A program made the position numbers and the translations under genes. From positions 1,116,001 through 1,180,000 of the forward strand of contig NZ_LVWJ02000014.1 in NCBI RefSeq assembly GCF_001625015.1: a stretch of 64,000 bases of DNA, written 5' to 3'. Below the pieces are notes generated by a model that was not told the DNA's origin, searched no databases, and saw only the letters and a program-made list of their open reading frames with translations. Every line of letters begins with the position of its first letter. The stretch's first letter is position 1. Below, piece by piece: positions 1 to 64,000 of this stretch. Source of the DNA: Lewinella sp. 4G2 (GTDB taxonomy: Bacteria > Bacteroidota > Bacteroidia > Chitinophagales > Saprospiraceae).

Positions 1-46
1 TTTGATTGCGGGTTCCCTTTGAGGATGCGTAACCATTCCTCAAGTC

Positions 47-559
47 ATGACCATCACAGAATTTACCCAGCTCGGCGAGCAGTATTTACCGGCAATGGAG
101 GCCCAGGCCCTGCGCTTGACCAATGATCCACACCGCGCAAAGGATCTGCTGCAGGAGGCGGCTTACTCGGCTTACAAAAACCGCCAGCAATTTCGGCCCG
201 GCACCAGTTTTCTGGCCTGGGCCCAGGCGATCATTCGCAACACATTTTTCAGCAGCTATCGCCAGCAAAAGCGGCGGGGTGATCTGCTGAAAGCGACGCC
301 CATCCACGACAGTTGGAGTACCCGCGAGGTAACGTACAACCCGGCCGAAGGAACCATGGGCGCTGAAAAGATCATGGAACTGGTGCAGGGACTACCCGTC
401 ATCTTTCGCCACCCTTTTTTGCTCCACTACGAAGGGGTCAAGTACCGGGAGATTTCCCTGCGGCTCGGCATCCCCGTCGGGACGGCAAAAAGCAGGGTCT
501 TTACCGCCCGGCAGATCCTGAAGAAGCAAATTGATGCACTCTACCGGATTGCAGGTTAG
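47..559 (+). CDS. ECF-type RNA polymerase sigma factor
   Basis: A 170-residue sigma-70 family factor of ECF size. Region 2 lies at about residues 20-80, with the typical DLLQEA and AYKNRQQF helices and an FLAWAQAIIRN segment. Region 4 lies at about 110-160, where YREISLRLGIPVGTAKSR forms the helix-turn-helix that would read the -35 element. It would direct core RNA polymerase to a small set of promoters. The stop lies about 60 bp before an efflux adaptor gene on the same strand, so co-transcription and control of the efflux genes is possible but inferred. No anti-sigma gene is adjacent. The family is clear; the regulon is unknown. Confidence 0.9.
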   Translation: MTITEFTQLGEQYLPAMEAQALRLTNDPHRAKDLLQEAAYSAYKNRQQFRPGTSFLAWAQAIIRNTFFSSYRQQKRRGDLLKATPIHDSWSTREVTYNPAEGTMGAEKIMELVQGLPVIFRHPFLLHYEGVKYREISLRLGIPVGTAKSRVFTARQILKKQIDALYRIAG

Positions 560-619
560 AATATGGCTTAGTCCGGCCCCTTTGCGTCCTTCCACTACTC
601 CACTTTATATCCCATTTTC

Positions 620-1753
620 ATGCGTAACCTTCTTATTCTCGGCCCAATTCGCGGCCTTATTTTCTGCCTATTTCTTGGCTTCTTCGCTTGTAGTGGAGAC
701 GAGGGGTCCGACGCCTCCGTGACCACGGATGCTGCACCCCCAACTTCCCCCGCACCCGCGGCCGCGCCCGCTAAATCCTACCCTACTGAAACCGTCACCT
801 TGCGTACGGTGAAACGGCCGATCAGTCTGACCGGGCGCGTGGTGCCCCTTCAGGAAGCCGTCGTCAGTAGCCAGGTGCCGGGTATCGTGCTGCCCACCGA
901 TAAACTGCTCCAGGAAGGGAAATACTACGCAAAGGGGGAGGTGATGGTACGGATCGACAACGAAACGCTGCGCCTGGGGCTGAAGGCCGACCGCGCCCAG
1001 CTCGCCACCGCCATCGTGCCCTTACTCTCCGATCTGAGCATTGACTACGCCGATGAATACCCCGCCTGGGAAGGCTTCGTCAATAGCATTAAAGCCGACC
1101 AATCGCTACCCGCCATGCCCGGCATTGAAAGCCAAAAACTGCGGTACTTCATCAGCTCGCGGGGGATACCCGGACAGTACTACGGCATTCAGGCCAAGGA
1201 GGCTACACTGGACGATTACACCGTTCGCGCCCCCTTCAGCGGGCGCTTGACGATGGCCGCCGTCGACCCCGGCAGCTACGTCAACCCGGGCCAGCCACTG
1301 GCGAAGATCAGCCGCACGGACGTATACGAAGTGAAGGCCAGTCTCCCCGCAGCTGCCGTGCCCAAAGTTGCGACCGGCCAACGGGTGCAACTCCGCTCCC
1401 GTAATCTAAGCAGGGAATTCACCGGGACGATCAACCGCTTCGGTACGGCCATTGATCCGCAGACCCAGTCGGTCATCGCTTACGTCCGCCTGGCGGGTAA
1501 GGACCTCCGGAGCGGCCTCTACCTCGAAGGGGAACTCCCCGGCGACGAACTGGCCGACGTGGCCGTCCTACCCCGCGAGGCCCTGAATCGGGATAACTCC
1601 GTCTACGTAATTACCGATGGGAAGGTGGCCTCCAAGACCGTCGAGGTCGCGGCCATCGAAAGCGACAAGGTCTACCTGCGCGGTCTGCTGGACGGTGATC
1701 GGGTAATCGTACAAACCGCCGAATCCTCCATCATTGGTACGCGGGCAAAATAG
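620..1753 (+). CDS. RND efflux periplasmic adaptor (HlyD/AcrA family lipoprotein)
   Basis: A 377-residue membrane-fusion protein linking an inner-membrane RND pump to an outer-membrane channel. The N-terminus is a lipoprotein signal with lipobox FFAC (Cys24), followed by a Pro/Ala linker (APAAAPA) encoded by a variant of the window's 18-bp repeat motif. The biotinyl-lipoyl half-motifs follow (VVSSQVPGIV and DYTVRAPFSGRL), then a beta-barrel (about residues 235-310) and a membrane-proximal domain. The alpha-hairpin between the lipoyl halves is short. The pump gene follows 68 bp downstream on the same strand, so the two form one transport unit. The substrate cannot be told from sequence. Confidence 0.92.
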   Translation: MRNLLILGPIRGLIFCLFLGFFACSGDEGSDASVTTDAAPPTSPAPAAAPAKSYPTETVTLRTVKRPISLTGRVVPLQEAVVSSQVPGIVLPTDKLLQEGKYYAKGEVMVRIDNETLRLGLKADRAQLATAIVPLLSDLSIDYADEYPAWEGFVNSIKADQSLPAMPGIESQKLRYFISSRGIPGQYYGIQAKEATLDDYTVRAPFSGRLTMAAVDPGSYVNPGQPLAKISRTDVYEVKASLPAAAVPKVATGQRVQLRSRNLSREFTGTINRFGTAIDPQTQSVIAYVRLAGKDLRSGLYLEGELPGDELADVAVLPREALNRDNSVYVITDGKVASKTVEVAAIESDKVYLRGLLDGDRVIVQTAESSIIGTRAK

Positions 1754-1821
1754 TCCTCCCGCCCTACCCTTTTATTTATTCTCCCTTGTCATTTCCCGGC
1801 ATCACCGGGTAAGTCACCATT

Positions 1822-4800
1822 ATGCGTAAGCTCATCAAGTTCTTCATCGAACACCCAACCATCGTCAACCTTTGTGTCCTCCTCATCGTCGGCCTCGGCG
1901 CCATGACGCTGTTGCAGACCGACACGAGTTACCTGCCCAAAGCCAAGGTGCGATTCATCGACGTGGCGGTCGTTTACCCCGGTGCCACGCCCGAGCAAGT
2001 CGAAGAAGGGATCATCCTCAAACTCGAGGAGGAGCTGGAAGGCTTGGAGGGGATCGACCGCATCAGCAGCGCTTCCTCACCGAGCCTGGGTACCGTCGCC
2101 ATCGAACTGCTGGAGTCCGCCGACGAGGACGTAGCCCTCAGCCTCGTCAAGAACGCGGTGGATAAGATCAACACCTTCCCGCGTGGTAGCGAGCCGCCGA
2201 TTGTGGACAAGCGCGACGTAAAGGACCTCGCCATGGCCGTCGCTGTTACCGGAGACGTCAGCCTGCAAACGAAAAAGGACGTGGCCGACGAGATCGAAAA
2301 GGACCTGCTGAACCTACCGGGTATTTCGGACATCGTGATGAGCGGCGCACCCGAGCAGGAAATTGAGATCAGCGTAGCCGAAAGCCAGCTGCGCGCTTAC
2401 GGCCTGACCTTCGGGGAAGTCGCCGCCGCAGTCAGTAGCACGAACCTCGAAACCTTTGGCGGGGAGATCAAAACCGGCACCCGCAACATCAACATCAAGG
2501 CTGACGATAAGGGCTACTTCGCCCGCGACCTACAAAACCTGATCGTCCGGACCAACCCCGACGGAAGCGTGATCTTCCTGCGCGACGTCGCTACCGTGCG
2601 TGACCAGTTCAAGGACCAACCGGGTAAGCGCTACCTGAGTGAGGAGGAATCCATCGTGCTCAACGTATTCGCGATGGGCAACGAAAATATCCTGACCAAC
2701 GCCGACGCGACACTGGCTTACGTCAATGATTTCAACGCTAGCCGCGAGGGCGTTCAGCTCACCATCGTTGAAGATGGCAGCGAAACCGTGCGAGAGAACA
2801 TCGATACGATGACCAATAACGGCATCGCCGGGTTCGTCCTCGTACTGCTCGTCCTCGCTCTTTTTCTGGATAAGTACCTCGCTTTCTGGGTGGCGCTTAA
2901 GATTCCGGTGGCCATCATCGGTATGTTTTTACTGTCCGGTATTCAGGACCTGACGATCAACGTAGTATCGCTTTTTGCCTTCGTGATCGTCCTTGGTATT
3001 CTGGTCGACGACGGCGTAGTGATTGGGGAAAACATCTTTCAGTGGGCGAAGAAAAAGGGAATTACCCCCGCTCAGGCCGCGCTGGAGGGGACGATGGAGA
3101 TGGTCACGCCGGTACTGATCTCGCTGGGGACGACGGCTACCGCCTTCTCCATGTTCTTGTTTTTGCCCACCCAGACCGGGGAGTTTTTTGGGGAGATGGC
3201 CTTCGTGGTGATCGCGGTACTCGTCATTGCGGTGCTCGACACCTTTTTCTTTCTTCCCGCCCACCTGGCGCATTCCCGGGCGCTGCGTAAGGATAACACG
3301 CCCAGCCGGGTCGAGCGTTGGTTCAATAATTCGGTCGAATGGGTCAACGTCCATCTTTACCAGCCGACCTTTCGCTTCTTCGTTACAAAGTGGAAGTTGA
3401 TGCCTTACGCTACCGTACTCGTGTTCTTCGGGCTACTCATCTCCGCCTTCGGGCTGATGGGTAGTGGGGTGGTTGGCTTCACCTTTTTCCCCAACCTGGA
3501 CGATAAGGCCGTCTTCATTGAGCTGGATATGCCACCCGGAACGCCGGTGGAAGTGACGACCGAAAAGCTCCTTCTCATTCAGGATGCGGCGGAGAAAGCC
3601 AACGTCAAACTGAGGGAAACCTACGGTAAGGACATGATCCGCTACGTCGAAACCATCACCGGCCCCCGGGCCAACCAGGGTAAGCTGCGGGTGACCTACG
3701 TCAGCTCCGAGCAGCGCGACATCAGTAGTTTTGAGCTTACCGAGGCCATCCGTGACGAAGCCCCGGACATTCCGGAAGCAACCGGCCTGGTGTACGGCAT
3801 CGGGGCGACCAACGCCGTATTCGGCAAGCCGGTTTCCGTCGCCCTACGGGGTAAGGACCTGGGCCAATTACGCGCCGCCCGCGACGAACTCAAGGCCAGT
3901 ATGCTTACTCGGGATGACATTAAGGACGTCTCCGATACCGACCAGACGGGCGTCCAGGAGGCCATTGTTCGCCTCAACCCCGCCGGGGAGCGGCTGGGGC
4001 TCACGGCGGGTTCCGTCATGAATCAGATCCGGGCGGCGTTCTTCGGGGTTGAAGCCCAGCGTCTGCAGCGAGGCGATGAGGAGATCGAGGTCTGGTTGCG
4101 CTACCCCCGTGACGGGCGCCAGAGTGAGGCCCAACTGGCGGACATGCGCATCAACGCTCCCGGCGGTGGGAGTTACCCCCTCAGTGAGGTGGCTTATTTT
4201 GAGTATGGGACGGCCAATCAGGTCATCAACCGGCTGGCCGGCGAACGGGAGATTCGGGTTGAGGCCAACGTCGCCAACCCACTCGTCTCGGCCCCCGCCG
4301 TTATCGGAGCGCTGGAAGGTGGGCCACTGGCGGCCATTAGCGAAAAGTACCCGACGGTCGCCTATTCCGCCGAGGGGCAGAGCCGCGAAAGCGCCAAGAT
4401 GGGCGAAGGGGCCGGCCTGGTTTTTCCGGTCATCATGATCGTGATGTTGGCGCTGATCGTACTGGCTTTCAACAGTTTCAGCCAGGCGTTGATCACCTTT
4501 TCTTTGTACCCTTTTGCCTTCATTGGCGTCATCCTGGGCCACTGGATCCAGGGAGAGGCGCTCAATGTATTTTCCATCATCGGCACCATTGCGCTGATCG
4601 GCGTATTCACAAATAATAGCTTGGTGCTGGTCTCGACGCTCAACCAATTGCTGGAAGAGGGGATGGACTTTTTCGCAGCGGTGCGCGAGGCTACCGCCAG
4701 TCGTTTCCGGCCCATTTTACTGACGACGGTGACTACCGTAGCTGGCCTGGCGCCACTGTTGGCCAGTAATTCCCTGGGGGCGCAGTTCCTCAAGGGGCCG

Positions 4801-6330
4801 GCCATCGCGATGGCGTACGGGCTCAGTTTTGGGCTACTTAACGTCCTTTTCTTGCTCCCGGCGCTGCTCGTCATCCTCAACGGTGGCCGTCGGCTCATGA
4901 AACGGATCAAGACCCTCAACAAGGTAAAAGCTACCCCGGAGCAAGTCGAGCCGGCGGTACGCGCGAAGGCTTTCCGCCTCAATTTACCGGCTACTGCCAT
5001 CGTGGGCGCTGTCGCAGGTGCGATGTTGATGGGGGGAGGAACCGGGTTAAGTGCCCAGTCCGTTGCCCCGACGCTGAGTCTTACGGAGGCAACCACCCTG
5101 GCCTTGGCGAACAACCCCCGCTTGAAATCCCTGGGCTACGACCGGGAGTTGAGCCGCAATAACGTGAACCCGGCGGTGGCGGGGATCGGCCCGCAGATCA
5201 TCCTGAAGGGGCAGGCACTGATCGGTTACGGCGACACCCGCGTGGAAACCGTCAACCTCGGCCCTCCCGGCAGCGAAAATCCACCCTTGGAGTTGAATGG
5301 GTTTCGTAGTGGGATCATCGTCCAACCCGAGGCCAACTGGTTGGTCTACGACGGTGGGGCCGGGCGCGCCCGCCTGGAACAACTCCGGTTGGTGGATGGG
5401 GCGACCGCGCTCGCTATCGAAAACGCGAGGGAAGAGACCGTTGCCCGGGTGACCCGTACCTATCTGGCCGCGGCGCGGCTCCAAACCCAGTTAGTACTTA
5501 CCGCCGAAAACATCGAACTCAGTCAGGATCGGCTTACCCGTGCTTTACGCGATGAAAGCTACGGGCAGAGTAATAGCTTGCGTAGTCTTCAGGCCCGGGT
5601 TGACCTCAGTACGGACAGCGCGGCCTACCGTAACCTCTCGCTCGAGGTCGCCAATCTCAAACGCGCGCTCAACCAGCAGCTGGGGCGAGATCCCGAAACC
5701 GCGCTGGCTTTCCAACCTCCCCGGAACCTGCGCCCGCGCCCGCTTCCTTTTGATAGCCTGATGGTCGAGCTAATCGCCAATAACGAAAACCTGGCCCAGG
5801 CGCGGCAACGCATCAAACTAAGTGAACAAGGATTGGCGCTGACGGAAACGGCCCGCAAACCCCAGATCCAACTCTACGCCAACGCCAACTACCTCAACCA
5901 GCGTGATGACGCCAACTTCCTGCTGCAGAACCGGAATTTTGGGGCCGAAGCCGGGGCCAGGGTCAGTTATACCCTCTTTGACGGCGGCCTACGGACCATC
6001 AAAGCACAGAACGCCCGGATTGAACTGGAGCAGAGCCAGGTGAACCGCGATAACACGGAATTGGAACTGAGGACCTTGCTGCGCCAGGCCCACGCGACGT
6101 ACGATAACAGCCGCGCCCAACTCGCCTACGAGCAAGCCAATTTGCCCGTATTCGAAGCGAACTTCAACAAAACGAGAACGGATTACCGCAATGGCCAGGC
6201 CGACGCCACGGTGCTGCGCGCCGCCCAGCTTAATCTGAACGCCGCCAAAACCCGCATCGCCCTTGAACGCTTTTCCGTCCTCCAAGCCGAGGTAGAATTG
6301 CTGCGTCTGACTGGTGGTTTAGTTCGTTGA
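1822..6330 (+). CDS. RND efflux permease fused to TolC-like outer-membrane channel
   Basis: One open frame of 1502 codons holds two proteins normally encoded separately. Residues 1 to about 1035 are a full RND permease (HAE/AcrB type) with two sets of membrane helices and two large periplasmic loops. The proton-relay pair Asp396-Asp397 sits in LVDDGVVIGEN. After a basic linker (about 1030-1055), a hydrophobic stretch ends in LSAQS and looks like a signal peptide with possible cleavage after Ala1078. Residues 1079-1502 are an outer-membrane efflux protein with the two repeated TolC halves (starting LSLTEATTLALANNPR). With the upstream adaptor this supplies a complete tripartite pump. RND-TolC fusions are known among Bacteroidota metal pumps; this one has a multidrug-type permease. 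Confidence 0.92.
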   Translation: MRKLIKFFIEHPTIVNLCVLLIVGLGAMTLLQTDTSYLPKAKVRFIDVAVVYPGATPEQVEEGIILKLEEELEGLEGIDRISSASSPSLGTVAIELLESADEDVALSLVKNAVDKINTFPRGSEPPIVDKRDVKDLAMAVAVTGDVSLQTKKDVADEIEKDLLNLPGISDIVMSGAPEQEIEISVAESQLRAYGLTFGEVAAAVSSTNLETFGGEIKTGTRNINIKADDKGYFARDLQNLIVRTNPDGSVIFLRDVATVRDQFKDQPGKRYLSEEESIVLNVFAMGNENILTNADATLAYVNDFNASREGVQLTIVEDGSETVRENIDTMTNNGIAGFVLVLLVLALFLDKYLAFWVALKIPVAIIGMFLLSGIQDLTINVVSLFAFVIVLGILVDDGVVIGENIFQWAKKKGITPAQAALEGTMEMVTPVLISLGTTATAFSMFLFLPTQTGEFFGEMAFVVIAVLVIAVLDTFFFLPAHLAHSRALRKDNTPSRVERWFNNSVEWVNVHLYQPTFRFFVTKWKLMPYATVLVFFGLLISAFGLMGSGVVGFTFFPNLDDKAVFIELDMPPGTPVEVTTEKLLLIQDAAEKANVKLRETYGKDMIRYVETITGPRANQGKLRVTYVSSEQRDISSFELTEAIRDEAPDIPEATGLVYGIGATNAVFGKPVSVALRGKDLGQLRAARDELKASMLTRDDIKDVSDTDQTGVQEAIVRLNPAGERLGLTAGSVMNQIRAAFFGVEAQRLQRGDEEIEVWLRYPRDGRQSEAQLADMRINAPGGGSYPLSEVAYFEYGTANQVINRLAGEREIRVEANVANPLVSAPAVIGALEGGPLAAISEKYPTVAYSAEGQSRESAKMGEGAGLVFPVIMIVMLALIVLAFNSFSQALITFSLYPFAFIGVILGHWIQGEALNVFSIIGTIALIGVFTNNSLVLVSTLNQLLEEGMDFFAAVREATASRFRPILLTTVTTVAGLAPLLASNSLGAQFLKGPAIAMAYGLSFGLLNVLFLLPALLVILNGGRRLMKRIKTLNKVKATPEQVEPAVRAKAFRLNLPATAIVGAVAGAMLMGGGTGLSAQSVAPTLSLTEATTLALANNPRLKSLGYDRELSRNNVNPAVAGIGPQIILKGQALIGYGDTRVETVNLGPPGSENPPLELNGFRSGIIVQPEANWLVYDGGAGRARLEQLRLVDGATALAIENAREETVARVTRTYLAAARLQTQLVLTAENIELSQDRLTRALRDESYGQSNSLRSLQARVDLSTDSAAYRNLSLEVANLKRALNQQLGRDPETALAFQPPRNLRPRPLPFDSLMVELIANNENLAQARQRIKLSEQGLALTETARKPQIQLYANANYLNQRDDANFLLQNRNFGAEAGARVSYTLFDGGLRTIKAQNARIELEQSQVNRDNTELELRTLLRQAHATYDNSRAQLAYEQANLPVFEANFNKTRTDYRNGQADATVLRAAQLNLNAAKTRIALERFSVLQAEVELLRLTGGLVR

Positions 6331-6428
6331 AAAATCAAACTCGATATAGAAAGAATGAAATAATTAAATGTGCCTGCAGCAGTAGGTGGCAAGACCCCCT
6401 TTTCGAGTAGGGTTTATGCTTTTAAATA

Positions 6429-7202
6429 TTACCCATGAAGTAATCTGCTCAACTTCCTTTTCATTCTATCCAATAAAGTCTTTTTTGGCGCCGCAATCGG
6501 GGTGCGATCAATCGGGAAGGGAAGGGGTGTTCTGTCCACCCCGGCGGGGCGGGGGTCCTCGAAGGTGTAGCCAAATTGAGTAATATCCTGGGCGTAAATA
6601 TTGGCTACGAGTTGGGCGGTCTCCGGGGCGTAGTAATAGTAGTAGGGCTTACGCTTGCTTCGGTTGAGGTGAGGGATTTCTAAATCCGTTCGCCGTGGCC
6701 GATCCTTGGGGTAGTGGATACTTTCCATGATGGTTTCTACGCTCGATTGGTAATCTTCAAACCGAGCGATGTAGTCCACCATTAGTTTGCCCCGTTCATC
6801 GTTGAGGAATAGGTGCTGCGCCTGCCAATGGACGTGCGGTGTTCGTTGAATCAGTTGCAGGTATTCGCGAAAAGAAACCTGGTCGTCGCAGCCCAAGAAT
6901 TGTTGGAGATCCGGGCGTTTGAAGAGGTAGAGATACTGGGAAACAGTACGGTCCCACGGATTACGGACCATGGAAAAAGTGTAGAAGTCTCGATAGGTGT
7001 CCACCCCAACGGCCTTCCGCACGTTGGTCGCAAAGAGATGTTGCAGAGCGCCAGTTTGGTAGGCATTGTGGTGGGGGTGGGTGAAACCCATCCAGAGGTT
7101 GTCTACCGTTCGTTCTTCCTTATTCCAGATCAATCGCTCAATGCTGGCCCCTCCGTTTTTAGGGATATGGATAAAAATGCAGCGATGAGGGTGGGAGATC
7201 AT
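6429..7202 (-). CDS. Sulfotransferase family 2 protein
   Basis: A 257-residue cytosolic enzyme expected to transfer sulfate from PAPS to a glycan. HIPKNGGASIE near residue 12 matches the 5'-phosphosulfate-binding loop, and MVRNPWDRTVSQYLYL near residue 79 matches the 3'-phosphate-binding loop of carbohydrate sulfotransferases (Sulfotransfer_2). The length is normal for bacterial members. It is the last of three minus-strand genes (fucosyltransferase-like, sulfotransferase, this gene) that probably form an operon; the gap to the preceding gene is about 60 bp. The context suggests modification of a surface polysaccharide, but the acceptor is unknown. Confidence 0.85.
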   Translation of the reverse strand: MISHPHRCIFIHIPKNGGASIERLIWNKEERTVDNLWMGFTHPHHNAYQTGALQHLFATNVRKAVGVDTYRDFYTFSMVRNPWDRTVSQYLYLFKRPDLQQFLGCDDQVSFREYLQLIQRTPHVHWQAQHLFLNDERGKLMVDYIARFEDYQSSVETIMESIHYPKDRPRRTDLEIPHLNRSKRKPYYYYYAPETAQLVANIYAQDITQFGYTFEDPRPAGVDRTPLPFPIDRTPIAAPKKTLLDRMKRKLSRLLHG

Positions 7203-7263
7203 GAGTTAAGTGGTTAGGCACTTTGGTTTGCGGTAGTGGTCAAACTAGAACGTAGTATGAATT

Positions 7264-7998
7264 TTAATACCCAAATTGGTCCAGTAGGTCATTCACCCTT
7301 GGCTCATTTTCAATTAATGAAAGTAATTCATCATTCTTTCTATCGATTGGGGCCGGTTGCACCCGCAGGCTTTTGATGCGGTCGCTGCCGTCGTCTTCTT
7401 TGAAGGTCCATTCCTCACTCCTTTTTTGGTAGGTATCCGTTCCTTCCGTTCTCCGGCTGCCGATGAATTGGTATAAACGCTGGGTTTCGGCGATAGGATC
7501 CTCCGTCAATTCCTCGTAGCGGACGATCGTGGTGTGGGGCATCCCGACCAAACGGTGAGTTAGGATGGATTCGTAGGTAGGTAGCCAGTACTCGTAGAGT
7601 AATCGGTGGTAGTTCCACCGTTCCCAAAAGTCCGGTTGAAGGGCGGCGTACATTTTACCCGTGGAGATCAGGGTTTCGTAGGGGTGGCGAATCAATAAAA
7701 TGACCTGATGCTCCCCCACCGGCGGTATGGTAGGGTAATTCTTTTCGCCAGCCCAGGAAGGCTTCTTTAATACGAGGATCGGTTTATCCGAGAGGGCCTT
7801 AAGTTGCCAGGCAGTGAAATGGTGGTAATAGTGAAAGGGGACTTCCGAGAGGTGGCTTACGTCCGGCGCTACGGCCAGGAGAGCTTTTAGCAGGGTGGAG
7901 CCCGAACGCTGCGCGGAGGCGATGAAGACAAATTGCTTCTTCGACATTAGCCGGCCGGGATAGCGGAGGGCACTGAGCGCGGTGACGGGTCTCTTCAT
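7264..7998 (-). CDS. PAPS-dependent sulfotransferase
   Basis: A 244-residue sulfotransferase. ASAQRSGSTLLKALL (near residue 27) is the 5'-phosphosulfate loop and ILLIRHPYETLISTGKM the 3'-phosphate loop. The first ATG overlaps the stop of the upstream gene as ATGA, which supports this start and translational coupling; an internal ATG at MSKKQ (residue 18) is a weaker alternative. Spacing and orientation place it in an operon with the fucosyltransferase-like gene before it and the family 2 sulfotransferase after it. The acceptor is unknown; a cell-surface sugar is the simplest inference from the neighbours. Confidence 0.85.
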   Translation of the reverse strand: MKRPVTALSALRYPGRLMSKKQFVFIASAQRSGSTLLKALLAVAPDVSHLSEVPFHYYHHFTAWQLKALSDKPILVLKKPSWAGEKNYPTIPPVGEHQVILLIRHPYETLISTGKMYAALQPDFWERWNYHRLLYEYWLPTYESILTHRLVGMPHTTIVRYEELTEDPIAETQRLYQFIGSRRTEGTDTYQKRSEEWTFKEDDGSDRIKSLRVQPAPIDRKNDELLSLIENEPRVNDLLDQFGY

Positions 7999-8933
7999 AA
8001 GTGGCGGCGAAGTTCGTCAACGTCAAACTCACCACTGGCGTCCGTAGCCAGGTAGGGCCAATCGGGTAGATCGTTCAGATGCCGATGGGGGTGGTAAATG
8101 CTCGGCCGATCTCCCCGAAAGAAGATCGCCTCGGTGGAAAAGGAACTATTGCAGGAGACCAGGACGTCCGCCGCCACGAAAGCTTTAAAGATGCCTTCAA
8201 TCTCCGCCTCGTCCGGTTGGCGGCGGTTGCAACCCAGGTACAGGGTCACTCCCTCCAATCCGGTGAAGGCTTCCACGATGTCTTCGGAATTTCTCTCTTC
8301 GGTATAGATGTTCAACTCAACGGCGCGGCCTCCAGCTGCCGCTTGTATTTGTCGGTAGATGGTGAGGAAGTATTCCATTGGGAACATGTAACGGACGTTG
8401 TAGGGGTCCGCAAAGTGCTCAGGATATTGCTCCCGGTTATAATCTCCACCCCGGCTGATGTGCATGGCTACCCGGAGGGGATCTCCTGGCTGACGCGTTG
8501 GCAACGGCCCGTGTTTAGCGGCGTACCTGGCCGTGGTTTCCTGTACGATCTCTCCGAAAATGTCCCGATCAATCAAACCTTCCCGCTGCCAGGCGATCGT
8601 TTGGTGGGGGTGTAGCCGACAGGCTTTTTCGAGACGGATGAACCCACTGCCCTCCGCGGGTTGCAGGATGGGGTCGAAGGTGGCCCGGAAGGTATCGTAA
8701 TCGGTAAACCCATCCCAGTAGGGGCCGGCGACCGGTTTAGCGCCAATACCCAGTTTCCTTTGGAAGAATGGGAGTGGGGTTTCTCCTTCACCAATCCCGA
8801 AAAACTCCAGGTAGGGATAGGGCGTATGGCGGTACTCCAGCCCGTAGAGCTTGGCAATGGCTCGGGCACCGAAATGGTCCTTCAGCTGGTGGCCGTGAAA
8901 ACCACCGGAGTTGTGGCGGATGGTGTAGTGCAT
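7995..8933 (-). CDS. Fucosyltransferase-like glycosyltransferase (putative)
   Basis: A 312-residue protein with no signal peptide or membrane helix. VAMHISRGGDY near residue 155 resembles the HxRRGDY donor-binding motif of alpha-1,2/alpha-1,6 fucosyltransferases (GT11/NodZ-like). LVSCNSSFSTEAIFF near residue 260 resembles the conserved SNSTFSWW-type motif that follows it in those enzymes. I infer a GDP-sugar glycosyltransferase of GT-B fold; the similarity is motif-level only. It heads a three-gene minus-strand cluster with two sulfotransferases and shares a 4-base ATGA overlap with the next gene, which fits synthesis of a sulfated glycan. Confidence 0.55.
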   Translation of the reverse strand: MHYTIRHNSGGFHGHQLKDHFGARAIAKLYGLEYRHTPYPYLEFFGIGEGETPLPFFQRKLGIGAKPVAGPYWDGFTDYDTFRATFDPILQPAEGSGFIRLEKACRLHPHQTIAWQREGLIDRDIFGEIVQETTARYAAKHGPLPTRQPGDPLRVAMHISRGGDYNREQYPEHFADPYNVRYMFPMEYFLTIYRQIQAAAGGRAVELNIYTEERNSEDIVEAFTGLEGVTLYLGCNRRQPDEAEIEGIFKAFVAADVLVSCNSSFSTEAIFFRGDRPSIYHPHRHLNDLPDWPYLATDASGEFDVDELRRHL

Positions 8934-9348
8934 CGACGATTCTTTGCGGAGGGTTTAGCGCGCTGGCTGCCCATCGCTTCGGTTGGCTAGCAAGGTACCG
9001 TAAAGGCTACGAAAGGTGGACGGATAGTCGGGTTTCGGTGGTCCTGATTTATGCATAGTTATTCATTGCCAATGCCTATTCAATAAATGCTCGCGATGCG
9101 GTATAAATTGATCATTACCCGCAGGAAGGTCCTTATCACTCTAAGAATAAAAGGTCAACTTCACCTGGTAGCTTTATTAGTGGGGACGGACTATTCCTTA
9201 TGGGATGGCCATAGTCCCACAAGGTTTAGGTAATTCTTATTTGCGGGCAGCCCCCCTCCCCAAGTGCACCTTGTTCCATTCCCCGGCATCCTGCGGCAGC
9301 GCCCTTGTGCTGACAACAATTGCCAGTATTTTTTTGGGTATAAGCTAA
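8934..9348. other. Intergenic region without a recognised gene
   Basis: About 415 bp between two minus-strand genes. It is AT-richer than its surroundings around 9040-9230, as expected for an upstream control region of the glycan cluster. A partial copy of the window's GC-rich motif (CCTGCGGCAGCGCCC) lies at 9290-9304. No tRNA-like fold and no convincing coding frame were seen. Confidence 0.5.
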
Positions 9349-10713
9349 CTACCGCACAAAGCACAAGGTGCCCTGATCCTCCCAACTTAGGCTATCCCTC
9401 TTTACGTACTGAAGGCGCTCAAAACGCAGGCAATGCTCTCCCCGTGGAAGGTCGTAGATGGGCAGGGCGTAGACGAGGCCCGGTTGCTTACGGATGGGGT
9501 GGCGGTAAAATTTCCAGGGGGCATCGGCCAGCAAACTATCATTGAGATAGACGTGGTGAATCATTCGGTGAGCGTGTAATAGGGTGTCGACGGGAACTTC
9601 CTCATCGTAGGTATCGAGGAGGTCCGCAAATCCGATACTCCGCTTGCTGGCGGTACGGAGATCGGGGTATTGTTCTTTTAAGGTCCTGTTTACCTCATGG
9701 CCGATGGTGGGGAAGAAAACTTCCAGGTAATCAGTTTCCGGGTAATAGGTCGCCAGACTAGGGGACAATCTTGCGATGTCATCAGGGTCCTCCGTCGTCA
9801 GGTAACTATTGCTTTTGACGTTGTGTATGGTTGCGTCATTAGCCGGTAAGTAGACGGAGCGGCCGAAGGTGATGCCGGTTACCAGGATGCTTACCAAAAG
9901 GAGGGGAAAAAGCATCCGCGCTAACCTCCGCCCGAAGGGGTGATCGATCAGATTATAGTAGAATGGCCGGTACAGCGACGCCATGGTAATGAATCCCATG
10001 ACCCGGTAGATGGGGAAGTAGATTTTGCCGAGGCGGCGGCTGCGTTTTAGCGCCCCCAGGGTAAAGAAATCCACCATGTAAATGAATGAGCTCAAGTTGA
10101 GGACGAAGGCAAACGCAATGATCAACACTCGCGTGACGTACTTCAAAACGGTAATGTCCTCCACCAAGATGCTGAGGGAGACCAGGATGGCCGTAACCCC
10201 AATCGCAAACACACTATACAGGGCCGTACTGACCAAGGCAAAGAATAGCAAGAAGGCTAAAGAAAAAGCGATGCTGGACCGCACTTCCAATTTTTCGATG
10301 AAGGTGTCGAAACTCCCCATGCGCCTGCGCAGCCAGCCTTCGTAACGCTCCGTGTAGCGAAGCGCTTCGTAATCAAAATCACCAGAAACCGACCGTAGCC
10401 CGATGGCACCGATCCAAAATCCCCGGATGATCAAGTGAATGATAAAGCCCAGCGTCACCAACACCAACGCAATCATTAGAAAGGAGAGCGCAATCATTAC
10501 GATGGAATCCACCAAGTGGCTGTGCGCCAATTGCTGCAGCATATACTCGCGCCCGATCGCCTCCAACGGCTCGTACACTGCCAACAATAAAAAGATCACC
10601 ACACCACTAATGATCAACTCTAACTGCCAGCTGTCTCGCTGAATTTGATTCAGCCAGTTGCTCAGAGAATTACCCTCCTCGTTTTGCTTGTCTTGATTTA
10701 CCGGGCGTAGCAT
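9349..10713 (-). CDS. Unknown multi-pass membrane protein
   Basis: A 454-residue protein I do not recognise. Hydrophobic stretches near residues 33-48, 70-95, 150-175, 180-215 and 268-290 suggest five or six membrane helices. The last 160 residues are hydrophilic and probably form one soluble domain (extracytoplasmic if the topology is even). Most of the sequence between helices is charged, with Arg/Tyr-rich loops (YERYEGWLRRRMG). It stands alone: the upstream side is a heptamer-repeat block and rpiB, the downstream side a 415-bp gap. No catalytic motif was seen. The reading frame is long, hydrophobicity is periodic and the start follows the repeat block, so the gene itself is credible. Confidence 0.7.
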   Translation of the reverse strand: MLRPVNQDKQNEEGNSLSNWLNQIQRDSWQLELIISGVVIFLLLAVYEPLEAIGREYMLQQLAHSHLVDSIVMIALSFLMIALVLVTLGFIIHLIIRGFWIGAIGLRSVSGDFDYEALRYTERYEGWLRRRMGSFDTFIEKLEVRSSIAFSLAFLLFFALVSTALYSVFAIGVTAILVSLSILVEDITVLKYVTRVLIIAFAFVLNLSSFIYMVDFFTLGALKRSRRLGKIYFPIYRVMGFITMASLYRPFYYNLIDHPFGRRLARMLFPLLLVSILVTGITFGRSVYLPANDATIHNVKSNSYLTTEDPDDIARLSPSLATYYPETDYLEVFFPTIGHEVNRTLKEQYPDLRTASKRSIGFADLLDTYDEEVPVDTLLHAHRMIHHVYLNDSLLADAPWKFYRHPIRKQPGLVYALPIYDLPRGEHCLRFERLQYVKRDSLSWEDQGTLCFVR

Positions 10714-10716
10714 TTT

Positions 10717-10920
10717 TAGTTTTTAGTCTATAGTCTGCAGTCTGTAGTCTTCAGTCTATAGTCTACAGTGGCTTGGTGGAGTTGACTACAGCCTGATTCA
10801 GCCCGGCCGCTCCAGAATACAGTCTGTAGTCTTCAGTCTATAGTGGCTTGGTGGAGTTGACTACAGACTCCAGACTATAGACTCCAGACTATAGACTCCA
10901 GACTATAGACTCCAGACTAC
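10717..10920. repeat. Heptamer-repeat block H1 (inverted arms)
   Basis: The left arm is a run of AGTCTNN heptamers (AGTCTAT, AGTCTGC, AGTCTGT, AGTCTTC, AGTCTAT, AGTCTAC). The centre contains GGCTTGGTGGAGTTGACTAC twice and a CCCGGCCGCTCCAG segment. The right arm is alternating AGACTCC/AGACTAT heptamers, the reverse complement of the left-arm words. The array runs into the rpiB coding end: the TAG stop at 10917-10919 lies inside a heptamer. Confidence 0.9.
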
Positions 10921-11357
10921 TCAAGCTCCGCCACCTTCCCCATCCGCCTCACCTGCCGGGGCAGGGCCTGGTACTCCGCACCCAGAAAGTTATCTACCAA
11001 TTCCTGAGCCAAAGCGATGCCGATGACGCGGCCACCAAGGCAGATCATATTCATATCGTCGTGCTCGACGCCCTGGCGCGCGGAATAGGTTTCGTTGACG
11101 AGGCAGGCGCGGACGTTCTTGATCTTGTTCGCCGCAATACTCGCCCCCACACCGGAGCCGCAGCAGGCAATCCCCCGCTCAACCTCGCCGGCACCGACGG
11201 CGCGGGCCAGGGGCACTACGAAGTCGGGGAAGTCATCGGCCGCATCGTATTCGAAGGCACCGAAATCCTTGATGGCGAAGCCCTTCTTTTCCAGGTAAGC
11301 CTGGAGTTGTTGCTTCAGCTCGATCCCCCCGTGGTCCGTAGCGATTCCGATTGTCAT
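10917..11357 (-). CDS. rpiB: Ribose-5-phosphate isomerase B
   Basis: A 146-residue RpiB/LacAB-type isomerase interconverting ribose 5-phosphate and ribulose 5-phosphate in the pentose phosphate pathway. It starts MTIGIATDHGG with the conserved Asp-His phosphate-binding segment, has the catalytic cysteine in GIACCGSGVG, and the NMICLGGRVIG motif. The ATG at 11357 gives the family's usual length; an upstream in-frame ATG would add 35 atypical residues. It is divergent from zwf, the other pentose phosphate gene here, separated by about 160 bp, so the two may share a control region. Its stop codon falls in a heptamer-repeat block. Confidence 0.95.
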   Translation of the reverse strand: MTIGIATDHGGIELKQQLQAYLEKKGFAIKDFGAFEYDAADDFPDFVVPLARAVGAGEVERGIACCGSGVGASIAANKIKNVRACLVNETYSARQGVEHDDMNMICLGGRVIGIALAQELVDNFLGAEYQALPRQVRRMGKVAELE

Positions 11358-11519
11358 GGTGCGTATTTTTCGTTTGCGGCCGTAAATTACTTCACAAGAT
11401 GGGTAAACCTTGGCAAAAGGAGTGACCTTTGGTAGAGGGAGCGCACGTTGCGCCAGCCCCACGGTCCCCGAGCGACTACCCGACTAAGCTTTACCCGACT
11501 ACAAGACTACCTCACTCCC

Positions 11520-13052
11520 ATGCCGAAATCACTCGATCCACACACCCTCGTCATCTTCGGTGCCTCCGGCGATCTCGCCCAGCGTAAACTGATCCCCGCC
11601 GTCTTCGATCTCTTTCGCGGCGACTACCTCCCCGAAAAGTTCGCCCTCCTCGGCGCCAGCCGGACCAACATGACGGACGATGAGTTTCGCCAAAAGGTCG
11701 TTTACAACAACGAGCACTTCGACGCCAAGGGCCAACCCGACGAAAAAGTAAAGGCCTTCGCGGACCTGCTCTTCTACCAGGACCTCGCCTCCTACGACGG
11801 TGAAAAGGACATCAACGACCTCGGTAAGCGCCTTCGTAAGCTGAATAAGGACCTCGGTGTCGGCTCCAATTACATCTTCTACCTCTCCACGCCGCCGAGC
11901 CTCTACAGTACCATCCCACCCGCCCTCGCCAAGGCCGGTTTGAATGAGACGCCCGACGGCTGGTCGCGCCTGATCGTCGAGAAGCCCTTTGGCTACGACA
12001 TCGAATCGGCCAAACAACTCAACGAAGAGATCCAAACCCACTTCGAGGAGGACACCATCTACCGCATCGATCACTACTTGGGTAAGGAGACGGTCCAGAA
12101 CCTGCTCGTCACCCGTTTCGCCAATGGCTTCTTTGAACCTCTTTGGAACCGGAACTACATTCAGTCCGTCCAAATCACCGCCGCCGAAACCGTCGGGGTC
12201 GGTACCCGCGGAGGTTATTACGACGGTAGTGGCGCCCTCCGGGATATGGTCCAGAATCACCTCCTGCAGGTCCTCGCTCACGTGGCGATGGAGCCGCCGA
12301 TCCGGGCGGACGCGCCCAGTATTCGCGGGGAGAAGCTGAAGTTGTTCCAATCCCTCCGCGAGATCAAGCGGGAGGAAGTCCGCAACCACGTCATCCGCGC
12401 CCAGTACACCGAAGGCCGCACCAAGGATGGCGACGTGGTCAGCTACCGCGACGCCGAAGGGGTACCCGAAAAGAGCACCACCGAGACGTACGTCGGGATG
12501 AAGTTCTTCATCGATAACTGGCGCTGGGCCGGGGTGCCTTTCTTCGTCCGGACGGGCAAGTGCCTCCCCATGAAGCTGACCGAGGTGGTCATCACCTTCA
12601 AGAACCCACCCCAGGCCATCTTCAGCCAGTACGACAACTACGCGATGTCTTGCGACAACCAACTCATCATTCGGATCCAACCGGATGAAGGGATGGCGCT
12701 TGAGTTCGGTATGAAGGTTCCCGGCGAAGGCTTCCGCGTCAAGAACGTCGATATGGACTTCTTCTACCGCGACCTCACCAAGAACGACGTCCCCGACGCC
12801 TACACCCGCCTCCTCCTCGATTGCATGAAGGGCGACCCTACCCTCTATGCCCGCGGAGACAGTGTCGAAGCCGCCTGGGATTTCGTGGACCCGATCCTCA
12901 AAGCCTGGGAAGCCAACGAAGTACCGCTGTACAGCTACCCAGCGGGCACCTGGGGCCCGTTACAGTCGGATGCCCTCTGGTCCGGCCTCGGCAATGGCTG
13001 GCGGAACCCTACTTCTTCTTTGACGGCTGAGAAACACTATACGAAGCTCTAG
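11520..13052 (+). CDS. zwf: Glucose-6-phosphate 1-dehydrogenase
   Basis: A 510-residue enzyme oxidising glucose 6-phosphate to 6-phosphogluconolactone with NADP, the entry to the oxidative pentose phosphate pathway. IFGASGDLAQRKLIPA at residues 11-26 is the dinucleotide-binding loop, IVEKPFG follows, and RIDHYLGKETVQN carries the substrate-binding and catalytic His. The C-terminal half has the expected KCLPMKLTEV and YTRLLLDCMKGD segments. The start at 11520 (MPKSLDPHTLV) is chosen over an in-frame ATG 24 codons earlier because the extra residues are atypical. It is divergent from rpiB. Its stop is followed directly by heptamer-repeat block H2. Confidence 0.97.
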   Translation: MPKSLDPHTLVIFGASGDLAQRKLIPAVFDLFRGDYLPEKFALLGASRTNMTDDEFRQKVVYNNEHFDAKGQPDEKVKAFADLLFYQDLASYDGEKDINDLGKRLRKLNKDLGVGSNYIFYLSTPPSLYSTIPPALAKAGLNETPDGWSRLIVEKPFGYDIESAKQLNEEIQTHFEEDTIYRIDHYLGKETVQNLLVTRFANGFFEPLWNRNYIQSVQITAAETVGVGTRGGYYDGSGALRDMVQNHLLQVLAHVAMEPPIRADAPSIRGEKLKLFQSLREIKREEVRNHVIRAQYTEGRTKDGDVVSYRDAEGVPEKSTTETYVGMKFFIDNWRWAGVPFFVRTGKCLPMKLTEVVITFKNPPQAIFSQYDNYAMSCDNQLIIRIQPDEGMALEFGMKVPGEGFRVKNVDMDFFYRDLTKNDVPDAYTRLLLDCMKGDPTLYARGDSVEAAWDFVDPILKAWEANEVPLYSYPAGTWGPLQSDALWSGLGNGWRNPTSSLTAEKHYTKL

Positions 13053-13223
13053 CGAGCTTCTGATTGGCGATTCTCGATTCTCGATAAGTGAGGACTGATT
13101 GGCTGCCGCACGGCTTTGTCGCACTGCGTGCTCCCGCCTATGTGAGGGCGGTAGCCGAGCGCAGCGAGCGTAACAGCGGAGCAAATCAGTCCTCGCCAAT
13201 CGAGATTCGAGAATCGAGAATCA
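13053..13223. repeat. Heptamer-repeat block H2 with GC-rich core
   Basis: Left arm CGATTCT-CGATTCT-CGATAAG and right arm GAGATTC-GAGAATC-GAGAATC are inverted copies in 7-bp steps; AGGACTGATT on the left also pairs with AATCAGTCCT on the right. The core (13151-13190) contains GTAACAGCGGAGCAAATCA, which recurs in block H3. The block fills the gap between convergent zwf and the next gene, whose TGA stop (13221-13223) lies in the right arm. It could act as a bidirectional terminator. Confidence 0.85.
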
Positions 13224-14414
13224 AGGCGTGCCGACAGGCACACCGCTAACGTCCATCATCTCAAACGCCTCCCAGCTCGCCCCCGGCACCAGCCCCTTCC
13301 GGTAAGCCACGTGCACCCGGTGGATCTCCGTGTTCATCTGCCGGCAGGTATCGACCATGATCTTGTTGTGGCCCCGGATGGTGGCCATGTCGACGTACTT
13401 ATAGGTGCGGCTGGTGTGTTTGTTGCCGGATTGGAACATCGCGTCCACCATCAGCGGGTAGACGCCGAGGCGCTGGTGGTCCTGGGCGATGCCGAAGGCA
13501 ATTCCTTTACAGTTGCGGGGTTGCTTTTGGAATTTTAGCCGGTACAGGAATTTTGGTAAGCCGAAGAGCCCGAGGATACCGCCGGTCCCGTGCAAAAAGC
13601 AGTTAATGTCCGGAATTAGCCCGGCCAGGCCGACGGGGCGGTCGTCTTTATTGTAGGCGAGGCAGGTCAGGTGCGGGTCCATGATCGGCTTCATTTGCTG
13701 AAAGGTGGGCAGGATGTCCGCGCCACTCAGCGGTTTGAAGTAGGGCCAGTGGTTGAAGGCGGCGTTGTAGGCTTCGGCGAAGTCGTTCGCGCCCTGCTCA
13801 AGGTTATTCTTGTCGATCTGTTTGGTGTACAGCCCGTAGCGATCCCGCACCCGCGCGGCCAGTTTGCCGAGGCGTTCACCGGGGAATTCGGAGACCACGC
13901 CGCGCATCGTCAGGCACTGTTCGTGGGGTACGTAGCCGCGGTTCTCGAAGAAGCGTTCGTAGTACGCCGGGTTGTACGTTTCCTGGTAGATCGGGCGGTA
14001 GCGACCCCGAGTGAGGAGGCCCCAGAATTTATCCCGTTCCCCGAAGTTAATGGGGCCGTCGACGGCTTCCATTCCTTTCTCCCGGAGCCAGGTTTCGGCG
14101 GCGTCAAACAAAAGTTCGGCCACCTTCTCGTCTTCGGTGCTCTCAAAAAAACCGATTCCGCCCGTCGGTAAAGTCAGTTCTTGTTGCCGCGATTCATCGA
14201 TGAAGGCCGCGATTCTCCCCACCGGTTTGCGGTCCTTTTTCACTACCCAAAGTCGCAGATTATCGCCGGTATGCGCCGCATTCTTTTCGCTCAGAATGCC
14301 CTCGATATCCGTCCGTAGCGGGTATACGTACAGCGGGTCCTTCCGGTAAATGGTGTCAAGCACGTTGTGAAAATCCTTAAAGTCAGTAACGCGCTGGAGT
14401 TCGTAATTCGGCAT
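13221..14414 (-). CDS. GNAT-like acyltransferase family protein (function unknown)
   Basis: A 397-residue cytosolic protein conserved in Bacteroidota. The N-terminal part (about 1-130) has a GNAT-like pattern: LRLWVVKKDRKPVGRIAAFIDE, then GGIGFFESTEDE. The C-terminal part has a second acetyltransferase-like pattern (LAYNKDDRPVGLAGLIPD, KGIAFGIAQDHQRLGVYPLMVDAM). I infer a double-GNAT fold; substrate and reaction are unknown. A TATCTTTG promoter element ends four bases before the ATG, which implies a leaderless or very short-leader transcript. The stop codon falls inside a heptamer repeat. Confidence 0.75.
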   Translation of the reverse strand: MPNYELQRVTDFKDFHNVLDTIYRKDPLYVYPLRTDIEGILSEKNAAHTGDNLRLWVVKKDRKPVGRIAAFIDESRQQELTLPTGGIGFFESTEDEKVAELLFDAAETWLREKGMEAVDGPINFGERDKFWGLLTRGRYRPIYQETYNPAYYERFFENRGYVPHEQCLTMRGVVSEFPGERLGKLAARVRDRYGLYTKQIDKNNLEQGANDFAEAYNAAFNHWPYFKPLSGADILPTFQQMKPIMDPHLTCLAYNKDDRPVGLAGLIPDINCFLHGTGGILGLFGLPKFLYRLKFQKQPRNCKGIAFGIAQDHQRLGVYPLMVDAMFQSGNKHTSRTYKYVDMATIRGHNKIMVDTCRQMNTEIHRVHVAYRKGLVPGASWEAFEMMDVSGVPVGTP

Positions 14415-14418
14415 GGCG

Positions 14419-14426
14419 CAAAGATA
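14419..14426 (-). promoter_or_regulatory. Bacteroidota -7 promoter element TATCTTTG
   Basis: TATCTTTG matches the TAnnTTTG -7 consensus exactly and lies four bases upstream of the ATG of the GNAT-like gene. No clear -33 TTG was found at the usual spacing. Confidence 0.55.
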
Positions 14427-14437
14427 CGTGGTAAGTA

Positions 14438-14454
14438 GGCGCTGCCGCAGGTGC
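14438..14454. repeat. Copy of the 18-bp GC-rich motif (intergenic)
   Basis: GGCGCTGCCGCAGGTGC, a copy of the dispersed motif GGCGCTGCCGCRGGTGCC found about a dozen times in the window. It lies between the divergent GNAT-like and patatin genes. Confidence 0.85.
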
Positions 14455-14615
14455 TAAAAGATGACCAAGGGCTAAAAAATGAGAAGCAAGATCACGGTAG
14501 TGATCACCATGATAGCCCGGCATCAGCCAAGACCGCAGGTCGAAGCAGATGCCGGGCGAAAAGGTTTAGCTAGATCCAACTACCACCCTCACCAAATCCA
14601 TCCTAAATTACACCC

Positions 14616-16424
14616 ATGCCCACCCAACCCTACAAAGACGCCGTCTTCAACCTCCTCGAAGACCTCCGCCAGGAAGGCATCCACCAGCGCCGGTATTCGG
14701 ACGTCTACGATGCCGCCGGCAATCAGTACGTGAATTTCGTCCAGGAAGGTGGTGGCGTTCTCGGGCTCGCCCTCGTCGGCTACACCTACGTCCTGGAACA
14801 AATGGGCATCCGCTTCCTCGGGCTGGGGGGCACGAGCGCCGGCTCCATTAACACCCTGTTGCTGGCGGACGCCGGCCGCCCGGAGGAAGCCAAAAGCATG
14901 CGTGTACTCGATAAAGTGGCCCCAAAAAACTTTATGGACTTCGTTGACGGCGGCCCCGACGCCCAGGCCCTCATCACCGCCGCGGATAAGGGGATGCTCA
15001 CCAAGGTCTTCCAACTCATTCGTAATCTGGACGAGTTGTGGAACGACCTCGGCATCAATCCGGGCAAGGAATTCGAACGCTGGCTCCGCGCAAACCTCCA
15101 ACACGCCACGGTAACCGACCTACTGGAAAACCTTGCCGATCTGCCGTCGGATCTCCACCTGCGCGACGACCTCGGCCGGGAACGCTACCAACTCGCCGCC
15201 GAGGAGATTGGGCCCCGATTGGCCATCGTCGCGGCGGACATCACCACCCAGACCAAAGTGGACTTCCCCGCCATGGCCAGCCTGTACTACGCAAAGCCGG
15301 GGGAAGTCAACCCGGCGGAATTCGTCCGGGCAAGTATGTCCATCCCCGCCTTCTTCGAACCCCAACGCGTCAACCTGGGCTGGATCGACGAACTGCCCGA
15401 AGCCGAACGGGATGCCATGCGCCGCAGCTGGCGTAGGGAAGCCGCCTTCACCGGTAACTTACCGAAGGAGATCCTTTTCGCTGACGGTGGAATCATGAGC
15501 AATTTCCCCATCGATCTTTTTCACGGGGATAATCAGATTCCTAACCGGCCCACCTTTGGCGTCAAGTTGGGGATCGACCGTGCCGTAGCCCACCCCACTC
15601 ACTCCCTCATCAGTTTTGCGCGTACCATGTTTGACGGTGTCCGCAACCTACGGGACTTTGAATTCCTGCGCGCCAACCCCGAGTACAAGGACGTCGTAGA
15701 ATACATCCGGGTGGACGATTTCGACTGGCTCAACTTCGGCATCACCCACGAGGAAAAGCTGGCCCTTTTCCGCCGGGGCGCCGAGGCCGCGGCCCGGTTC
15801 CTGCGCCGCTTCAACTGGAAACGCTACAAGGCGACCCTCAACCGCAACCTCCTACAGCGGATCAAACCGGCCATGTGGCAACTTTCCGAACTCCGTAACC
15901 TGGAAGATATCCTGGAAGTCTTTGGCATCGTCGACGATAAGGCACTGATGGATAAGATCGAGTTCCTCCGCCAACGCCCGGTGAAGTACAAGGCGCTCTG
16001 GATCGACGACGCGTTTACCTACGCTCTACCCGTCGCCATCCTCGATGAGATGGGCGTCGACGTTATCGTCACCCGCTCCAGCCTGGACGCGTACGCCATC
16101 CTCCGCGCCCGCAACGTGGATAGCAAAGACCCCAACGAAAGGATCGACCTCATCATTTCCGACGCCAGCCGGCAGGAAGGGGGTGCTCCCGAAAGCAAGC
16201 GTGGCATCACCTTCGCGGAGCAACTCCTCCTCAGCCCCGCCTACGCCGAAATCCCCGTCCTCATCTACGCTCACGAGCGTACCGAGTTAGAAGTAAAGTA
16301 CCTGGCGGCGACGGGCAAGGAATTACCGGCCAACATCAAGAATAGCAGAAAGGTAAATACGATCGTGCACCGGCATTTAATTGCGGAGGTGGTGAATAGT
16401 GTTTATGGGCGGGTGGCTGAGTGA
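14616..16424 (+). CDS. Patatin-like phospholipase with C-terminal receiver-like domain
   Basis: A 602-residue protein. Residues about 40-300 are a patatin lipase domain: the oxyanion loop GGGVLGLAL, the nucleophile Ser74 in GGTSAGS, and the partner Asp290 in ADGGIMSNFP complete the Ser-Asp dyad expected to hydrolyse acyl lipids. Residues about 455-595 look like a response-regulator receiver fold: an acidic pair in ALWIDDAF (Asp464-465), a central Asp516 in LIISDAS, and a hydrophobic strand VLIYAHE. The canonical Thr and Lys switch residues are not evident, so phosphorylation is uncertain. No signal peptide is seen, so it is probably cytosolic. It stands alone between repeat-bearing gaps, with trmB about 100 bp downstream. 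Confidence 0.88.
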   Translation: MPTQPYKDAVFNLLEDLRQEGIHQRRYSDVYDAAGNQYVNFVQEGGGVLGLALVGYTYVLEQMGIRFLGLGGTSAGSINTLLLADAGRPEEAKSMRVLDKVAPKNFMDFVDGGPDAQALITAADKGMLTKVFQLIRNLDELWNDLGINPGKEFERWLRANLQHATVTDLLENLADLPSDLHLRDDLGRERYQLAAEEIGPRLAIVAADITTQTKVDFPAMASLYYAKPGEVNPAEFVRASMSIPAFFEPQRVNLGWIDELPEAERDAMRRSWRREAAFTGNLPKEILFADGGIMSNFPIDLFHGDNQIPNRPTFGVKLGIDRAVAHPTHSLISFARTMFDGVRNLRDFEFLRANPEYKDVVEYIRVDDFDWLNFGITHEEKLALFRRGAEAAARFLRRFNWKRYKATLNRNLLQRIKPAMWQLSELRNLEDILEVFGIVDDKALMDKIEFLRQRPVKYKALWIDDAFTYALPVAILDEMGVDVIVTRSSLDAYAILRARNVDSKDPNERIDLIISDASRQEGGAPESKRGITFAEQLLLSPAYAEIPVLIYAHERTELEVKYLAATGKELPANIKNSRKVNTIVHRHLIAEVVNSVYGRVAE

Positions 16425-16525
16425 CGGCAAAAACGAATGAAGAGGAGACAGTCCTTGAAAGAGCTGCGATGTTGTCAGAAGGATACAGTTTCTTTGCGCT
16501 TCAATAGTAAACGTTCTGTGTACCA

Positions 16526-17275
16526 ATGGCAACGAGAAACAAACTCCAAAAATTCGCCGAAATCCTCCAGATGCCCCACGTCTACGAGAACTTCGATCCC
16601 CGGAGCCCGGAACTCATCGGGGCCGGCGGCGAAGCCTGCGAGCGTAAGGGCAACTGGGCCAGGGCCCACTTCGGCAATGACAACCCCATTACCCTCGAAC
16701 TGGCCTGTGGCCGCGGTGAATACACCGTCGATCTCGCCCGGCAGTACCCGGACCGCAACTTCATCGGCGTCGACATCAAGGGTGCGCGCATCTGGAAGGG
16801 GGCCACGATCGCCCAGGAAGAAGGCCTGAAGAACGCCGCCTTTCTCCGGACCCGCATCGAGATCATCGCCCAGTTTTTCGGCCAGGGGGAGATCGATGAG
16901 ATCTGGATCACCTTCCCCGATCCATTCCTCAAAAAGGGCAAAGAAAACCGCCGGCTCACCGCCGCCCGCTACCTCAAGCAGTACCGCCACATCCTCAAGG
17001 AAAACGGTACCATCCACCTGAAAACCGACAGCCGCGACCTCTACGAGTGGACGCAGGAAACCTTCGCCCAACAACCCGCCGTCAAAGTCCTCTACCACGA
17101 CCACGACATTTACTCCAAACCCCTCCCCATCCCGGAACTCAGCACGGAGACCTACTACGAAAAACTCCACAAGGGGCTCGGGAAGACCATCACTTACACG
17201 CAGTTTCAACTGCTCCCCGGGGTGAAGATTATCGGTGGAAAGGGTATTCCTGGGTTTGAGGTGGAGGAGGAATAG
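16526..17275 (+). CDS. trmB: tRNA (guanine-N7-)-methyltransferase
   Basis: A 249-residue SAM-dependent enzyme that methylates G46 in the tRNA variable loop. LELACGRGEYTVDLA near residue 52 is the SAM-binding motif I. NFIGVDIKGARIWKG follows, and ITFPDPFLKKGKENRRL near residue 130 is the TrmB signature, a variant of FPDPWPKKRHHKRR. The length fits the family. The gene begins about 100 bp after the patatin gene and is followed by the 157-bp tandem repeat array. It is a housekeeping gene without visible oddity. Confidence 0.95.
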   Translation: MATRNKLQKFAEILQMPHVYENFDPRSPELIGAGGEACERKGNWARAHFGNDNPITLELACGRGEYTVDLARQYPDRNFIGVDIKGARIWKGATIAQEEGLKNAAFLRTRIEIIAQFFGQGEIDEIWITFPDPFLKKGKENRRLTAARYLKQYRHILKENGTIHLKTDSRDLYEWTQETFAQQPAVKVLYHDHDIYSKPLPIPELSTETYYEKLHKGLGKTITYTQFQLLPGVKIIGGKGIPGFEVEEE

Positions 17276-17296
17276 GTAGTATTGTCGTATCGATCT

Positions 17297-18070
17297 GGAC
17301 GCTCGCAGGACCTCCTGCGTCGGACGCTACGAGGACCTACATCATCGTAGTTTTCTACCCCCTGCCGCCTCCCACAGCTCCTCGTAGCGTCGATTTTATT
17401 GTAGCGCAGCGGAAATAGAATCGTCCTGCGAGCGTGCGGTCCAACACACAGCCGGACGCTCGCAGGACCTCCTTCGTCGGACGCTACGAGGACCTGCATT
17501 ATCGTAGTTCTCTATCGCTCCCCGCCTCCCACAGTTCCTCGTAGCGTCGATTTTATTGCAGCGCAGCGGAAATAGCATCGTCCTGCGAGCGTGCGGTCCA
17601 ACACACAGCCGGACGCTCGCAGGACCTCCTCCGTCGGACGCTACGAGGACCTACATCATCGTAGTTTTCTACCCCTCACCGCCTCCCCAGCTCCTCGTAG
17701 CGTCGTTTCTATTGTAGCGCAGCGGAAATAGAATCGTCCTGCGAGCGTGCGGTCCAACACACAGCCGGACGCTCGCAGGACCTCCTGCGTCGGACGCTAC
17801 GAGGACCTACATCATCGTAGTTTTCTACCCCCTCCCGCCTCCCACAGCTCCTCGTAGCGTCGATGCTATTGCAGCGCAGCGGAAATATAATCGTCCTGCG
17901 AGCGTGCGTCCAAACACACAGCCGGACGCTCGCAGGACCTCCTGCGTCGGACGCTACGAGGACCTACATCATCGTAGTTTTCTACCCCCTCCCGCCTCCC
18001 ACAGTTCCTCGTAGCGTCGATTTTATTGTAGCGCAGCGGAAATAGAATCGTCCTGCGAGCGTGCGGTCAA
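17297..18070. repeat. Five tandem 157-bp repeats with nested inverted repeats
   Basis: Units begin with GGACGCTCGCAGGACC at 17297, 17454, 17611, 17767 and 17924, giving a period of 156-157 bp and very few differences. Within each unit CGCTCGCAGGAC pairs with GTCCTGCGAGCG near its end, and CGACGCTACGAGGA with a TCCTCGTAGCGTCG copy further in, so every unit can fold into a nested two-stem hairpin. The array fills the gap between trmB and the aldehyde dehydrogenase (convergent). No credible coding frame runs through it. Confidence 0.95.
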
Positions 18071-18086
18071 ATCTCCGTCGCCCCCC

Positions 18087-19523
18087 CTACAACCACCCAT
18101 AAATCCGTCGCACCAACCCCACCACCTTATCCGTATACGGCGGGTACGCTACGCTCAGATCCAGGAATTTGCGCTCCATCACCGCCCGTTCGTTGGAGAA
18201 CTCCACGAAACCGTGGTAGCCGAAGGACTTCCCGATCCCGGAATTATTCACCCCACCGAAGGGGACCGTCGGGGAGCCACCGCCCAGTAGGTATTCGTTG
18301 ACGAGCAGGCCGCCGGAACTCGTTTCCCGCTTCAGTTTATTGATCGTTTGGCGGTTATTGGATTGGATGTAAAAGGACAGCGGCTTCGGCCGGCGGTTGA
18401 TGATGGCCACGGCTTCGTCCAAGTCTTGATAGGTGACGACGGGCCAGAGCGGGCCGAAGATCTCTTCCGTCATGATGTCCATTTCTTCCGTCACGTCGGT
18501 CAGGATGGTGGGAGCAATGTAGCGGTCTGCGGCGTTGAACTGCCCGCCACAAACTACGGTGGCGCCCTTCGCGACCGCGTCGTCAAATAGCGCCTTGATA
18601 CGCTGGAAATGGCGGTCGGTAATGACGCGGGCGAGGCTGTCCGATTGCTGTGGGTCCTCCCCGTAAAAGCGGGTGATCGACGCGGCAAGTTCACCGACGT
18701 AGCTATCCGCCATGTCTTCGGGTACCAGGACGTAATCCGGCGCAATGCAGGTTTGGCCCGCGTTGAAGAACTTTCCCCACGCGGTATTCTCGGCTGATTT
18801 TCGCTGGTTCACTCCGCGGTCGATCACGGCGGGTGATTTGCCGCCGAGTTCCAGCGTCACGCTCGTCAGGTTTTTCGCGGCGGCGGCCATCACCTTTTTG
18901 CCGATGGCGGGGCTGCCGGTGAAGAAAATGTGGTCGAAGGGCAACGTCGTCAAAAACGCGGCGGTATCGCCTTCGCCCGTCACCACTTTTACCTCCTTTT
19001 CTTCGAATAATTCGTCGAGCATTCGCCGCATGAAGTCGGTCGTGGCGGGGCTCATTTCCGAAGGCTTCACGACCGCCGTACACCCGGCCGCAATGGCGTA
19101 CACCAGGGGCACGAGCGTCAGGTTAAACGGGTAGTTCCACGGGGCGATAATCAGAGCGCTGCCCTTCGGTTCGAGGTAGAGGTAGCTCGTAATCCCGGTC
19201 AGCGCGAGGGCGCCGGGCAGCTTCTTCGGTTCCATCCATTTTTTGAGGTTGGACCGCACGTGGCGCAGGTGGCTCAGCACCACGCCCAGCTCGCTCGTGA
19301 GCGTTTCTACCTCCGGTTTTTTGAAGTCGGCTTGCAGCGCGGCCACCAGTCCGCGCACGTTTTCCTTTTTATTTAGCCAGGCTTCCATCCGGTCCAGTTT
19401 CGCTTTGCGCTGCGCGGCCGTTTGGGCGCTCAACGCGGGTGCAAAGTTCCGTTGCAAGTGGAGTAAGGACCGCAATTGCGCTTCCGTATGGCTCGCCGTG
19501 GTGGAGGGTGGATTCTTCGACAT
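18087..19523 (-). CDS. Aldehyde dehydrogenase (ALDH3-like)
   Basis: A 478-residue NAD(P)-dependent enzyme oxidising aldehydes to acids. LELGGKSPAVID carries the catalytic base glutamate and FFNAGQTCIAPDYVL the nucleophile cysteine. FFTGSPAIGKKVM is the coenzyme-binding loop. The C-terminus (PPYTDKVVGLVRRIYGWL) resembles the extended tail of class 3 / fatty aldehyde dehydrogenases that often touches the membrane. The ATG at 19523 (MSKNPPST) gives normal family length; an in-frame ATG 25 codons upstream is less likely. A TAACTTTG promoter element lies about 77 bp upstream. Its 3' end abuts the 157-bp array. Confidence 0.93.
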   Translation of the reverse strand: MSKNPPSTTASHTEAQLRSLLHLQRNFAPALSAQTAAQRKAKLDRMEAWLNKKENVRGLVAALQADFKKPEVETLTSELGVVLSHLRHVRSNLKKWMEPKKLPGALALTGITSYLYLEPKGSALIIAPWNYPFNLTLVPLVYAIAAGCTAVVKPSEMSPATTDFMRRMLDELFEEKEVKVVTGEGDTAAFLTTLPFDHIFFTGSPAIGKKVMAAAAKNLTSVTLELGGKSPAVIDRGVNQRKSAENTAWGKFFNAGQTCIAPDYVLVPEDMADSYVGELAASITRFYGEDPQQSDSLARVITDRHFQRIKALFDDAVAKGATVVCGGQFNAADRYIAPTILTDVTEEMDIMTEEIFGPLWPVVTYQDLDEAVAIINRRPKPLSFYIQSNNRQTINKLKRETSSGGLLVNEYLLGGGSPTVPFGGVNNSGIGKSFGYHGFVEFSNERAVMERKFLDLSVAYPPYTDKVVGLVRRIYGWL

Positions 19524-19599
19524 GATGGGTAGCTTGAGTAATGGGAAACGGAACAAACCGCCCGTGGTTGCTGGCTGACGATATTCTGAGGGATCCAAC

Positions 19600-19607
19600 C
19601 AAAGTTA
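19600..19607 (-). promoter_or_regulatory. Putative -7 promoter element TAACTTTG
   Basis: TAACTTTG fits TAnnTTTG and lies about 77 bp upstream of the chosen aldehyde dehydrogenase start. No convincing -33 element was found. Confidence 0.4.
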
Positions 19608-19630
19608 AGGGGATTCAGAAGGAAGGTTCT

Positions 19631-20332
19631 TTAGCCCAATAGAAGGAACATTGCCGGTCGTTTCTGTAGTTCAGCGCCGATCTCCGCCTTCCAGTCCTTC
19701 ACGCGGCCGGTGAAGATGTATTCGGACTCGAGCGTCAGGTCGCAGGCCACGGAGAAGAGGGTGTTGGGTTGGAGGGTCGCCAGAGCCACCTCAACGGTAG
19801 CCTGATTCCGGTAGGGCGCTTCGATCCAGAGTTGGGTGGCCCGGTGCTTCCGGCTTTCCCGTTCCAGGCGTTGTAGGTCCTTGGCCAATTGCCCCCGCTT
19901 GGGGCTGAGGTAACCGTGAAAGGTAAAGGCCTGCCCGTTCAGCCCCGCCGCCATGATGCTCAGCAGGATGGCACTTGGTCCGACCAGCGGTACCACCCGT
20001 ACGCTCCGTTGGTGGGCCAGCAGGACGAGTTGGGCGCCGGGGTCGGCCACGCCCGGGGCGCCGGCGTCGCTAAGTAGGCAGACATCCCGGCCGTCGAGGG
20101 CGGGTTGGATCATTTCCTGCAGGTCCTCCGGCCGGGTACGTTTATTCAGTTCGTAGTAATTGCATTCCGGGAGGGGGAGGCCGGCGGCTTTCAGGAAGGC
20201 TCTGCCCACCTTTCCGGTTTCCAGGACGAATTCGCGCACCGGCAGAATGGTCGCCAGCGTGGCGGCGGGCAGCGTGTGCAGGGCCCCTTCACCGAGTGGT
20301 GAGGGGAGGAGGTATAGTTTTCCGTTAGCCAT
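19631..20332 (-). CDS. SAM-dependent methyltransferase, RsmI-like (tetrapyrrole methylase fold)
   Basis: A 233-residue protein with the tetrapyrrole-methylase fold. It begins KLYLLPSPLGEG, has the RsmI-type LLSDAGAPGVADPGAQLV loop near residue 95 and VVPLVGPSAILLSIMAAGLNG, which together bind SAM. RsmI 2'-O-methylates C1402 of 16S rRNA, but this shorter, divergent form is one Bacteroidota carry alongside true RsmI, so the substrate is uncertain. The start at 20332 (MANGKLY) is six bases downstream of a TACCTTG element. It lies downstream of gldD on the same strand with a gap of about 90 bp. Confidence 0.82.
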   Translation of the reverse strand: MANGKLYLLPSPLGEGALHTLPAATLATILPVREFVLETGKVGRAFLKAAGLPLPECNYYELNKRTRPEDLQEMIQPALDGRDVCLLSDAGAPGVADPGAQLVLLAHQRSVRVVPLVGPSAILLSIMAAGLNGQAFTFHGYLSPKRGQLAKDLQRLERESRKHRATQLWIEAPYRNQATVEVALATLQPNTLFSVACDLTLESEYIFTGRVKDWKAEIGAELQKRPAMFLLLG

Positions 20333-20338
20333 TGGTGG

Positions 20339-20345
20339 CAAGGTA
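20339..20345 (-). promoter_or_regulatory. Start-proximal -7-like element TACCTTG
   Basis: TACCTTG followed by CCACCA and then the ATG of the RsmI-like gene. The same arrangement (TACCTTG-CCACCT-ATG) precedes the secreted protein gene at 35850, suggesting a shared promoter/start architecture. Confidence 0.4.
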
Positions 20346-20423
20346 GGTCATCCACACAAAAGCTCCCCCGATCCAATTACTACGCACCCGCGTGAGCGCC
20401 CAAATGCAACTATAAAAAAGTGC

Positions 20424-21020
20424 TTACTGCCAGGAGAAAGTCTCCACTAAATGGAGGATATCTTCCTTCACGTATTCGACGACGGGGGCAATGGAATCGG
20501 GGCGGACCTCCGTATCAAAGTACAGGGCACCGCGGACGAAGTGGGTCGTCGAATCCGTCAGGAAAAACTGGAAGGGGCTGGCGGCGGGGCCGGCAATATC
20601 AAAGGCCAGGCCGTGGACATCCGCCTCGTCGCGGTGGATGACAAACTCCTCAATGTTGCTCGCCCGGTCGTTGTGGACGCCGACCAGCTCAAAGGCTTCC
20701 TCGCGCAAAAACTCCCAGGTTTCTTCCGAATCAATCGGGTAATAACTGAAGTGAACGGACCCGTTCAACTCCTTATCGAGCCGCAGATCAAACCAACAAC
20801 TATCCGGTGGGACGCGGTCAAAAAATAGCTCTTCCCGGACCAGCGATGTGGAGGTCGGCGCCTCAAAACTGAACTGGCAGTAGTCCGTAGTCACCCGCTC
20901 GTACACCCGCTCCGGATAGTTGACCCGGGGGTAGGAACGCGGCTTGGGGATGGGCAGCGCGCCGTCTCCGCAGGAGGAGCAGACAAGTAGTAAGGGAAGG
21001 AGGGTGGCGAGGAGTCGCAT
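20424..21020 (-). CDS. gldD: Gliding motility lipoprotein GldD
   Basis: A 198-residue lipoprotein with a short signal ending VCSSC (Cys17). PKPRSYPRVNYPE, CQFSFEAP, CWFDLRL, and the C-terminal block AASPFQFFLTDSTTHFVRGALYF match GldD, a protein required for gliding and type IX secretion function in Flavobacterium. It would be anchored in the cell envelope facing the periplasm. It is not beside other gld genes here: heptamer block H3 and an antiporter lie upstream and a methyltransferase downstream. The T9SS sorting domains on two proteins in this window are consistent with a working secretion/gliding apparatus encoded elsewhere. Confidence 0.9.
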   Translation of the reverse strand: MRLLATLLPLLLVCSSCGDGALPIPKPRSYPRVNYPERVYERVTTDYCQFSFEAPTSTSLVREELFFDRVPPDSCWFDLRLDKELNGSVHFSYYPIDSEETWEFLREEAFELVGVHNDRASNIEEFVIHRDEADVHGLAFDIAGPAASPFQFFLTDSTTHFVRGALYFDTEVRPDSIAPVVEYVKEDILHLVETFSWQ

Positions 21021-21040
21021 TTTTGGGTTTAGGGCAGTTT

Positions 21041-21188
21041 CTAGTTGCTAGTTTCTAGTAGCGAGTATCGAGTTGCAAGTATCGAGTTGCAAGTATCGAG
21101 TAGCAAGTGCGGTAGCGGAGCGAAGCGACTGTAACAGCGGAGCAAATCAAATATCAAATATCGTTTATCAAATATCGCATATCGATCA
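21041..21188. repeat. Heptamer-repeat block H3 with GC-rich core
   Basis: The first array (21041-21110) is about ten heptamers: CTAGTTG, CTAGTTT, CTAGTAG, CGAGTAT, CGAGTTG, CAAGTAT and so on. The core (21109-21150) shares GTAACAGCGGAGCAAATCA with block H2. The second array has words ATATCAA, ATATCGT, TTATCAA, ATATCGC, ATATCGA. The antiporter's TGA stop (21186-21188) lies in the last heptamer. Confidence 0.9.
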
Positions 21189-23063
21189 AATCCCTTCTTC
21201 CATAACCACCTCTTCCTCATTCGCTCCTTCCGGCAGCGTATTGCCGAGGTAAACGAGGTGATAACCGCCGGCGTCGACGTCGACGGTGGAGAGATCGCGG
21301 GGGATGACGTGCAGCATGCCATCGGGGTGCTTGAGGAAGAGCGGGACGATGACCTTTTCGGTATTGGCCGCGACGAGCAATTCGGCGAATTCCGTATTGC
21401 TAAAGAGTTCCCGTTCGTGAACGACGGACATCTCCCGGTTAGCATCGCTGAAGTTGATAAAATCGTCGCTGTAGCTGAAAATACCGTCGTCGGCGGCTTG
21501 GTGGCGTTTCTTGAGTTCGTCGGCGGTAATCAGGCGGTAGGCGCCGCGTTCGCCGAAGATGGGCGTGTAGCGGGAGAGAGCGTAATCGTTGACCTCGTTG
21601 CTGCCGGTGAAAGCGAGCATGTAGCCGACGTCGAGCAGCTCGTACTGTTCGGCCAGGTCCGTATTGTAGATGTTGGCGACGATGCCCGTCAGCCCTTTTT
21701 CCTTGGCCTTGGCAATGTTGCTGCCGTTGCTGTCCACGACGTACACGTTGCGCCCCTGCTCCTTGATGTAGCTGGCGATCGTAAGGGCAAAATCGTTACC
21801 ACCAAGGATGAGCACCCCGCTGGAAGTATCCTGAATAACGCCCAGTAAGCGGGCGACGAGGCGGGCCGTCGTAGCGTTCAGCAATACCGTACCGAGCACG
21901 ATCATGAAGACCAGTGGCGTGATGTACTCCGCGTTGGGAATCTGCTCCTCCGCCAGCGTGAGGCCGAAGAGAGAAGCGATACCGGCCGCGACGATACCGC
22001 GGGGCCCGACCCAGGAAATGAAGAGTTTCTCCGGCGTACTCAGGTTACCACCAGCAGTGGAAGCGAATACACTGAGGGGCCGTAGCACGAGGGCGACGAA
22101 GGCGAAGAGGGTGATCGGTCGCCAGTCCTTGTAGAGCAACTGGAGCTCTTCCATATCCATGTTCGCGGAGAGCAAAATGAAGAGGATGGAGATGAGCAGG
22201 ACCGAGAGGCTTTCCTTAAAGGAGAGGATCTCCTTAATGCGCGGGACGTCCTTATTCGCCAGTACGAGCCCCATCACGACCACCGCCAGTAGGCCGGATT
22301 CGTGGGCGAGCACGTCGCTCAATACGAAGACCATCAACACGTAGGCGAGGATGAAAACGTTGAGCAGGTAGTGGGGGACGGCGTCCCGCTTAATGATGTG
22401 GTACAGCGCCAATCCCGCCAGGAAACCAAGGGTGCCCCCGTAAAGCAGGATCTCGATAAAGGTGCCAAAGGCGTGGCCGGTAAAGGCCATCCCCCCTTCG
22501 GCGGAACGGATGAATTCGAAAACGAGGACGGCCACCAAAGCCCCGATGGGGTCGATGAGAATGCCCTCCCACTTCAGTACGGTCGAGACATTCTTATTCA
22601 GCGGGATATTCTGTAGGATGGGTGCGATCACCGTTGGGCCCGTCACGATAATAAGACCGGCGAAGAGGAAAGAGATGCTCCACGTCAGGCCCATGATGAA
22701 GTGAGCGGCGAGACCCGCACCGATGAAGGTGATAAGGCTACCGAGGGAGATGAGGCGGAGGATGGACCGCTGGGTCTCCCGTATTTCCTTGAGTTTGAGC
22801 GTGAGCCCACCCTCAAAAAGGATGATACCGATGGCCAGTGAAACGAAATAGAAGAGGCTACGGCCGGGGAAAAGTCCTTTGCCATCGGGCCCACCCGAAA
22901 AGATGGGGCTGATGAGTTTGTCGCCGGATTCCGTCCACAACGTGGAGAGCGGCCCTACGAGGAGGCCGAAGACGATCAGGGGCAGGATGGCGGGTACCTT
23001 GACCTTCCACGCGAGCCACTGCGCGAATATTCCGAGGACGATGATGCCTGCTAATTCTTCCAT
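21186..23063 (-). CDS. Cation:proton antiporter (CPA1) with C-terminal TrkA-N domain
   Basis: A 625-residue inner-membrane antiporter exchanging H+ for Na+ or K+. The first 400 residues form about twelve membrane helices (ESGLLAVVVMGLVLAN and WVGPRGIVAAGIASLFGL are typical NhaP/CPA1 segments, the latter with the conserved Arg). A Rossmann-type regulatory domain follows: GVLILGGNDFALTIASYIKEQ binds a nucleotide and DSNGSN gives the ribose contact. A further C-terminal beta-rich domain may sense ligand. It stands between ybaB (same strand, with a likely terminator between) and gldD. The exact cation cannot be told. Confidence 0.9.
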   Translation of the reverse strand: MEELAGIIVLGIFAQWLAWKVKVPAILPLIVFGLLVGPLSTLWTESGDKLISPIFSGGPDGKGLFPGRSLFYFVSLAIGIILFEGGLTLKLKEIRETQRSILRLISLGSLITFIGAGLAAHFIMGLTWSISFLFAGLIIVTGPTVIAPILQNIPLNKNVSTVLKWEGILIDPIGALVAVLVFEFIRSAEGGMAFTGHAFGTFIEILLYGGTLGFLAGLALYHIIKRDAVPHYLLNVFILAYVLMVFVLSDVLAHESGLLAVVVMGLVLANKDVPRIKEILSFKESLSVLLISILFILLSANMDMEELQLLYKDWRPITLFAFVALVLRPLSVFASTAGGNLSTPEKLFISWVGPRGIVAAGIASLFGLTLAEEQIPNAEYITPLVFMIVLGTVLLNATTARLVARLLGVIQDTSSGVLILGGNDFALTIASYIKEQGRNVYVVDSNGSNIAKAKEKGLTGIVANIYNTDLAEQYELLDVGYMLAFTGSNEVNDYALSRYTPIFGERGAYRLITADELKKRHQAADDGIFSYSDDFINFSDANREMSVVHERELFSNTEFAELLVAANTEKVIVPLFLKHPDGMLHVIPRDLSTVDVDAGGYHLVYLGNTLPEGANEEEVVMEEGI

Positions 23064-23116
23064 TTACCGGGTGGGTTCGGCCGGCCGTTTTGTACGGCGG
23101 CGCTACTAAAATAAGT

Positions 23117-23146
23117 GCGGGCACTCCCCGGTGGGGAAGTGTCCGC
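23117..23146 (-). terminator. Hairpin terminator after ybaB
   Basis: Read on the minus strand, GCGGACACTTCCCC pairs with GGGGAGTGCCCGC across a short loop and is followed by CTTATTTTAG. The position between ybaB's end and the antiporter's start suits an intrinsic terminator. Confidence 0.55.
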
Positions 23147-23214
23147 AGAAGTAAGTTCATTCCGTGACCGCTCGTTTGGTACGGGCGTGATCACGTCAAC
23201 AGGGAAGATAATAA

Positions 23215-23526
23215 TTATCCGCCAAACATGCTGCCGAGGCCGCCGGGGAGGAGGCTGTTCATCATGTTTCCGGCTTGGCCTTGTTCGTACTCGGCGGCTT
23301 TTTCGAGGGCCCGGTTGGTGGCTACGACGAGGAGGTCTTCGAGGCCTTCGGTGTCGGTCAGGTCGATCTGTTCGGTATCGATCTTGACGTTGGTGACCTC
23401 GCGGGCTCCAGTGACGGTCACCGTGACGGCGCCACCGCCGGCTTCGGCGTCAAAAGTTTGGGCGGCGAGTTGCTTGGCCATTTGTTCCTGCATTTGCTGC
23501 ATCTGGCCCATCATGTCTCCTAACAT
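23215..23526 (-). CDS. YbaB/EbfC family nucleoid-associated protein
   Basis: A 103-residue small DNA-binding protein. It starts MLGDMMGQMQQMQEQMAKQLAAQ, a Met/Gln-rich helix typical of the YbaB/EbfC family, followed by the beta-sheet segment VTVTVTGAREVTNVKID and a final helix ending in a Gly-rich tail (LLPGGLGSMFGG). Such proteins form dimers that bind DNA and shape the nucleoid. In many genomes the gene sits next to dnaX and recR; it does not here. Terminator-like hairpins lie on both sides, so it is probably transcribed alone. Confidence 0.92.
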   Translation of the reverse strand: MLGDMMGQMQQMQEQMAKQLAAQTFDAEAGGGAVTVTVTGAREVTNVKIDTEQIDLTDTEGLEDLLVVATNRALEKAAEYEQGQAGNMMNSLLPGGLGSMFGG

Positions 23527-23602
23527 AGTGTACGTGTTTTAGTGCAAGGTAAAGGACTGAGGCCCGCCTTTAGTTGAGCGGCCGGGATGGATAAGCGGCA
23601 CG

Positions 23603-23641
23603 AAAAAGGCCGAGCCCTCCGCGAACGGAGAACTCAGCCTT
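23603..23641 (-). terminator. Intrinsic terminator after the DUF4890-like gene
   Basis: On the minus strand AAGGCTGAG-TT-CTCCG pairs with CGGAG-GG-CTCGGCCTT around a four-base loop, followed by TTTTT. It lies about 40 bp past the stop of the small secreted protein gene. Confidence 0.75.
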
Positions 23642-23678
23642 CTCGATAATCAAACGACTTGTGCGCAAGCGATGCGGC

Positions 23679-24134
23679 TTACTGGCCACTGCGGGCACCG
23701 CCCCGACGGCCTCCGCCGCGCTGGCCTTTGCGTTCTTTCACTTTAGCCTTCATTTCCTCCTGCTTCGCTTCGTAGACCTTGGCCTGCTCCGGCGTGAGGA
23801 TGGCCTTGAGGTCCTGCTGCTGGCTTTCGCGGATGGCCTTGCCATTTTCGCGGACCTCCTTGCGCTGCTCCTTGGTGGCTTCGCGGACTTCGACCATTTC
23901 CTTGGCATGCTTTAGGTTAACGGCCATGACCTTTTCCTGCTGCGCTTCCGTGAGGTTCAGGGCTTTGGTCATGCGTTTGGTCTGCTGCTCGGCGATCTGC
24001 TCCGGGGTGCGCTCGGCGCGTTCGGGGCGGTCCTGCAGGCGGGCCTGGCGACGCTCCTGGTTCTGGGCGTTGACGGTGGTGGCCGTAAAGAGAAGGGCCA
24101 ATGTGAAGAAGAATAACTTGAATGACGTTTTCAT
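23679..24134 (-). CDS. Small secreted Spy/CpxP-like protein (DUF4890-like)
   Basis: A 151-residue exported protein. A signal peptide (about residues 1-23) ends TTVNAQ. The mature part is highly charged and helical: TKRMTKALNLTEAQQEKVMAVN and LKAILTPEQAKVYEAKQEEM resemble the LTxxQ repeats of Spy/CpxP periplasmic chaperone-like proteins. The tail is a Gly/Arg-rich basic stretch (GQRGGGRRGGARSGQ). It likely acts in the periplasm, perhaps in envelope stress or metal response; this is inferred from the family. It is followed by a strong intrinsic terminator. Confidence 0.8.
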   Translation of the reverse strand: MKTSFKLFFFTLALLFTATTVNAQNQERRQARLQDRPERAERTPEQIAEQQTKRMTKALNLTEAQQEKVMAVNLKHAKEMVEVREATKEQRKEVRENGKAIRESQQQDLKAILTPEQAKVYEAKQEEMKAKVKERKGQRGGGRRGGARSGQ

Positions 24135-24519
24135 CGGTTTATGATTTTGATGATGCGGAATAACTCTAACGGTGAAAGCGTATCGCCGGTTGCTTATTCC
24201 CTAATGCCCTTCAAAGATGCGGGGAGGGGTGGGGGCGGGCAATTATTTTCAACGAACTGGGGGAGTTTGTCAATGAACGGCATGGATGTTGGTGCTATTT
24301 TCAACAAGAAGTAAAGGAGGATAAGGAGGTATAAGAGGTAAGGTGTTGAGACTTTGGCTTGGTTTAGATCACTTTGTGTTTTTGTGTCGAGCCCGCTGCA
24401 GGCGATAGTAGCTTCTTTATATTCAGGGAGCAAGCGTTCATTGATAAGTTCCATGCGTTCGTTGAAGAAATGCCGTTTTTAGTGCGCTTGGCCCCAACTT
24501 TACCGCCCAACTCAACTAC
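24135..24519. other. Intergenic region between divergent genes, no gene seen
   Basis: About 385 bp upstream of both the small secreted protein gene and the LytS-type kinase. It holds a purine-rich stretch near 24308-24345 (GGAGGATAAGGAGGTATAAG) resembling one at 58679-58712 and compatible with a 7-bp period. An 86-codon minus-strand frame runs through it but has no family features and a low-complexity centre, so it is not called. Confidence 0.5.
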
Positions 24520-25551
24520 ATGTTTCGCAAAATTCCCCTCCTGCAAGTATTGCTGCAAGCCCTGGCCTGGGCGGCCGTATGGTTCCTGGTGTTCTTTGTT
24601 CTGACGGGAGCTTTCGACAATCCGTGGCGGTACATCAAGCGGATCTGGCCGGCGCTGGTGGGGATATTTATTGTGGTGACGGTGAATGGTACGATTTTAC
24701 TGCCCAAGCTCTACTTCCGGAGCCGGACAGCCTATCTGTTAGTGGGCTTGGTATTGGTGATCGGCTTATCCATCTTACTGCACTGGGCTTATCCTTTGCT
24801 GAGTGGCTTCAACGGGCGGAGTGCCGGACAGCTACGGGGTGGCGGGGGAGCGGCGGCACTGCGTTACCTTTTGCCGCTAGGATTGGCCTTTTTCGGCTCC
24901 GCCCTCTTTGCAGTGACAAAGGTGGCCAACGAGCAGCAGCGCCGGGTGCTGGAAGTGAACGGGGAGCGATTGGCGACGGAGATGAAACTGTTGAAGTCGC
25001 AGATCAACCCCCACTTCCTGTTTAATAGCCTCAATAATATCTATACCCTCACTTTGCTGCAGGATGAGCGCGGGCCGGAGAGCCTGCTGCGCCTGTCTAA
25101 TATGCTACGCTATATGCTTTACGAAGCCGAGGGCGATACGGTGCCGCTTTCGCGGGAGTTGGATTACCTGCGCAATTACGTCAACCTGATGAAGTTGAAG
25201 GACAGTGCCGGGCTTAACGTGCGGCTGGAGCTGGATGCGAGCCAACCTAATTTACCGGTGGCGCCGCTGCTCTTCATCACCTTCGTGGAGAATGCCTTCA
25301 AACACGGACGGATCGAGGACGTGGCGGAGGGATACATTGATATTAAATTAAATACGGATGCTGGTGGCAAGGTGGATTTTACCGTCACCAATAACCTTCC
25401 CCAACAAGATGGGCCGAAGGATGACGTTGGTGGTATTGGCCTCGATAACCTCCGCAAGCGGCTGGCCCTGCTCTATCCCGATCGGCATACGCTGCGGGTG
25501 ACTAACGATGGAACCACCTTCACCGCCCACTTACAACTCCAAACCCGATGA
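24520..25551 (+). CDS. LytS-type sensor histidine kinase
   Basis: A 343-residue inner-membrane kinase of the His_kinase (LytS/YehU) family. Four hydrophobic helices span about residues 10-135. A helix then leads to the phospho-acceptor motif SQINPHFLFNSLNNIY with His165. The ATPase part has FVENAFKHG (N box) and GGIGLDNLRKRL (G box). Its stop overlaps the start of the LytTR regulator as ATGA, so the two are co-translated and form a cognate pair. The signal is unknown; no extracytoplasmic sensor domain is present, so it may sense something in the membrane. Confidence 0.93.
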   Translation: MFRKIPLLQVLLQALAWAAVWFLVFFVLTGAFDNPWRYIKRIWPALVGIFIVVTVNGTILLPKLYFRSRTAYLLVGLVLVIGLSILLHWAYPLLSGFNGRSAGQLRGGGGAAALRYLLPLGLAFFGSALFAVTKVANEQQRRVLEVNGERLATEMKLLKSQINPHFLFNSLNNIYTLTLLQDERGPESLLRLSNMLRYMLYEAEGDTVPLSRELDYLRNYVNLMKLKDSAGLNVRLELDASQPNLPVAPLLFITFVENAFKHGRIEDVAEGYIDIKLNTDAGGKVDFTVTNNLPQQDGPKDDVGGIGLDNLRKRLALLYPDRHTLRVTNDGTTFTAHLQLQTR

Positions 25552-26261
25552 ATACCCTCAACTGCCTGGTCGTGGACGACGAGGAACTGGCCCGCCGGCT
25601 CGTCATCAATTACTGTGAACGGGTGCCCTACCTCAACGTCGTCGGGGAAGCCGCTAACCCACTCATTGCGTCCCAACTTTTGCGGGAACATGACGTGGAC
25701 ATCCTTTTTCTGGATATCCAGATGCCGGAGATGAAAGGCACCGATCTCCTGCGGACCCTTCGCCACCCGCCCGCCGTCATTCTTACGACGGCCTATTCCG
25801 AATACGCACTCGAATCTTACGAGTTGGACGTGACGGATTACCTGCTGAAACCCTTTTCTTTCGAGCGTTTCCTCAAAGCGGTAGGGAAGGTGTCGGAGTC
25901 GCGGCCCGGCCCTGTCTCCCCCATTTACTCCGCACCCGCGGCAGCGCCCGAAAAATCGTACCAACTCGTCAAATCCGAACACAAACTATTTCGGATCGCG
26001 CACGCGGATATCCTGTACGTGGAATCCGCCCGCGAATACGTGATTTACCACACTGCGACGGGGAAAACAATGGCACTCGGCTCCCTCAAAGCGCTGGAGG
26101 AGAGCCTGCCTGCTAATTTTATGCGTATCCACAAAAGCTACATTGTAGCGAAGGATAAGGTGGAGATGCTGGAGGGGAACCAGGTGAAAGTGGGCGCGAA
26201 AATGTTGCCGGTGGGGGGCAGTTATCGGGAGGTGGTGAAGGGAACTTTATTCGAAAAATAA
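25548..26261 (+). CDS. LytTR-family response regulator
   Basis: A 237-residue regulator. The receiver domain (1-120) has the phospho-acceptor Asp56 in LFLDIQMPEMKG, the switch Thr in ILTTAYSEYA and Lys in LLKPFSFERF. A linker SAPAAAPEK is encoded by a perfect copy of the 18-bp motif. The LytTR DNA-binding domain (about 140-237) contains YVESAREYVIYH and FMRIHKSYIVA. It overlaps the kinase gene by four bases. It ends 11 bp before the convergent amylase gene; CAGGT/ACCTG at 26266-26284 may form a weak shared terminator. A decayed second copy of its LytTR domain lies 2 kb away. Confidence 0.94.
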   Translation: MNTLNCLVVDDEELARRLVINYCERVPYLNVVGEAANPLIASQLLREHDVDILFLDIQMPEMKGTDLLRTLRHPPAVILTTAYSEYALESYELDVTDYLLKPFSFERFLKAVGKVSESRPGPVSPIYSAPAAAPEKSYQLVKSEHKLFRIAHADILYVESAREYVIYHTATGKTMALGSLKALEESLPANFMRIHKSYIVAKDKVEMLEGNQVKVGAKMLPVGGSYREVVKGTLFEK

Positions 26262-26272
26262 GGGGCAGGTAA

Positions 26273-28123
26273 TTATTTAACCTGATAAATAAACCCACCC
26301 CGGGAGGGGATAGGTAATTCCGAATTAATTGGATACTCCGCGCCGGAAAGGACGTCCTTCAGTTGAGTGGCCTCGGTAAGCATATCCGCGTAGCGGGATA
26401 GATCGAGCATCTGATTTTCGGCCTTATTCAGTACGATCATGTATTTCTCCGTATCGGTATAGCGGAAATAGACGTAAGCCCCGTCGTGCTGCGGGGCGAA
26501 ATGCATCAATTGGCCGTGGTGAATGGTGGAAGCCGTTTTGCGCCAGTTAAGGAGTTGGCGGAGCCAGTCTTGTTGTTCACGAATTTCAGCGGATAAGCCC
26601 GCTCCGGTAAATCCGTTTGTGGCGTCACCCGCCCAACCGCCGGGGAAGTCGGTGCGGATCACGCCGTGGTCGCCCGGATAATCGGTGTTCTGCATGAGGA
26701 TTTCGGTGCCATAGTACAGCTGAGGAATGCCCCGCGTGGTGAGGTGGTACACCAGCGCCGCCCGCCAAAGGGCCACATCTTCGTCGACCTGCGTGAAAAT
26801 GCGGTCCATATCGTGGTTGTCGGGGAATACGACCAGGTCGTGGGGGTTGGCGTAGAGGAAGTCGAGGGCCAGGGTTTCGTAAATCTTGATGAGTCCGGTG
26901 CCCCAGGTTTCCTCCTCGCTGAGGCCAGCCTGCACGGCCATTTGGAGGGGGAAGTCCATCAGGCTCGGGAGCTTGCTGGCGTAGCCGTCGTGGTTGTCCT
27001 TACCGGCCTGCCAGTAGGAAATGATGGCGGGTTGGGGCGACCATTCCTCCCCCACGATACTCATTTCCGGGTACTCGCGGAGGATGGCGCCCGTCCAGTC
27101 CACCAGGAAGTCCTTATCAGAATAGGGCCAGGTGTCCACGCGGAGGCCGCCGAGTTGGGCGTACTCGATCCACCAGAGTGCGTGCTGCGTTAGGTAGGTA
27201 GCCAGGTGGGCCTGGCGCTGGTTGAGGTCGGGCATGACCTGGACGAACCAACCGTCCGTGTGTAACTCAGCGTCGGCGGGCGCGGCGTAAGGATCCTGGA
27301 CGGTAGTCCGGCGGTGGTTGGTCGGTTTGAACTTGTTGCCCAGGTTGATCCAATCTTTCGTTGGCGGGTTGGTGGCAAAGGGGTGGTTGAAGCCGAGGTG
27401 GTTGGGGATGATGTCCATGATCAACTTCATCCCCCGTTGCCGGAGCCGCCGGCTGAGGTCCTGGTACTGCTCGTTCGTCCCGAAGCGGGGGTCAGTTCGG
27501 TAGCTGTCCGTGGTGGAGTAGCCGTGGTAGCTGTACTCGGCCATGTCGTTCTCCAGCGTGGGATTGAGCCAGAGGGCGGTGACGCCCAGCTCGTCGAGGT
27601 AGGAAATGTGGTCGATGATTCCTTTCAGGTCACCGCCGTGGCGGCCGCCGGGGTTGTTGCGGTCCACGGTGGTTTCCCGAAGGCCGGCCACTACGTCATT
27701 CTCCGGGTCGCCGTTGGCGAAACGGTCGGGCGTGATGAGGTAGATGACGTCGCTCTGGTCGAAGCCCTCGAGGGTGGTCGTTCCCTTTGCAGATAGTGGG
27801 TATTGGTGGGTGGTGACGAGCCGGTCGCCCGCGTAGAACCGCAGAGGTATAGTGCCCGGCTGGGCCGCTTCCGTGAGGTGCAAACGAACTATGAGGTAAC
27901 TCGAATTCTCCAAGCTCGTGGTGCTGACGACGTGGACGCCGGGGTAGTCGGTGGTTACGTGAAGGCCCCTGAGGGATTTGCCGTAGATGAGTAGTTCTAC
28001 TTCGGGGTTTTGGAAGTTGGTGAACCAGTTTGGGGGTTCGATTTTTTGGATGGATTGGGCGGGGAGGGTGGTGGCAGCCAGAAAAAGTAGCGCTAGGGAG
28101 CAAAGTAATCGGTAAGGATACAT
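26273..28123 (-). CDS. Alpha-amylase family glycoside hydrolase (GH13), exported
   Basis: A 616-residue starch-active enzyme. The signal peptide (about 1-23) ends TTLPAQ. An N-terminal Ig-like domain (about 25-125), as in cyclomaltodextrinase/neopullulanase relatives, precedes the GH13 barrel. The catalytic residues are visible: the nucleophile Asp in LRVDTWPYSD, the acid/base Glu in IVGEEWS, and the third Asp in FPDNHDMDR. MDIIPNHLG is conserved region I. The start at 28123 gives a clean signal peptide; ten extra upstream codons are less likely. It would cut alpha-glucans in the periplasm or outside, releasing maltose-type sugars. It is convergent with the LytTR regulator. Confidence 0.92.
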   Translation of the reverse strand: MYPYRLLCSLALLFLAATTLPAQSIQKIEPPNWFTNFQNPEVELLIYGKSLRGLHVTTDYPGVHVVSTTSLENSSYLIVRLHLTEAAQPGTIPLRFYAGDRLVTTHQYPLSAKGTTTLEGFDQSDVIYLITPDRFANGDPENDVVAGLRETTVDRNNPGGRHGGDLKGIIDHISYLDELGVTALWLNPTLENDMAEYSYHGYSTTDSYRTDPRFGTNEQYQDLSRRLRQRGMKLIMDIIPNHLGFNHPFATNPPTKDWINLGNKFKPTNHRRTTVQDPYAAPADAELHTDGWFVQVMPDLNQRQAHLATYLTQHALWWIEYAQLGGLRVDTWPYSDKDFLVDWTGAILREYPEMSIVGEEWSPQPAIISYWQAGKDNHDGYASKLPSLMDFPLQMAVQAGLSEEETWGTGLIKIYETLALDFLYANPHDLVVFPDNHDMDRIFTQVDEDVALWRAALVYHLTTRGIPQLYYGTEILMQNTDYPGDHGVIRTDFPGGWAGDATNGFTGAGLSAEIREQQDWLRQLLNWRKTASTIHHGQLMHFAPQHDGAYVYFRYTDTEKYMIVLNKAENQMLDLSRYADMLTEATQLKDVLSGAEYPINSELPIPSRGGFIYQVK

Positions 28124-28227
28124 TGGGCTAAAATAAGGGTTAGTAACGGGCACCGGGTGTCAGAGCCACCGGGTGGAGTGGCTTGACCTAACAAACAATA
28201 GCGGGAATTTTGGACGGCGGAGCCATC

Positions 28228-28457
28228 CCCCGCGAATATGTGATCTACCATGCCGCGACGGGGAAAACGATGGCGATTGCCTTCCTCAAAGCGCTGGAGG
28301 AAAACCTGCCGGCTAATTTTATGCGTATCCACAAGAGCTACATTGTGGCGAAGGATACGGGGGAAATACTGTTAGGAATCAAGTAGAAACGACCGCAAAA
28401 ATGCTGCCAACAGGAGAGGAGTTATCGAAAATCGGTGAAAAGAGAGTTGTTCCGAAA
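28228..28457 (+). pseudogene. Decayed duplicate of the LytTR DNA-binding domain
   Basis: This stretch aligns base for base with the last 240 bp of the LytTR regulator gene (about 26019-26255). Its reading gives PREYVIYHAATGKTMAI, then LKALEENLPANFMRIHKSYI, close to the functional copy. The frame ends at a TAG where the functional gene has GTG, and one base is deleted just after, shifting the remaining AKMLP-containing homology. It has no start, receiver domain or promoter. It is a fragment left by a partial duplication, with the amylase gene in between. Confidence 0.88.
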
Positions 28458-28474
28458 AGAAACAGCGCTCACAC

Positions 28475-29803
28475 TTACCAACTGTAGCCCAAGCCGACGA
28501 ACACGCCTTGGTACCAACCACTGAATTTGCGGTCCGCGTCCTGGGTTTCGAGCGTGCCGTTGAAGCGGCCAAAGGCGATACCGCCGGTAAAGAAGAGGAG
28601 CCGAGCTTCTGCTCGGAGGCCGTAGAAAAGGGCGGAGGATTCGTCGCCCGTCTGGTCGAAACTGGCGTTATTATCGGTGCTGTAGCCGGCTTCAAAGCCC
28701 AATTCCAGATCGTGCAATCTGCTTTTGGTGAAGGAGTAACCGAAGCCCGTTTTGAAGATGTCGCTCTCCGTTGACTCGCTCCGGAATTGCCCGTACCCCA
28801 GGGACATGCTCATATTACGGCCAACGTGAAGGCCCAGCTCATAAGTAAGTTCGTCAATGTTGCCGTCCACGTCGGTATCGTAGTCGCCGCCGTCCGCGAA
28901 TTCGCCGCTTATGACCTCCCGGTACCCCAAATTAGCGCGGACACCCGTAAAGGTCCCGTTGTTGAAGCCCTGGGAAAAGCGCGAACCCATCTCGGCGTAC
29001 TGCGCCAATTGCTGTTGACGCAGTTGCTCTTCCCGTTTCTGTTGCTGCCGGTAGGCCTCGTTACGTTCGCGCACGATGTCCGTAACCGGATCGCCAGTCG
29101 AACCGGAACTGCTGCTACTTTCGGAAGAAGAGCTGCTGCTGTTGCTGTTGGGCGACGAAGACTTCTTAGTACTTGAACTGGAGGAGGACCGGCTGGGGGA
29201 ACCACCCGAAGATGAACCACCCAGGGTGATCCCCTTTTTGCGCTCGGTGGCGCGGATGTCGGCTATTTTATCATTCCAGTAGGTGATCATCTGGTCGCCG
29301 GATCCGCTCTTCGTACAGTTATCGTAAATGATCTGGCACTGGCGGAAGCGCTCATCTTCGAGGTCGTTGAGCCGCCGTTGTTTAGAGAGAATGATCTCGT
29401 AATAGGTGATGGCGGAAGACTTATACTGCTCAAAGAGGGCGTCGTTATCGTACATCCCTGAGGCTTCCGACTGCGCTTTTTTCTCGTATTCGTCAATCTC
29501 TTCGAGTAGGGCAACACGCCGCTCCTGGAGGTTTTCCCTTTCGGCATCCACCCGGGCCTTGGCCTGTTTGTAGGCGGCTACGTCGCGCTCGAAAGAACAC
29601 ATGCACTGCGCGTACGAGGAATAGCTGGCGTCGCACCAGCTGGAGCTACCGTCCGGCAGGGCGTAGGTTACGCCTTCCTCACGTAGGCCCTGGCAGTCAG
29701 CAACGGGGTACTTGATGTCCTGGGCGGAAAGGCCGGTGAGGGAAAAAACGACAAGTAGGAGAGCGGCGAAAAACTTCACGGATGACGATGTGGAGGGCCG
29801 CAC
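28475..29803 (-). CDS. Exported protein with Ser-rich linker and C-terminal barrel-like domain
   Basis: A 442-residue protein I cannot name. A signal peptide (about 1-28) ends LTGLSAQ. A Cys-containing segment (GLREEGVTYALPDG, CMCSFERDV) is followed by a charged coiled-coil region (about 75-180), a Ser-rich low-complexity linker (about 195-240), and a Gln/Arg helix. From about 280 to the end, alternating aromatic strands (MSMSLGYGQFRSEST, GWYQGVFVGLGYSW) look like a small outer-membrane beta-barrel closing on an aromatic residue. It is probably an outer-membrane protein with a periplasmic coiled coil. It stands alone, upstream of the LytTR fragment. Confidence 0.75.
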   Translation of the reverse strand: MRPSTSSSVKFFAALLLVVFSLTGLSAQDIKYPVADCQGLREEGVTYALPDGSSSWCDASYSSYAQCMCSFERDVAAYKQAKARVDAERENLQERRVALLEEIDEYEKKAQSEASGMYDNDALFEQYKSSAITYYEIILSKQRRLNDLEDERFRQCQIIYDNCTKSGSGDQMITYWNDKIADIRATERKKGITLGGSSSGGSPSRSSSSSSTKKSSSPNSNSSSSSSESSSSSGSTGDPVTDIVRERNEAYRQQQKREEQLRQQQLAQYAEMGSRFSQGFNNGTFTGVRANLGYREVISGEFADGGDYDTDVDGNIDELTYELGLHVGRNMSMSLGYGQFRSESTESDIFKTGFGYSFTKSRLHDLELGFEAGYSTDNNASFDQTGDESSALFYGLRAEARLLFFTGGIAFGRFNGTLETQDADRKFSGWYQGVFVGLGYSW

Positions 29804-30008
29804 TTCTCGGTGAATACGTAAAATGGGCCCGGATCAGGATTGATGCCGCCCGGAAGTAGCGAGGCACGTTTGCACGTTACGTGTTCGGACGGCGATTGCG
29901 GCGCAAATGTACTGTTTGCAAAATGGCGTCCAGGCCCGTAGCGAAGAAACATACGACCCGAAAACGACAAACTGAATGGCTTCAGTAATTACCTCGGGCC
30001 TAGCCCCA

Positions 30009-32921
30009 TCACTCACTCTTCGTCTTCGGTCCCCCTTTCTCTAGATCTTTCTTCGCCGCCAACAAATCCTTAGTAGCCTGCTCCAACTCCTTAATATTCG
30101 CCTCCGTCTGCTCCACGGCGGCGTCTTTCTTCTCGGATTTGGACTTACCCCGGCGGCTACGTTTGCGCGTGGGCGTCGCTTCACTCTTAGCTTTCGCTTC
30201 GGCCTTGGCTTTTTCTTCCAACACCGCCTTGGCTTCCGCGGCGGCTTCGGCGTCCACCTCAGTGGCGGGTTCTTCGGCGGGGAAGGGGTCCTTGCTGAAG
30301 ACGAGCTGCTCGGTCCCCGACCCGGCACCCGCGACAGCGCCTTTGTCCACGTCGGTATAAATGGTGTCGCCAGCGACGAATTTGCCGCTGATGAGGTCTT
30401 TGGAAAGCTCGTCGGCGAGGTCGGCCTGGAGGACGCGTTTCATCGGGCGGGCACCGAATTGGGGGTCGTAACCGCGGTCGGCCAACCAGTCGAGGGCGCG
30501 GTCGCTGATCTTGATGATCATGCCCTGGCGGGCGAGCATTTTTTCGGTCTTGCGCAGGAGGAGGCGGGCGATTTGCTTGATCTCGTCGCGGGTGAGCGGG
30601 AGGAACATGATGCGCTCGTCGATGCGGTTGAGGAACTCGGGGCGGAGCTCGTCCTTGAGGGTTTCGAAGACCTCCTCGCGGGTGGTATTGATGATGTCGT
30701 CGCGGTGCTCGGGCCCGACGCTGGCGAGGTCCTCAAAGTTTTCGAGGATCTTATCGGCGCCCATGTTGGACGTCATGATGATGATCGTATTCTTGAAATT
30801 GGCAACGCGGCCGCGGTTGTCCGTCAGGCGGCCGTCGTCGAGGACTTGCAGCAGAATATTAAAGGTATCCGGGTGGGCCTTTTCGATCTCGTCGAGCAAC
30901 ACGATCGAGTAGGGGCGCTGGCGCACGGCCTCGGTGAGTTGCCCGCCCTCGTCGTAACCCACGTAGCCGGGAGGGGCGCCCACGAGGCGGCTCACGGTGT
31001 GGCGTTCCTGGTATTCGGACATGTCGATGCGCGTGATCGCGTGCTCGTCGTTGAACAGTACTTCGGCGAGGGCTTTCGCCAATTCCGTCTTACCAACCCC
31101 AGTTGAACCGAGGAAGATGAAGCTGCCAATCGGGCGATTTTCGTCCTGCAAACCAGCGCGGCTGCGGCGCACGGCGTCGGCCACGGCGCGCACGGCTTCG
31201 TGCTGGCCGATGAGGCGTTTGTGGAGTTCGTCCTCCAAACGAAGGAGTTTGTCGCGCTCGGATTGAAGCATGCGCTGGACGGGGATGCCGGTCCAGCGGG
31301 CCACCACTTCGGCGATGTCGTTAGCGGTCACTTCCTCATTGGTGAAGCGCTTTTCGTCGGGCAATTGCTCGAGTTCCTTCTCGGCGTCTTCGATCTGCTT
31401 GCGGAGGTCGGCGAGGTGGCCGTAGCGAATTTTGGCGACGGTCTCGAAGTCGCTGGCGCGCTCGGCCTGCTCGGCGAGTTGCTCCATCTCCTCCATCTTT
31501 TTCTTGAGTTCGGAGCTGTTGTCGACGAGGTTTTTCTCGTTCATCCAGCGGGCGCGGAGGCTGTCGCGTTTCTCGCGGGCGTTGGCGATCTGTTGCTCCG
31601 CGATCTTCAGTTTGGGGGCGCTACCCTCGCGCTTGATGGCCTCCTTCTCGATCTCGAGTTGGCGCACGGCGCGGTCGGCCTGGTCGATCTCTTCCGGCAC
31701 GCTGTCCAATTCGAGGCGCAGGCGACTGGCGGCTTCGTCGATGAGGTCGATGGCTTTGTCCGGCAGGAACCGGTCGGAAATGTAGCGGTTGGAGAACTCG
31801 GCGGCGGCCACGAGGGCTTCGTCGAGGATCTCAATTTTGTGGTAGACTTCGTAGCGTTCCTGCAGCCCGCGGAGGATGGAAATGGTGTCCTCCACGCTCG
31901 GCTCGTCGATGCGCACGGTCTGGAAGCGGCGCACCAGGGCCTTATCTTTTTCGAAGTATTTCTGGTATTCGTCGAGCGTTGTCGCGCCGATGGTCCGCAG
32001 TTCGCCGCGCGCGAGGGCGGGTTTGAGGATGTTGGCCGCGTCCATCGCTCCGTTGCCGCCGCCGGCGCCGATGAGGGTGTGGATCTCGTCCACAAAAAGG
32101 ATATACCGGCCGTTGGATTCGTTGACTTCCTTGATGATGCCCTTGAGGCGTTCTTCGAAATCACCCTTATACTTCGCCCCGGCGAGCATGCCGGCGATGT
32201 CGAGCACGAAGATCTTCTTGTCGGCCAGCGATTGGGGCACGTCGCCCTTCACGATCCGCCAGGCGATGCCTTCCACGATGGCGGTTTTGCCCACGCCGGG
32301 TTCACCGATGAGCAGCGGGTTGTTCTTCTTCCGCCGGCTCAAAATTTGCAGGAGGCGGCGGATTTCTTCGTCGCGGCCCACGATGGGGTCGAGCTTCCCG
32401 TTTTCAGCGCGCTCATTGAGGTTTAGGGTGAATTTTTCGAGGAGGTTATAGGTGTTGTCCGTGCTCGGATCGGTCACCGTTTTGCCCTTCCGCAGTTCCT
32501 GGATGGCGCCGCGGATGCCGTCGTTGGTGGCACCCAATTCTTTCAAAATCCGCGCTCCTTTATCGGATGCGCCGGAGATGATCCCGAGCAGCATCAGTTC
32601 GATGGAGATGTACTGGTCGCCAAAATCCGCCAGCATCTTTTTGGCCTTGGCCAGCGCCCGGTTCGCGTCATTACTGAGGTACTGTTTCGTGCTCCCTTGC
32701 ACCTTGGGGTAGTCGCGCAGCGCTTCCTTCACCTCGCGGCGCACGGCGTCCGTACTTACGCCCACTTTCTTGAAAATGAAGTCGGCCACGCTCTCGTCCA
32801 CGGTCATGATACCGGCGATGAGGTGGGGCGTATCGACCTGTTGCTGGTCCATCTCCTTAGCGATCTTTTGCGCTTGGATGATGGCTTCCTGGGCTTTGGT
32901 GGTGAAGTTTTCGTACGTCAT
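30009..32921 (-). CDS. clpB: ATP-dependent chaperone ClpB with extended charged tail
   Basis: A 970-residue AAA+ disaggregase that, with DnaK, rescues aggregated proteins. The N domain spans 1-145. The first ATPase has Walker A GEPGVGKTA and FVDEIHTLIGAG, followed by the coiled-coil M domain. The second ATPase has GSTGVGKTEL and VVLLDEIEKAHPD. The ClpB core ends near residue 855. About 110 further residues follow, starting GAVAGAGSG (a copy of the 18-bp motif), then Ala/Glu/Lys-rich sequence and a basic patch RKRSRRGKSKSEKK. Usual ClpB lengths are 855-870, so this tail is an unusual extension. A TATCTTCA element sits five bases before the ATG. Confidence 0.95.
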   Translation of the reverse strand: MTYENFTTKAQEAIIQAQKIAKEMDQQQVDTPHLIAGIMTVDESVADFIFKKVGVSTDAVRREVKEALRDYPKVQGSTKQYLSNDANRALAKAKKMLADFGDQYISIELMLLGIISGASDKGARILKELGATNDGIRGAIQELRKGKTVTDPSTDNTYNLLEKFTLNLNERAENGKLDPIVGRDEEIRRLLQILSRRKKNNPLLIGEPGVGKTAIVEGIAWRIVKGDVPQSLADKKIFVLDIAGMLAGAKYKGDFEERLKGIIKEVNESNGRYILFVDEIHTLIGAGGGNGAMDAANILKPALARGELRTIGATTLDEYQKYFEKDKALVRRFQTVRIDEPSVEDTISILRGLQERYEVYHKIEILDEALVAAAEFSNRYISDRFLPDKAIDLIDEAASRLRLELDSVPEEIDQADRAVRQLEIEKEAIKREGSAPKLKIAEQQIANAREKRDSLRARWMNEKNLVDNSSELKKKMEEMEQLAEQAERASDFETVAKIRYGHLADLRKQIEDAEKELEQLPDEKRFTNEEVTANDIAEVVARWTGIPVQRMLQSERDKLLRLEDELHKRLIGQHEAVRAVADAVRRSRAGLQDENRPIGSFIFLGSTGVGKTELAKALAEVLFNDEHAITRIDMSEYQERHTVSRLVGAPPGYVGYDEGGQLTEAVRQRPYSIVLLDEIEKAHPDTFNILLQVLDDGRLTDNRGRVANFKNTIIIMTSNMGADKILENFEDLASVGPEHRDDIINTTREEVFETLKDELRPEFLNRIDERIMFLPLTRDEIKQIARLLLRKTEKMLARQGMIIKISDRALDWLADRGYDPQFGARPMKRVLQADLADELSKDLISGKFVAGDTIYTDVDKGAVAGAGSGTEQLVFSKDPFPAEEPATEVDAEAAAEAKAVLEEKAKAEAKAKSEATPTRKRSRRGKSKSEKKDAAVEQTEANIKELEQATKDLLAAKKDLEKGGPKTKSE

Positions 32922-33016
32922 AGGGTGAAGATAACTAGTGGGGTTGGGATGTGGTTCGCACTTTCATGGCTCCGCTTATTTGGAGGTGGGTTGGCTTGCT
33001 TTGTTGGTTGTTTTTG

Positions 33017-33033
33017 GGCGCTGCCGCGGGTGC
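33017..33033. repeat. Copy of the 18-bp GC-rich motif (intergenic)
   Basis: GGCGCTGCCGCGGGTGC, about 95 bp upstream of clpB. Confidence 0.85.
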
Positions 33034-33071
33034 TGGGGAAGTTGGATTAGGAGCGGGGTGAGGTGGCTCGG

Positions 33072-33176
33072 TTCCCGACCTCCGGTCGGGATTTTAAGGA
33101 TTTTGGGTTTACCCGGCTCCCGGCCTCCAGGCCGGGTTTCTTTCCGGTACGTCGACCTTTAGGTCGATGCTTAATG
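33072..33176. repeat. Cluster of short hairpins preceding large hairpin A
   Basis: Three small palindromes in a row: CCCGACCTCCGGTCGGGA, CCCGGCCTCCAGGCCGGG and GTCGACCTTTAGGTCGAT. Each is a perfect or near-perfect stem with a 2-4 base loop. The same modules precede large hairpins B and C, and related ones flank D. Confidence 0.85.
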
Positions 33177-33190
33177 TCGTATCTATTCTA

Positions 33191-33422
33191 CCACTTCTTT
33201 TGTGCCCAAAAGAAGCAAAAGTCTTGTCCTTTGCAGGTGGCTTAACGCGATTTCTGGATGGAAAAGCTAAAATCTGCAAACTCGCCAATCAATTTGTTCG
33301 CTGAGCCTAATTCTTTCGATTGCATTATCCAAAGGGGCAAAATATATAATCTTGTGCGAGCTCGAACAGTGCAGATTTCTTCACGCTTTTCCATCCAGAA
33401 ATCACTACCACCTGCAAGGGAC
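33191..33422 (+). repeat. Large hairpin element, copy A
   Basis: A small hairpin ACTTCTTTT/AAAAGAAG (33193-33214) leads into a 197-bp fold (33226-33422). The base stem is GTCCTTTGCAGGTGG with CCACCTGCAAGGGAC (15 pairs, one G-T). The middle stem is GATTTCTGGATGGAAAAGC with its perfect 19-bp complement. The upper stem is AATCTGCA/TGCAGATT. Unpaired CTTAACGC and TTCTTCAC sit on opposite arms. It is followed by GGATAAATTACC and a heptamer tail. A 64-codon minus frame inside is not a gene. Confidence 0.9.
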
Positions 33423-33473
33423 GGATAAATTACCAAGGATTAAAAAGGTTACAAAAGGATTAATAGATGGCCA

Positions 33474-33551
33474 TCTAAAATCCAAAATCTAACGTCTAAA
33501 ATCCCTACCTAAATCAGTCCTCACATATCACCTATCAAATATCACATATCC
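33474..33551. repeat. Heptamer arrays at the tail of hairpin A (H4)
   Basis: Words TCTAAAA, TCCAAAA, TCTAACG, TCTAAAA (33474-33505), then CACATAT, CACCTAT, CAAATAT, CACATAT (33522-33550). The first set is shared by the tails of hairpins B and C; the second holds the TGA stop of the DUF3095 gene at 33542-33544. Confidence 0.85.
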
Positions 33552-34699
33552 TTCATCTTCCCCTTCAACATCCTTGCCGCACTAGTATACCCCCCTTCCG
33601 TAGCGTCCAAAAAATGCACGTGGTCTTCGTCGTGATCGCGGACGTAGCAGGACATTACGGAGGCGTGGGTGGCGTGGAGGCCGTAGATCAACTTGCCCTC
33701 CGCTTCGCGTTGCTCTAAATATATTTTTAATTGCTCGATCTGGGCGGTCGTGCCGGAAATGACGGTATTGATGTTGCCATCCAGCATGAGGCTATCGATG
33801 AGTTGGGCGATTTTGGCGAGGTAGTTTTTGCCGGCTTCGGTGCGTTTGAAGTACCAGGGGCCGTAGAGGGTCGCGACCCAGTTCAGGAGGAGGTAACGGA
33901 GTTTGAAACGGCCGAGGTTGGCGTACATCTCGCGAGCAATGTTCATCAGGCCGAGATTGAGTTTCAGGCGGTTGGTGGCGATGGGGCGGCGGCGTTCCAG
34001 CCGGCCGAAGATCTGGTCGAGGCGGGACATCACTTCGCCGTAGACGCGGCCCTGCAATTCATCTTCATTGGAACTGACGATGAGGCAGACGATCCGCTCG
34101 GCGTCGCGTGGTGGTTCGATTTCGTTCCAGCGGCATTCCATCCCGGTGAGGTCGATCTCGGCGAGTTCGGCGGCTAGGGCTTCATCGTCCACGAAGCTGG
34201 CTTTAATGCGTCGTTCCGCTTCCTTCAGCCCGTTACCCAGTACGACGGGGATCGCGTAAAGGGGCGTCACCCAGGCGCGGGCGATGCGGATGGTGGTGCC
34301 ACCCACATAAACGTCGGCTACCGGAAGGGCGCCTACGCGGAGGATGAGCTCCATTCTCTGTTTTACGTGTTTCCGGTAATTATCCAGAGCATCTACGAGT
34401 TCGAGGGCCAGTTCTTCTGGTACCACGAAAGTGGCGCCGTCCCCACCGAAGAAGTAGGGGATGGTCAGCCCACCGTGCTTGGCCTTCAATCGGTTGAGGA
34501 CCGTTACGATGCCACCCGTTGCGGCCAGGTTCACGTCGTGGTGCTTCCCCCGCGCGACGGCCTGGGTGGAGCCCATGATGTCCACCACGATCACGTGCCA
34601 ATCTTCCGGTACGGGCGTGAAGCGGCTTTCCTGGCCGAGGAGGGTGGAGAGTTTGGTCCGGTGGACGGGTAGGTTTTGGAAGAAGGTTTGGTTGGACAT
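33542..34699 (-). CDS. DUF3095 family protein (nucleotidyl-cyclase-like)
   Basis: A 385-residue cytosolic protein matching the DUF3095 family, thought to be related to class III adenylate/guanylate cyclases. VIVVDIMGSTQAVARGK (near residue 38) has the metal-binding Asp of the cyclase fold, and IPYFFGGDGATFVVP (near residue 83) the second acidic motif. LRVGALPVADVYVGGTTIRIARA follows. The later part (about 230-385) is a separate domain ending ATHASVMSCYVRDHDEDHVHFLDATEGGY. Whether it makes a cyclic nucleotide is unknown. It stands alone between two blocks of large hairpin elements, and its stop codon is in a heptamer array. Confidence 0.78.
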   Translation of the reverse strand: MSNQTFFQNLPVHRTKLSTLLGQESRFTPVPEDWHVIVVDIMGSTQAVARGKHHDVNLAATGGIVTVLNRLKAKHGGLTIPYFFGGDGATFVVPEELALELVDALDNYRKHVKQRMELILRVGALPVADVYVGGTTIRIARAWVTPLYAIPVVLGNGLKEAERRIKASFVDDEALAAELAEIDLTGMECRWNEIEPPRDAERIVCLIVSSNEDELQGRVYGEVMSRLDQIFGRLERRRPIATNRLKLNLGLMNIAREMYANLGRFKLRYLLLNWVATLYGPWYFKRTEAGKNYLAKIAQLIDSLMLDGNINTVISGTTAQIEQLKIYLEQREAEGKLIYGLHATHASVMSCYVRDHDEDHVHFLDATEGGYTSAARMLKGKMKDM

Positions 34700-34740
34700 T
34701 TCGGGGGTAGAACGTGCATAAAGGTTGGTTGTGCGCTTCC

Positions 34741-34870
34741 CTGGTTCCCGACCTCCGGTCGGGATTTACTCCAGGTACGTCGACCTTTAGGTCGATGCTT
34801 AACGCGGTTACGCTTCCGGCTCCCGGCCTCCAGGCCGGGCTTTCTTCCGGTACGTCGAGTTTAGGTCGAT
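34741..34870. repeat. Cluster of short hairpins preceding large hairpin B
   Basis: CCCGACCTCCGGTCGGGA, GTCGACCTTTAGGTCGAT, CCCGGCCTCCAGGCCGGG and a decayed GTCGAGTTTAGGTCGAT follow one another, in the same orientation as in copy A. Confidence 0.8.
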
Positions 34871-34893
34871 GCTTTACGTCGTGTTTTATCTAG

Positions 34894-35246
34894 CACTTCT
34901 TTTGTAGCCACCACGCAGTAGCAGCGCAGCTAAAAGAAGCTAAGCCTTTACCCTTTGCAGGTGGTTTAACGTTGTGTCTTTTCTATCACTTCTTTTGTAG
35001 CCAAAAGAAGCAAAAGCTTTGTCCTTTGCAGGTGGCTTAACGCGAAATTTCTTCGGATTGGCTAAACGCTGCAACTCTGAGGAGGAACGACGATCAGCGA
35101 AGCTAAACTCGCTCAACGATCTGTCTTTCAAGCACCGATCTACGTTTGCATAAGACTCTGGTTTCAGGCAATGACAGTATCAGCTCGGACAGTGCAGCGT
35201 TCTTAACGCCAATCCGAAGAAATTTCACTACCACCTGCAAGGGACG
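34894..35246 (+). repeat. Large hairpin element, copy B, with partial upstream duplicate
   Basis: A partial duplicate (34894-34970) contains an ACTTCTTTT hairpin interrupted by CCACGCAGTAGCAGCGCAGC, then a truncated 5' arm. The full element runs 35021-35246 (226 bp). It has the same base stem as copy A, but the middle stem is GAAATTTCTTCGGATTGGC with a perfect 19-bp complement and the upper stem is AACGCTGCA/TGCAGCGTT. The stem sequences differ from copy A while pairing is kept. Confidence 0.9.
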
Positions 35247-35297
35247 GATAAATTACCATAAAATAAAAAAGTAGTAAATGCATTAAGAGGGAGGCCC

Positions 35298-35328
35298 TCT
35301 AAAATCCAAAATCTAACGTCTAAAATCT
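35298..35328. repeat. Heptamer tail of hairpin B (H5)
   Basis: TCTAAAA, TCCAAAA, TCTAACG, TCTAAAA, the same words as after hairpins A and C. The TAG stop of the next gene (35320-35322) lies in the last word. Confidence 0.85.
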
Positions 35329-35850
35329 CTTTTTTAAATAAACCGTCTGGTGCAAGCCCACCGTCAACCCCACCACCTTAATCGGCTCCTTCCCTTCCAA
35401 CTCCGTCACGCGCTCAGTATCGGATTTCGCAGCGAATAAATCCCATAAAAGCGTGTCGTCAGGTAGTCGGCGAAGGGTGGAGATATAGGTGCTGCCCATC
35501 ACGGTGTACATACCGTAGAAGCAGTCGTTCATCAGGGTTTGGTCCATCGTGATGCCGTTGCGTTCGTCGAGGATGAAATGGGTTGTGTCACCGGCGGTTT
35601 GGGCGACCAATTGGTAATCCTTGGTGATGACGCCGTATTGCTCACTGTTGAATACCATGCGGTGGATGTATACGGAGTCCGCGATTAATTCCTCTAGCGT
35701 AAAGGTCACAGGGACGGTGGCGTTGGCTTGGCCTGCGTTGCCGATGATCATTGTGCCGTCGTAGTCACCGACCCATTTATTGGGGAAAGTGGTTTGGGCA
35801 GTTAATGAAATAGTGATTATTAGTAGGAGTAGGGTTAATAAGCTTTTCAT
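35320..35850 (-). CDS. Small exported protein of unknown function
   Basis: A 176-residue protein with a signal peptide (MKSLLTLLLLIITISLTAQ, cleavage near residue 19). The mature part opens TTFPNKWVGDYDGTMIIGN and is rich in beta-type segments with Thr/Asp, like small lipocalin-like or DUF secreted domains of Bacteroidota, but I recognise no family. Start 35850 is supported by the clean signal peptide and by a TACCTTG element six bases before the ATG. It is isolated between hairpin blocks B and C. Its stop codon is inside a heptamer array. Confidence 0.7.
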   Translation of the reverse strand: MKSLLTLLLLIITISLTAQTTFPNKWVGDYDGTMIIGNAGQANATVPVTFTLEELIADSVYIHRMVFNSEQYGVITKDYQLVAQTAGDTTHFILDERNGITMDQTLMNDCFYGMYTVMGSTYISTLRRLPDDTLLWDLFAAKSDTERVTELEGKEPIKVVGLTVGLHQTVYLKKRF

Positions 35851-35856
35851 AGGTGG

Positions 35857-35863
35857 CAAGGTA
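35857..35863 (-). promoter_or_regulatory. Start-proximal -7-like element TACCTTG
   Basis: TACCTTG, then CCACCT, then the ATG at 35850, mirroring the arrangement at 20339-20345. Confidence 0.4.
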
Positions 35864-35879
35864 GGGAGTTACCCGGTTC

Positions 35880-36165
35880 CCGGTACGTCGACCTTTAGGT
35901 CGATGCTTAACGTCGTGTCTTTTCTATCACTTCTTTTCAGATGACCACGCAGTAGCAGCGCAGCTAAAAGAAGCAAAAGTTTTGTCCTTTGCAGGTGGCT
36001 TAACGCGATTACGCTTACGGTTCCCGACCTCCGGTTGGGATTTCAAGGTGGTAATCGTTCCTAATAAATTGTACAGAAGCGAAGAGCTATTTCTCTTGCT
36101 GGCTTACCGCGATTTCGCTTACGGCTCCCGGCCTCCGGGCCGGGTTTTTGAATATCTACCTTTCT
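35880..36165 (+). repeat. Truncated hairpin element and short-hairpin modules
   Basis: GTCGACCTTTAGGTCGAT is followed by an ACTTCTTTT hairpin with a CCACGCAGTAGCAGCGCAGC insertion, then the 5' arm GTCCTTTGCAGGTGG-CTTAACGCG at 35984. The arm breaks off into TTACGCTTACGG and short hairpins related to CCCGACCTCCGGTCGGG and CCCGGCCTCCGGGCCGGG. No 3' arm is present, so this copy cannot fold like A-D. Confidence 0.8.
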
Positions 36166-36175
36166 CTCCCGTTTA

Positions 36176-36406
36176 GCACTTCTTTTCAAGCGAAAAGAAG
36201 CAAAAGCTTTGTCCTGTAACCGTGGCTTAACGCGATTTCAACGGCAGAAAGCTAAAATTTGCCAACTCGCCAACGACCTTTTGTTTCAAGCTTTGGGTCT
36301 TCCGTTTACAGCTAATTGGTGGGCAATGCTTTAATTCTTCGCAGCTCAAACAGTGCAAATTTCTTCACGCTTTCTGCCGCTGAAATCACTACCACGGTTA
36401 AGGGAC
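36176..36406 (+). repeat. Large hairpin element, copy C
   Basis: After an ACTTCTTTT hairpin, the fold runs 36211-36406 (196 bp). The base stem is GTCCTGTAACCGTGG with CCACGGTTAAGGGAC, different from A and B but still paired. The middle stem is GATTTCAACGGCAGAAAGC with a complement carrying one mismatch; the upper stem is AATTTGC/GCAAATT. CTTAACGC and TTCTTCAC are again unpaired. Confidence 0.9.
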
Positions 36407-36456
36407 GAATAAATTACTATAGATTAAAAAGTAGTAAAAAGATTAAGGGGAGGCGG

Positions 36457-36488
36457 TCTAAAATCCAAAATCTAACGTCTAGAATCCC
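36457..36488. repeat. Heptamer tail of hairpin C (H6)
   Basis: TCTAAAA, TCCAAAA, TCTAACG, TCTAGAA: the same 7-bp words as after hairpins A and B. Confidence 0.85.
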
Positions 36489-36497
36489 ACCAACACC

Positions 36498-36514
36498 GCA
36501 CCTGCGGCAGCGCC
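36498..36514. repeat. Copy of the 18-bp GC-rich motif (intergenic)
   Basis: GCACCTGCGGCAGCGCC directly followed by ACGCAGTA, the start of the CACGCAGTAGCAGCG word seen inside other hairpin loops. Confidence 0.85.
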
Positions 36515-36609
36515 ACGCAGTAAGTTCCGTACGCTGTCGGAGCGCCGTATTATTGCGTTTGAATTAATCTTGTACTTTCAATAAGTGTCTGGCCCCCAAA
36601 CAAAAAGAA

Positions 36610-37584
36610 ATGCCACAGTACCGACTCCTTCTCACCCTACCACTACTCCTGATTTTGACCGCCTGCGTAAGCCCTCGAGTGACAAATAACACGCCATTCA
36701 AAGGCAGGTACGCAGAAACTTATGCACCCGGCGAAGTGGAACTGCTGAGTATGTACCAGTACGTGCAGACCAAACGTGGCGATACCTACATCTACCGCCG
36801 CTTCTACCCCGAAACGAAGGTGATGACCCACTACACGGAATACCAGGACGAGACGTTTACTCGCCCCCACGGCACCGCCAAAGAATGGTTCGACGATGGT
36901 GCCCTGATGCTCGAAGGCGAATACCGCAACGGTAAGCAGGAAGGCACTTTCACCGAGTATTTCCCGGACGGCCAGGTATATGCTACCCGCATCTACCGCG
37001 GCGGAGAACCCGACGGGAAATGGATCTTCAACACCCAGAAAGACAGCTCTGCCGCCCGGCTGTTTATGGAACGGCATTACGTTGATGGCCAACAAGAAGG
37101 CACCGAAACCACCTACGACGAAGACGGCCAGCCCACCAAAATTGATACCTACGAAAAAGGTGAATTGATCTCCACCCAGTACCGCCAGGATGGCAAGTGG
37201 GTCGACGAATCTACCTGGCGCGCCCAGAACAACGAGCTCGATAAACTCCAACAACTCCCCCTCTTCCCCGGCTGCCCGGATGGTGAGCCGTACGAAGACC
37301 GCAAACGCTGCGCCGACCGTAAACTCCTCGAACACATCTACGGGAAAGTGCGGTACTCCGAACGGGCGCGGCAACTGGAAGTAGAAGGCCTCGCTAAAGT
37401 CAGTTTTGTGATCGAAAAGGATGGCACGCTTACCAACATCAAAGTACTACGCGGCCTCAACCGGGATATCGAACGCGAAGTCATCCGCATTATCAACTCC
37501 CTCCCCGTTTGGGAACCAGGCCGGCAGGACGGGGAACCCGTGCGGGTAAGCTTCACGCTGCCGGTGAAGTTCCAATTAACCTAA
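36610..37584 (+). CDS. MORN-repeat lipoprotein with C-terminal TonB-like domain
   Basis: A 324-residue lipoprotein (lipobox LTAC, Cys19). Residues about 80-200 hold MORN-type repeats (WFDDGALMLEGEYRNGKQEG, YFPDGQVYATRIYRGGEPDG, YDEDGQPTKIDTYEKGEL) like those of YwqK-family proteins. The C-terminus (about 225-324) resembles a TonB C-terminal domain: LPLFPGCPDGEPYEDRKRCAD and GLAKVSFVIEKDGTLTNIKV with LPVWEPGRQDGEPVRVSFTLPV. TonB-like domains touch outer-membrane receptors; as an anchored lipoprotein its role here is unclear. It is a single gene after hairpin block C, convergent with the ROK gene. Confidence 0.85.
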   Translation: MPQYRLLLTLPLLLILTACVSPRVTNNTPFKGRYAETYAPGEVELLSMYQYVQTKRGDTYIYRRFYPETKVMTHYTEYQDETFTRPHGTAKEWFDDGALMLEGEYRNGKQEGTFTEYFPDGQVYATRIYRGGEPDGKWIFNTQKDSSAARLFMERHYVDGQQEGTETTYDEDGQPTKIDTYEKGELISTQYRQDGKWVDESTWRAQNNELDKLQQLPLFPGCPDGEPYEDRKRCADRKLLEHIYGKVRYSERARQLEVEGLAKVSFVIEKDGTLTNIKVLRGLNRDIEREVIRIINSLPVWEPGRQDGEPVRVSFTLPVKFQLT

Positions 37585-37605
37585 ATCCCGCTGAGAAAAC
37601 GGCGT

Positions 37606-37736
37606 GACTATAGACTATAAACTACAGACTAGAAACCGGCCGCTCCAGGAACACCAAAATGTCGCTCCGCTCGGTTTTGGCGCCGCCTGAAGGGTCTAAT
37701 TACTAAAGACTAAAGACTAAAGACTAAAGACTAAAG
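37606..37736. repeat. Heptamer-repeat block H7
   Basis: Left array GACTATA, GACTATA, AACTACA, GACTAGA. The core contains CCGGCCGCTCCAG, also in block H1, and AAAATGTCGCTCCGCTCGG. The right array is five perfect ACTAAAG heptamers. The TAG stop of the ROK gene (37731-37733) lies in the last heptamer. Confidence 0.9.
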
Positions 37737-38618
37737 CAGCGCCGCCCCAAACACCCCCGCCGAATCCCCCAACTCCGGCCGCAAAAACACCGTATCCATC
37801 CGAGGATTAAAGAGGTGATCCACCACTTGCGGAATCCCCTTTTCGTACAACTCCGCCACGTTACTGAGGCCACCGCCTAGGACGATCACGTCGGGGTCCA
37901 GGACGTTGATGATTGTCGCGATACCCTTCGCAAAGAAGTGGAGCCACCGGTCGATGGCCTGCACCGCGTGCGGTTCGCCGGCCCGGTAGCGGGGGATGAT
38001 CTCCTTCACCGTCCGGTAAGTCCCCGCCAAATTCGCGTAGTACCGCTCGATGGCCGGCCCGGACAAGATCTGCTCCGCGCACCCCACCCGGCCGCAGTAG
38101 CAATAACCGCCGGAATTGTCCAGGAACATATGACCCCACTCGCCACCAATGCCCTGCGCGCCACCCAGAATTTTACCGTCAATGACGATCCCGCCACCCG
38201 TTCCGGTACCGAGGATGACGCCGAAGACAACCTTCGCATTCGGCACTGCCGCCGGCACCCCTCCCAGCAAGGTTTCCGCGACGGCAAAACAGTTCGCATC
38301 ATTCGCCAGCGTAAGCGGCACGCCAATGGCTGCCTCCAGATCCTTCCCCAACGCTTTCCCGTTCAGCACCACCGTATTGGAGTTCTTCATCAGCCCCGTG
38401 GGTGGGTCAATCGTCCCCGGCGTCGCCACCCCGATGTGCTCAGGAACCAACCCGGTAGCACTTTTCATCTCTTCCACCAACAACGCAATGCGGCTGACGA
38501 TGTGTGCGTACCCCCCTTCCCGCTGCGTATCGATCCGCCGCCGATCAATAACCGTTCCGGCTTCATCAAGAATGATCCCCTCAATTTTGGTGCCGCCCAA
38601 GTCGATGCCCCATTTCAT
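37731..38618 (-). CDS. ROK family sugar kinase (glucokinase-like)
   Basis: A 295-residue cytosolic kinase phosphorylating glucose or a related sugar. KWGIDLGGTKIEGIILDE at the N-terminus is the phosphate-1 motif, LANDANCFAVAE contains the catalytic Asp, ILGTGTGGGIVIDG is phosphate-2, and GGYCYCGRVGCAEQILSGPAIE carries the zinc-binding CxCGxxGC motif of ROK proteins; LGGGLSN is the adenosine motif. There is no DNA-binding domain, so it is a kinase and not a repressor. Exact sugar specificity is unknown, but it could feed glucose from the amylase into glycolysis or to Zwf. Its stop is in a heptamer array. Confidence 0.93.
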   Translation of the reverse strand: MKWGIDLGGTKIEGIILDEAGTVIDRRRIDTQREGGYAHIVSRIALLVEEMKSATGLVPEHIGVATPGTIDPPTGLMKNSNTVVLNGKALGKDLEAAIGVPLTLANDANCFAVAETLLGGVPAAVPNAKVVFGVILGTGTGGGIVIDGKILGGAQGIGGEWGHMFLDNSGGYCYCGRVGCAEQILSGPAIERYYANLAGTYRTVKEIIPRYRAGEPHAVQAIDRWLHFFAKGIATIINVLDPDVIVLGGGLSNVAELYEKGIPQVVDHLFNPRMDTVFLRPELGDSAGVFGAALL

Positions 38619-38639
38619 ATTGTCTAATGTTGCTTACGG

Positions 38640-38690
38640 GGTAAGGTAGGGATTGAATTTTGGAGGATAGATTTTGGATTTTGGACGGCC
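38640..38690. repeat. Heptamer-like tail of hairpin D (H8)
   Basis: GAATTTT, GGAGGAT, AGATTTT, GGATTTT, GGACGGC in 7-bp steps. Read on the minus strand this is the TCCAAAATCTA-type tail that also follows hairpins A-C. Confidence 0.75.
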
Positions 38691-38742
38691 TTGTGCCACC
38701 CCTCAATCCTTTTGCTATTTCTCGATTCACGGTAGGTTTTCC

Positions 38743-38966
38743 GTCCCTTGACTGTGGTAGTGATTTCCCGGCGGGAGAGCGTTAAGAAATCTGCACTGTT
38801 CGAGCGCGCGATAGGTTGAATAGCAACCCTGAAGAATGATGCAATCGACAGATTTAGTCTCAGTGCTAAAATCGATTGGCGAGTTTGCAGATTTTAGCTC
38901 TTCCGCCGGGAAATCGCTACCACAGTCACAGGACAAGACTTTTGCTTCTTTTGGTCACAAAAGAAG
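38743..38966 (-). repeat. Large hairpin element, copy D (inverted)
   Basis: On the minus strand an ACTTCTTTTGTGACC hairpin leads into the 192-bp fold (38934 to 38743). The base stem is GTCCTGTGACTGTGG with CCACAGTCAAGGGAC. The middle stem is GATTTCCCGGCGGAAGAGC with GCTCTCCCGCCGGGAAATC (one mismatch). The upper stem is AATCTGCA/TGCAGATT. A TTCTTAAC loop is on the 3' arm; the 5' internal loop is shortened to TAGC. A 69-codon minus frame inside is not called as a gene. Confidence 0.9.
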
Positions 38967-39009
38967 TGCTAGAAAAGAAGTGCTAGAAAAGAAGTGCTAG
39001 AAAAGAGTG

Positions 39010-39150
39010 AGGTCATAGGGTAGACCTTAAGGTCAACCTACCGGTATTTTCGCCTAAAGGTCAACCACCCAGTAATGCCGCCTAAAGGTCAACCACCCAG
39101 TAGTTGGAAAAAAAACAGATCCTAAAATCCCGACCTGAGGTCGGAAACCC
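39010..39150. repeat. Short-hairpin modules beside hairpin D
   Basis: GACCTTAAGGTC, two GCCTAAAGGTCAACCACCCAGTA copies about 33 bp apart, and CCCGACCTGAGGTCGG. These are the counterparts of the small palindromes that precede hairpins A-C, here on the outer side of the inverted copy. Confidence 0.75.
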
Positions 39151-39204
39151 AAAACCAACAAACTCCAAACCCAACCAGTTACAACCCAACCACAACAAAA
39201 AACC

Positions 39205-39798
39205 ATGCGCAGCCAAACCCCACCCTACGAACTCATCGCCCGCATCACCGTAGGCCTGATCTGCGTAGGCTACCTGACCCACCGCATCGCACCTGCATTC
39301 TACCCGGGCGCCCTCGCTACGGTAATGGCCATTTGCGTGATCCTCATCATCGCCTGCGTGGGGTTGGAGCTGTACGTCCGCATCGGCCAGGCGAAAGCGG
39401 GGAATTTATTCCTCATCCGCAACGCTACTTTTTATACGGGGATCCTTATCCTCGTACTCGTCATCAGCAACCTGTACCAACTCGTGGACATCCACTTTTT
39501 GGCGGACGAGCCACCCACCTACGGCGAGCTCATCGCCCGGCTCTTCTACGTCGGTTTTGGGCTCGGTTTTACTACCCTGACTTTCAGCTTCATCTACTTC
39601 GACAGCGTCATGATCGAGCACCGCAACGGGGCCTTGCACACCACTTTACCGGTTTTCTCGGTCACCAATGTAGCCGTCGAAGAGGAGGAGTTGTTGATTT
39701 CCAGCCAGGAGGCGCGCGACGTGTTATTACGCCGTCCCCAGTTCCCGAGCGCCGCTTGGTCCGAACTCCGCACCCGCGTCAGCGCCCTGAAAAATTAG
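39205..39798 (+). CDS. Unknown four-helix membrane protein
   Basis: A 197-residue protein with four predicted membrane helices (about residues 9-25, 33-52, 72-90 and 112-132) and a C-terminal soluble part of some 60 residues. The last segment (FSVTNVAVEEEELLISSQEA, LLRRPQFPSAAWSELRTRV) is probably cytosolic. I recognise no family and see no catalytic motif. Its stop overlaps by a few bases the stop of the large convergent T9SS gene. It follows a block of short hairpins that could contain its promoter. Confidence 0.68.
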   Translation: MRSQTPPYELIARITVGLICVGYLTHRIAPAFYPGALATVMAICVILIIACVGLELYVRIGQAKAGNLFLIRNATFYTGILILVLVISNLYQLVDIHFLADEPPTYGELIARLFYVGFGLGFTTLTFSFIYFDSVMIEHRNGALHTTLPVFSVTNVAVEEEELLISSQEARDVLLRRPQFPSAAWSELRTRVSALKN

Positions 39799-42700
39799 CG
39801 CGTCAAGGTGACGTCTCCGGAGATCGTCCGGACGGTATTATTCACGAACCGCACCGTCGCTACGTACACAAAAACCGCTGCGTTGGCCTCCTTGTCACCG
39901 ATCCGACCGTCCCAGCCGAGGCTCGCGTCGTTGGCGGCAAAATCGCCGCGTTCGAACACCAGGCCGCCCCAACGGTGATAAACACGCAGGCTCTCGATGC
40001 CCGCCACGGCCCGCCCGCCGTAGATGGTAAATCCGTCATTGATGCCGTCTCCATTCGGGCTAAAGGCCGTCGGTGCGTACACGGGCCGGTCCTCGATCAC
40101 GTTGAGCTTGAATAGCGCCGTATCGGTACAGCCCGCCAAATTTGTACCCACCACCACGTAGTCCGTCGTTACGACCGGTTGGGCGCTGACGCGGGTGCAA
40201 AGCGGGGGATCAAGACACACTACGGAATCGGGCCCCCACTGAAAGGACACCGGATCGTAAGTAGAAAACGCCCGCAAAATGGTGTCAAAACCAAGGGTGA
40301 TCGTACCCTCACTGCCCGGATCGATGATCAACTCCGGCGGCTGCGTCAAACTACCGGGGACGGAATCCGTACACCCATTCGCATCCTGCACGTAAAGGGT
40401 GAAATCACCCGCTGGAAGGCCACCCAGCAGAGAATCCGGGCTGAAATTGATGCCATCCGCACTGTAGGTGTACCCCGGCGAACCACCCGTAGCCGCCAAC
40501 TCAAAACTGCCCTCCGGCAGGCCAAAGCAGCGTAGGTTGACGACGTTGATGATCTCGGGAACGACCTCCGTCGGGTCCGTAAGTTGCAGCGAAGTCGTGC
40601 GCAGACAACCGTTGTCATCCGTCACCGAAACGGTGTATAAACCCTGGGGTAATCCCTCCCGCAAAGTGTCGCCACTCCCCATCCCGTCGGACCATTCGTA
40701 AGCATAATCCGGCCGGCCGCCACCGGCGCTAATGTTGAGGATGCCGTCGTTCGCCTGAAAACAGGAACTACTCTCCCCCGTCAGCCCCAGCGTAATGACG
40801 GGTGGCTCGGTGATGGTGATGTCGAAAATGCCGGTGCAGCCTTCCACGTCGCGGGCCTCCACGGTGTAAAGGCCGGGCGTTAAACCCGTCAGGAAACTAT
40901 CGGCCTGGAAGCCGGCCCCCTGGCGAAAGTCGTATTCGTAGTTGGGGATGCCGTTTTGAATGCGGATGTCGATGCGCCCGTCATCATCCCCATTGCAGGT
41001 GGGCTCGGTGAAGGGATCCTCCCCCTGGAAAAGCCCAAGTTGCCGCTCATCCACCAGAATGTCCTGCTCGACCGGGCACCCGTTAGCATCCCGCACCCGG
41101 ACGTTGACGGTGCTTATGCCAATGTCCGTCAGCACGGGCGTCGCCGAACCGAAGGGGCCACCGTCGACGCTGTAAGTGTAAGGCCCTTCCCCACCGCCGG
41201 TAACCTCGAAGGCGAAGGAACCATTAGTGAAGCCGCCACAGTCGGGCATCACGATCGTGGTATCGAAGGTGAAGGCCGGCGGGCCCGTCACGTCGAAGGA
41301 AAATACCCGCTCGCAGTTGGATTCGTCGCCGACGGTGACGGTGTAGGTGCCGACGTCCAACCCGGAAAGGTCTTCGGTCGTCTCCCCGTTGCTCCACGTG
41401 TAGGTCGTCGTCGTGGGCGAAAAGGTGCTGGCGGAAGAAAGGTCGATGGCCCCCGAAAAGTCACCCGGGCAGGTCAGTGGCGTCACGACGGCGGAGCCAG
41501 GGAATTGGCTGTCGCAACACACCACCTCCACCGTTTGCCGGCTAGCGACCTCGCGGCAACCGCGGTCGGTTTCGATGATGAGCTCCACGTCCGGGTTACC
41601 GGATTCACCAAAGACAATGGTGTGCGGCCCCGGCCCGGTAGCCGTGCGGGGGGTGGCCGTAGGGCCGAAGTCCCATTCTCGCGAAATGATGGCATCCACT
41701 GACGTGGAAGCATCCTCAAAGACCAACTCTTCCCCAACGCAGACCTGTCCGGTGGCGGAGGTGAACTCAGGGTTGGGCCCGAGGAAGGTACCCGAACCGC
41801 TCCAGTTGATGGAAAAGCCATCGCCGGAACCGGAAAAGTTCATCACCACGAGCGCGTAGCTGCGGCCGGAAACCATGTCGATAGCGGCGGCAAAATTGTT
41901 GTTGTTAAGTTCCTCCTGGCAACCGCAGGATTCCAGCAAATCCGGGTCACTCAGGCTAAGCCCCGTCTCCCGCAGACAGGGCAGGTTGAGGAAGTTATCC
42001 GCTGGATCCTGACGGATAGATTCTCCGGAATACATCTCGCGAAGGACCGTGCGGCCATTACAGTCATCTAACCCGTTGCCGAATTCGTAGATGACGAAAT
42101 CTAGGTCTTCGTTGAAAGCAGGCCCGAGTGGCGTGATGGTGAAGGCGAGGGTCCCCGGGTCGTCGCACGTCCATTTGTACCAGGCGGAGTTGAACTCATC
42201 GGCCAAACGGCCGCACGATTCGGGGGAGGGCAAAAGGTCGTCCAGAACATCCCCACGGCCACTGAGGAAGTCGACGGAGAAGGGCCGCTTATCGCAAAGT
42301 AGGACGCCGGTAGCACAATCACTACTGGGGGAAGGCACCTGGTCGAATTGGTTGACGCACAACTCAAAACTACCCTGGTCGCCACTACTGGAACTGACGT
42401 TGATGAGGTAGGTCCGCCCCTCCACCAAGCCGGTGACGATGACGTTACCACCGTTCTGGGCTTCGCCGGTGTTGGGGTCCACGAAAGGAGACCGGCAACC
42501 AATGGCGGCATCCTGGTAATTGCTCGTACAGGTGCCGTCAATTACGGCAAATTGCGGGGCCTCCAGCGTGCCCCCTTCGTTACCGGCGGTGGCTCCGTTC
42601 ACGCTAATGTTGGCCGCGTTCCGCTGGGCGACGAAACTGAACCATACGTCGCGGATCTCATCCTTATTTTCAATACAGGTGGGGTAGCGATTGGTCTCAC

Positions 42701-42881
42701 CGGGCGCTGACTCTTCCAGCGAGGTGGTGGCGTTGATATTACTGAACGCACCAACTCCGGAGCAATACTCCAACACCATTGGTAGCTCGGTTGCGTTGGC
42801 GCACTCATCATTCGCCACCTGGCCGGAAAGTTGGCAGGAACCCAATAGTACCAGCATGAATAAGACGTAAAATCGCTGCAT
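39795..42881 (-). CDS. Large secreted adhesin-like protein with type-B T9SS C-terminal domain
   Basis: A 1028-residue exported protein. The signal peptide (MQRFYVLFMLVLLGSCQLSGQ) supports the ATG at 42881 over an upstream in-frame one. The N-terminal part has a lectin/jelly-roll-like region (VWFSFVAQRNAANISV) and a PKD-type segment (ISREWDFGPTA). From about residue 480, five or more SprB-type repeats of 75-85 residues follow (SGLDVGTYTVTVGDESNCE, LPQGLYTVSVTDDNGC, LPAGDFTLYVQDANGC). The C-terminus YAPTAFSPNGDGINDGFTIY ending GDVTLTR is the gliding-motility-associated CTD that directs type IX secretion. It is likely a surface adhesin or extracellular matrix protein. Confidence 0.92.
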   Translation of the reverse strand: MQRFYVLFMLVLLGSCQLSGQVANDECANATELPMVLEYCSGVGAFSNINATTSLEESAPGETNRYPTCIENKDEIRDVWFSFVAQRNAANISVNGATAGNEGGTLEAPQFAVIDGTCTSNYQDAAIGCRSPFVDPNTGEAQNGGNVIVTGLVEGRTYLINVSSSSGDQGSFELCVNQFDQVPSPSSDCATGVLLCDKRPFSVDFLSGRGDVLDDLLPSPESCGRLADEFNSAWYKWTCDDPGTLAFTITPLGPAFNEDLDFVIYEFGNGLDDCNGRTVLREMYSGESIRQDPADNFLNLPCLRETGLSLSDPDLLESCGCQEELNNNNFAAAIDMVSGRSYALVVMNFSGSGDGFSINWSGSGTFLGPNPEFTSATGQVCVGEELVFEDASTSVDAIISREWDFGPTATPRTATGPGPHTIVFGESGNPDVELIIETDRGCREVASRQTVEVVCCDSQFPGSAVVTPLTCPGDFSGAIDLSSASTFSPTTTTYTWSNGETTEDLSGLDVGTYTVTVGDESNCERVFSFDVTGPPAFTFDTTIVMPDCGGFTNGSFAFEVTGGGEGPYTYSVDGGPFGSATPVLTDIGISTVNVRVRDANGCPVEQDILVDERQLGLFQGEDPFTEPTCNGDDDGRIDIRIQNGIPNYEYDFRQGAGFQADSFLTGLTPGLYTVEARDVEGCTGIFDITITEPPVITLGLTGESSSCFQANDGILNISAGGGRPDYAYEWSDGMGSGDTLREGLPQGLYTVSVTDDNGCLRTTSLQLTDPTEVVPEIINVVNLRCFGLPEGSFELAATGGSPGYTYSADGINFSPDSLLGGLPAGDFTLYVQDANGCTDSVPGSLTQPPELIIDPGSEGTITLGFDTILRAFSTYDPVSFQWGPDSVVCLDPPLCTRVSAQPVVTTDYVVVGTNLAGCTDTALFKLNVIEDRPVYAPTAFSPNGDGINDGFTIYGGRAVAGIESLRVYHRWGGLVFERGDFAANDASLGWDGRIGDKEANAAVFVYVATVRFVNNTVRTISGDVTLTR

Positions 42882-43172
42882 ATCAAATAACTCTCCTACC
42901 ATAACCATAATCTGGACGCATGAAGTACCCGCCCGCGTTGGCAAATTGTTAGCCTAAAGTAACTGTTGAGGCTGGCTTTGTCGGCTGGGAAAGACACCAC
43001 TAACGCTCAGGACAATTTGCGCAACAAGATTAAGAAGTTGAATCGGGCTAGGCACCCCCCGAGCTGAACCTTAAATTATCTTTCACGTATGGGTTTGCTG
43101 AACCACTTTAGTGGTAAAGACTTTTCATCCGTTCCTTTCAACTATCTTCCTCGCCCTCACCAACCAACCACC

Positions 43173-43934
43173 ATGCACCCAACCGGAGAACTCACCAGCC
43201 AATTGGCGCCCAGTGGCGTCCGCACCATCACCTTCGGCCACCCAGCCCATAACTCTTTTCCGTCCTCTCAGTTACAGGCAACCGTGGCGGCCATCGACGC
43301 GGCGGGGCAGGACGCCAATACCCGTTGCATTATCCTGCGGAGCCAGGGGGAACGGACCTTTTGCGCCGGGGCGAACCTGGACGAACTCCTCGCCATCCGG
43401 GAGCCTAAGCAAGCGAAAGAATTCTTCATGGGTTTCGCCCGCCTCATCCTCGCCATGAAGGGGTGCCCGAAACCGATCGTCGTCGCCGTACAGGGGAAGG
43501 CCATTGGCGGTGGGGTCGGGATTGCCGCCGCTGCCGATTATTGCCTGGCTACGGAGGCCGCATCCATCAAACTGAGTGAACTGGCCATTGCCATTGGGCC
43601 CTTCGTCATCCTGCCGGCCCTCGTCCGCAAGCTGGGGGTGGCCGCCGCCAGCGAGATGAGCCTCGATACCGAATGGCACTCCGCCCAGTGGGCCCACGCC
43701 AACGGGCTCTTCCAACGCCTCTACGCTACCCCCGCGGAACTTTACGATGCCGCCGAAACGTTGGCCACAAAACTCGCCGGCCACAGCCTCAAAGCCGCCG
43801 CCAAACTAAAGGAGACTCTCTGGTTCGGGACGGAAAACTGGCCCATCGTTCTGGAAGAGCGGGCCGAAGTATCCGGTGGCCTCGTCCTGGGGGAAGACGC
43901 CAAAGCGGCACTGGCCAAATTCAAAAAGCAATAA
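43173..43934 (+). CDS. Enoyl-CoA hydratase/isomerase family protein
   Basis: A 253-residue crotonase-fold enzyme. CIILRSQGERTFCAGANLDEL is the first oxyanion-hole segment, and VAVQGKAIGGGVGIAAAADYCLATEAA the second, where the usual hydratase Glu region reads IKLSELAIAIGPF. It probably acts on a CoA thioester in fatty-acid or amino-acid breakdown; hydratase versus isomerase cannot be settled. The ATG at 43173 gives the family length and follows ACCAACCACC; 28 upstream in-frame codons look like leader. The sirtuin gene starts 8 bp after its stop, so the two are probably co-transcribed. Confidence 0.9.
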   Translation: MHPTGELTSQLAPSGVRTITFGHPAHNSFPSSQLQATVAAIDAAGQDANTRCIILRSQGERTFCAGANLDELLAIREPKQAKEFFMGFARLILAMKGCPKPIVVAVQGKAIGGGVGIAAAADYCLATEAASIKLSELAIAIGPFVILPALVRKLGVAAASEMSLDTEWHSAQWAHANGLFQRLYATPAELYDAAETLATKLAGHSLKAAAKLKETLWFGTENWPIVLEERAEVSGGLVLGEDAKAALAKFKKQ

Positions 43935-43942
43935 CAAGCACC

Positions 43943-44635
43943 ATGAAAAAGATCGTCGTCCTCACCGGCGCGGGCGTATCCGCGGAATCCGGCATCGCCA
44001 CCTTTCGGGACAGCAATGGCCTCTGGGAAAATCACCGCGTGGAAGACGTCGCCAGCCCCGAAGGCTTCGCGCGTAACCCGGAGCTCGTCCTCAACTTCTA
44101 CAACGCGCGCCGGGCCCAGCTCAAGACCGTCAAACCCAACCTCGGCCACCACCTGATCGCGGAGTTGGAAAAGGACTACGACGTGACGGTCGTAACCCAG
44201 AACGTGGACGACCTCCACGAGCGGGCCGGCAGCAGTAACATCATTCACCTTCACGGCGAATTGCGGAAGGTCCGCAGCGTCGACGGCTTTGAGGACCCTA
44301 TCCCCTGGACGGAAGACCTCCACCTCGGCGACCTCAACGATGAGGGCCGCCAACTCCGCCCCCACATCGTCTGGTTCGGCGAGCAAGTCCCCAGAATGGA
44401 TATGGCTGCCGACGTCGTATCGCGCGCCGACCTAATCATCATCGTCGGCACCTCCATGCAGGTCTACCCCGCCGCCGGCCTCGTTAGCTACGCGCCGCCG
44501 CATATTCCCGTCATCTACATTGATCCCAACCCAACGATCAACGATGCCCTCGCGCGGCGGGACATCACGACCATCGTAAAGGGCGGCGGCGAAGGAATGG
44601 CTGAGGCGGTAGAGTTGATTCCTGGGTTGCTTTAG
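43943..44635 (+). CDS. Sir2-family NAD-dependent protein deacylase, zinc-less type
   Basis: A 230-residue sirtuin that removes acyl groups from lysines using NAD. VVLTGAGVSAESGIATFRD is the NAD-binding Rossmann motif, TQNVDDLHERAG and IIHLHGEL carry the catalytic His, and IVGTSMQVYPAAGL and VIYIDPNP follow. The small domain lacks the four zinc-binding cysteines of classical sirtuins: VRSVDGFEDPIPWTEDLHLG has none. Similar zinc-less forms are common in Bacteroidota. It lies 8 bp after a crotonase-family gene, so it may regulate or accompany acyl-CoA metabolism; that is an inference from position. Confidence 0.93.
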   Translation: MKKIVVLTGAGVSAESGIATFRDSNGLWENHRVEDVASPEGFARNPELVLNFYNARRAQLKTVKPNLGHHLIAELEKDYDVTVVTQNVDDLHERAGSSNIIHLHGELRKVRSVDGFEDPIPWTEDLHLGDLNDEGRQLRPHIVWFGEQVPRMDMAADVVSRADLIIIVGTSMQVYPAAGLVSYAPPHIPVIYIDPNPTINDALARRDITTIVKGGGEGMAEAVELIPGLL

Positions 44636-44733
44636 TCGAAACAACAGAAATAGCTACTGCACACACCTATCGCGTTTCCCCTCTGTACCTAGGTCGATAT
44701 TTGAATTGTTCCGTAATCCTTATTGGCAGGTCA

Positions 44734-44754
44734 CCCCTCTCCCACGGAGAGGGG
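44734..44754. terminator. Bidirectional hairpin between convergent genes
   Basis: CCCCTCTCC and GGAGAGGGG form a perfect 9-bp stem with loop CAC, in the gap between the sirtuin and nitrilase-family gene ends. It lacks a clear T-run, so it may be a repeat-type hairpin instead. Confidence 0.5.
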
Positions 44755-44823
44755 CCGGGGGAGAGGGCTACACGAAGCTTTGCGACTAGGTGAATTCTAG
44801 CAACCGCTAGATTATTATCCACT

Positions 44824-45606
44824 TCACCCAAGCGTAAACGCATCCCCATCCCGCAAAAAGGGCAAGCGTTCCCGATAGCCGTGCAGTTGTTCCAGGGAAA
44901 GTACTTCCGTGTGGGCTTCCTCCTGGCCATTTACTGCGTACACCACCCCCGCTGGCCCGGGGTCGATCACGCAACTGTCTCCGGAATATTCGTGGCCGTT
45001 CGGGTCCGTCCCAACGCGGTTGACGCCCACCACGTAGGCCTGGTTTTCGATGGCGCGGGCCTGGAGTAACACGGACCAATCCCGCGCCCGCTTATTCGGC
45101 CAACTGGCGACGCAGAGGAGCAGATCGTAGGGGAATTCAGACGTATTGCGCATCCAGGCGGGGAAGCGGAGGTCGTAGCAAATCGTCGGCCGGATGCGCC
45201 AGCCACGGTAGTTGAATACCACCCGTTCGCCGCCGGCCGCGTACACTTTATCCTCCCCGGCCAGCGTGAAACCGTGGCGCTTGTCGTAGGTCTCCACCCG
45301 GCCGTCCGGATGGACGAACAGCAGGCGATTGTAGTAGGTGTCTCCCTCCCGGATAATCAGGCTACCGGTCACGGCGGCGTCCTTTTCGCGGGCCAGTTCC
45401 AGCATCCATTGGGCGCTGGGGCCGTCCATGGTTTCCGCGTGGGCGGCTGGCGCCATGGTGAATCCGGTCGTGAACATTTCGGGGAGAACGATGAGGTCCG
45501 TTGCACTCGTCAGTTTATTCAGCAGTGCCTGGTAGCGGCTGAGGTTTGCGGCGGGAGCTTCCCACTGGATATCGGCCTGAACGGTGGTGACGCGGAGCAT
45601 ATTCAT
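44824..45606 (-). CDS. Carbon-nitrogen hydrolase (nitrilase superfamily, omega-amidase-like)
   Basis: A 260-residue enzyme with the Glu-Lys-Cys triad of the nitrilase superfamily: Glu in LIVLPEMFTTGF, Lys in TYDKRHGFTLAGE, Cys in RPTICYDLRFPAWMRN. The overall pattern (HPDGRVETYDKRH, VASWPNKRARDWSVLLQARAIENQ) matches the YafV/Nit2 group of omega-amidases, which hydrolyse alpha-ketoglutaramate and related amides as metabolite repair. A TTACCTTGT element about 25 bp upstream of the ATG may be its promoter. It converges with the sirtuin gene and is divergent from the secreted esterase gene. Confidence 0.9.
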   Translation of the reverse strand: MNMLRVTTVQADIQWEAPAANLSRYQALLNKLTSATDLIVLPEMFTTGFTMAPAAHAETMDGPSAQWMLELAREKDAAVTGSLIIREGDTYYNRLLFVHPDGRVETYDKRHGFTLAGEDKVYAAGGERVVFNYRGWRIRPTICYDLRFPAWMRNTSEFPYDLLLCVASWPNKRARDWSVLLQARAIENQAYVVGVNRVGTDPNGHEYSGDSCVIDPGPAGVVYAVNGQEEAHTEVLSLEQLHGYRERLPFLRDGDAFTLG

Positions 45607-45812
45607 GAAGCGTATTTTTTGGCGCTAACGCAGGTACAAGGTAAGCGGGCACGGGCACACCCACCCTCCAAAGACCGACCAAAACAAGCGGACCAACTTC
45701 AGAACAATAGACCGGAAGCAAGCAGAAGAATTGGGGCACCGCCTCTATCGATCCCCCAAAAGCAAAATGAAGGACGCAACAAAACCCAACCCTCCGTGCG
45801 TTTACCCCGCCA

Positions 45813-47036
45813 ATGACTAAATATTTTTACCCAGCGCTGGCCCTCGTGCTGTGCCTGGGAACCAACCAACTGCGGGCGCAGTTTTGCACGACCGACGCCC
45901 GCTACACGGCCACCCCCGTGTTCACTTCCAGCCAGATCTCAACGGCGGACCGGCTCCTCTACGCGACCGCCGAGAATCGGGATGGGGACCAACAGGACCT
46001 CTTCCTTGACCTCTACTTCCCCGACCCGACGGTGGACACGGCGAGCACCCGGCCGCTCGTCCTGCTCATCCACGGTGGTGGATTTCGGGACGGGGACCGG
46101 CAAAACCTGGCCTTCGAATGTGAAGAATTCGCCCGCCGCGGCTTCGTGGCGGCCACGATTGATTACCGAACCGGCTTCAACCGCCAGAACCCCCTCGATT
46201 ACCTCCGCGCCATCTACCGGGCCGAGCAGGATGCCCTCGCCGCCCTCCGCTACCTGGGTAGCCGGACGGATGCCTACGGAATCGACCCCGACTGGGCTTT
46301 CATCGGGGGCGTCAGCGCCGGCTCTATCTCCGCCCTCAACGCGGTGTACGTCGACGAAACGGACTGGAACGCCATCGTGCCGGGCATCACCCTGCGGCTC
46401 GGCCCACTGAAATCCACGGGCAACAGCCTACCGGAACGGCTGCAACTGCGCGGCGTCTTCAACAATTGGGGCAGCACCCTGCCAACGGCCATCACTACCG
46501 ATGAGTTACTCCCCACCATCGCCTTCCACGGGGCGGCGGACGAGACGGTACCGATCGATACCTCCGATCTGGGGCTGATCGGCTCCCGACCCATACACGC
46601 CTTATTGCTGGACGCCGGGGTGTGTAGCGACCTCACCGTCGACCCCTTCGGCCGCCACGGCATTTACCGGGATACGCTCGGCACCCAGGCCCGCATCGCC
46701 AAGGCCAGCTGCTTCTTCAAACGCCTCTTCTGTGCCAGCTGCGAGAGCGTCACGGCGACGGAACTCATCCCGGCAGCATGCGCTAACCTCGTGAGTACCC
46801 GCCCCGATCCGCTGATGGACCCGATCCAGGTATACCCCAACCCCACCTCAGGCTTCCTATCTCTCAGCGGATTACTGCCCGGAACGGAAGTGGAGGTTTA
46901 CGATGCTACCGGCCGGCGAATCTTTCGGGGTCTGCGACCACCGGCCGATCTCCTCATTATGGAACCGGCGGGCGTCTACCTCTTCCGCTTTATCCGGGAT
47001 GGCCGGAGCAGGGTAGTTCGGGTTGTCCGGCGGTAA
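45813..47036 (+). CDS. Secreted alpha/beta hydrolase (esterase-like) with type-A T9SS sorting domain
   Basis: A 407-residue exported enzyme. The signal peptide ends LRAQ (about residue 23). The alpha/beta-hydrolase core has the oxyanion motif LLIHGGGFRDGD, the nucleophile Ser in GGVSAGSIS, an Asp-bearing strand AFHGAADETVP, and a His in DPFGRHGIY. Residues about 330-407 (IQVYPNPTSGFLSLSG, VEVYDATGRRIF, GVYLFRF, VVRVVRR) are a Por-type sorting domain for T9SS export and surface attachment. Substrate is unknown; it resembles carboxylesterase/PHB-depolymerase-like proteins. It is followed at about 60 bp by the amidohydrolase genes. Confidence 0.92.
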   Translation: MTKYFYPALALVLCLGTNQLRAQFCTTDARYTATPVFTSSQISTADRLLYATAENRDGDQQDLFLDLYFPDPTVDTASTRPLVLLIHGGGFRDGDRQNLAFECEEFARRGFVAATIDYRTGFNRQNPLDYLRAIYRAEQDALAALRYLGSRTDAYGIDPDWAFIGGVSAGSISALNAVYVDETDWNAIVPGITLRLGPLKSTGNSLPERLQLRGVFNNWGSTLPTAITTDELLPTIAFHGAADETVPIDTSDLGLIGSRPIHALLLDAGVCSDLTVDPFGRHGIYRDTLGTQARIAKASCFFKRLFCASCESVTATELIPAACANLVSTRPDPLMDPIQVYPNPTSGFLSLSGLLPGTEVEVYDATGRRIFRGLRPPADLLIMEPAGVYLFRFIRDGRSRVVRVVRR

Positions 47037-47094
47037 GGCTGGTTATCCCAAAAATTACGAACTTAACGGCCCGTAATTTTAAGCCCGTCACCGA

Positions 47095-50000
47095 ATGAAT
47101 CAATCTACTTTCCGGCGTTTCAGCCCGGTCCTGTTACTCGCCTTCTTCCTTTGCACCTGCGTCAGCGCCCAAAAAACCTATCCCTATAATGGTGTTTACG
47201 ACCAGCGGGATGGGCATTACGCCTTCACCAACGCGACCATCCACGTGAGCCCCGATCGGGTAATTGAGAACGGAACGCTGGTGATTCGCAAGGGAAAAAT
47301 TGTCAGTGTTTCTGCGTCAAGTGGCGCTGCCGCGGGTGCCGTGGAAGTGGACCTGAAGGGCAAACACATTTATCCTTCGTTCATTGAAGCTTACGGCGAC
47401 CTCGGGATGCCCGAAGTGAAGCGCGGCGGCGGTGGCTGGGGCGACCCACCACAGACCGATACCAAAACGGAAGGCGCCTTCTCGTGGAACCAAGCCCTCC
47501 GCAGCGAAACGGATGCGGCACGCCTCTTTACCATCGACAAAAAGGAGGCGAAGGCCTACCGCGAAGCCGGGTTCGGCACCGTCAGCACCCACCACCACGA
47601 TGGCATTAGCCGGGGGACGGCCGCCGTCGTCAGCACCGCCGCTACGACGGAAAACGATGTGATCCTGAAAACGAACGTGGCCCATCACCTCAGCTTCTCG
47701 AAGGGTTCCTCTAAACAAAACTACCCGAGCTCGCGGATGGGCGCCATGGCCCTCCTGCGCCAGTCCTACCTCGACGGGGAATGGTACGCCCGCCAACGCG
47801 GCGAAGAAACCAACCTCAGCGTGGAAGCCTGGAACAAGGCCCAATCCCTTCCTCAGATCTTCGAAGTAGGCAACTGGCAGGACGCCCTGCGGGCTGATAT
47901 GGTCGGGGACGAATTCGGCAAACAGTACATCATTAAGGGTGGGGGCGACGAGTACGAACGCATCGCCGCCCTGAAGGCCGCCGGCGCGACGCTCATCCTC
48001 CCGCTGGACTTTCCCAAAGCCTACGACGTAACGGACCCCTTCGCCGCCGACCTCGTGACGCTGGGCCAGCTCCGCCACTGGGAACGCGCCCCGGGCAACG
48101 CCGGAATGGTCGCCAAAGCCGGTATCGACTTCCTGCTGACCAGTGACGACCTCAAGAAAAAATCCGACTTCGCCAAGGCCCTCCGCCAAGCCGTGGAAGC
48201 CGGCCTCAGCAAGGAAGCCGCCCTCGCCGCGCTGACGACCCGCCCGGCTCAATTGCTCGGTATCGCCGACCGGATCGGCACCCTCGAAAACGGTAAAATT
48301 GCCACCTTCTTCGTGACGGATAAGGACTACTTCGAAGACGGCGCCAGCATTTTCCAGCACTGGGTACAGGGCAACCCTTACGCCCTCAAAGAACTGAACG
48401 CCATCGAGCTGGGCCGCGAGTACCAGATCACCATTGGTGGCAAAACCTTCAACGGCAAAGTGAGCGGCGAAGCCGGTAGCCAGAAAATGGAAGTGATGGC
48501 CGGCAGCGATACGACCGGCGTGAAATCCAAACTCTCCCTCAGCGGTGGACTCATCACCCTGGCCTTCCAACCGGAAGGGGAAGCGGGTTTCTACCGCCTC
48601 AGCGGCGTGGCGGATGAGCGGGGCAACTACTCCGGCACCGGCCGCGACCCCGAAGGCAGCATCGTGAAGTGGAGCAGCACCCTCGAACCCACCGGGAACG
48701 ACGACGAAAAAAAAGCGGATAAAAAGGATGACGACGAGGCCAAGCCGGCGCTCGTCAGCCAGCTCTCCTACCCGAACATCGCCTACGGAATGCTGGCGGA
48801 GCCGGAAGCGGGCACCTTCCTCATCCGCAACGCTACTGTCTGGACGAACGAAGCAGAGGGCATCCTCGAAAACGCCGACGTACTGATCGCCGACGGGAAG
48901 ATCTCCCGCGTAGGCAAAGGCCTCAAGGCCGGCCGCGCTACGGTGATCGACGGGACGGGTAAGCACGTCACCTCCGGCGTGATCGACGAGCACAGCCACA
49001 TCGCGCTGACGAGTGTCAACGAAAGCAGCCAGGCCAGTAGCGCCGAGGTCCAGATGAACGACGTGGTCGACGCCAACGACGAAAACATCTACCGGCAGTT
49101 GGCGGGCGGTGTGACGGTCAGTCAGCTCCTCCACGGTTCGGCGAACCCTATTGGTGGGCAATCCGCCATCATCAAACTGCGCTGGGGCAAGACGGCCAAC
49201 GAGATGATCTTCGCCGAGGCCGATCCCTTCATCAAGTTTGCCCTGGGGGAGAACGTCAAGCAATCCAACTGGGGGGATGACTACCGCGTCCGCTACCCCC
49301 AAACCCGGATGGGCGTGGAGCAGATCTTTGAGAGCTACTTCAGCCGCGCCAGCGAGTACGGGGATGCATTGGCGTCGGGCGAAGTCGTGCGCCGCGATCT
49401 TGAACTCGAAACGCTGCTGGAAATTCTCAACAGCGAGCGCTTCATCTCCTGCCACTCCTACCAGCAGGGAGAGATCAATATGCTGATGAAGGTGGCCGAA
49501 CGCTTCGGTTTCACCGTCAACACCTTCACCCACATCCTCGAAGGCTACAAGGTGGCCGATAAGATGGCCGCCCACGGCGCCGCGGGTTCTACCTTTTCCG
49601 ACTGGTGGGCCTACAAGTTTGAGGTGAACGAGGCCATCCCCTACAACGGCGCCATAATGCACGAGCAGGGCGTACTGACGGCCTTCAACTCCGACGACGC
49701 TGAGATGGCCCGCCGCCTCAACCAGGAAGCCGCCAAGGCCGTCCTGTTCGGTGGCGTCTCCGAAGAGGATGCCTGGAAGTTCGTCACCCTCAACCCCGCC
49801 AAGATGCTCCACCTCGACGAGCACGTCGGCTCCCTCAAAGCGGGCAAGGATGCGGATGTCGTCGTCTGGTCCGACCACCCCATGAGCATCTACGCCAAGG
49901 CCGAGCACACCTTCGTGGACGGTATCGAATACTTCAACCGCGAACGCGACGCCCGCCTCCGCCAGGAAGTGGAGAAAGAACGCAACGCCCTCATCCAGAA

Positions 50001-50112
50001 GTCGCTCGAAGCCAAGCAGGCTGGCGCTCCGACCCAGAAACCGGAGGGCAAACAGCGGCGGATGCTGCACTGTAACTCCCTTGATCATGCGCTGGAAACG
50101 CACGCGCATTAG
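47095..50112 (+). CDS. Exported tandem amidohydrolase (first domain degenerate)
   Basis: A 1005-residue exported protein with two amidohydrolase-type modules. The signal peptide ends VSAQ (about 25). The first module (about 30-440) has the composite beta-sandwich (FTNATIHVSPDRVIENG) and barrel, but where a metal-binding HxH should be it reads YPSFIEAYGDLGMP. A Lys/Asp-rich linker (DDEKKADKKDDDE) precedes the second module (about 575-985), which keeps HSH in GVIDEHSHIALTS and LTAFNSDDAEMARRL. GAAAGA near residue 80 is encoded by the 18-bp motif. The paralogue immediately downstream resembles the first module. The substrate is unknown. Confidence 0.9.
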   Translation: MNQSTFRRFSPVLLLAFFLCTCVSAQKTYPYNGVYDQRDGHYAFTNATIHVSPDRVIENGTLVIRKGKIVSVSASSGAAAGAVEVDLKGKHIYPSFIEAYGDLGMPEVKRGGGGWGDPPQTDTKTEGAFSWNQALRSETDAARLFTIDKKEAKAYREAGFGTVSTHHHDGISRGTAAVVSTAATTENDVILKTNVAHHLSFSKGSSKQNYPSSRMGAMALLRQSYLDGEWYARQRGEETNLSVEAWNKAQSLPQIFEVGNWQDALRADMVGDEFGKQYIIKGGGDEYERIAALKAAGATLILPLDFPKAYDVTDPFAADLVTLGQLRHWERAPGNAGMVAKAGIDFLLTSDDLKKKSDFAKALRQAVEAGLSKEAALAALTTRPAQLLGIADRIGTLENGKIATFFVTDKDYFEDGASIFQHWVQGNPYALKELNAIELGREYQITIGGKTFNGKVSGEAGSQKMEVMAGSDTTGVKSKLSLSGGLITLAFQPEGEAGFYRLSGVADERGNYSGTGRDPEGSIVKWSSTLEPTGNDDEKKADKKDDDEAKPALVSQLSYPNIAYGMLAEPEAGTFLIRNATVWTNEAEGILENADVLIADGKISRVGKGLKAGRATVIDGTGKHVTSGVIDEHSHIALTSVNESSQASSAEVQMNDVVDANDENIYRQLAGGVTVSQLLHGSANPIGGQSAIIKLRWGKTANEMIFAEADPFIKFALGENVKQSNWGDDYRVRYPQTRMGVEQIFESYFSRASEYGDALASGEVVRRDLELETLLEILNSERFISCHSYQQGEINMLMKVAERFGFTVNTFTHILEGYKVADKMAAHGAAGSTFSDWWAYKFEVNEAIPYNGAIMHEQGVLTAFNSDDAEMARRLNQEAAKAVLFGGVSEEDAWKFVTLNPAKMLHLDEHVGSLKAGKDADVVVWSDHPMSIYAKAEHTFVDGIEYFNRERDARLRQEVEKERNALIQKSLEAKQAGAPTQKPEGKQRRMLHCNSLDHALETHAH

Positions 50113-50212
50113 TGGTTCGTTGGTGCTTTAGTGCTTTGGGGCTGCCGCTGTCACGTGCGGCAGCACCACCACGCAGTAGCAGCGAAGCTAAAGCACCAAA
50201 ATACCAAAGCAC
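50113..50212. repeat. Heptamer-repeat block H9 with palindromic core
   Basis: Left arm TTGGTGC, TTTAGTG, CTTTGGG and right arm CTAAAGC, ACCAAAA, TACCAAA, GCACCC are inverted (GGTGCTTTAG pairs with CTAAAGCACC). The core is GCTGCCGC-TGTCACGT-GCGGCAGC followed by ACCACGCAGTAGCAGCG, the word inserted in hairpin loops at 34908 and 35944. Confidence 0.8.
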
Positions 50213-50263
50213 CCTTGCCAAATCCATACCCCTCAACGCCCCTCCAACATAAACCTCCCGCCC

Positions 50264-51538
50264 ATGCGCTCCCTATACCTCTTCCTCCTCCTAGCCTTCG
50301 CCACTACACTCTCCGCTCAGAATCCAACCCCCGCCGCCGACCAGGAGGGTGCGATCCTCATCACGAACGCCACCATCCACGTGGGTAACGGCACGGTGAT
50401 TGAAGGGGGCAGTATTCTTTTTGAGAACGGTCAAATCACTCAGGTGGGTAAGAATGTGGGCGCTGCCGCAGGTGCCAAGCAATTGGACGGGACCGGCAAA
50501 CACGTCTACCCCGGCCTCTTCGCCCTGAATAGCCAGCTGGGGCTGACGGAGTTCAACGCCGTCCGCGCAACGAATGATCAGCGGGAGACGGGGTACATCA
50601 ACCCTAACGCTCGGGCGTTGATTGCCTTCAATACGGATAGCCAGGTGATCCCGACCGTACGGTCACGGGGCGTCCTCTTCACCCAGGCTACCCCGATGGG
50701 AGGGTTGGTCAGCGGCCGCAGCAGCATCATGCAGCTAGATGGTTGGAATTTCGAGGATGCCGGCGTCGGGCCAGACGATGGCGTTCACCTCAACTGGCCG
50801 CGCCGCAACAGTTACAACTGGCAGACCGGCCGGTTGATCGCCAACGAGCGCTACGATGAACTGGTCACCGGGCTCGAGAACTTCCTTAACGAAGCCGCCG
50901 CTTACTGCAGTGCCGGCCGCCAGGGGGAACGCCTGACCAAGCTCGAGGCGATGTGCGAAGCCATGAACAAAACCAAGAACGTCTACCTCCACGTGGACGA
51001 AGCGCGGGACATCCAGCAGGGCGTGCAACTCCTAAAAAAAATGGGGGCGAACGTCGTCATCGTAGGCGGTTACCAAGCTTACCGGGTGGCGGACTTCCTC
51101 AAGCAGGAGGACGTCCCGGTCATCCTCAGCAGCACCCAGGCCCTACCGGACAACCAGGATGATGCGATTGACCAGCCCTTCCGCAACCCGGCCCTGCTCG
51201 CCGAAGCGGGCGTCACCTTCGCTTTGAGCCACGGTGGCAGTTGGGAGCAACGGAATGTCCCCTTCATTGGTGGCCAGGCCGTCGCCTTCGGTTTGGATTA
51301 CGAAGCTGCCATCACCGCCTTAACGTTGACGCCGGCCCGTATTGCTGGAGTGAGCGACCGCTACGGCAGCCTGGAGCCGGGCAAATCCGCCTCCCTGATC
51401 CTCGTCAGCGGCGATGTCCTCGACATGCGCACCAGCGAAGTAGAAGCCGCCTTCATCGATGGCCGCATGGTGGACCTTACCAACAAGCAGAGTGAGCTGG
51501 CGGAGAAATTTCGGGAGTTGTACCGGCGGGGGAAATAA
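50264..51538 (+). CDS. Exported amidohydrolase-like protein lacking the HxH metal motif
   Basis: A 424-residue protein with a signal peptide ending TLSAQ (about 19). It starts the amidohydrolase composite domain with ILITNATIHVGNGTVIEGG and continues into a barrel ending TLTPARIAGVSDRYGSLEPGKSASLILV, typical of the superfamily. The usual HxH after strand 1 is replaced: YPGLFALNSQLGLTEF. It resembles the first half of the preceding gene, so the pair probably arose by duplication and may work as one complex. GAAAGAKQL is encoded by the 18-bp motif at the same position as in the neighbour. It may be non-catalytic or use other ligands. Confidence 0.88.
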   Translation: MRSLYLFLLLAFATTLSAQNPTPAADQEGAILITNATIHVGNGTVIEGGSILFENGQITQVGKNVGAAAGAKQLDGTGKHVYPGLFALNSQLGLTEFNAVRATNDQRETGYINPNARALIAFNTDSQVIPTVRSRGVLFTQATPMGGLVSGRSSIMQLDGWNFEDAGVGPDDGVHLNWPRRNSYNWQTGRLIANERYDELVTGLENFLNEAAAYCSAGRQGERLTKLEAMCEAMNKTKNVYLHVDEARDIQQGVQLLKKMGANVVIVGGYQAYRVADFLKQEDVPVILSSTQALPDNQDDAIDQPFRNPALLAEAGVTFALSHGGSWEQRNVPFIGGQAVAFGLDYEAAITALTLTPARIAGVSDRYGSLEPGKSASLILVSGDVLDMRTSEVEAAFIDGRMVDLTNKQSELAEKFRELYRRGK

Positions 51539-52085
51539 TTGGGGCCTCCGGCGCTTGCTTGTGTGGCATTTGTTCGCAGGAGAAGTAGAGATTGGGAGAA
51601 CTAGAGGCCTGCGGCGCTGCGTGACTACCCGTCCCGAAGGGCCGGCCTGCGTAGCGGTGGCACACCGTTAGGTGGCCCACTCTACTTATTTTACAGGAAT
51701 CTAAGGAGCCTCCGGCGGTTTCAGGAGAGACAAGGAGGTTTTAGAGAAGCTGAGGTATAAACATGAGATCCTTTAACCACATGGGAGGTTAAAAGCTTGG
51801 CCAGCCTGCAAGTAGCGCGCCGGTGAGTCCGAAATTATAGGTGCATCAAGGCAACTACCTCATTGCAACAAAGTCTCCCGGAGGGAGACGCAAGTTAGCC
51901 CAGGGTCAAGGAGGCCGGAGGCCGAACGACCTTGGGTATTCGTTAAAGCTCCACCGATCAAACGACCTTAATCTTCGTCATCCCAGTTAATCAAACGACG
52001 ACGGTGTTCAACGATTCACCATAGAAAATCACCCTAAATATCCTAGCGTACCCACCACCTCACTACCCAGTCGCATCCCTCTACC
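51539..52085. repeat. Intergenic block with GGCCGGCCT repeat and short hairpins
   Basis: 51610-51690 carries one copy of the CCCGAAGGGCCGGCCTGCG / TAGCGGTGGCACACCG repeat also found at 52690 and 60957. At 51873-51889 GTCTCCC-GGA-GGGAGAC is a perfect hairpin, and CCCAGGGTC (51899) pairs with GACCTTGGG (51936) around GGCCGGAGGCC. No coding frame was accepted. Confidence 0.75.
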
Positions 52086-52649
52086 ATGAACCGATCCGCG
52101 AAGTACAAATACTTTTACCTGCCCTGGAGTATCGGGGTTTTGGTTCTCGGTATCGCTCTGGCGAACCAGCTAATGGAAATACATCAAGCCAACTCCTTTT
52201 GTGGGAATGTAGACATTCCAATTGAAGCCGCTGCGGTGCCGGTCGCTATACCTACCAAACGGTTGACTACCATGCCCTTCTTCCCCGGCTGCGCCGAACT
52301 GACGGGGGGCGAGAAAAGAAATTGTAGCCAGCAGAAGCTAAGCGAATACCTGGAATCCCACGCTGGATACGCTACCGGAAAAACTACTCACCGCACTGCG
52401 GGAAACGCGACCATCGAAGTCTGGATTGGTGCTGATGGCCTTGTCAAGTCCCACCGGACCTACAAGGCAGTTGGTCACGGTAGGTCATCAGACTTAGCGC
52501 GCATCGTAGATAATATGATGGCCGAAGGAATCCGTTGGGAGCCCGCAACCGTAAATGGTAAACCAGTCTCCTCCAGCACGATGGTGAGCCTTCATTATAA
52601 CATGGTTTGGGCCGGTGGCTTGAAGAAGAAGGATTCGCAAAGCAAATAG
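52086..52649 (+). CDS. Membrane-anchored TonB-C-like protein
   Basis: A 187-residue protein with one N-terminal membrane helix (about residues 12-30, YLPWSIGVLVLGIALANQ) and a periplasmic part. MPFFPGCAELTGGEKRNCSQ and the following NATIEVWIGADGLVKSHRTY and IRWEPATVNGKPV match the TonB C-terminal domain that Bacteroidota energy-transducer proteins share; a similar domain ends the MORN lipoprotein at 36610. It lacks the long Pro-rich spacer of true TonB, so a role in energising receptors is uncertain. It lies between two repeat-filled gaps and has no operon partner. Confidence 0.8.
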   Translation: MNRSAKYKYFYLPWSIGVLVLGIALANQLMEIHQANSFCGNVDIPIEAAAVPVAIPTKRLTTMPFFPGCAELTGGEKRNCSQQKLSEYLESHAGYATGKTTHRTAGNATIEVWIGADGLVKSHRTYKAVGHGRSSDLARIVDNMMAEGIRWEPATVNGKPVSSSTMVSLHYNMVWAGGLKKKDSQSK

Positions 52650-52691
52650 GTGATGAAATAAGGTTGAGATTTTTAGGGATCACTAGCCGTC

Positions 52692-53005
52692 CCGAAGGGC
52701 CGGCCTGAGTAGCGATGGCACGCCGTCAGGCGGCCCATTCTACTTGTTGCGTTTATTGCGCAGGAGTAGGGGAGGTTGGAGAAAAGGAGAGGCCTCCGGC
52801 GGTTCCCAAACTACCTGCCCCGAAGGGCCGGCCTGAGTAGCGATGGCACGCCATCAGGCGGCCCATTCTACGTGTTACATTTATTGCGCAGGAGTAGGGG
52901 AGGTTGGAGAAAAGGAGAGGCCTCCGGCGGTTCCCAAACTACCTGCCCCGAAGGGTCAGCCTACGTAGCGATGGCACGGCGTCAGGCGGCCCATTCTACT
53001 TGATG
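52692..53005. repeat. 128-bp tandem repeats (about 2.5 copies)
   Basis: CCGAAGGGYCRGCCT recurs at 52692, 52820 and 52948, a period of exactly 128 bp. Each unit has TAGCGATGGCACGCC, GGCGGCCCATTCTAC and a purine-rich part in 7-bp steps (GGAGTAG, GGGAGGT, TGGAGAA, AAGGAGA). Open frames reading through are products of the repeat. Confidence 0.92.
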
Positions 53006-53078
53006 CCATTATTACGCAGGACGGAGGTAAGCCAAACAATCCCAAGTCTCCATCATCCCCACCGAGTAGTCGTACCTT

Positions 53079-53087
53079 CCCCCCCCC
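53079..53087 (+). promoter_or_regulatory. Tract of nine C directly before the argE start
   Basis: A C9 homopolymer lies between a TACCTT element and the ATG of the acetylornithine deacetylase gene. Such tracts vary in length by slippage; here a change would alter promoter-to-start spacing, not the frame. Confidence 0.6.
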
Positions 53088-54242
53088 ATGCCCAAATCCG
53101 CCCAAGAAATCCTCCGCCACTTGGTCGCCTTTCCCATCCTAGGTGGCGAACCCAACCTCGACATCATCGAGTGGATCGAAGGGTACCTGCAGGAATACGG
53201 CGTGGAGAGCCACCGGATCTACAACGACGAACGGGCCAAGGCCGCCCTTCACTGCCGCATCGGGCCGAGCGCGGACGGCGGCATCATTTTGAGTGGACAT
53301 ACGGACGTCGTACCCGTCGTCGGGCAACCGTGGGAAACGGACCCATTCGTGCTGACGGAGAAGGGGGATAAACTGTACGCCAGAGGTTCCTGCGATATGA
53401 AAGGATTCCTGGCCTGTTGTCTGGCGGCCGTACCCACGTTTCAAGCAGCGGAATTGAAGAAACCCGTGTACTTCGCCTTCAGCTTTGACGAAGAGATTGG
53501 TTGCCGGAGTGGTGACCTGACGGCGGCAGCCATTCGTGACCACTATCCAGAAAAACCGATGGGCGCCATCATTGGAGAACCGACCATGCTGCGGCCCATC
53601 GTCGGGCAAAAAGGCATCATGGTGTACACGACGACCGTCAACGGCAGCCAGGGGCATTCCAGCCGGATCAAGGAGGAGGTAGACGCCGTTCAGGAAGCCG
53701 CCCGCCTCGTCGTCTGGTTGGAGGACAAGATGGATGCCCTCATCGCCGCCGGCCGCTTGGACGATCGCTTCCACCCGAACCACACCAGCATCCATGTGGG
53801 GAAGATCAACGGGGGGAGTGCCTTCAACATCATCGCTAATTCCTGCTCCTTCGACTGGGAATTCCGCAACATCCCCATGGATACCGCCGAGTCGATCATC
53901 CAGGATTTTGAGGACTACTGCGCGGAGCGGATTGCTCTCAAACGAAAAACCTTTGCGGACTTCTGTATTACCCACGAAGCTCTGCACCCACCCGTCCCAC
54001 CGTTGGATACGCCCGAAAGTGCGCCGATCGTGGATTTGATCAAGGAGATTTCGGGCATCCACGAAACGGATACGGTAGCTTACGCCGCGGAGGCGGGGCA
54101 GTTTGCCCGGCAGGGTTTCCCATCGGTCATCTGCGGGCCGGGGGATATTGCGCAGGCCCACCGGGCGAATGAGTTTGTGGCCATCAGCCAACTGTCCGCT
54201 TGCGGGGAGATGTTGGAGAGGTTGTCCCGCGTCTTGAGCTAA
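53088..54242 (+). CDS. argE: Acetylornithine deacetylase (M20 family)
   Basis: A 384-residue metallohydrolase of the ArgE/DapE M20 family, removing the acetyl group from N-acetylornithine in arginine synthesis. ILSGHTDVVPVVG carries the first metal His and Asp, FSFDEEIGCRSGD the catalytic and metal Glu, IIGEPT the next ligand, and the C-terminal CGPGDIAQAHRANEFV the last His. GQKGIMVYTTTVNGSQGHSS is the dimerisation-domain entry typical of ArgE. Length is normal. No other arg genes are adjacent. The start follows a nine-C tract and a TACCTT element. Confidence 0.9.
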   Translation: MPKSAQEILRHLVAFPILGGEPNLDIIEWIEGYLQEYGVESHRIYNDERAKAALHCRIGPSADGGIILSGHTDVVPVVGQPWETDPFVLTEKGDKLYARGSCDMKGFLACCLAAVPTFQAAELKKPVYFAFSFDEEIGCRSGDLTAAAIRDHYPEKPMGAIIGEPTMLRPIVGQKGIMVYTTTVNGSQGHSSRIKEEVDAVQEAARLVVWLEDKMDALIAAGRLDDRFHPNHTSIHVGKINGGSAFNIIANSCSFDWEFRNIPMDTAESIIQDFEDYCAERIALKRKTFADFCITHEALHPPVPPLDTPESAPIVDLIKEISGIHETDTVAYAAEAGQFARQGFPSVICGPGDIAQAHRANEFVAISQLSACGEMLERLSRVLS

Positions 54243-54265
54243 TCCTTCTTTACCACCCATTTCTT

Positions 54266-54283
54266 GGCACCCGCGGCAGCGCC
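54266..54283. repeat. Copy of the 18-bp GC-rich motif (intergenic)
   Basis: A perfect GGCACCCGCGGCAGCGCC 24 bp after the argE stop, in an otherwise featureless gap of about 230 bp. Confidence 0.85.
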
Positions 54284-54472
54284 TCTTGCTGGGTTATGCA
54301 TGCTCAACGATTCTAAAGAAATAGGGTGAATTGCCCGCAGGCATTACAACCGATTGCCATTAACAAAGTAAGTACGCCCCGGCTATTGGGCGACCAAAAT
54401 TGGGCTTCTCCATCTCCGTTTAGCTAAGGTCTGCGGCCGAAATTGCGTATTTTACCGGTCTTAATTCAGATC

Positions 54473-57400
54473 ATGCGTAACCTACTGATATTCTCCCTGG
54501 CCCTCCTGTTTATGCAGTGTGGTGACCCCAAACCCGAACCCGTCCTGACGCTGAACCCCGACGATCACATCGCGCTGGTGGGTGGTAATTTATGCTCCCG
54601 AATGATGGAGTTCGGCCACTTTGAGACGGAACTGCACCTGCGCTTCCCCGAGCACAATCTCGTCATCCGAAATATGTGCGACGGTGGCAACACCCCCGGC
54701 TTCCAACCCCACTCTGCGCGGATGGAACCCTGGGCCTTCCAGGGCGCGAACGCTTTCTACGAAGACACCGGCTTGGACCGTGATTCTGACCCTCAGGGCG
54801 ACTTCCCCACCCCCGACGAATGGCTAGAACGCGTGGAAGCTGACGTGATCCTCGGCTTCTTCGGCTGGAGCGAATCCTTCGATGGGCCGGACCGCCTCGA
54901 AACCTTCAAGGAAGAACTCGCCGCCTGGATCGAATGGAACACTTTCTCCGAATGGAACGGCGAAAGCGAAGCCCGGATCGCCCTCGTCAGCCCCACCTAC
55001 TTCCAGAACGTGACGGACCGGCTGGACGTGCCCGAAGGTACCCTCGAAAACAAAAACCTCGCCCTCTACACCGAGGCGATGCGCGAAGTGGCCGCCGAAA
55101 ATGGCATCCCCTTCATCGATCTGTTCGACGTGACGGAAGATTGGTTCTCCGGCAATAACGATATGACCACCGACGGCGTGCAACTGACCGACGAAGCCTA
55201 CGCCAAACTCGCTCCCTACCTGGCCGACCACCTTTTCGGCGGCGACGCCAAGGAGAGTCTGCGTGAGGAGATACACACACTCGTTAACGACAAGAACTGG
55301 TACTGGCAGAACGATTACAAGATTCCGAATGGCGTCCACGTCTACGGCCGCCGCCACACCCCCTTTGGCCCGGACAACTACCCGATGGAGCTGAAGAAGA
55401 TCCAGGAAATGACCATGATCCGCGACACCGCGATCTGGATGGCCCTGCAGGGAAAAGAGATGGACATCGCCGCCGCCGACGCCAAAACCTACACGCTGCC
55501 GCCGGTGGAGACGAACTATTCCCTCGTCGAAGAAGGCGAAGAGGCGAAGTACCTCTACGGCGAAGAAGCGATGAGCACTTTCACGGTGGCCGACGGCTTC
55601 AAGATGGAGCTTTTTGCCTCCGAGGAAGACTTCCCCGAACTGGCCAACCCCTGCCAGATGAGTTTTGACAACAAGGGTCGCCTCTGGGTGGCCTGTATGC
55701 CGACCTACCCCCACTACAAACCGGGTGACTCCAAACCCAACGATAAACTCGTCATCATCGAGGATGCCGACAACGACGGGAAGGCGGACAAGACGACCGT
55801 ATTTGCGGATGACCTCCACGTGCCCGTCGGTTTCGAGTTTGCGCCCGAGGGTGTCTACGTTTCCCAGGGTACCAATCTTGTGCTGCTGAAGGATACGGAC
55901 GGCGACGACCGCTACGACGAAAAGGAGATCGTCCTTTCCGGCTTTGACGACCACGATACCCACCACACGACGAGTGCGTTTACGACGGACCCCTCCGGCG
56001 CCATCATTATGGGCGAAGGCATTTTCCTGCATACGAACGTGGAGACGCCGTACGGCCCCGTCCGGGCTACTAACGGTGGTTTCTACCGATTCCAGCCGCA
56101 GAAGCGTCACTTGGAGCGCTTTGCGCAAATCCCCATCCCGAACCCCTGGGGAACGGCGTTTGATCAGTGGGGCCAACCTTTCTTCCTGCATACCTCCGAC
56201 CCGGCCGTGCGCTGGATGGCACCTTCCACGATCCGGAACCACTACGGTACGCAGGCGCCGATGAGCCGGGAGTTGATCCCTGACGACCACCGCGTGCGCC
56301 CAACTTCCGGGGTAGAATTCGTGAGTAGCCGCCACTTCCCGGAAGAGATGCAGGGGGACATGATCTACAACAATACCATCGGTTTCCTCGGTACGAAGCA
56401 GTTTAGCATCGAGGACGACGGCACGGGGTACAAGATGGCCTTCCGCCAGGATCTCCTAAGGGGCACGGACACCAATTTCCGCCCCGTTGATCTTGAATTT
56501 GCGCCGGATGGCTCCCTTTACATCGTCGATTGGCACAACGTGCTCGTGGGCCACATGCAGCACAACGCGCGGGATCCGCTGCGGGACCACGTCCACGGCC
56601 GTATCTACCGCATCACCTACCCGAGCCGCCCCTTGGTGGAGCCCGCTCAGATCGATGGTGCCCCCATCGCTACATTGTTGGATAACCTGAAGCTCCCCGA
56701 ATACCGGACCCGCTACCGCACCCAACGGGAACTCCGTGGCCGCGACGCTGACGAGGTCAAATCCGCCGTCGAAGCCTGGGTAGCCGGACTCGATGCGAAC
56801 GACCCGAACTACGAGCGCTGGATGCTCGAAGGCCTCTGGGCTACCTGGGGCGCGAACAACGTCAGCCAGGAAGTGCTCGAGAAGGTGCTGGCCGCCAAGG
56901 ATTACCGCGTGCGCGCGGGTGCCGTCCAGGTACTGCGTTACGCCGGCGACCAGATCGAAGGCGCTACGAATATGCTGAATGCACTGGCCGCGGACGAGCA
57001 CGGCCGCGTGCGCCTGAACGCCGTCACGGCCGCTACCTGGTTACCGGAGGACGCCGGCCGGATGGTTATCAACACCGCCCAGCAGCACCCGATTGATGAC
57101 TGGATGGAGCCGACCTTCACGGCAGCGCCGAAATTCCTGACGGGTGAGGGCCTCAAGATCAGTAAAGGGTCCGAGATCGTCGTTAATCACCTTAAGGGAG
57201 CCGACCTCGAGCAGTTCTCCGCCGGGTGGGACATCTACCACGAGGATGGATCCTGCATGACCTGCCACCAAAAGACGGGCAAGGGTCTCAATGCATCGGG
57301 CTTTCCGCCCATTGCCGGTTCCAGCTGGGTGGAGGGGGACCCTAAGGTGCTCGCCAAGATCTTACTCAAAGGCCTCATCGGCCCCATCGTAGTGAACGGT

Positions 57401-57619
57401 CGGGAGTTCCCCGGCCAAGTGCCCATGACGCCCTACGAAGACATGCTCAACGACGAGCAGATGGCGAACGTGATGACGTACGTCCGCAACGCTTTCGGCA
57501 ACCGGTCTTCGGTTATTTCCCCCGAGTTTGTAGCGAAAGTGCGCGCGGAGGTGGAGGCATCCGGGCATAAGGGGTATTATAAGGCGGAGGACTTGCGGCC
57601 GGTGAATTCAAAGAAGTAG
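54473..57619 (+). CDS. SGNH-domain / PVC-type propeller / cytochrome c fusion lipoprotein
   Basis: A 1048-residue lipoprotein (lipobox FMQC, Cys17). Residues about 25-260 are an SGNH-hydrolase-like domain (DHIALVGGNLCSRMMEFGHF; the usual catalytic Ser of GDS is not obvious). About 360-720 is a beta-propeller like membrane-bound dehydrogenases (FELANPCQMSFDNKGRLWVA in variant form, IIEDADNDGKADKTTVFADD, GFDDHDTHHTTSAF). HEAT-like helices follow (about 740-890), then a c-type cytochrome with CMTCHQ near residue 928. This architecture is common in Planctomycetes and Saprospiria and is linked to sugar oxidation. The start at 54473 gives the lipoprotein signal. The ThuA gene follows 71 bp downstream. 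Confidence 0.9.
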   Translation: MRNLLIFSLALLFMQCGDPKPEPVLTLNPDDHIALVGGNLCSRMMEFGHFETELHLRFPEHNLVIRNMCDGGNTPGFQPHSARMEPWAFQGANAFYEDTGLDRDSDPQGDFPTPDEWLERVEADVILGFFGWSESFDGPDRLETFKEELAAWIEWNTFSEWNGESEARIALVSPTYFQNVTDRLDVPEGTLENKNLALYTEAMREVAAENGIPFIDLFDVTEDWFSGNNDMTTDGVQLTDEAYAKLAPYLADHLFGGDAKESLREEIHTLVNDKNWYWQNDYKIPNGVHVYGRRHTPFGPDNYPMELKKIQEMTMIRDTAIWMALQGKEMDIAAADAKTYTLPPVETNYSLVEEGEEAKYLYGEEAMSTFTVADGFKMELFASEEDFPELANPCQMSFDNKGRLWVACMPTYPHYKPGDSKPNDKLVIIEDADNDGKADKTTVFADDLHVPVGFEFAPEGVYVSQGTNLVLLKDTDGDDRYDEKEIVLSGFDDHDTHHTTSAFTTDPSGAIIMGEGIFLHTNVETPYGPVRATNGGFYRFQPQKRHLERFAQIPIPNPWGTAFDQWGQPFFLHTSDPAVRWMAPSTIRNHYGTQAPMSRELIPDDHRVRPTSGVEFVSSRHFPEEMQGDMIYNNTIGFLGTKQFSIEDDGTGYKMAFRQDLLRGTDTNFRPVDLEFAPDGSLYIVDWHNVLVGHMQHNARDPLRDHVHGRIYRITYPSRPLVEPAQIDGAPIATLLDNLKLPEYRTRYRTQRELRGRDADEVKSAVEAWVAGLDANDPNYERWMLEGLWATWGANNVSQEVLEKVLAAKDYRVRAGAVQVLRYAGDQIEGATNMLNALAADEHGRVRLNAVTAATWLPEDAGRMVINTAQQHPIDDWMEPTFTAAPKFLTGEGLKISKGSEIVVNHLKGADLEQFSAGWDIYHEDGSCMTCHQKTGKGLNASGFPPIAGSSWVEGDPKVLAKILLKGLIGPIVVNGREFPGQVPMTPYEDMLNDEQMANVMTYVRNAFGNRSSVISPEFVAKVRAEVEASGHKGYYKAEDLRPVNSKK

Positions 57620-57690
57620 TAGTCCACAAGTTTATTTCCTGCCTTTTACCACATTTGTAGAGCTTGGTCCTCATCATCAAAATAACCGCT

Positions 57691-58653
57691 ATGCGTTTGC
57701 TGTCGTTCTTTGCGTTGCTCTGCCTACTTTTTGCTTGCAACGATTCTCCGGCACCCGCGGCAGCGCCCGCTGAAGCAGACGAGCGTCCCTATATCGTATT
57801 CGTGACGGGAGACGAGGAATACCGCTCCGAAGAATCCATGCCGATGTTGGCCAAGCTTGCCGAGCGCGAATTAGGGGCGCGGACGCGGGTGCTATTTGCG
57901 GTGGATTCGGCCGGGGTGGTGGACCCGAACCGGAACGACCACATCGAAGGGCTGGAAGCACTGGACTCGGCCGACATGATGGTATGTTTTTTACGGTGGC
58001 GAAAATTGCCGGCGGGGCAAGCGCAACACATCCTGGATTTCGCCGAAAGCGGAAAACCGATGGTGGGTTTCCGGACGAGCACCCACACCTTCAAGTACGA
58101 TGACGACGACACCGAGCGCCTCCCCCTCAACAATGACTGGCCGACGGCGGTATGGGGCCAGCAATGGATCGTCCACCACGGGCATTTTGACGATGGCCAC
58201 GACCCGCTGACGTCCGTTAGCCTGGTGGAAAACCCCCAAAACGCGGAGATCCTGAACGGCGTGGAACCCTTTGACGCCTACAGTTGGCTCTACCACGTAA
58301 ATGGCGGCGAATGGATGATCAACCCCAAAACCAAGTGGCTCCTGACGGGCAAAAGCCTGCGCTCCAAACAAGAAGCCGCCGGTAAACTGGAGGAGTACCC
58401 CCTCGAGAACCCGGTAGCCTGGACGAATGATTACAACGGCGCCCGGGTTTTCTTCACCACCCTGGGCCACCCCTACGATTGGAAGAACGACAACATGCGC
58501 CGGCTAGCCCTGAACGGAATGGCCTGGGCGATGGAGCGGGAGATCCCGGCGGAGGGATTTGATGCGAAGTTGGTTGGGACTTACGACCCGAATAATTCTG
58601 GATTCGGGGATAAGTATAAGCAGGGGATGAAGCCGGCGGACTTTTTGAAGTGA
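57691..58653 (+). CDS. ThuA-domain lipoprotein
   Basis: A 320-residue lipoprotein with lipobox LFAC (Cys15) and an APAAAPAE linker encoded by a perfect copy of the 18-bp motif. The rest is a ThuA (trehalose-utilisation, class I amidotransferase-like) fold: IVFVTGDEEYRSEESMPMLA, ADMMVCFLRWRKLPAGQAQHI, GKPMVGFRTSTHTFKYD, WIVHHGHFDDGHDP and VFFTTLGHPYDWKND. ThuA proteins accompany sugar dehydrogenases, which fits the propeller-cytochrome gene just upstream; together they probably oxidise a sugar in the periplasm. Precise substrate is unknown. The ATG at 57691 is chosen for the signal peptide. Confidence 0.9.
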   Translation: MRLLSFFALLCLLFACNDSPAPAAAPAEADERPYIVFVTGDEEYRSEESMPMLAKLAERELGARTRVLFAVDSAGVVDPNRNDHIEGLEALDSADMMVCFLRWRKLPAGQAQHILDFAESGKPMVGFRTSTHTFKYDDDDTERLPLNNDWPTAVWGQQWIVHHGHFDDGHDPLTSVSLVENPQNAEILNGVEPFDAYSWLYHVNGGEWMINPKTKWLLTGKSLRSKQEAAGKLEEYPLENPVAWTNDYNGARVFFTTLGHPYDWKNDNMRRLALNGMAWAMEREIPAEGFDAKLVGTYDPNNSGFGDKYKQGMKPADFLK

Positions 58654-58764
58654 TGGATTTGGGTGCGGCTTATTTTCTGCAAGGAGATAAGGGAGGATAA
58701 GAGGTAAAAGGAGGGGCGCTACGCTTCCTCATTAACTAGTTTAGCTACGCTGCTCCTACGGGGT

Positions 58765-59148
58765 CGCAAAGAAGTTTAAGGTGATTAAGGCGATAGAGAA
58801 GGCGTGCATTGTGACAACTTCTCATCCGTCTCTTCCTTGTTTGTCTTCTTTGCGAAACAACGCGCGCAGCGCACCTACCTAAATTAATTCGTGGGATCGT
58901 TTCGTAAAGAAGTTTAAGGTGATTAAGGCGATAGAGAAGGCGTGCATTGTGACAACTTCTCATCCGTCTCTGCCTTCTTTGTCTCCTTTGCAAAACAAAG
59001 CGCGCAGCGCGCCTGCCCAAATTAATTAGTGCAGTGGTTTCGCAAAGAAGTCTAAGGTGATTAAGGCGATAGAGAAGGCGTGCATTGTGACAACTTCTCA
59101 TTCGTCTTTTCCTTCTTTATCTCCTTTGCGAAAAGATGCGCGGAGCGC
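58765..59148. repeat. Three tandem 138-bp repeats
   Basis: CGCAAAGAAG starts units at 58765, 58903 (one substitution) and 59041, a period of 138 bp. Each unit ends with CTTCTTTGCG or CTCCTTTGCRA, the inverse of its start. Between them lie 7-bp-phased purine words (TTAAGGT, GATTAAG, GCGATAG, AGAAGGC) and pyrimidine words. The array ends at the stop codon of the diheme cytochrome gene. Confidence 0.93.
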
Positions 59149-60558
59149 CTAAAGCGTCTTCAGGTATTCCACCACCGCCCAACGTTCCTCCTCGCTGAGT
59201 TTATCGCCGAAGTAGTGGCCAACGTTGCTGTAGCCGGGTTCCGAGGTGTCGAAGGTCCACTTTTTGTTCTTGGGTTCGGGGTCGTAGGCCCAGCCCATTT
59301 TTTTCCAGTCTACGTCTTTGGGGTCGCCGGAGCGCGTCCAACGGGCGGGGCGGGAGTCTGAGTGTAGGACTTCATAGAGGGTGGGGACCGAGCCATTGTG
59401 GAAGTACGGCGCACTGGCCCAAACGCCGTCCAGGGGCGGGGCCACGTAACCTACGTTGGGAACGAAGGCGGACTTCGGTTCCGAGGTGGCAAACCAACTC
59501 TTATTGTACCAATCGACGATACCGGACTGCTGGATATAGTCCGAATACAACCGATCCGTTTTGATGACGTCGAGGTGGACGACTTTATTGGGGTAGGTAT
59601 CCTCCGCATCAGTAGCGCCGTAAGTGCCGTGGCAGCCAGAGCAATGCTCCGTGAACAGCGGCTTCCCGGCGGCGGCGAGGGATTGATCAATGGCTTTGGG
59701 ATACTTGGGCGCTTCCAGGGTGAGGAGCCAGGCGTACACATCCTTAAAGGCCTCCACGGACTTGCGGGACTGCGCACTGTCCGGCACCCCTAGGACGCTC
59801 GCCTGGAGGAGGAGTTTGGGCATACTTCCCCGGCCAATCCCTGTGTAATAAAGGGTATTCTTCTTTTTGACGTGCCAAAGGGGTGGCGTATCGGTGCCGA
59901 TGTTGTAATCCCACATCTCAAATTGGGGTTCCTCGGTGAAGGTCAGGTCTTCCGGATCGCGGTGCATCATGCAGGCCTCGGCGAGGCGGAAGGCCGGGTT
60001 AGCCCCGGGTTGGGTAACGCTGATGCGGGGCGCCATCACCTTGAAGTAATTACCGAAGTCTTCCCAGGCCTTGTACTCCGGGTCGTCCTTTTTGTACTTA
60101 AGGGCCATCCCCGTCCGCATTCCCACGCCGCCGAGGACCATGCTCTTTTCGTAATCCGACCAGCTCTCCCCCATCCCAATTACGAGTTCTTCCCCGATGT
60201 GGCCGGCGTGACAGGTAAAGCAATTGCCATTTGCCACTTCGGTGCCGTTAGGTGCTACGAAACCGGTCATGTTGTAGGGGATACCTTCGTTGAGTTTGTT
60301 GCGGGCGTAAGGGTCCTCTTTCGTCATCCGTTTGGCTGCGGAGCGCATGATGTCGATGGGTACCCCACTACCGATGTAGTCGCCGTGGATCAGGTAATCG
60401 AAGCCAGCTTCCGGGTCACCACTAATGTCCTGCGGGCTAGCGGGCAACACCCTAGTTTTCCAAACGTCGCTGCCGACGTTAGCTACCTCGGCGATGGGCC
60501 GGTAGGCGTTACAGGCTACGAAGAGTAGCAGGCTGGTGAAGATGAATATTTTACGCAC
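59149..60558 (-). CDS. Diheme c-type cytochrome lipoprotein
   Basis: A 469-residue lipoprotein (lipobox FVAC, Cys16). Two CxxCH heme sites are visible: CFTCHAGH near residue 107 and CSGCHGTYG near residue 310. Around the second, PLFTEHCSGCHG and the downstream VAPPLDGVWASAPYFHNGSVPTL give the distal Met/His region found in MauG/thiosulfate-type and quinol-oxidising cytochromes. It is likely a periplasmic electron carrier or oxidase, possibly the acceptor for the nearby propeller-cytochrome dehydrogenase, though the strands differ. It ends at the boundary of the 138-bp tandem array. Confidence 0.85.
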   Translation of the reverse strand: MRKIFIFTSLLLFVACNAYRPIAEVANVGSDVWKTRVLPASPQDISGDPEAGFDYLIHGDYIGSGVPIDIMRSAAKRMTKEDPYARNKLNEGIPYNMTGFVAPNGTEVANGNCFTCHAGHIGEELVIGMGESWSDYEKSMVLGGVGMRTGMALKYKKDDPEYKAWEDFGNYFKVMAPRISVTQPGANPAFRLAEACMMHRDPEDLTFTEEPQFEMWDYNIGTDTPPLWHVKKKNTLYYTGIGRGSMPKLLLQASVLGVPDSAQSRKSVEAFKDVYAWLLTLEAPKYPKAIDQSLAAAGKPLFTEHCSGCHGTYGATDAEDTYPNKVVHLDVIKTDRLYSDYIQQSGIVDWYNKSWFATSEPKSAFVPNVGYVAPPLDGVWASAPYFHNGSVPTLYEVLHSDSRPARWTRSGDPKDVDWKKMGWAYDPEPKNKKWTFDTSEPGYSNVGHYFGDKLSEEERWAVVEYLKTL

Positions 60559-60956
60559 TCAGTTTTCGGGATGGTGTAGGAGTGAAAGGAGTGGGGTGGA
60601 AAAGGGTTCACTTTGAATGGCAAAGTTCTTTTAATTGTTTGATGATCACCTATTTCGCAGGAGTTGAGGAGGTTGGGGAGTGGAAGAGGCCTGCGGCGCT
60701 TTTGTTTTGCTGCGCAAAAAGGGTTTCGCAGGAGAGGTAGAGAATAGGAGAAATGGAGGCTTGGGCGCTTAACAGCGAACCAACGGTTGTTGGCATGCAG
60801 GATCAGATGCGCTGGTACTCAGCGCCGCAGGCCTCCCCAAGCTCTCCGGCTCCTGCGAAAGAACGACGAGCCACAGCAACTTAAAACCCAGGAAATACCT
60901 CAGTTTCTCCATTTCCTCCTTTTCCTTTCTGGCAAACGCCGGAGGCCATCAAGTAG
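60559..60956. repeat. Intergenic remnants of the purine-rich repeat family
   Basis: Segments such as GCAGGAGTTGAGGAGGTTGG (60658) and GCAGGAGAGGTAGAGAATAG (60729) are spaced in 7-bp steps and resemble parts of the 206-bp and 128-bp units. AACTTAAAACCCAGGAAAT (60880) recurs at 61760, bracketing the 206-bp array. No gene seen. Confidence 0.7.
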
Positions 60957-61760
60957 AATGGGCCACCTGCCGGTGTGCCATCGCTACGCAGGCCGGCCCT
61001 TCGGGACGGGCAGTCACGTAGCGCTGCAGGCCTCTAGTTCTCTCAATCTCGATTTCTCCTGCGAACAAAATCCCACGCAAGCAAGCGCCGCAGGCCTCCC
61101 CAACCTCTCCGGCTCCTGCGAAAATAGTGCCGCAGTCTGCCAAATGCGACCAGGTAGTAGAATGGGCCACCTGACGGTGTGCCATCGCTACGCAAGCCGG
61201 CCCTTCGGGACGGGATGACCGGCAGCGCCGTAGTAGCTCTCTGGTTCTCTTGAACTCGATTTCTCCTGCGAACAAACCCCACGCAAGCAAGCGCCGCAGG
61301 CCTCCCCAACCTCTCCGGCTCCTGCGAAAATAGTGCCGCAGTCTGCCAAATGCGACCAGGTAGTAGAATGGGCCACCTGACGGTGTGCCATCGCTACGCA
61401 AGCCGGCCCTTCGGGACGGGATGACCGGCAGCGCCGTAGTAGCTCTCTGGTTCTCTTGAACTCTATTTCTCCTGCGAACAAATCCCACGCAAAAAAGCGC
61501 CGCGGGCCTCCCCAACCTCTCCAACTCCTGCGAAAATAGTGCCGCAGTCTGCCAAATGCGACCAGGTAGTAGAATGGGCCACCTGACGGTGTGCCATCGC
61601 TACGCAAGCCGGCCCTTCGGGACGGGATGACCGGCAGCGCCGTAGTAGCTCTCTGGTTCTCTTGAACTCTATTTCTCCTGCGAACAAATCCCACGCAAGC
61701 AAGCGCCGCAGGCCTCCCCAACCTCCCCAACTCCTGCGAAAAAGCAACGAGCCGCAGAAA
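60957..61760. repeat. Four tandem 204-206-bp repeats
   Basis: AATGGGCCACCTG starts units at 60957, 61161, 61367 and 61573. Units are nearly identical and contain GCCATCGCTACGCA, CCGGCCCTTCGGGACGGG, TTTCTCCTGCGAACAAA and CCTCCCCAACCTCTCCGGC. Long minus-strand frames read through (e.g. over 61188-61793) but translate the repeat itself and are not genes. The array separates the diheme cytochrome from hisH. The core unit is shared with the repeats at 51610 and 52692. Confidence 0.94.
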
Positions 61761-61832
61761 CTTAAAACCCAGGAAATCCCTCAGTTTCTCCAAAACCTCC
61801 TCTTACTCCCCAGCAACCGCCGGAGGCACCCC

Positions 61833-62429
61833 TCACCCCGCCACCGCCAAAAAATCCCGAATGATCCGCTCCCCCACCCGGGCAGATTTCTCCGGGTGAA
61901 ACTGGGCGGCGTAGAAATTATCCCGCTGCATCATCGCGGCAAAATCGTGGCCGCAGTAGTGGGTCGTCGCCACGGTATCGGGGCCGGGCTCTACGTAGTA
62001 GCTATGAACGTAGTAGCAAAAGTCACCATCCACCTCATCGCTGACCCAATCGTTCCGATCGGTGAGGGTAACGTTGTTCCAACCCATATGGGGTACCTTT
62101 TCGGTGGGAGAAGGGGTGAATTTCCGCACGCGCTCGGGGAATATCCCAATACAGTCCACATCCCCCTCCTCGCTGTGGCTACAGAGGAGTTGCATCCCCA
62201 CACAGATGCCAAACACGGGCTGTTTGAGGGACCGAATCAAATCACTCAGCCCCGTTTCGTTGAGGTGGGCCATCGTGCTCTTCGCCGCACCGACTCCAGG
62301 AAAGATGACCTTGTCGGCTGCCCGGATGACATCATGATCACTCGTCAGGACGTGCTCGACGCCAATACGTTCCAGGGCGTAGAGGACAGAGCGGATGTTT
62401 CCGGCATTGTAGTCGATTACGGCGATCAT
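61833..62429 (-). CDS. hisH: Imidazole glycerol phosphate synthase subunit HisH
   Basis: A 198-residue class I glutamine amidotransferase supplying ammonia to HisF in histidine synthesis. IAVIDYNAGNIRSVLYALERIG opens the domain, FGICVGMQLLCSHSEEGD has the nucleophile Cys, and FAAMMQRDNFYAAQFHPEKSA the catalytic His and Glu. Length is normal. It follows hisB with a 98-bp gap on the same strand. hisA and hisF, its usual partners, are absent; the 206-bp repeat array begins about 70 bp past the stop. Its ATG is preceded directly by a heptamer-like AT-rich array. Confidence 0.95.
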   Translation of the reverse strand: MIAVIDYNAGNIRSVLYALERIGVEHVLTSDHDVIRAADKVIFPGVGAAKSTMAHLNETGLSDLIRSLKQPVFGICVGMQLLCSHSEEGDVDCIGIFPERVRKFTPSPTEKVPHMGWNNVTLTDRNDWVSDEVDGDFCYYVHSYYVEPGPDTVATTHYCGHDFAAMMQRDNFYAAQFHPEKSARVGERIIRDFLAVAG

Positions 62430-62476
62430 TGGAATTTATAATTTGGGAATTGGAAATGTAGAATTGAAAATTTTAG
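62430..62476. repeat. AT-rich heptamer-like array H10 between hisB and hisH
   Basis: GAATTTA, TAATTTG, GGAATTG, GAAATGT, AGAATTG, AAAATTT in 7-bp steps, ending directly at the hisH start codon (minus strand). Confidence 0.7.
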
Positions 62477-62527
62477 TGCTCGCCCTAAATCGTAGCTTGG
62501 GTTATTGGATCTCCACTTTTCTGTACC

Positions 62528-63664
62528 CTATAGCATTCCTTTTGTTGAAGGTAACCTCATATTATCTACGTCCCTCCGCTTGGCGGCCTTGATGGATTTT
62601 GCCAGGGCTTTGAACGTAGCTTCAATGATGTGGTGCTCGTTCTTCCCTCTCGCCTTGATGGCCAGGTTACACTTCGCGCCGTCGCTAAAGGATTTGAAGA
62701 AATGGTGGAACATTTCCGTGGGCATATCGCCGATCTTTTCGCGTTTGTAGTCGCAATCCCAGACGAGCCAGGGGCGGCCGCCGAAGTCGAGGCGAACGTC
62801 TACGGTGGCTTCGTCCATCACTAAATTGAAGCCGTAACGTTCGATGCCCAGCTTGTCGCCGAGGGCGGCGGCAAAGGCTTCCCCGAGGGCAATGGCGGTG
62901 TCTTCAATCGTGTGGTGCTCGTCGATGTGGAGGTCACCTTTTACTTTGACGGCCAGGTCGCAACCGGAGTGGCGGCCCAATTGGTCGAGCATATGGTCGA
63001 AGAAGCCGAGGCCGGTATCCATGTCGGTTTTACCAGTGCCGTCCAGGTCCAATTCAATTTGGATGTCGGTCTCTTTGGTGGTCCGCGTTACCGCTGCGGT
63101 ACGGGACTCGAGGCGGAGGAGGCGGTAGATCTCTTCCCAATCGGTCGTCCGCAGGGCGATGGTTTCGGTGAGGCCTTCGAGTTGGTCAGCGTCAAGTTCT
63201 TCCACGCCGAGTTCGGGGTCGGTGGCAATCCAGATGCCCTTCGCGCCCATATTTTTGGCGAGTTGGATGTCCGTCAGCCGGTCCCCCACCACGTAGCTGT
63301 TGGCGAGGTCGAAATTTCCCCTCAGGTAGTGTTGGACGAGGCCCGTCCCGGGTTTGCGGGTCGGTTGGTTATCAGCCGCAAACGTCCGGTCAATAATTTG
63401 CTCGGTAAAAGTGATCCCTTCTGCCTCCAGCGCCCGCAACATCGCGTTGTGGGTGGGCCAGAAGTTAGTCTCGGGGTAGCTGTCCGTACCCAATCCATCC
63501 TGGTTGGTGACCATCACGAGGTCATAGTCCAGTTCCCGCACAATGCGCCCCAACCAGCGGAAGACGCCGGGGTAGAAGTTGAGCTTGTTGATGTGGTCCA
63601 CCTGGTAATCCTCGGGTTCGAGGATGAGGGTGCCGTCGCGGTCTAGGAAGAGGATTTTTTTCAT
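62528..63664 (-). CDS. hisB: Bifunctional histidinol-phosphatase / imidazoleglycerol-phosphate dehydratase
   Basis: A 378-residue fusion of two histidine-pathway enzymes. The N-terminal half (1-165) is a HAD phosphatase: [14 protein letters not shown] with the nucleophile Asp, MVTNQDGLG, and [16 protein letters not shown]. The C-terminal half (about 188-378) is the dehydratase: [34 protein letters not shown] and [15 protein letters not shown] hold the metal-binding His/Glu repeats. The phosphatase zinc-loop cysteines of E. coli HisB (in DNCDCRKP) are replaced (DNQPTRKP), as in other Bacteroidota. hisH follows on the same strand. Other his genes are not in the window. Confidence 0.96.
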
Positions 63665-63690
63665 TTGGGGGTCTTCAGAAGTATTTTCTG

Positions 63691-63707
63691 GGCGCTGCCG
63701 CAGGTGC
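63691..63707. repeat. Copy of the 18-bp GC-rich motif (intergenic)
   Basis: GGCGCTGCCGCAGGTGC, 27 bp upstream of hisB. Confidence 0.85.
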
Positions 63708-63739
63708 AGGGTGATGGGGAGGGAGCCGCGAAATTAGGA

Positions 63740-64000
63740 TTAATACCTGAGTGCGGGAAGCACTTCGGACGGCGTAAGGACCAGCCCCGACGGTTCATCC
63801 GCAAACGACTTGGCGGCGATCACGGTGATGATCTCTTCGCCGTCGTAAAAGGGCAGGGCGCGGGCTTTGGCCAGGAGCTCCTCCCGCAACTTAGCCTCGT
63901 TGGTGACGTGGGACCATTTGCATTCGGCGACGATGAGTTGACCACTGCTTTTATTACGCGCTACGACATCGATTTCAATTTTGCCTAGTTTTCGCGTATT
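63740..64000 (-). CDS. C-terminal part of an ATP-binding protein with DUF234-like nuclease-fold domain (truncated by window edge)
   Basis: Only the last 86 codons are inside the window; the gene continues past position 64000. The visible part reads KLGKIEIDVVARNKSS, then QLIVAECKWSHVTNEAKL, and ends EVLPALRY. The Asp in EIDVVA and the ExK in AECKW form a PD-(D/E)xK-like core, as in the DUF234 domain that ends many archaeal-type AAA ATPases (often annotated ATP-binding protein). It shares strand with hisB, whose start lies about 75 bp downstream. Assignment is from the C-terminus only. Confidence 0.65.
   Translation of the reverse strand, partial: NTRKLGKIEIDVVARNKSSGQLIVAECKWSHVTNEAKLREELLAKARALPFYDGEEIITVIAAKSFADEPSGLVLTPSEVLPALRY

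Follow-up and report, generated by a model that had tools for sequence, protein, structure and literature searches.

A dispersed, pseudoknotted hairpin element with compensated stem changes in Lewinella sp. 4G2 and other Bacteroidota

Integron attC sites are sequence-variable hairpins that are recognised as one folded strand. Among dispersed palindromes, the REP/BIME repeats, including those associated with RAYT subclass 2.6 of Bacteroidetes, are described, in the portion of the source drawn on here, as intergenic elements of 20–40 nt that form head-to-head pairs and alternating arrays and of which one strand is presumed active (PMC6006769). CGTC-tagged palindromic repeats, as presented in the cited part of PMC3733652, are dispersed, have been reported in Bacteroidetes too and have no transposase found adjoining them; their stems comprise 8–9 bp and their loops 4–5 nt. 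With regard to RNA, the available excerpt of PMC11697453 describes the multicopy FopS sRNA family of Bacteroides, which consists of a single-stranded 5′ part and a terminator and is said to be in Rfam, as well as a six-member Bacteroides sRNA family that adjoins transposases or invertases.

The element analysed here shares with REP/BIME repeats its dispersed intergenic palindromes, pairs and alternating arrays, with CGTC-tagged repeats its dispersal and with FopS the multicopy family in Bacteroidota. Unlike REP/BIME repeats, however, it is about 200–245 nt long in Lewinella sp. 4G2, has free stems, conserved internal loops, a pseudoknot and no constant GTAG foot, and was not detected adjoining any tested Y1_Tnp gene. 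It also differs from attC sites in having no RYYYAAC/GTTRRRY ends, and its genome holds a separate attC-like array. The search of Rfam yielded no match at the gathering score in the window and none on the element in 11 loci at E values up to 5. The view of the initial annotation that no described family has this layout holds within Rfam 15 and the open-licence literature searched.

Copies in the window and architecture of the element

The window, a 64,000-nt stretch of contig NZ_LVWJ02000014.1, contains four of the 34 full copies present in the Lewinella sp. 4G2 genome. These four, A–D, had been reported as hairpins in the initial annotation; their positions were confirmed by model R2, and the quoted stem sequences were correct on re-reading. 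The main hairpins of copies A (33224–33423; R2 140.9 bits, E 1.4e-31), B (35019–35246; 117.5 bits) and C (36209–36407; 136.0 bits) have the minus strand as the folded strand, while copy D (38742–38936; 121.4 bits) is inverted and folds on the plus strand. Copy B carries an extra 32 nt directly inside the inner stem (35073–35104). The extent first assigned to the element was too small, because a second hairpin and a pseudoknot also belong to it. This small 3′ hairpin (HP1) follows the main hairpin and pseudoknots back onto the segment adjoining it, and is located at 33194–33215 (A), 34989–35010 (B) and 36179–36200 (C) on the minus strand and at 38945–38966 (D) on the plus strand. In copy C its loop, GCTT, pairs with AAGC adjoining the main hairpin, and in copy A the loop and its pseudoknot partner are mismatched (score 1).

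Partial copies also occur. A lone 3′-end fragment of another copy lies approximately 250 nt from copy C (35966–36014, minus strand), and a probable degraded 3′-end fragment, detected as direct repeat D5 and missed by the fuzzy pattern, adjoins copy B (34932–34971, minus strand). Throughout the genome, 3′-end fragments on the same side as that of copy C accompany 14 of the 34 copies; end fragments were found on their expected sides at 14/34 and 12/34 copies and on the wrong sides at 4 and 1, compared with 1.2 % and 0 % in shuffles.

On the folded strand, the main hairpin has outer, base, middle and inner stems, in that order, and ends in a tip; an asymmetric internal loop separates the base and middle stems, and a similar loop of opposite sense separates the middle and inner stems. 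The sequence of the asymmetric loop is often GUUAA, with GAUCA in some genomes, and the tip is near-invariant (CUGUnUGAGC...GCGAGUUU). The motifs of the two loops are arranged as a dyad with the middle stem at its centre. In 58 aligned rows, counted without a control run, exact GTTAAA/G occurs in 34 rows on the inner 5′ side and in 34 on the outer 3′ side, the latter having GATCAG in 10 others, while the inner 3′ side is UAG-like in 47 rows and the outer 5′ side has TAG in 37. These conserved unpaired islands are seen phylum-wide. The ends of the element, CGGCC or CGTCC, differ between genomes, CGTCC being restricted to certain species.

When folded as RNA on the strand first read, copies A, B, C and D reached −94.2, −108.7, −81.6 and −102.8 kcal/mol, with z-scores of −8.6, −8.9, −5.7 and −9.7, respectively, and none of 200 shuffles matched the native energy of these copies. 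The other strand of copy A folds better (−103.6 kcal/mol and z −8.8 as RNA; −54.4 and z −7.5 as DNA).

Compensated stems, the pseudoknot and the strand that folds

The stem letters of the element change as compensated pairs, and the fold is preserved. When 58 diverse copies, 55 of them distinct, were aligned from sequence only, 89.9 % of stem cells were paired, compared with 59.1 % in shuffles, and double changes were found at 38 of the 42 stem pairs. Comparison of near copies, in which nearness was scored on non-stem columns only, revealed 157 double changes where 19.5 were expected. Within Lewinella sp. 4G2, where 31 of the 34 copies were aligned with MAFFT only, 98.0 % of cells are paired (78.7 % shuffled), and the covariation score is 0.482, as against 0.154 in shuffles and 0.02–0.12 with partners slid. 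Covariation had been proposed initially as the check on selection for a folded RNA or single-stranded DNA; its excess over shuffled and slid controls in these larger alignments (31 own and 58 diverse copies), and over the level expected of independent change between near pairs, supports such selection. The R1 alignments (A3 and A4) were fitted to the listed-strand model and have overlapping genomes in common, with three own-genome rows in A3, one of which is another read in reverse. The MAFFT-only alignments A2 and A6 served to repeat the key count. A6 contains 58 of 66 selected copies (full-length, with identity below 72 % in each of A3 and A4), three of the 58 being duplicates.

The loop of the 3′ hairpin forms a covarying pseudoknot. 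Among 134 distinct cases, a weighted score of at least 6 was reached by 15 % of native loops and by 2 % each of swapped and shuffled loops, and a score of at least 4 by 44 %, 18 % and 17 %, respectively. The test was based on 212 usable rows; the rows lost were short, lay close to a contig end or showed no clear hairpin.

The strand that has been kept foldable is the complement of that first read. The non-Watson–Crick cells of this strand include 157 G·U and 33 A·C (58 rows, 41 pairs without the near-fixed one, the cells being non-independent), which correspond to 6.7 % and 1.4 % of stem cells. Of the 42 pairs, 27 are richer in G·U and four in A·C (58 rows including three duplicates). The listed strand accordingly has more A·C than G·T, and the strand chosen in the initial annotation was the wrong one. 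The U-G wobble described there as kept in all four base stems is real on the listed strand (31/31 copies), whereas the folded strand has a fixed non-canonical C·A there. A bias towards C-to-T changes alone is insufficient to account for the G·U pairs, since several G·U minorities occur where A-U is commonest. The asymmetry is weak among the own-genome copies (12 versus 5 in one count and 9 versus 8 in another).

Distribution and neighbouring genes

Many copies are dispersed between mostly unrelated genes. The search of related genomes suggested at the outset identified related copies in 15 of 59 relatives, and a 395-genome sample of the phylum added at least 19 other carriers, a lower bound given that six candidates were scored per genome. 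One pattern search matched eight genomes while its backward control matched seven, and one of the genomes (G224) did not have the layout on reading. A Thaumarchaeota match among the genome-contig matches listed had no R1 match. In viral contigs, the compact pattern matched two stretches, one strong by R2 (L328, 70.5 bits) and the other weak (17 bits), the long-loop pattern matched none, and no match to the one compact copy searched was found in the plasmid collection. Neolewinella aurantiaca has an array of 11 copies in alternating orientation, inverted pairs occur in five genomes (G002, G003, G005, G014 and G015), some arrays contain no genes, and in one island (G295) genes and elements alternate. 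The copies of Lewinella sp. 4G2 are mostly single, with pairs and alternating arrays absent.

The 283 flanking ORFs (53 own and 230 other) contain no recurring mobility gene as judged by ORF clustering and by the Pfam families listed. Among the best 25 of 153 families found in 131 ORFs picked from the 230, none was a transposase and none occurred in more than two ORFs. The largest ORF cluster (10 loci) was considered as a partner gene and rejected, as its ORFs, as far as inspected, overlie repeat arrays. PADLOC gave no match on three neighbours. Of the non-own copies, 92 of 152 are oriented like the upstream gene, a count in which arrays make the copies non-independent and three own-genome rows are included among the relatives; of the 30 scored in the own genome, 16 are sense and 14 antisense. 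Pairing is equally good whatever the direction of the upstream gene, including where no read-through is expected. No clear promoter of the element's own was found in 202 copies searched for an exact TAnnTTTG box, which is present upstream of 14 (6.9 %), as compared with 89 of 2020 shuffles (4.4 %) and five of 202 on the opposite strand.

Possible modes of spread

The explanation that we tentatively prefer, at slightly short of an even chance, is a non-autonomous dispersed element of which a folded single strand is recognised in trans by a putative enzyme, single-stranded DNA being slightly favoured over RNA. Spread would then occur through recognition of the folded single-stranded form, and its handling may be likened to that of REP/BIME repeats, which are thought to be processed by a single-stranded DNA transposase. 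The slight preference for DNA is drawn from the lack of a clear promoter, the independence of the fold from upstream gene direction and the loop dyad, which is as would be expected for a site of two protein subunits. Several observations count against this explanation: the pseudoknot and the G·U pairs are at least no less usual in RNA than in DNA, the bias towards the upstream-gene sense is predicted by a transcribed element and speaks against the single-stranded DNA form, the promoter box is slightly commoner upstream than in shuffles, the scan of 131 flanking ORFs yielded no enzyme among the families listed, and RAYT genes did not adjoin the element in the loci tested (no match in 30, weak ones in the six own). 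It is also conceivable, with the balance tipping somewhat against it, that the copies represent a phylum-wide class of mobile structured nucleic acid, with a pseudoknotted dyad fold, free stems and fixed loops and tip, which would be copied from one intergenic site to another, via its own folded RNA or single-stranded DNA, by an enzyme not hitherto known for such activity. The question posed is what protein recognises a single strand folded in this way. Were the element RNA, it would constitute a new class of mobile RNA; as single-stranded DNA, it would be akin to REP repeats in kind, though far larger and more elaborate. Model R2 provides a ready annotation tool for genomes, and the strand to probe has been identified.

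It is possible, although on the whole doubtful, that the element is a structured noncoding RNA, perhaps retro-mobile or ribozyme-like, which would be transcribed by read-through or from an unseen promoter and whose active form the pseudoknot and internal loops would hold. The excess of G·U over A·C, the covarying 3′ pseudoknot, the phylum-wide unpaired islands, the better RNA fold of the folded strand of copy A and the orientation bias among non-own copies are all consistent with such an RNA, whereas the rarity of the promoter box, pairing that is no worse without expected read-through and the lack of an Rfam match argue against it.

It is improbable that the element is an unusually large REP/BIME family mobilised by REP-associated tyrosine transposases (RAYT, TnpA_REP). 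Alternating arrays and inverted pairs are present and 23 of the 24 genomes examined have Y1_Tnp genes, but so do eight of the nine tested genomes of the genus in which no element was detected, and no element matched beside 30 Y1_Tnp loci of relatives. The six own Y1_Tnp loci gave weak matches only, the best of which (L034) is a different palindrome on reading, and four of them carry other repeats; TAG, moreover, occurs only within the internal loop and not as a constant GTAG foot. Still less probable, and already mostly refuted, is the idea that the copies serve as attC-like recombination sites for a tyrosine recombinase of the integron type. Although this would fit the use of a folded single strand, the alternation of genes and elements in the G295 island and the IntI-like recombinases of 27 of 37 genomes (two of which have an element copy 2–3 kb away), such recombinases are also present in genomes of the genus where no element was detected, and an integron integrase scored above the cut-off in only two of 21 carriers. 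The own IntI-like gene has no element beside it and is followed instead by four 243-nt repeats with the ends GCCCAAC...GTTGGGC, unlike the element, which is without R boxes and whose base sequences vary.

Arm-to-arm gene conversion or template switching, which would keep the arms alike in the absence of selection for folding and had been offered initially as an alternative, is scarcely credible by itself. Entire stem blocks do differ jointly between own-genome subfamilies, where the strand asymmetry is weak, but conversion is strand-blind and so fails to predict the far from equal numbers of A·C and G·T in relatives, and covariation extends to the pseudoknot, in which a loop pairs with a segment apart from it. 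Just as implausible is a cis-acting UTR element (a terminator, RNA stabiliser or riboswitch) for neighbouring genes. The intergenic position and the sense bias of non-own copies would suit such a role, but the near-equal orientations in the own genome, the mostly unrelated neighbours and the arrays without genes speak against it.

In at least about a dozen cross-genome pairs of loci, an ordinary neighbouring gene of one has a homologue at the other, for the most part on another side or in another sense. The copy upstream of clpB is found at a near-identical distance and in the same sense in another genome, and some copies of the element may therefore be old and fixed.

Stem covariation and the folded strand

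All four hairpins, A to D, reported in the initial annotation exist and were located by R2, a search model of the element, which spans approximately 200–245 nt here. The main hairpins of copies A (33224–33423), B (35019–35246) and C (36209–36407) are assigned to the minus strand as folded strand, and that of copy D (38742–38936) to the plus strand. The window genes near the copies are mutually unrelated (encoding ClpB-like, DUF3095, orphan, TonB_C/MORN and ROK-family proteins), and neither tRNAs nor Rfam matches were found in the window. In the Lewinella sp. 4G2 genome as a whole, a search with the model R1 recovered 34 distinct full copies (36 matches, two of which are reverse readings of places already counted), and BLAST gave 62 matches including partial ones. 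The same intergenic regions are crowded by further short palindrome families (GTCGACCTTTAGGTCGA, CCCGACCTCCGGTCGGG) at 33069–33174, 34742–34877, 35870–35915, 36018–36148 and 39123–39149. Beyond the folded strand's 5′ side, copies in this genome are accompanied by a CTAAAATC-type repeat tract (33469–33505, 35292–35329, 36450–36488 and 38657–38691), which was not seen in flanks from six other genomes.

In a sequence-only alignment of 31 copies from this genome, 98.0 % of cells pair versus 78.7 % after shuffling, a level reached by none of 500 shuffles, and the covariation score is 0.482 versus 0.154 (0.02–0.12 with slid partners), while two of five measures fail to exceed the shuffles (two-sided-change pairs, 22 versus 20.7; further pair types, 36 versus 37.8). 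The 102-row model-fitted alignment, all except three rows of which come from other genomes, gave 89.6 % pairing versus 55.5 % shuffled and a double change at all 42 pairs, with further pair types no higher than in shuffles (122 versus 134). In a diverse set of 58 copies, 55 of them distinct, that was likewise aligned on sequence alone, pairing was 89.9 % versus 59.1 %, double change occurred at 38 of 42 pairs, the covariation score was 0.763 versus 0.216 shuffled and 0.13–0.22 slid, and all five measures lay above every one of 500 shuffles. Relatedness was handled with 78 disjoint near pairs, which are partly non-independent because the alignments A3 and A4 (R1-fitted, mostly relatives) overlap in some genomes; two-sided cell changes numbered 157 versus 19.5 expected under independent change, 121 of them from Watson–Crick to Watson–Crick, and a standard pair was retained on the folded strand in 91 of 175 one-sided changes. 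The compensatory stem change claimed for copies A–D thus held both in larger alignments and in near pairs.

The strand read in the initial annotation proved to be the wrong one, since A·C outnumbers G·T there and G·U is in excess on its reverse complement. On the listed strand, A3 contains 185 A·C versus 94 G·T and A4 161 versus 81; a single fixed pair accounts for 70 and 59 of the G·T, respectively. A model-free comparison of the arms gave 93 versus 11 (A3) and 53 versus 16 (A4) in relatives and no A·C excess in this genome's copies (9 versus 8, the 8 G·T probably being mostly the fixed pair). Read as the reverse complement, the diverse set holds 157 G·U (6.7 %) versus 33 A·C (1.4 %) and 141 purine–purine versus 59 pyrimidine–pyrimidine combinations, and this genome's copies alone a small G·U excess (12 versus 5 A·C). 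Several G·U minorities occur at columns in which A-U is commonest, and a C-to-T bias is therefore insufficient. The excess of A·C over G·T on the listed strand, i.e. of G·U on the reverse complement, indicates that the latter is the folded, selected strand, minus for A, B and C and plus for D.

Anatomy of the fold and the acting nucleic acid

From its 5′ end, the folded strand comprises CGGnCCUU or CGUCCCUU, the base stem, the short side of an asymmetric outer loop (UAG, or CCG/CCA), the middle stem, a GUUAA-type loop, the inner stem and CUGUnUGAGC, followed at the tip by a variable loop (approximately 70 nt in this genome) and GCGAGUUU; the 3′ half continues with the inner stem, UUUUAG, the middle stem, GUUAAG or GAUCAG, the base stem, ACAGnC and a small hairpin (HP1). 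The internal loops are of one motif kind and flank the middle stem in opposite senses; of the 58 rows, 34 have an exact GTTAAA/G on the inner 5′ side and 34 on the outer 3′ side, where a further 10 have GATCAG (counted without a control). An optional insert of approximately 30 nt (CTGAGGAGGAACGACGATCAGCGAAGCT-like) lies just inside the inner stem in several species, at 35073–35104 and at the extracted loci L116, L073, L074 and L075; in other species it occurs in reversed form within the HP1 loop (L080 and L064). Bases in the 3′-hairpin loop pair with the segment directly after the main hairpin, forming a pseudoknot whose partners covary (CTTGAT/ATCAAG, CTTGAC/GTCAAG, CTTGCT/AGCAAG, AAAGAT/ATCT, AAAGGC/GCCT and AGGCA/TGCC). 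Among 134 distinct cases from 212 usable rows, a weighted pairing score of 6 was reached in 15 % (swapped partners, 2 %; shuffled loops, 2 %) and of 4 in 44 % (18 and 17 %, respectively); the pseudoknot is broken in copy A (score 1).

The element is weakly suggested to be active as single-stranded DNA rather than RNA. Action as RNA is favoured by the wobble pairs, the pseudoknot, the conserved unpaired islands and, as a mild sign of transcription, copies in the sense of the upstream gene in other genomes (92 versus 60); in this genome the orientation is balanced (16 versus 14). However, copies with an exact Bacteroidota −7 box are few, 14 of 202 (6.9 %), compared with 4.4 % in shuffles and 5 of 202 on the opposite strand, and mean pairing is equal whether or not read-through is possible (0.992/0.977 in this genome, then 0.936/0.937 and 0.922/0.926; P=0.63, 0.96 and 0.86), while the dyad-symmetric site speaks for single-stranded DNA. 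Compact forms in distant genomes carry the tip CUGUYUGAGC-GNA-GCGAGUUU, in which N takes all four letters. GCGNAGC is an unusually stable DNA mini-hairpin, and its presence in the compact tip hints at single-stranded DNA.

Mobile-like behaviour and candidate enzymes

Mobility of the element is inferred from its arrangement. Genes around the copies are mostly unrelated, Neolewinella aurantiaca holds an array of 11 copies whose orientation alternates strictly and whose stems are of two types, each pairing within itself, and elsewhere direct repeats approximately 480–506 nt apart (G020) and a direct array of six elements (G267) occur. In this genome, a 3′-end fragment lies on the 3′ side of 14 of 34 copies (wrong side, 4; shuffles, 1.2 %) and a 5′-end fragment on the 5′ side of 12 of 34 (wrong side, 1; shuffles, 0 %), as if copies had inserted into older copies. 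What counts against free mobility, however, is that clpB has a copy upstream both here (copy A, 303 nt away) and in a Bacteroidia MAG (L124, 35–233; 290 nt away); the two agree in sense but differ in their stems, and may represent a shared old copy with stems changed in place, or chance. Approximately a dozen other cross-genome locus pairs share a homologous neighbour gene, mostly on the other side or in the other sense.

The scan of 131 of the 283 ORFs flanking the element gave no recurring mobility gene, and among the best 25 of 153 families none was represented by more than two members. Genes for the REP-associated tyrosine transposase (Y1_Tnp, RAYT) are present in 23 of 24 genomes tested, including eight of nine genus genomes in which the element was not detected, and none of 30 Y1_Tnp loci carries it; the element is therefore not found as a RAYT-flanking repeat. 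Other repeats adjoin four of the six Y1_Tnp genes of this genome, with L031, L032, L033 and L034 each having its own tandem or palindromic repeats and, by eye, GTAG preceding the palindrome in L034. Identity with attC, the integron recombination site, is mostly ruled out, since this genome's IntI-like gene is followed by a separate attC-like array and 20 of the 21 genomes of the genus, some without detected element, carry such a recombinase (G003 at 31 % identity only). The IntI-like gene (L339, 9249–10064; approximately 2.05 Mb from the window on contig C14; TIGR02249, 217.9 bits, cut-off 265) and the array (L339, 13395–18247; four 243-nt repeats with ends GCCCAAC...GTTGGGC, 1.3–2 kb apart) seem to constitute a chromosomal integron. 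Integron integrases above the NCBIfam cut-off were observed in two distant Bacteroidota (G276:C75:16115-17053, 462.9 bits; G093:C8:49143-49853, 328.2 bits, with an internal stop).

Novelty and distribution

The element matched no Rfam family, and no description was found in open-licence papers by topic or by six 16-letter tip forms. The nearest printed lead, compared by description rather than letter by letter, is the 'atypical secondary structures' that, according to PMC6006769, adjoin subclass 2.6 TnpA_REP genes of Bacteroidetes.

The model search of relatives proposed in the initial annotation returned R1 matches in 15 of 59 relatives in addition to this genome, and in 12 of 21 genomes of the genus, this one included; with R2, at least 20 of 395 phylum genomes, again including this one, carry the element. 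The compact tip occurs in six of 395 genomes of the class (backward control, 0 among the matches listed). Named records among the matches listed in a pattern scan include N. aurantiaca, N. antarctica, N. marina, Lewinella, Aureispira, Phaeodactylibacter, Chitinophagales, Flavobacteriaceae and the Bacteroidetes MAG RUG13852, presumably from the rumen. The pattern also matched a MAG of Thaumarchaeota, in which R1 found nothing, and one of Clostridiaceae, with an R1 score of 53.7 bits, probably through chance or binning errors. In a G295 island (L318, 6806–13483), compact elements alternate with genes, named from their translations as two ATPases identical over the 90 residues compared, a RelE/XRE-like pair and a Fic-like gene, and four consecutive elements lie 60–107 nt past gene ends on the opposite strand.
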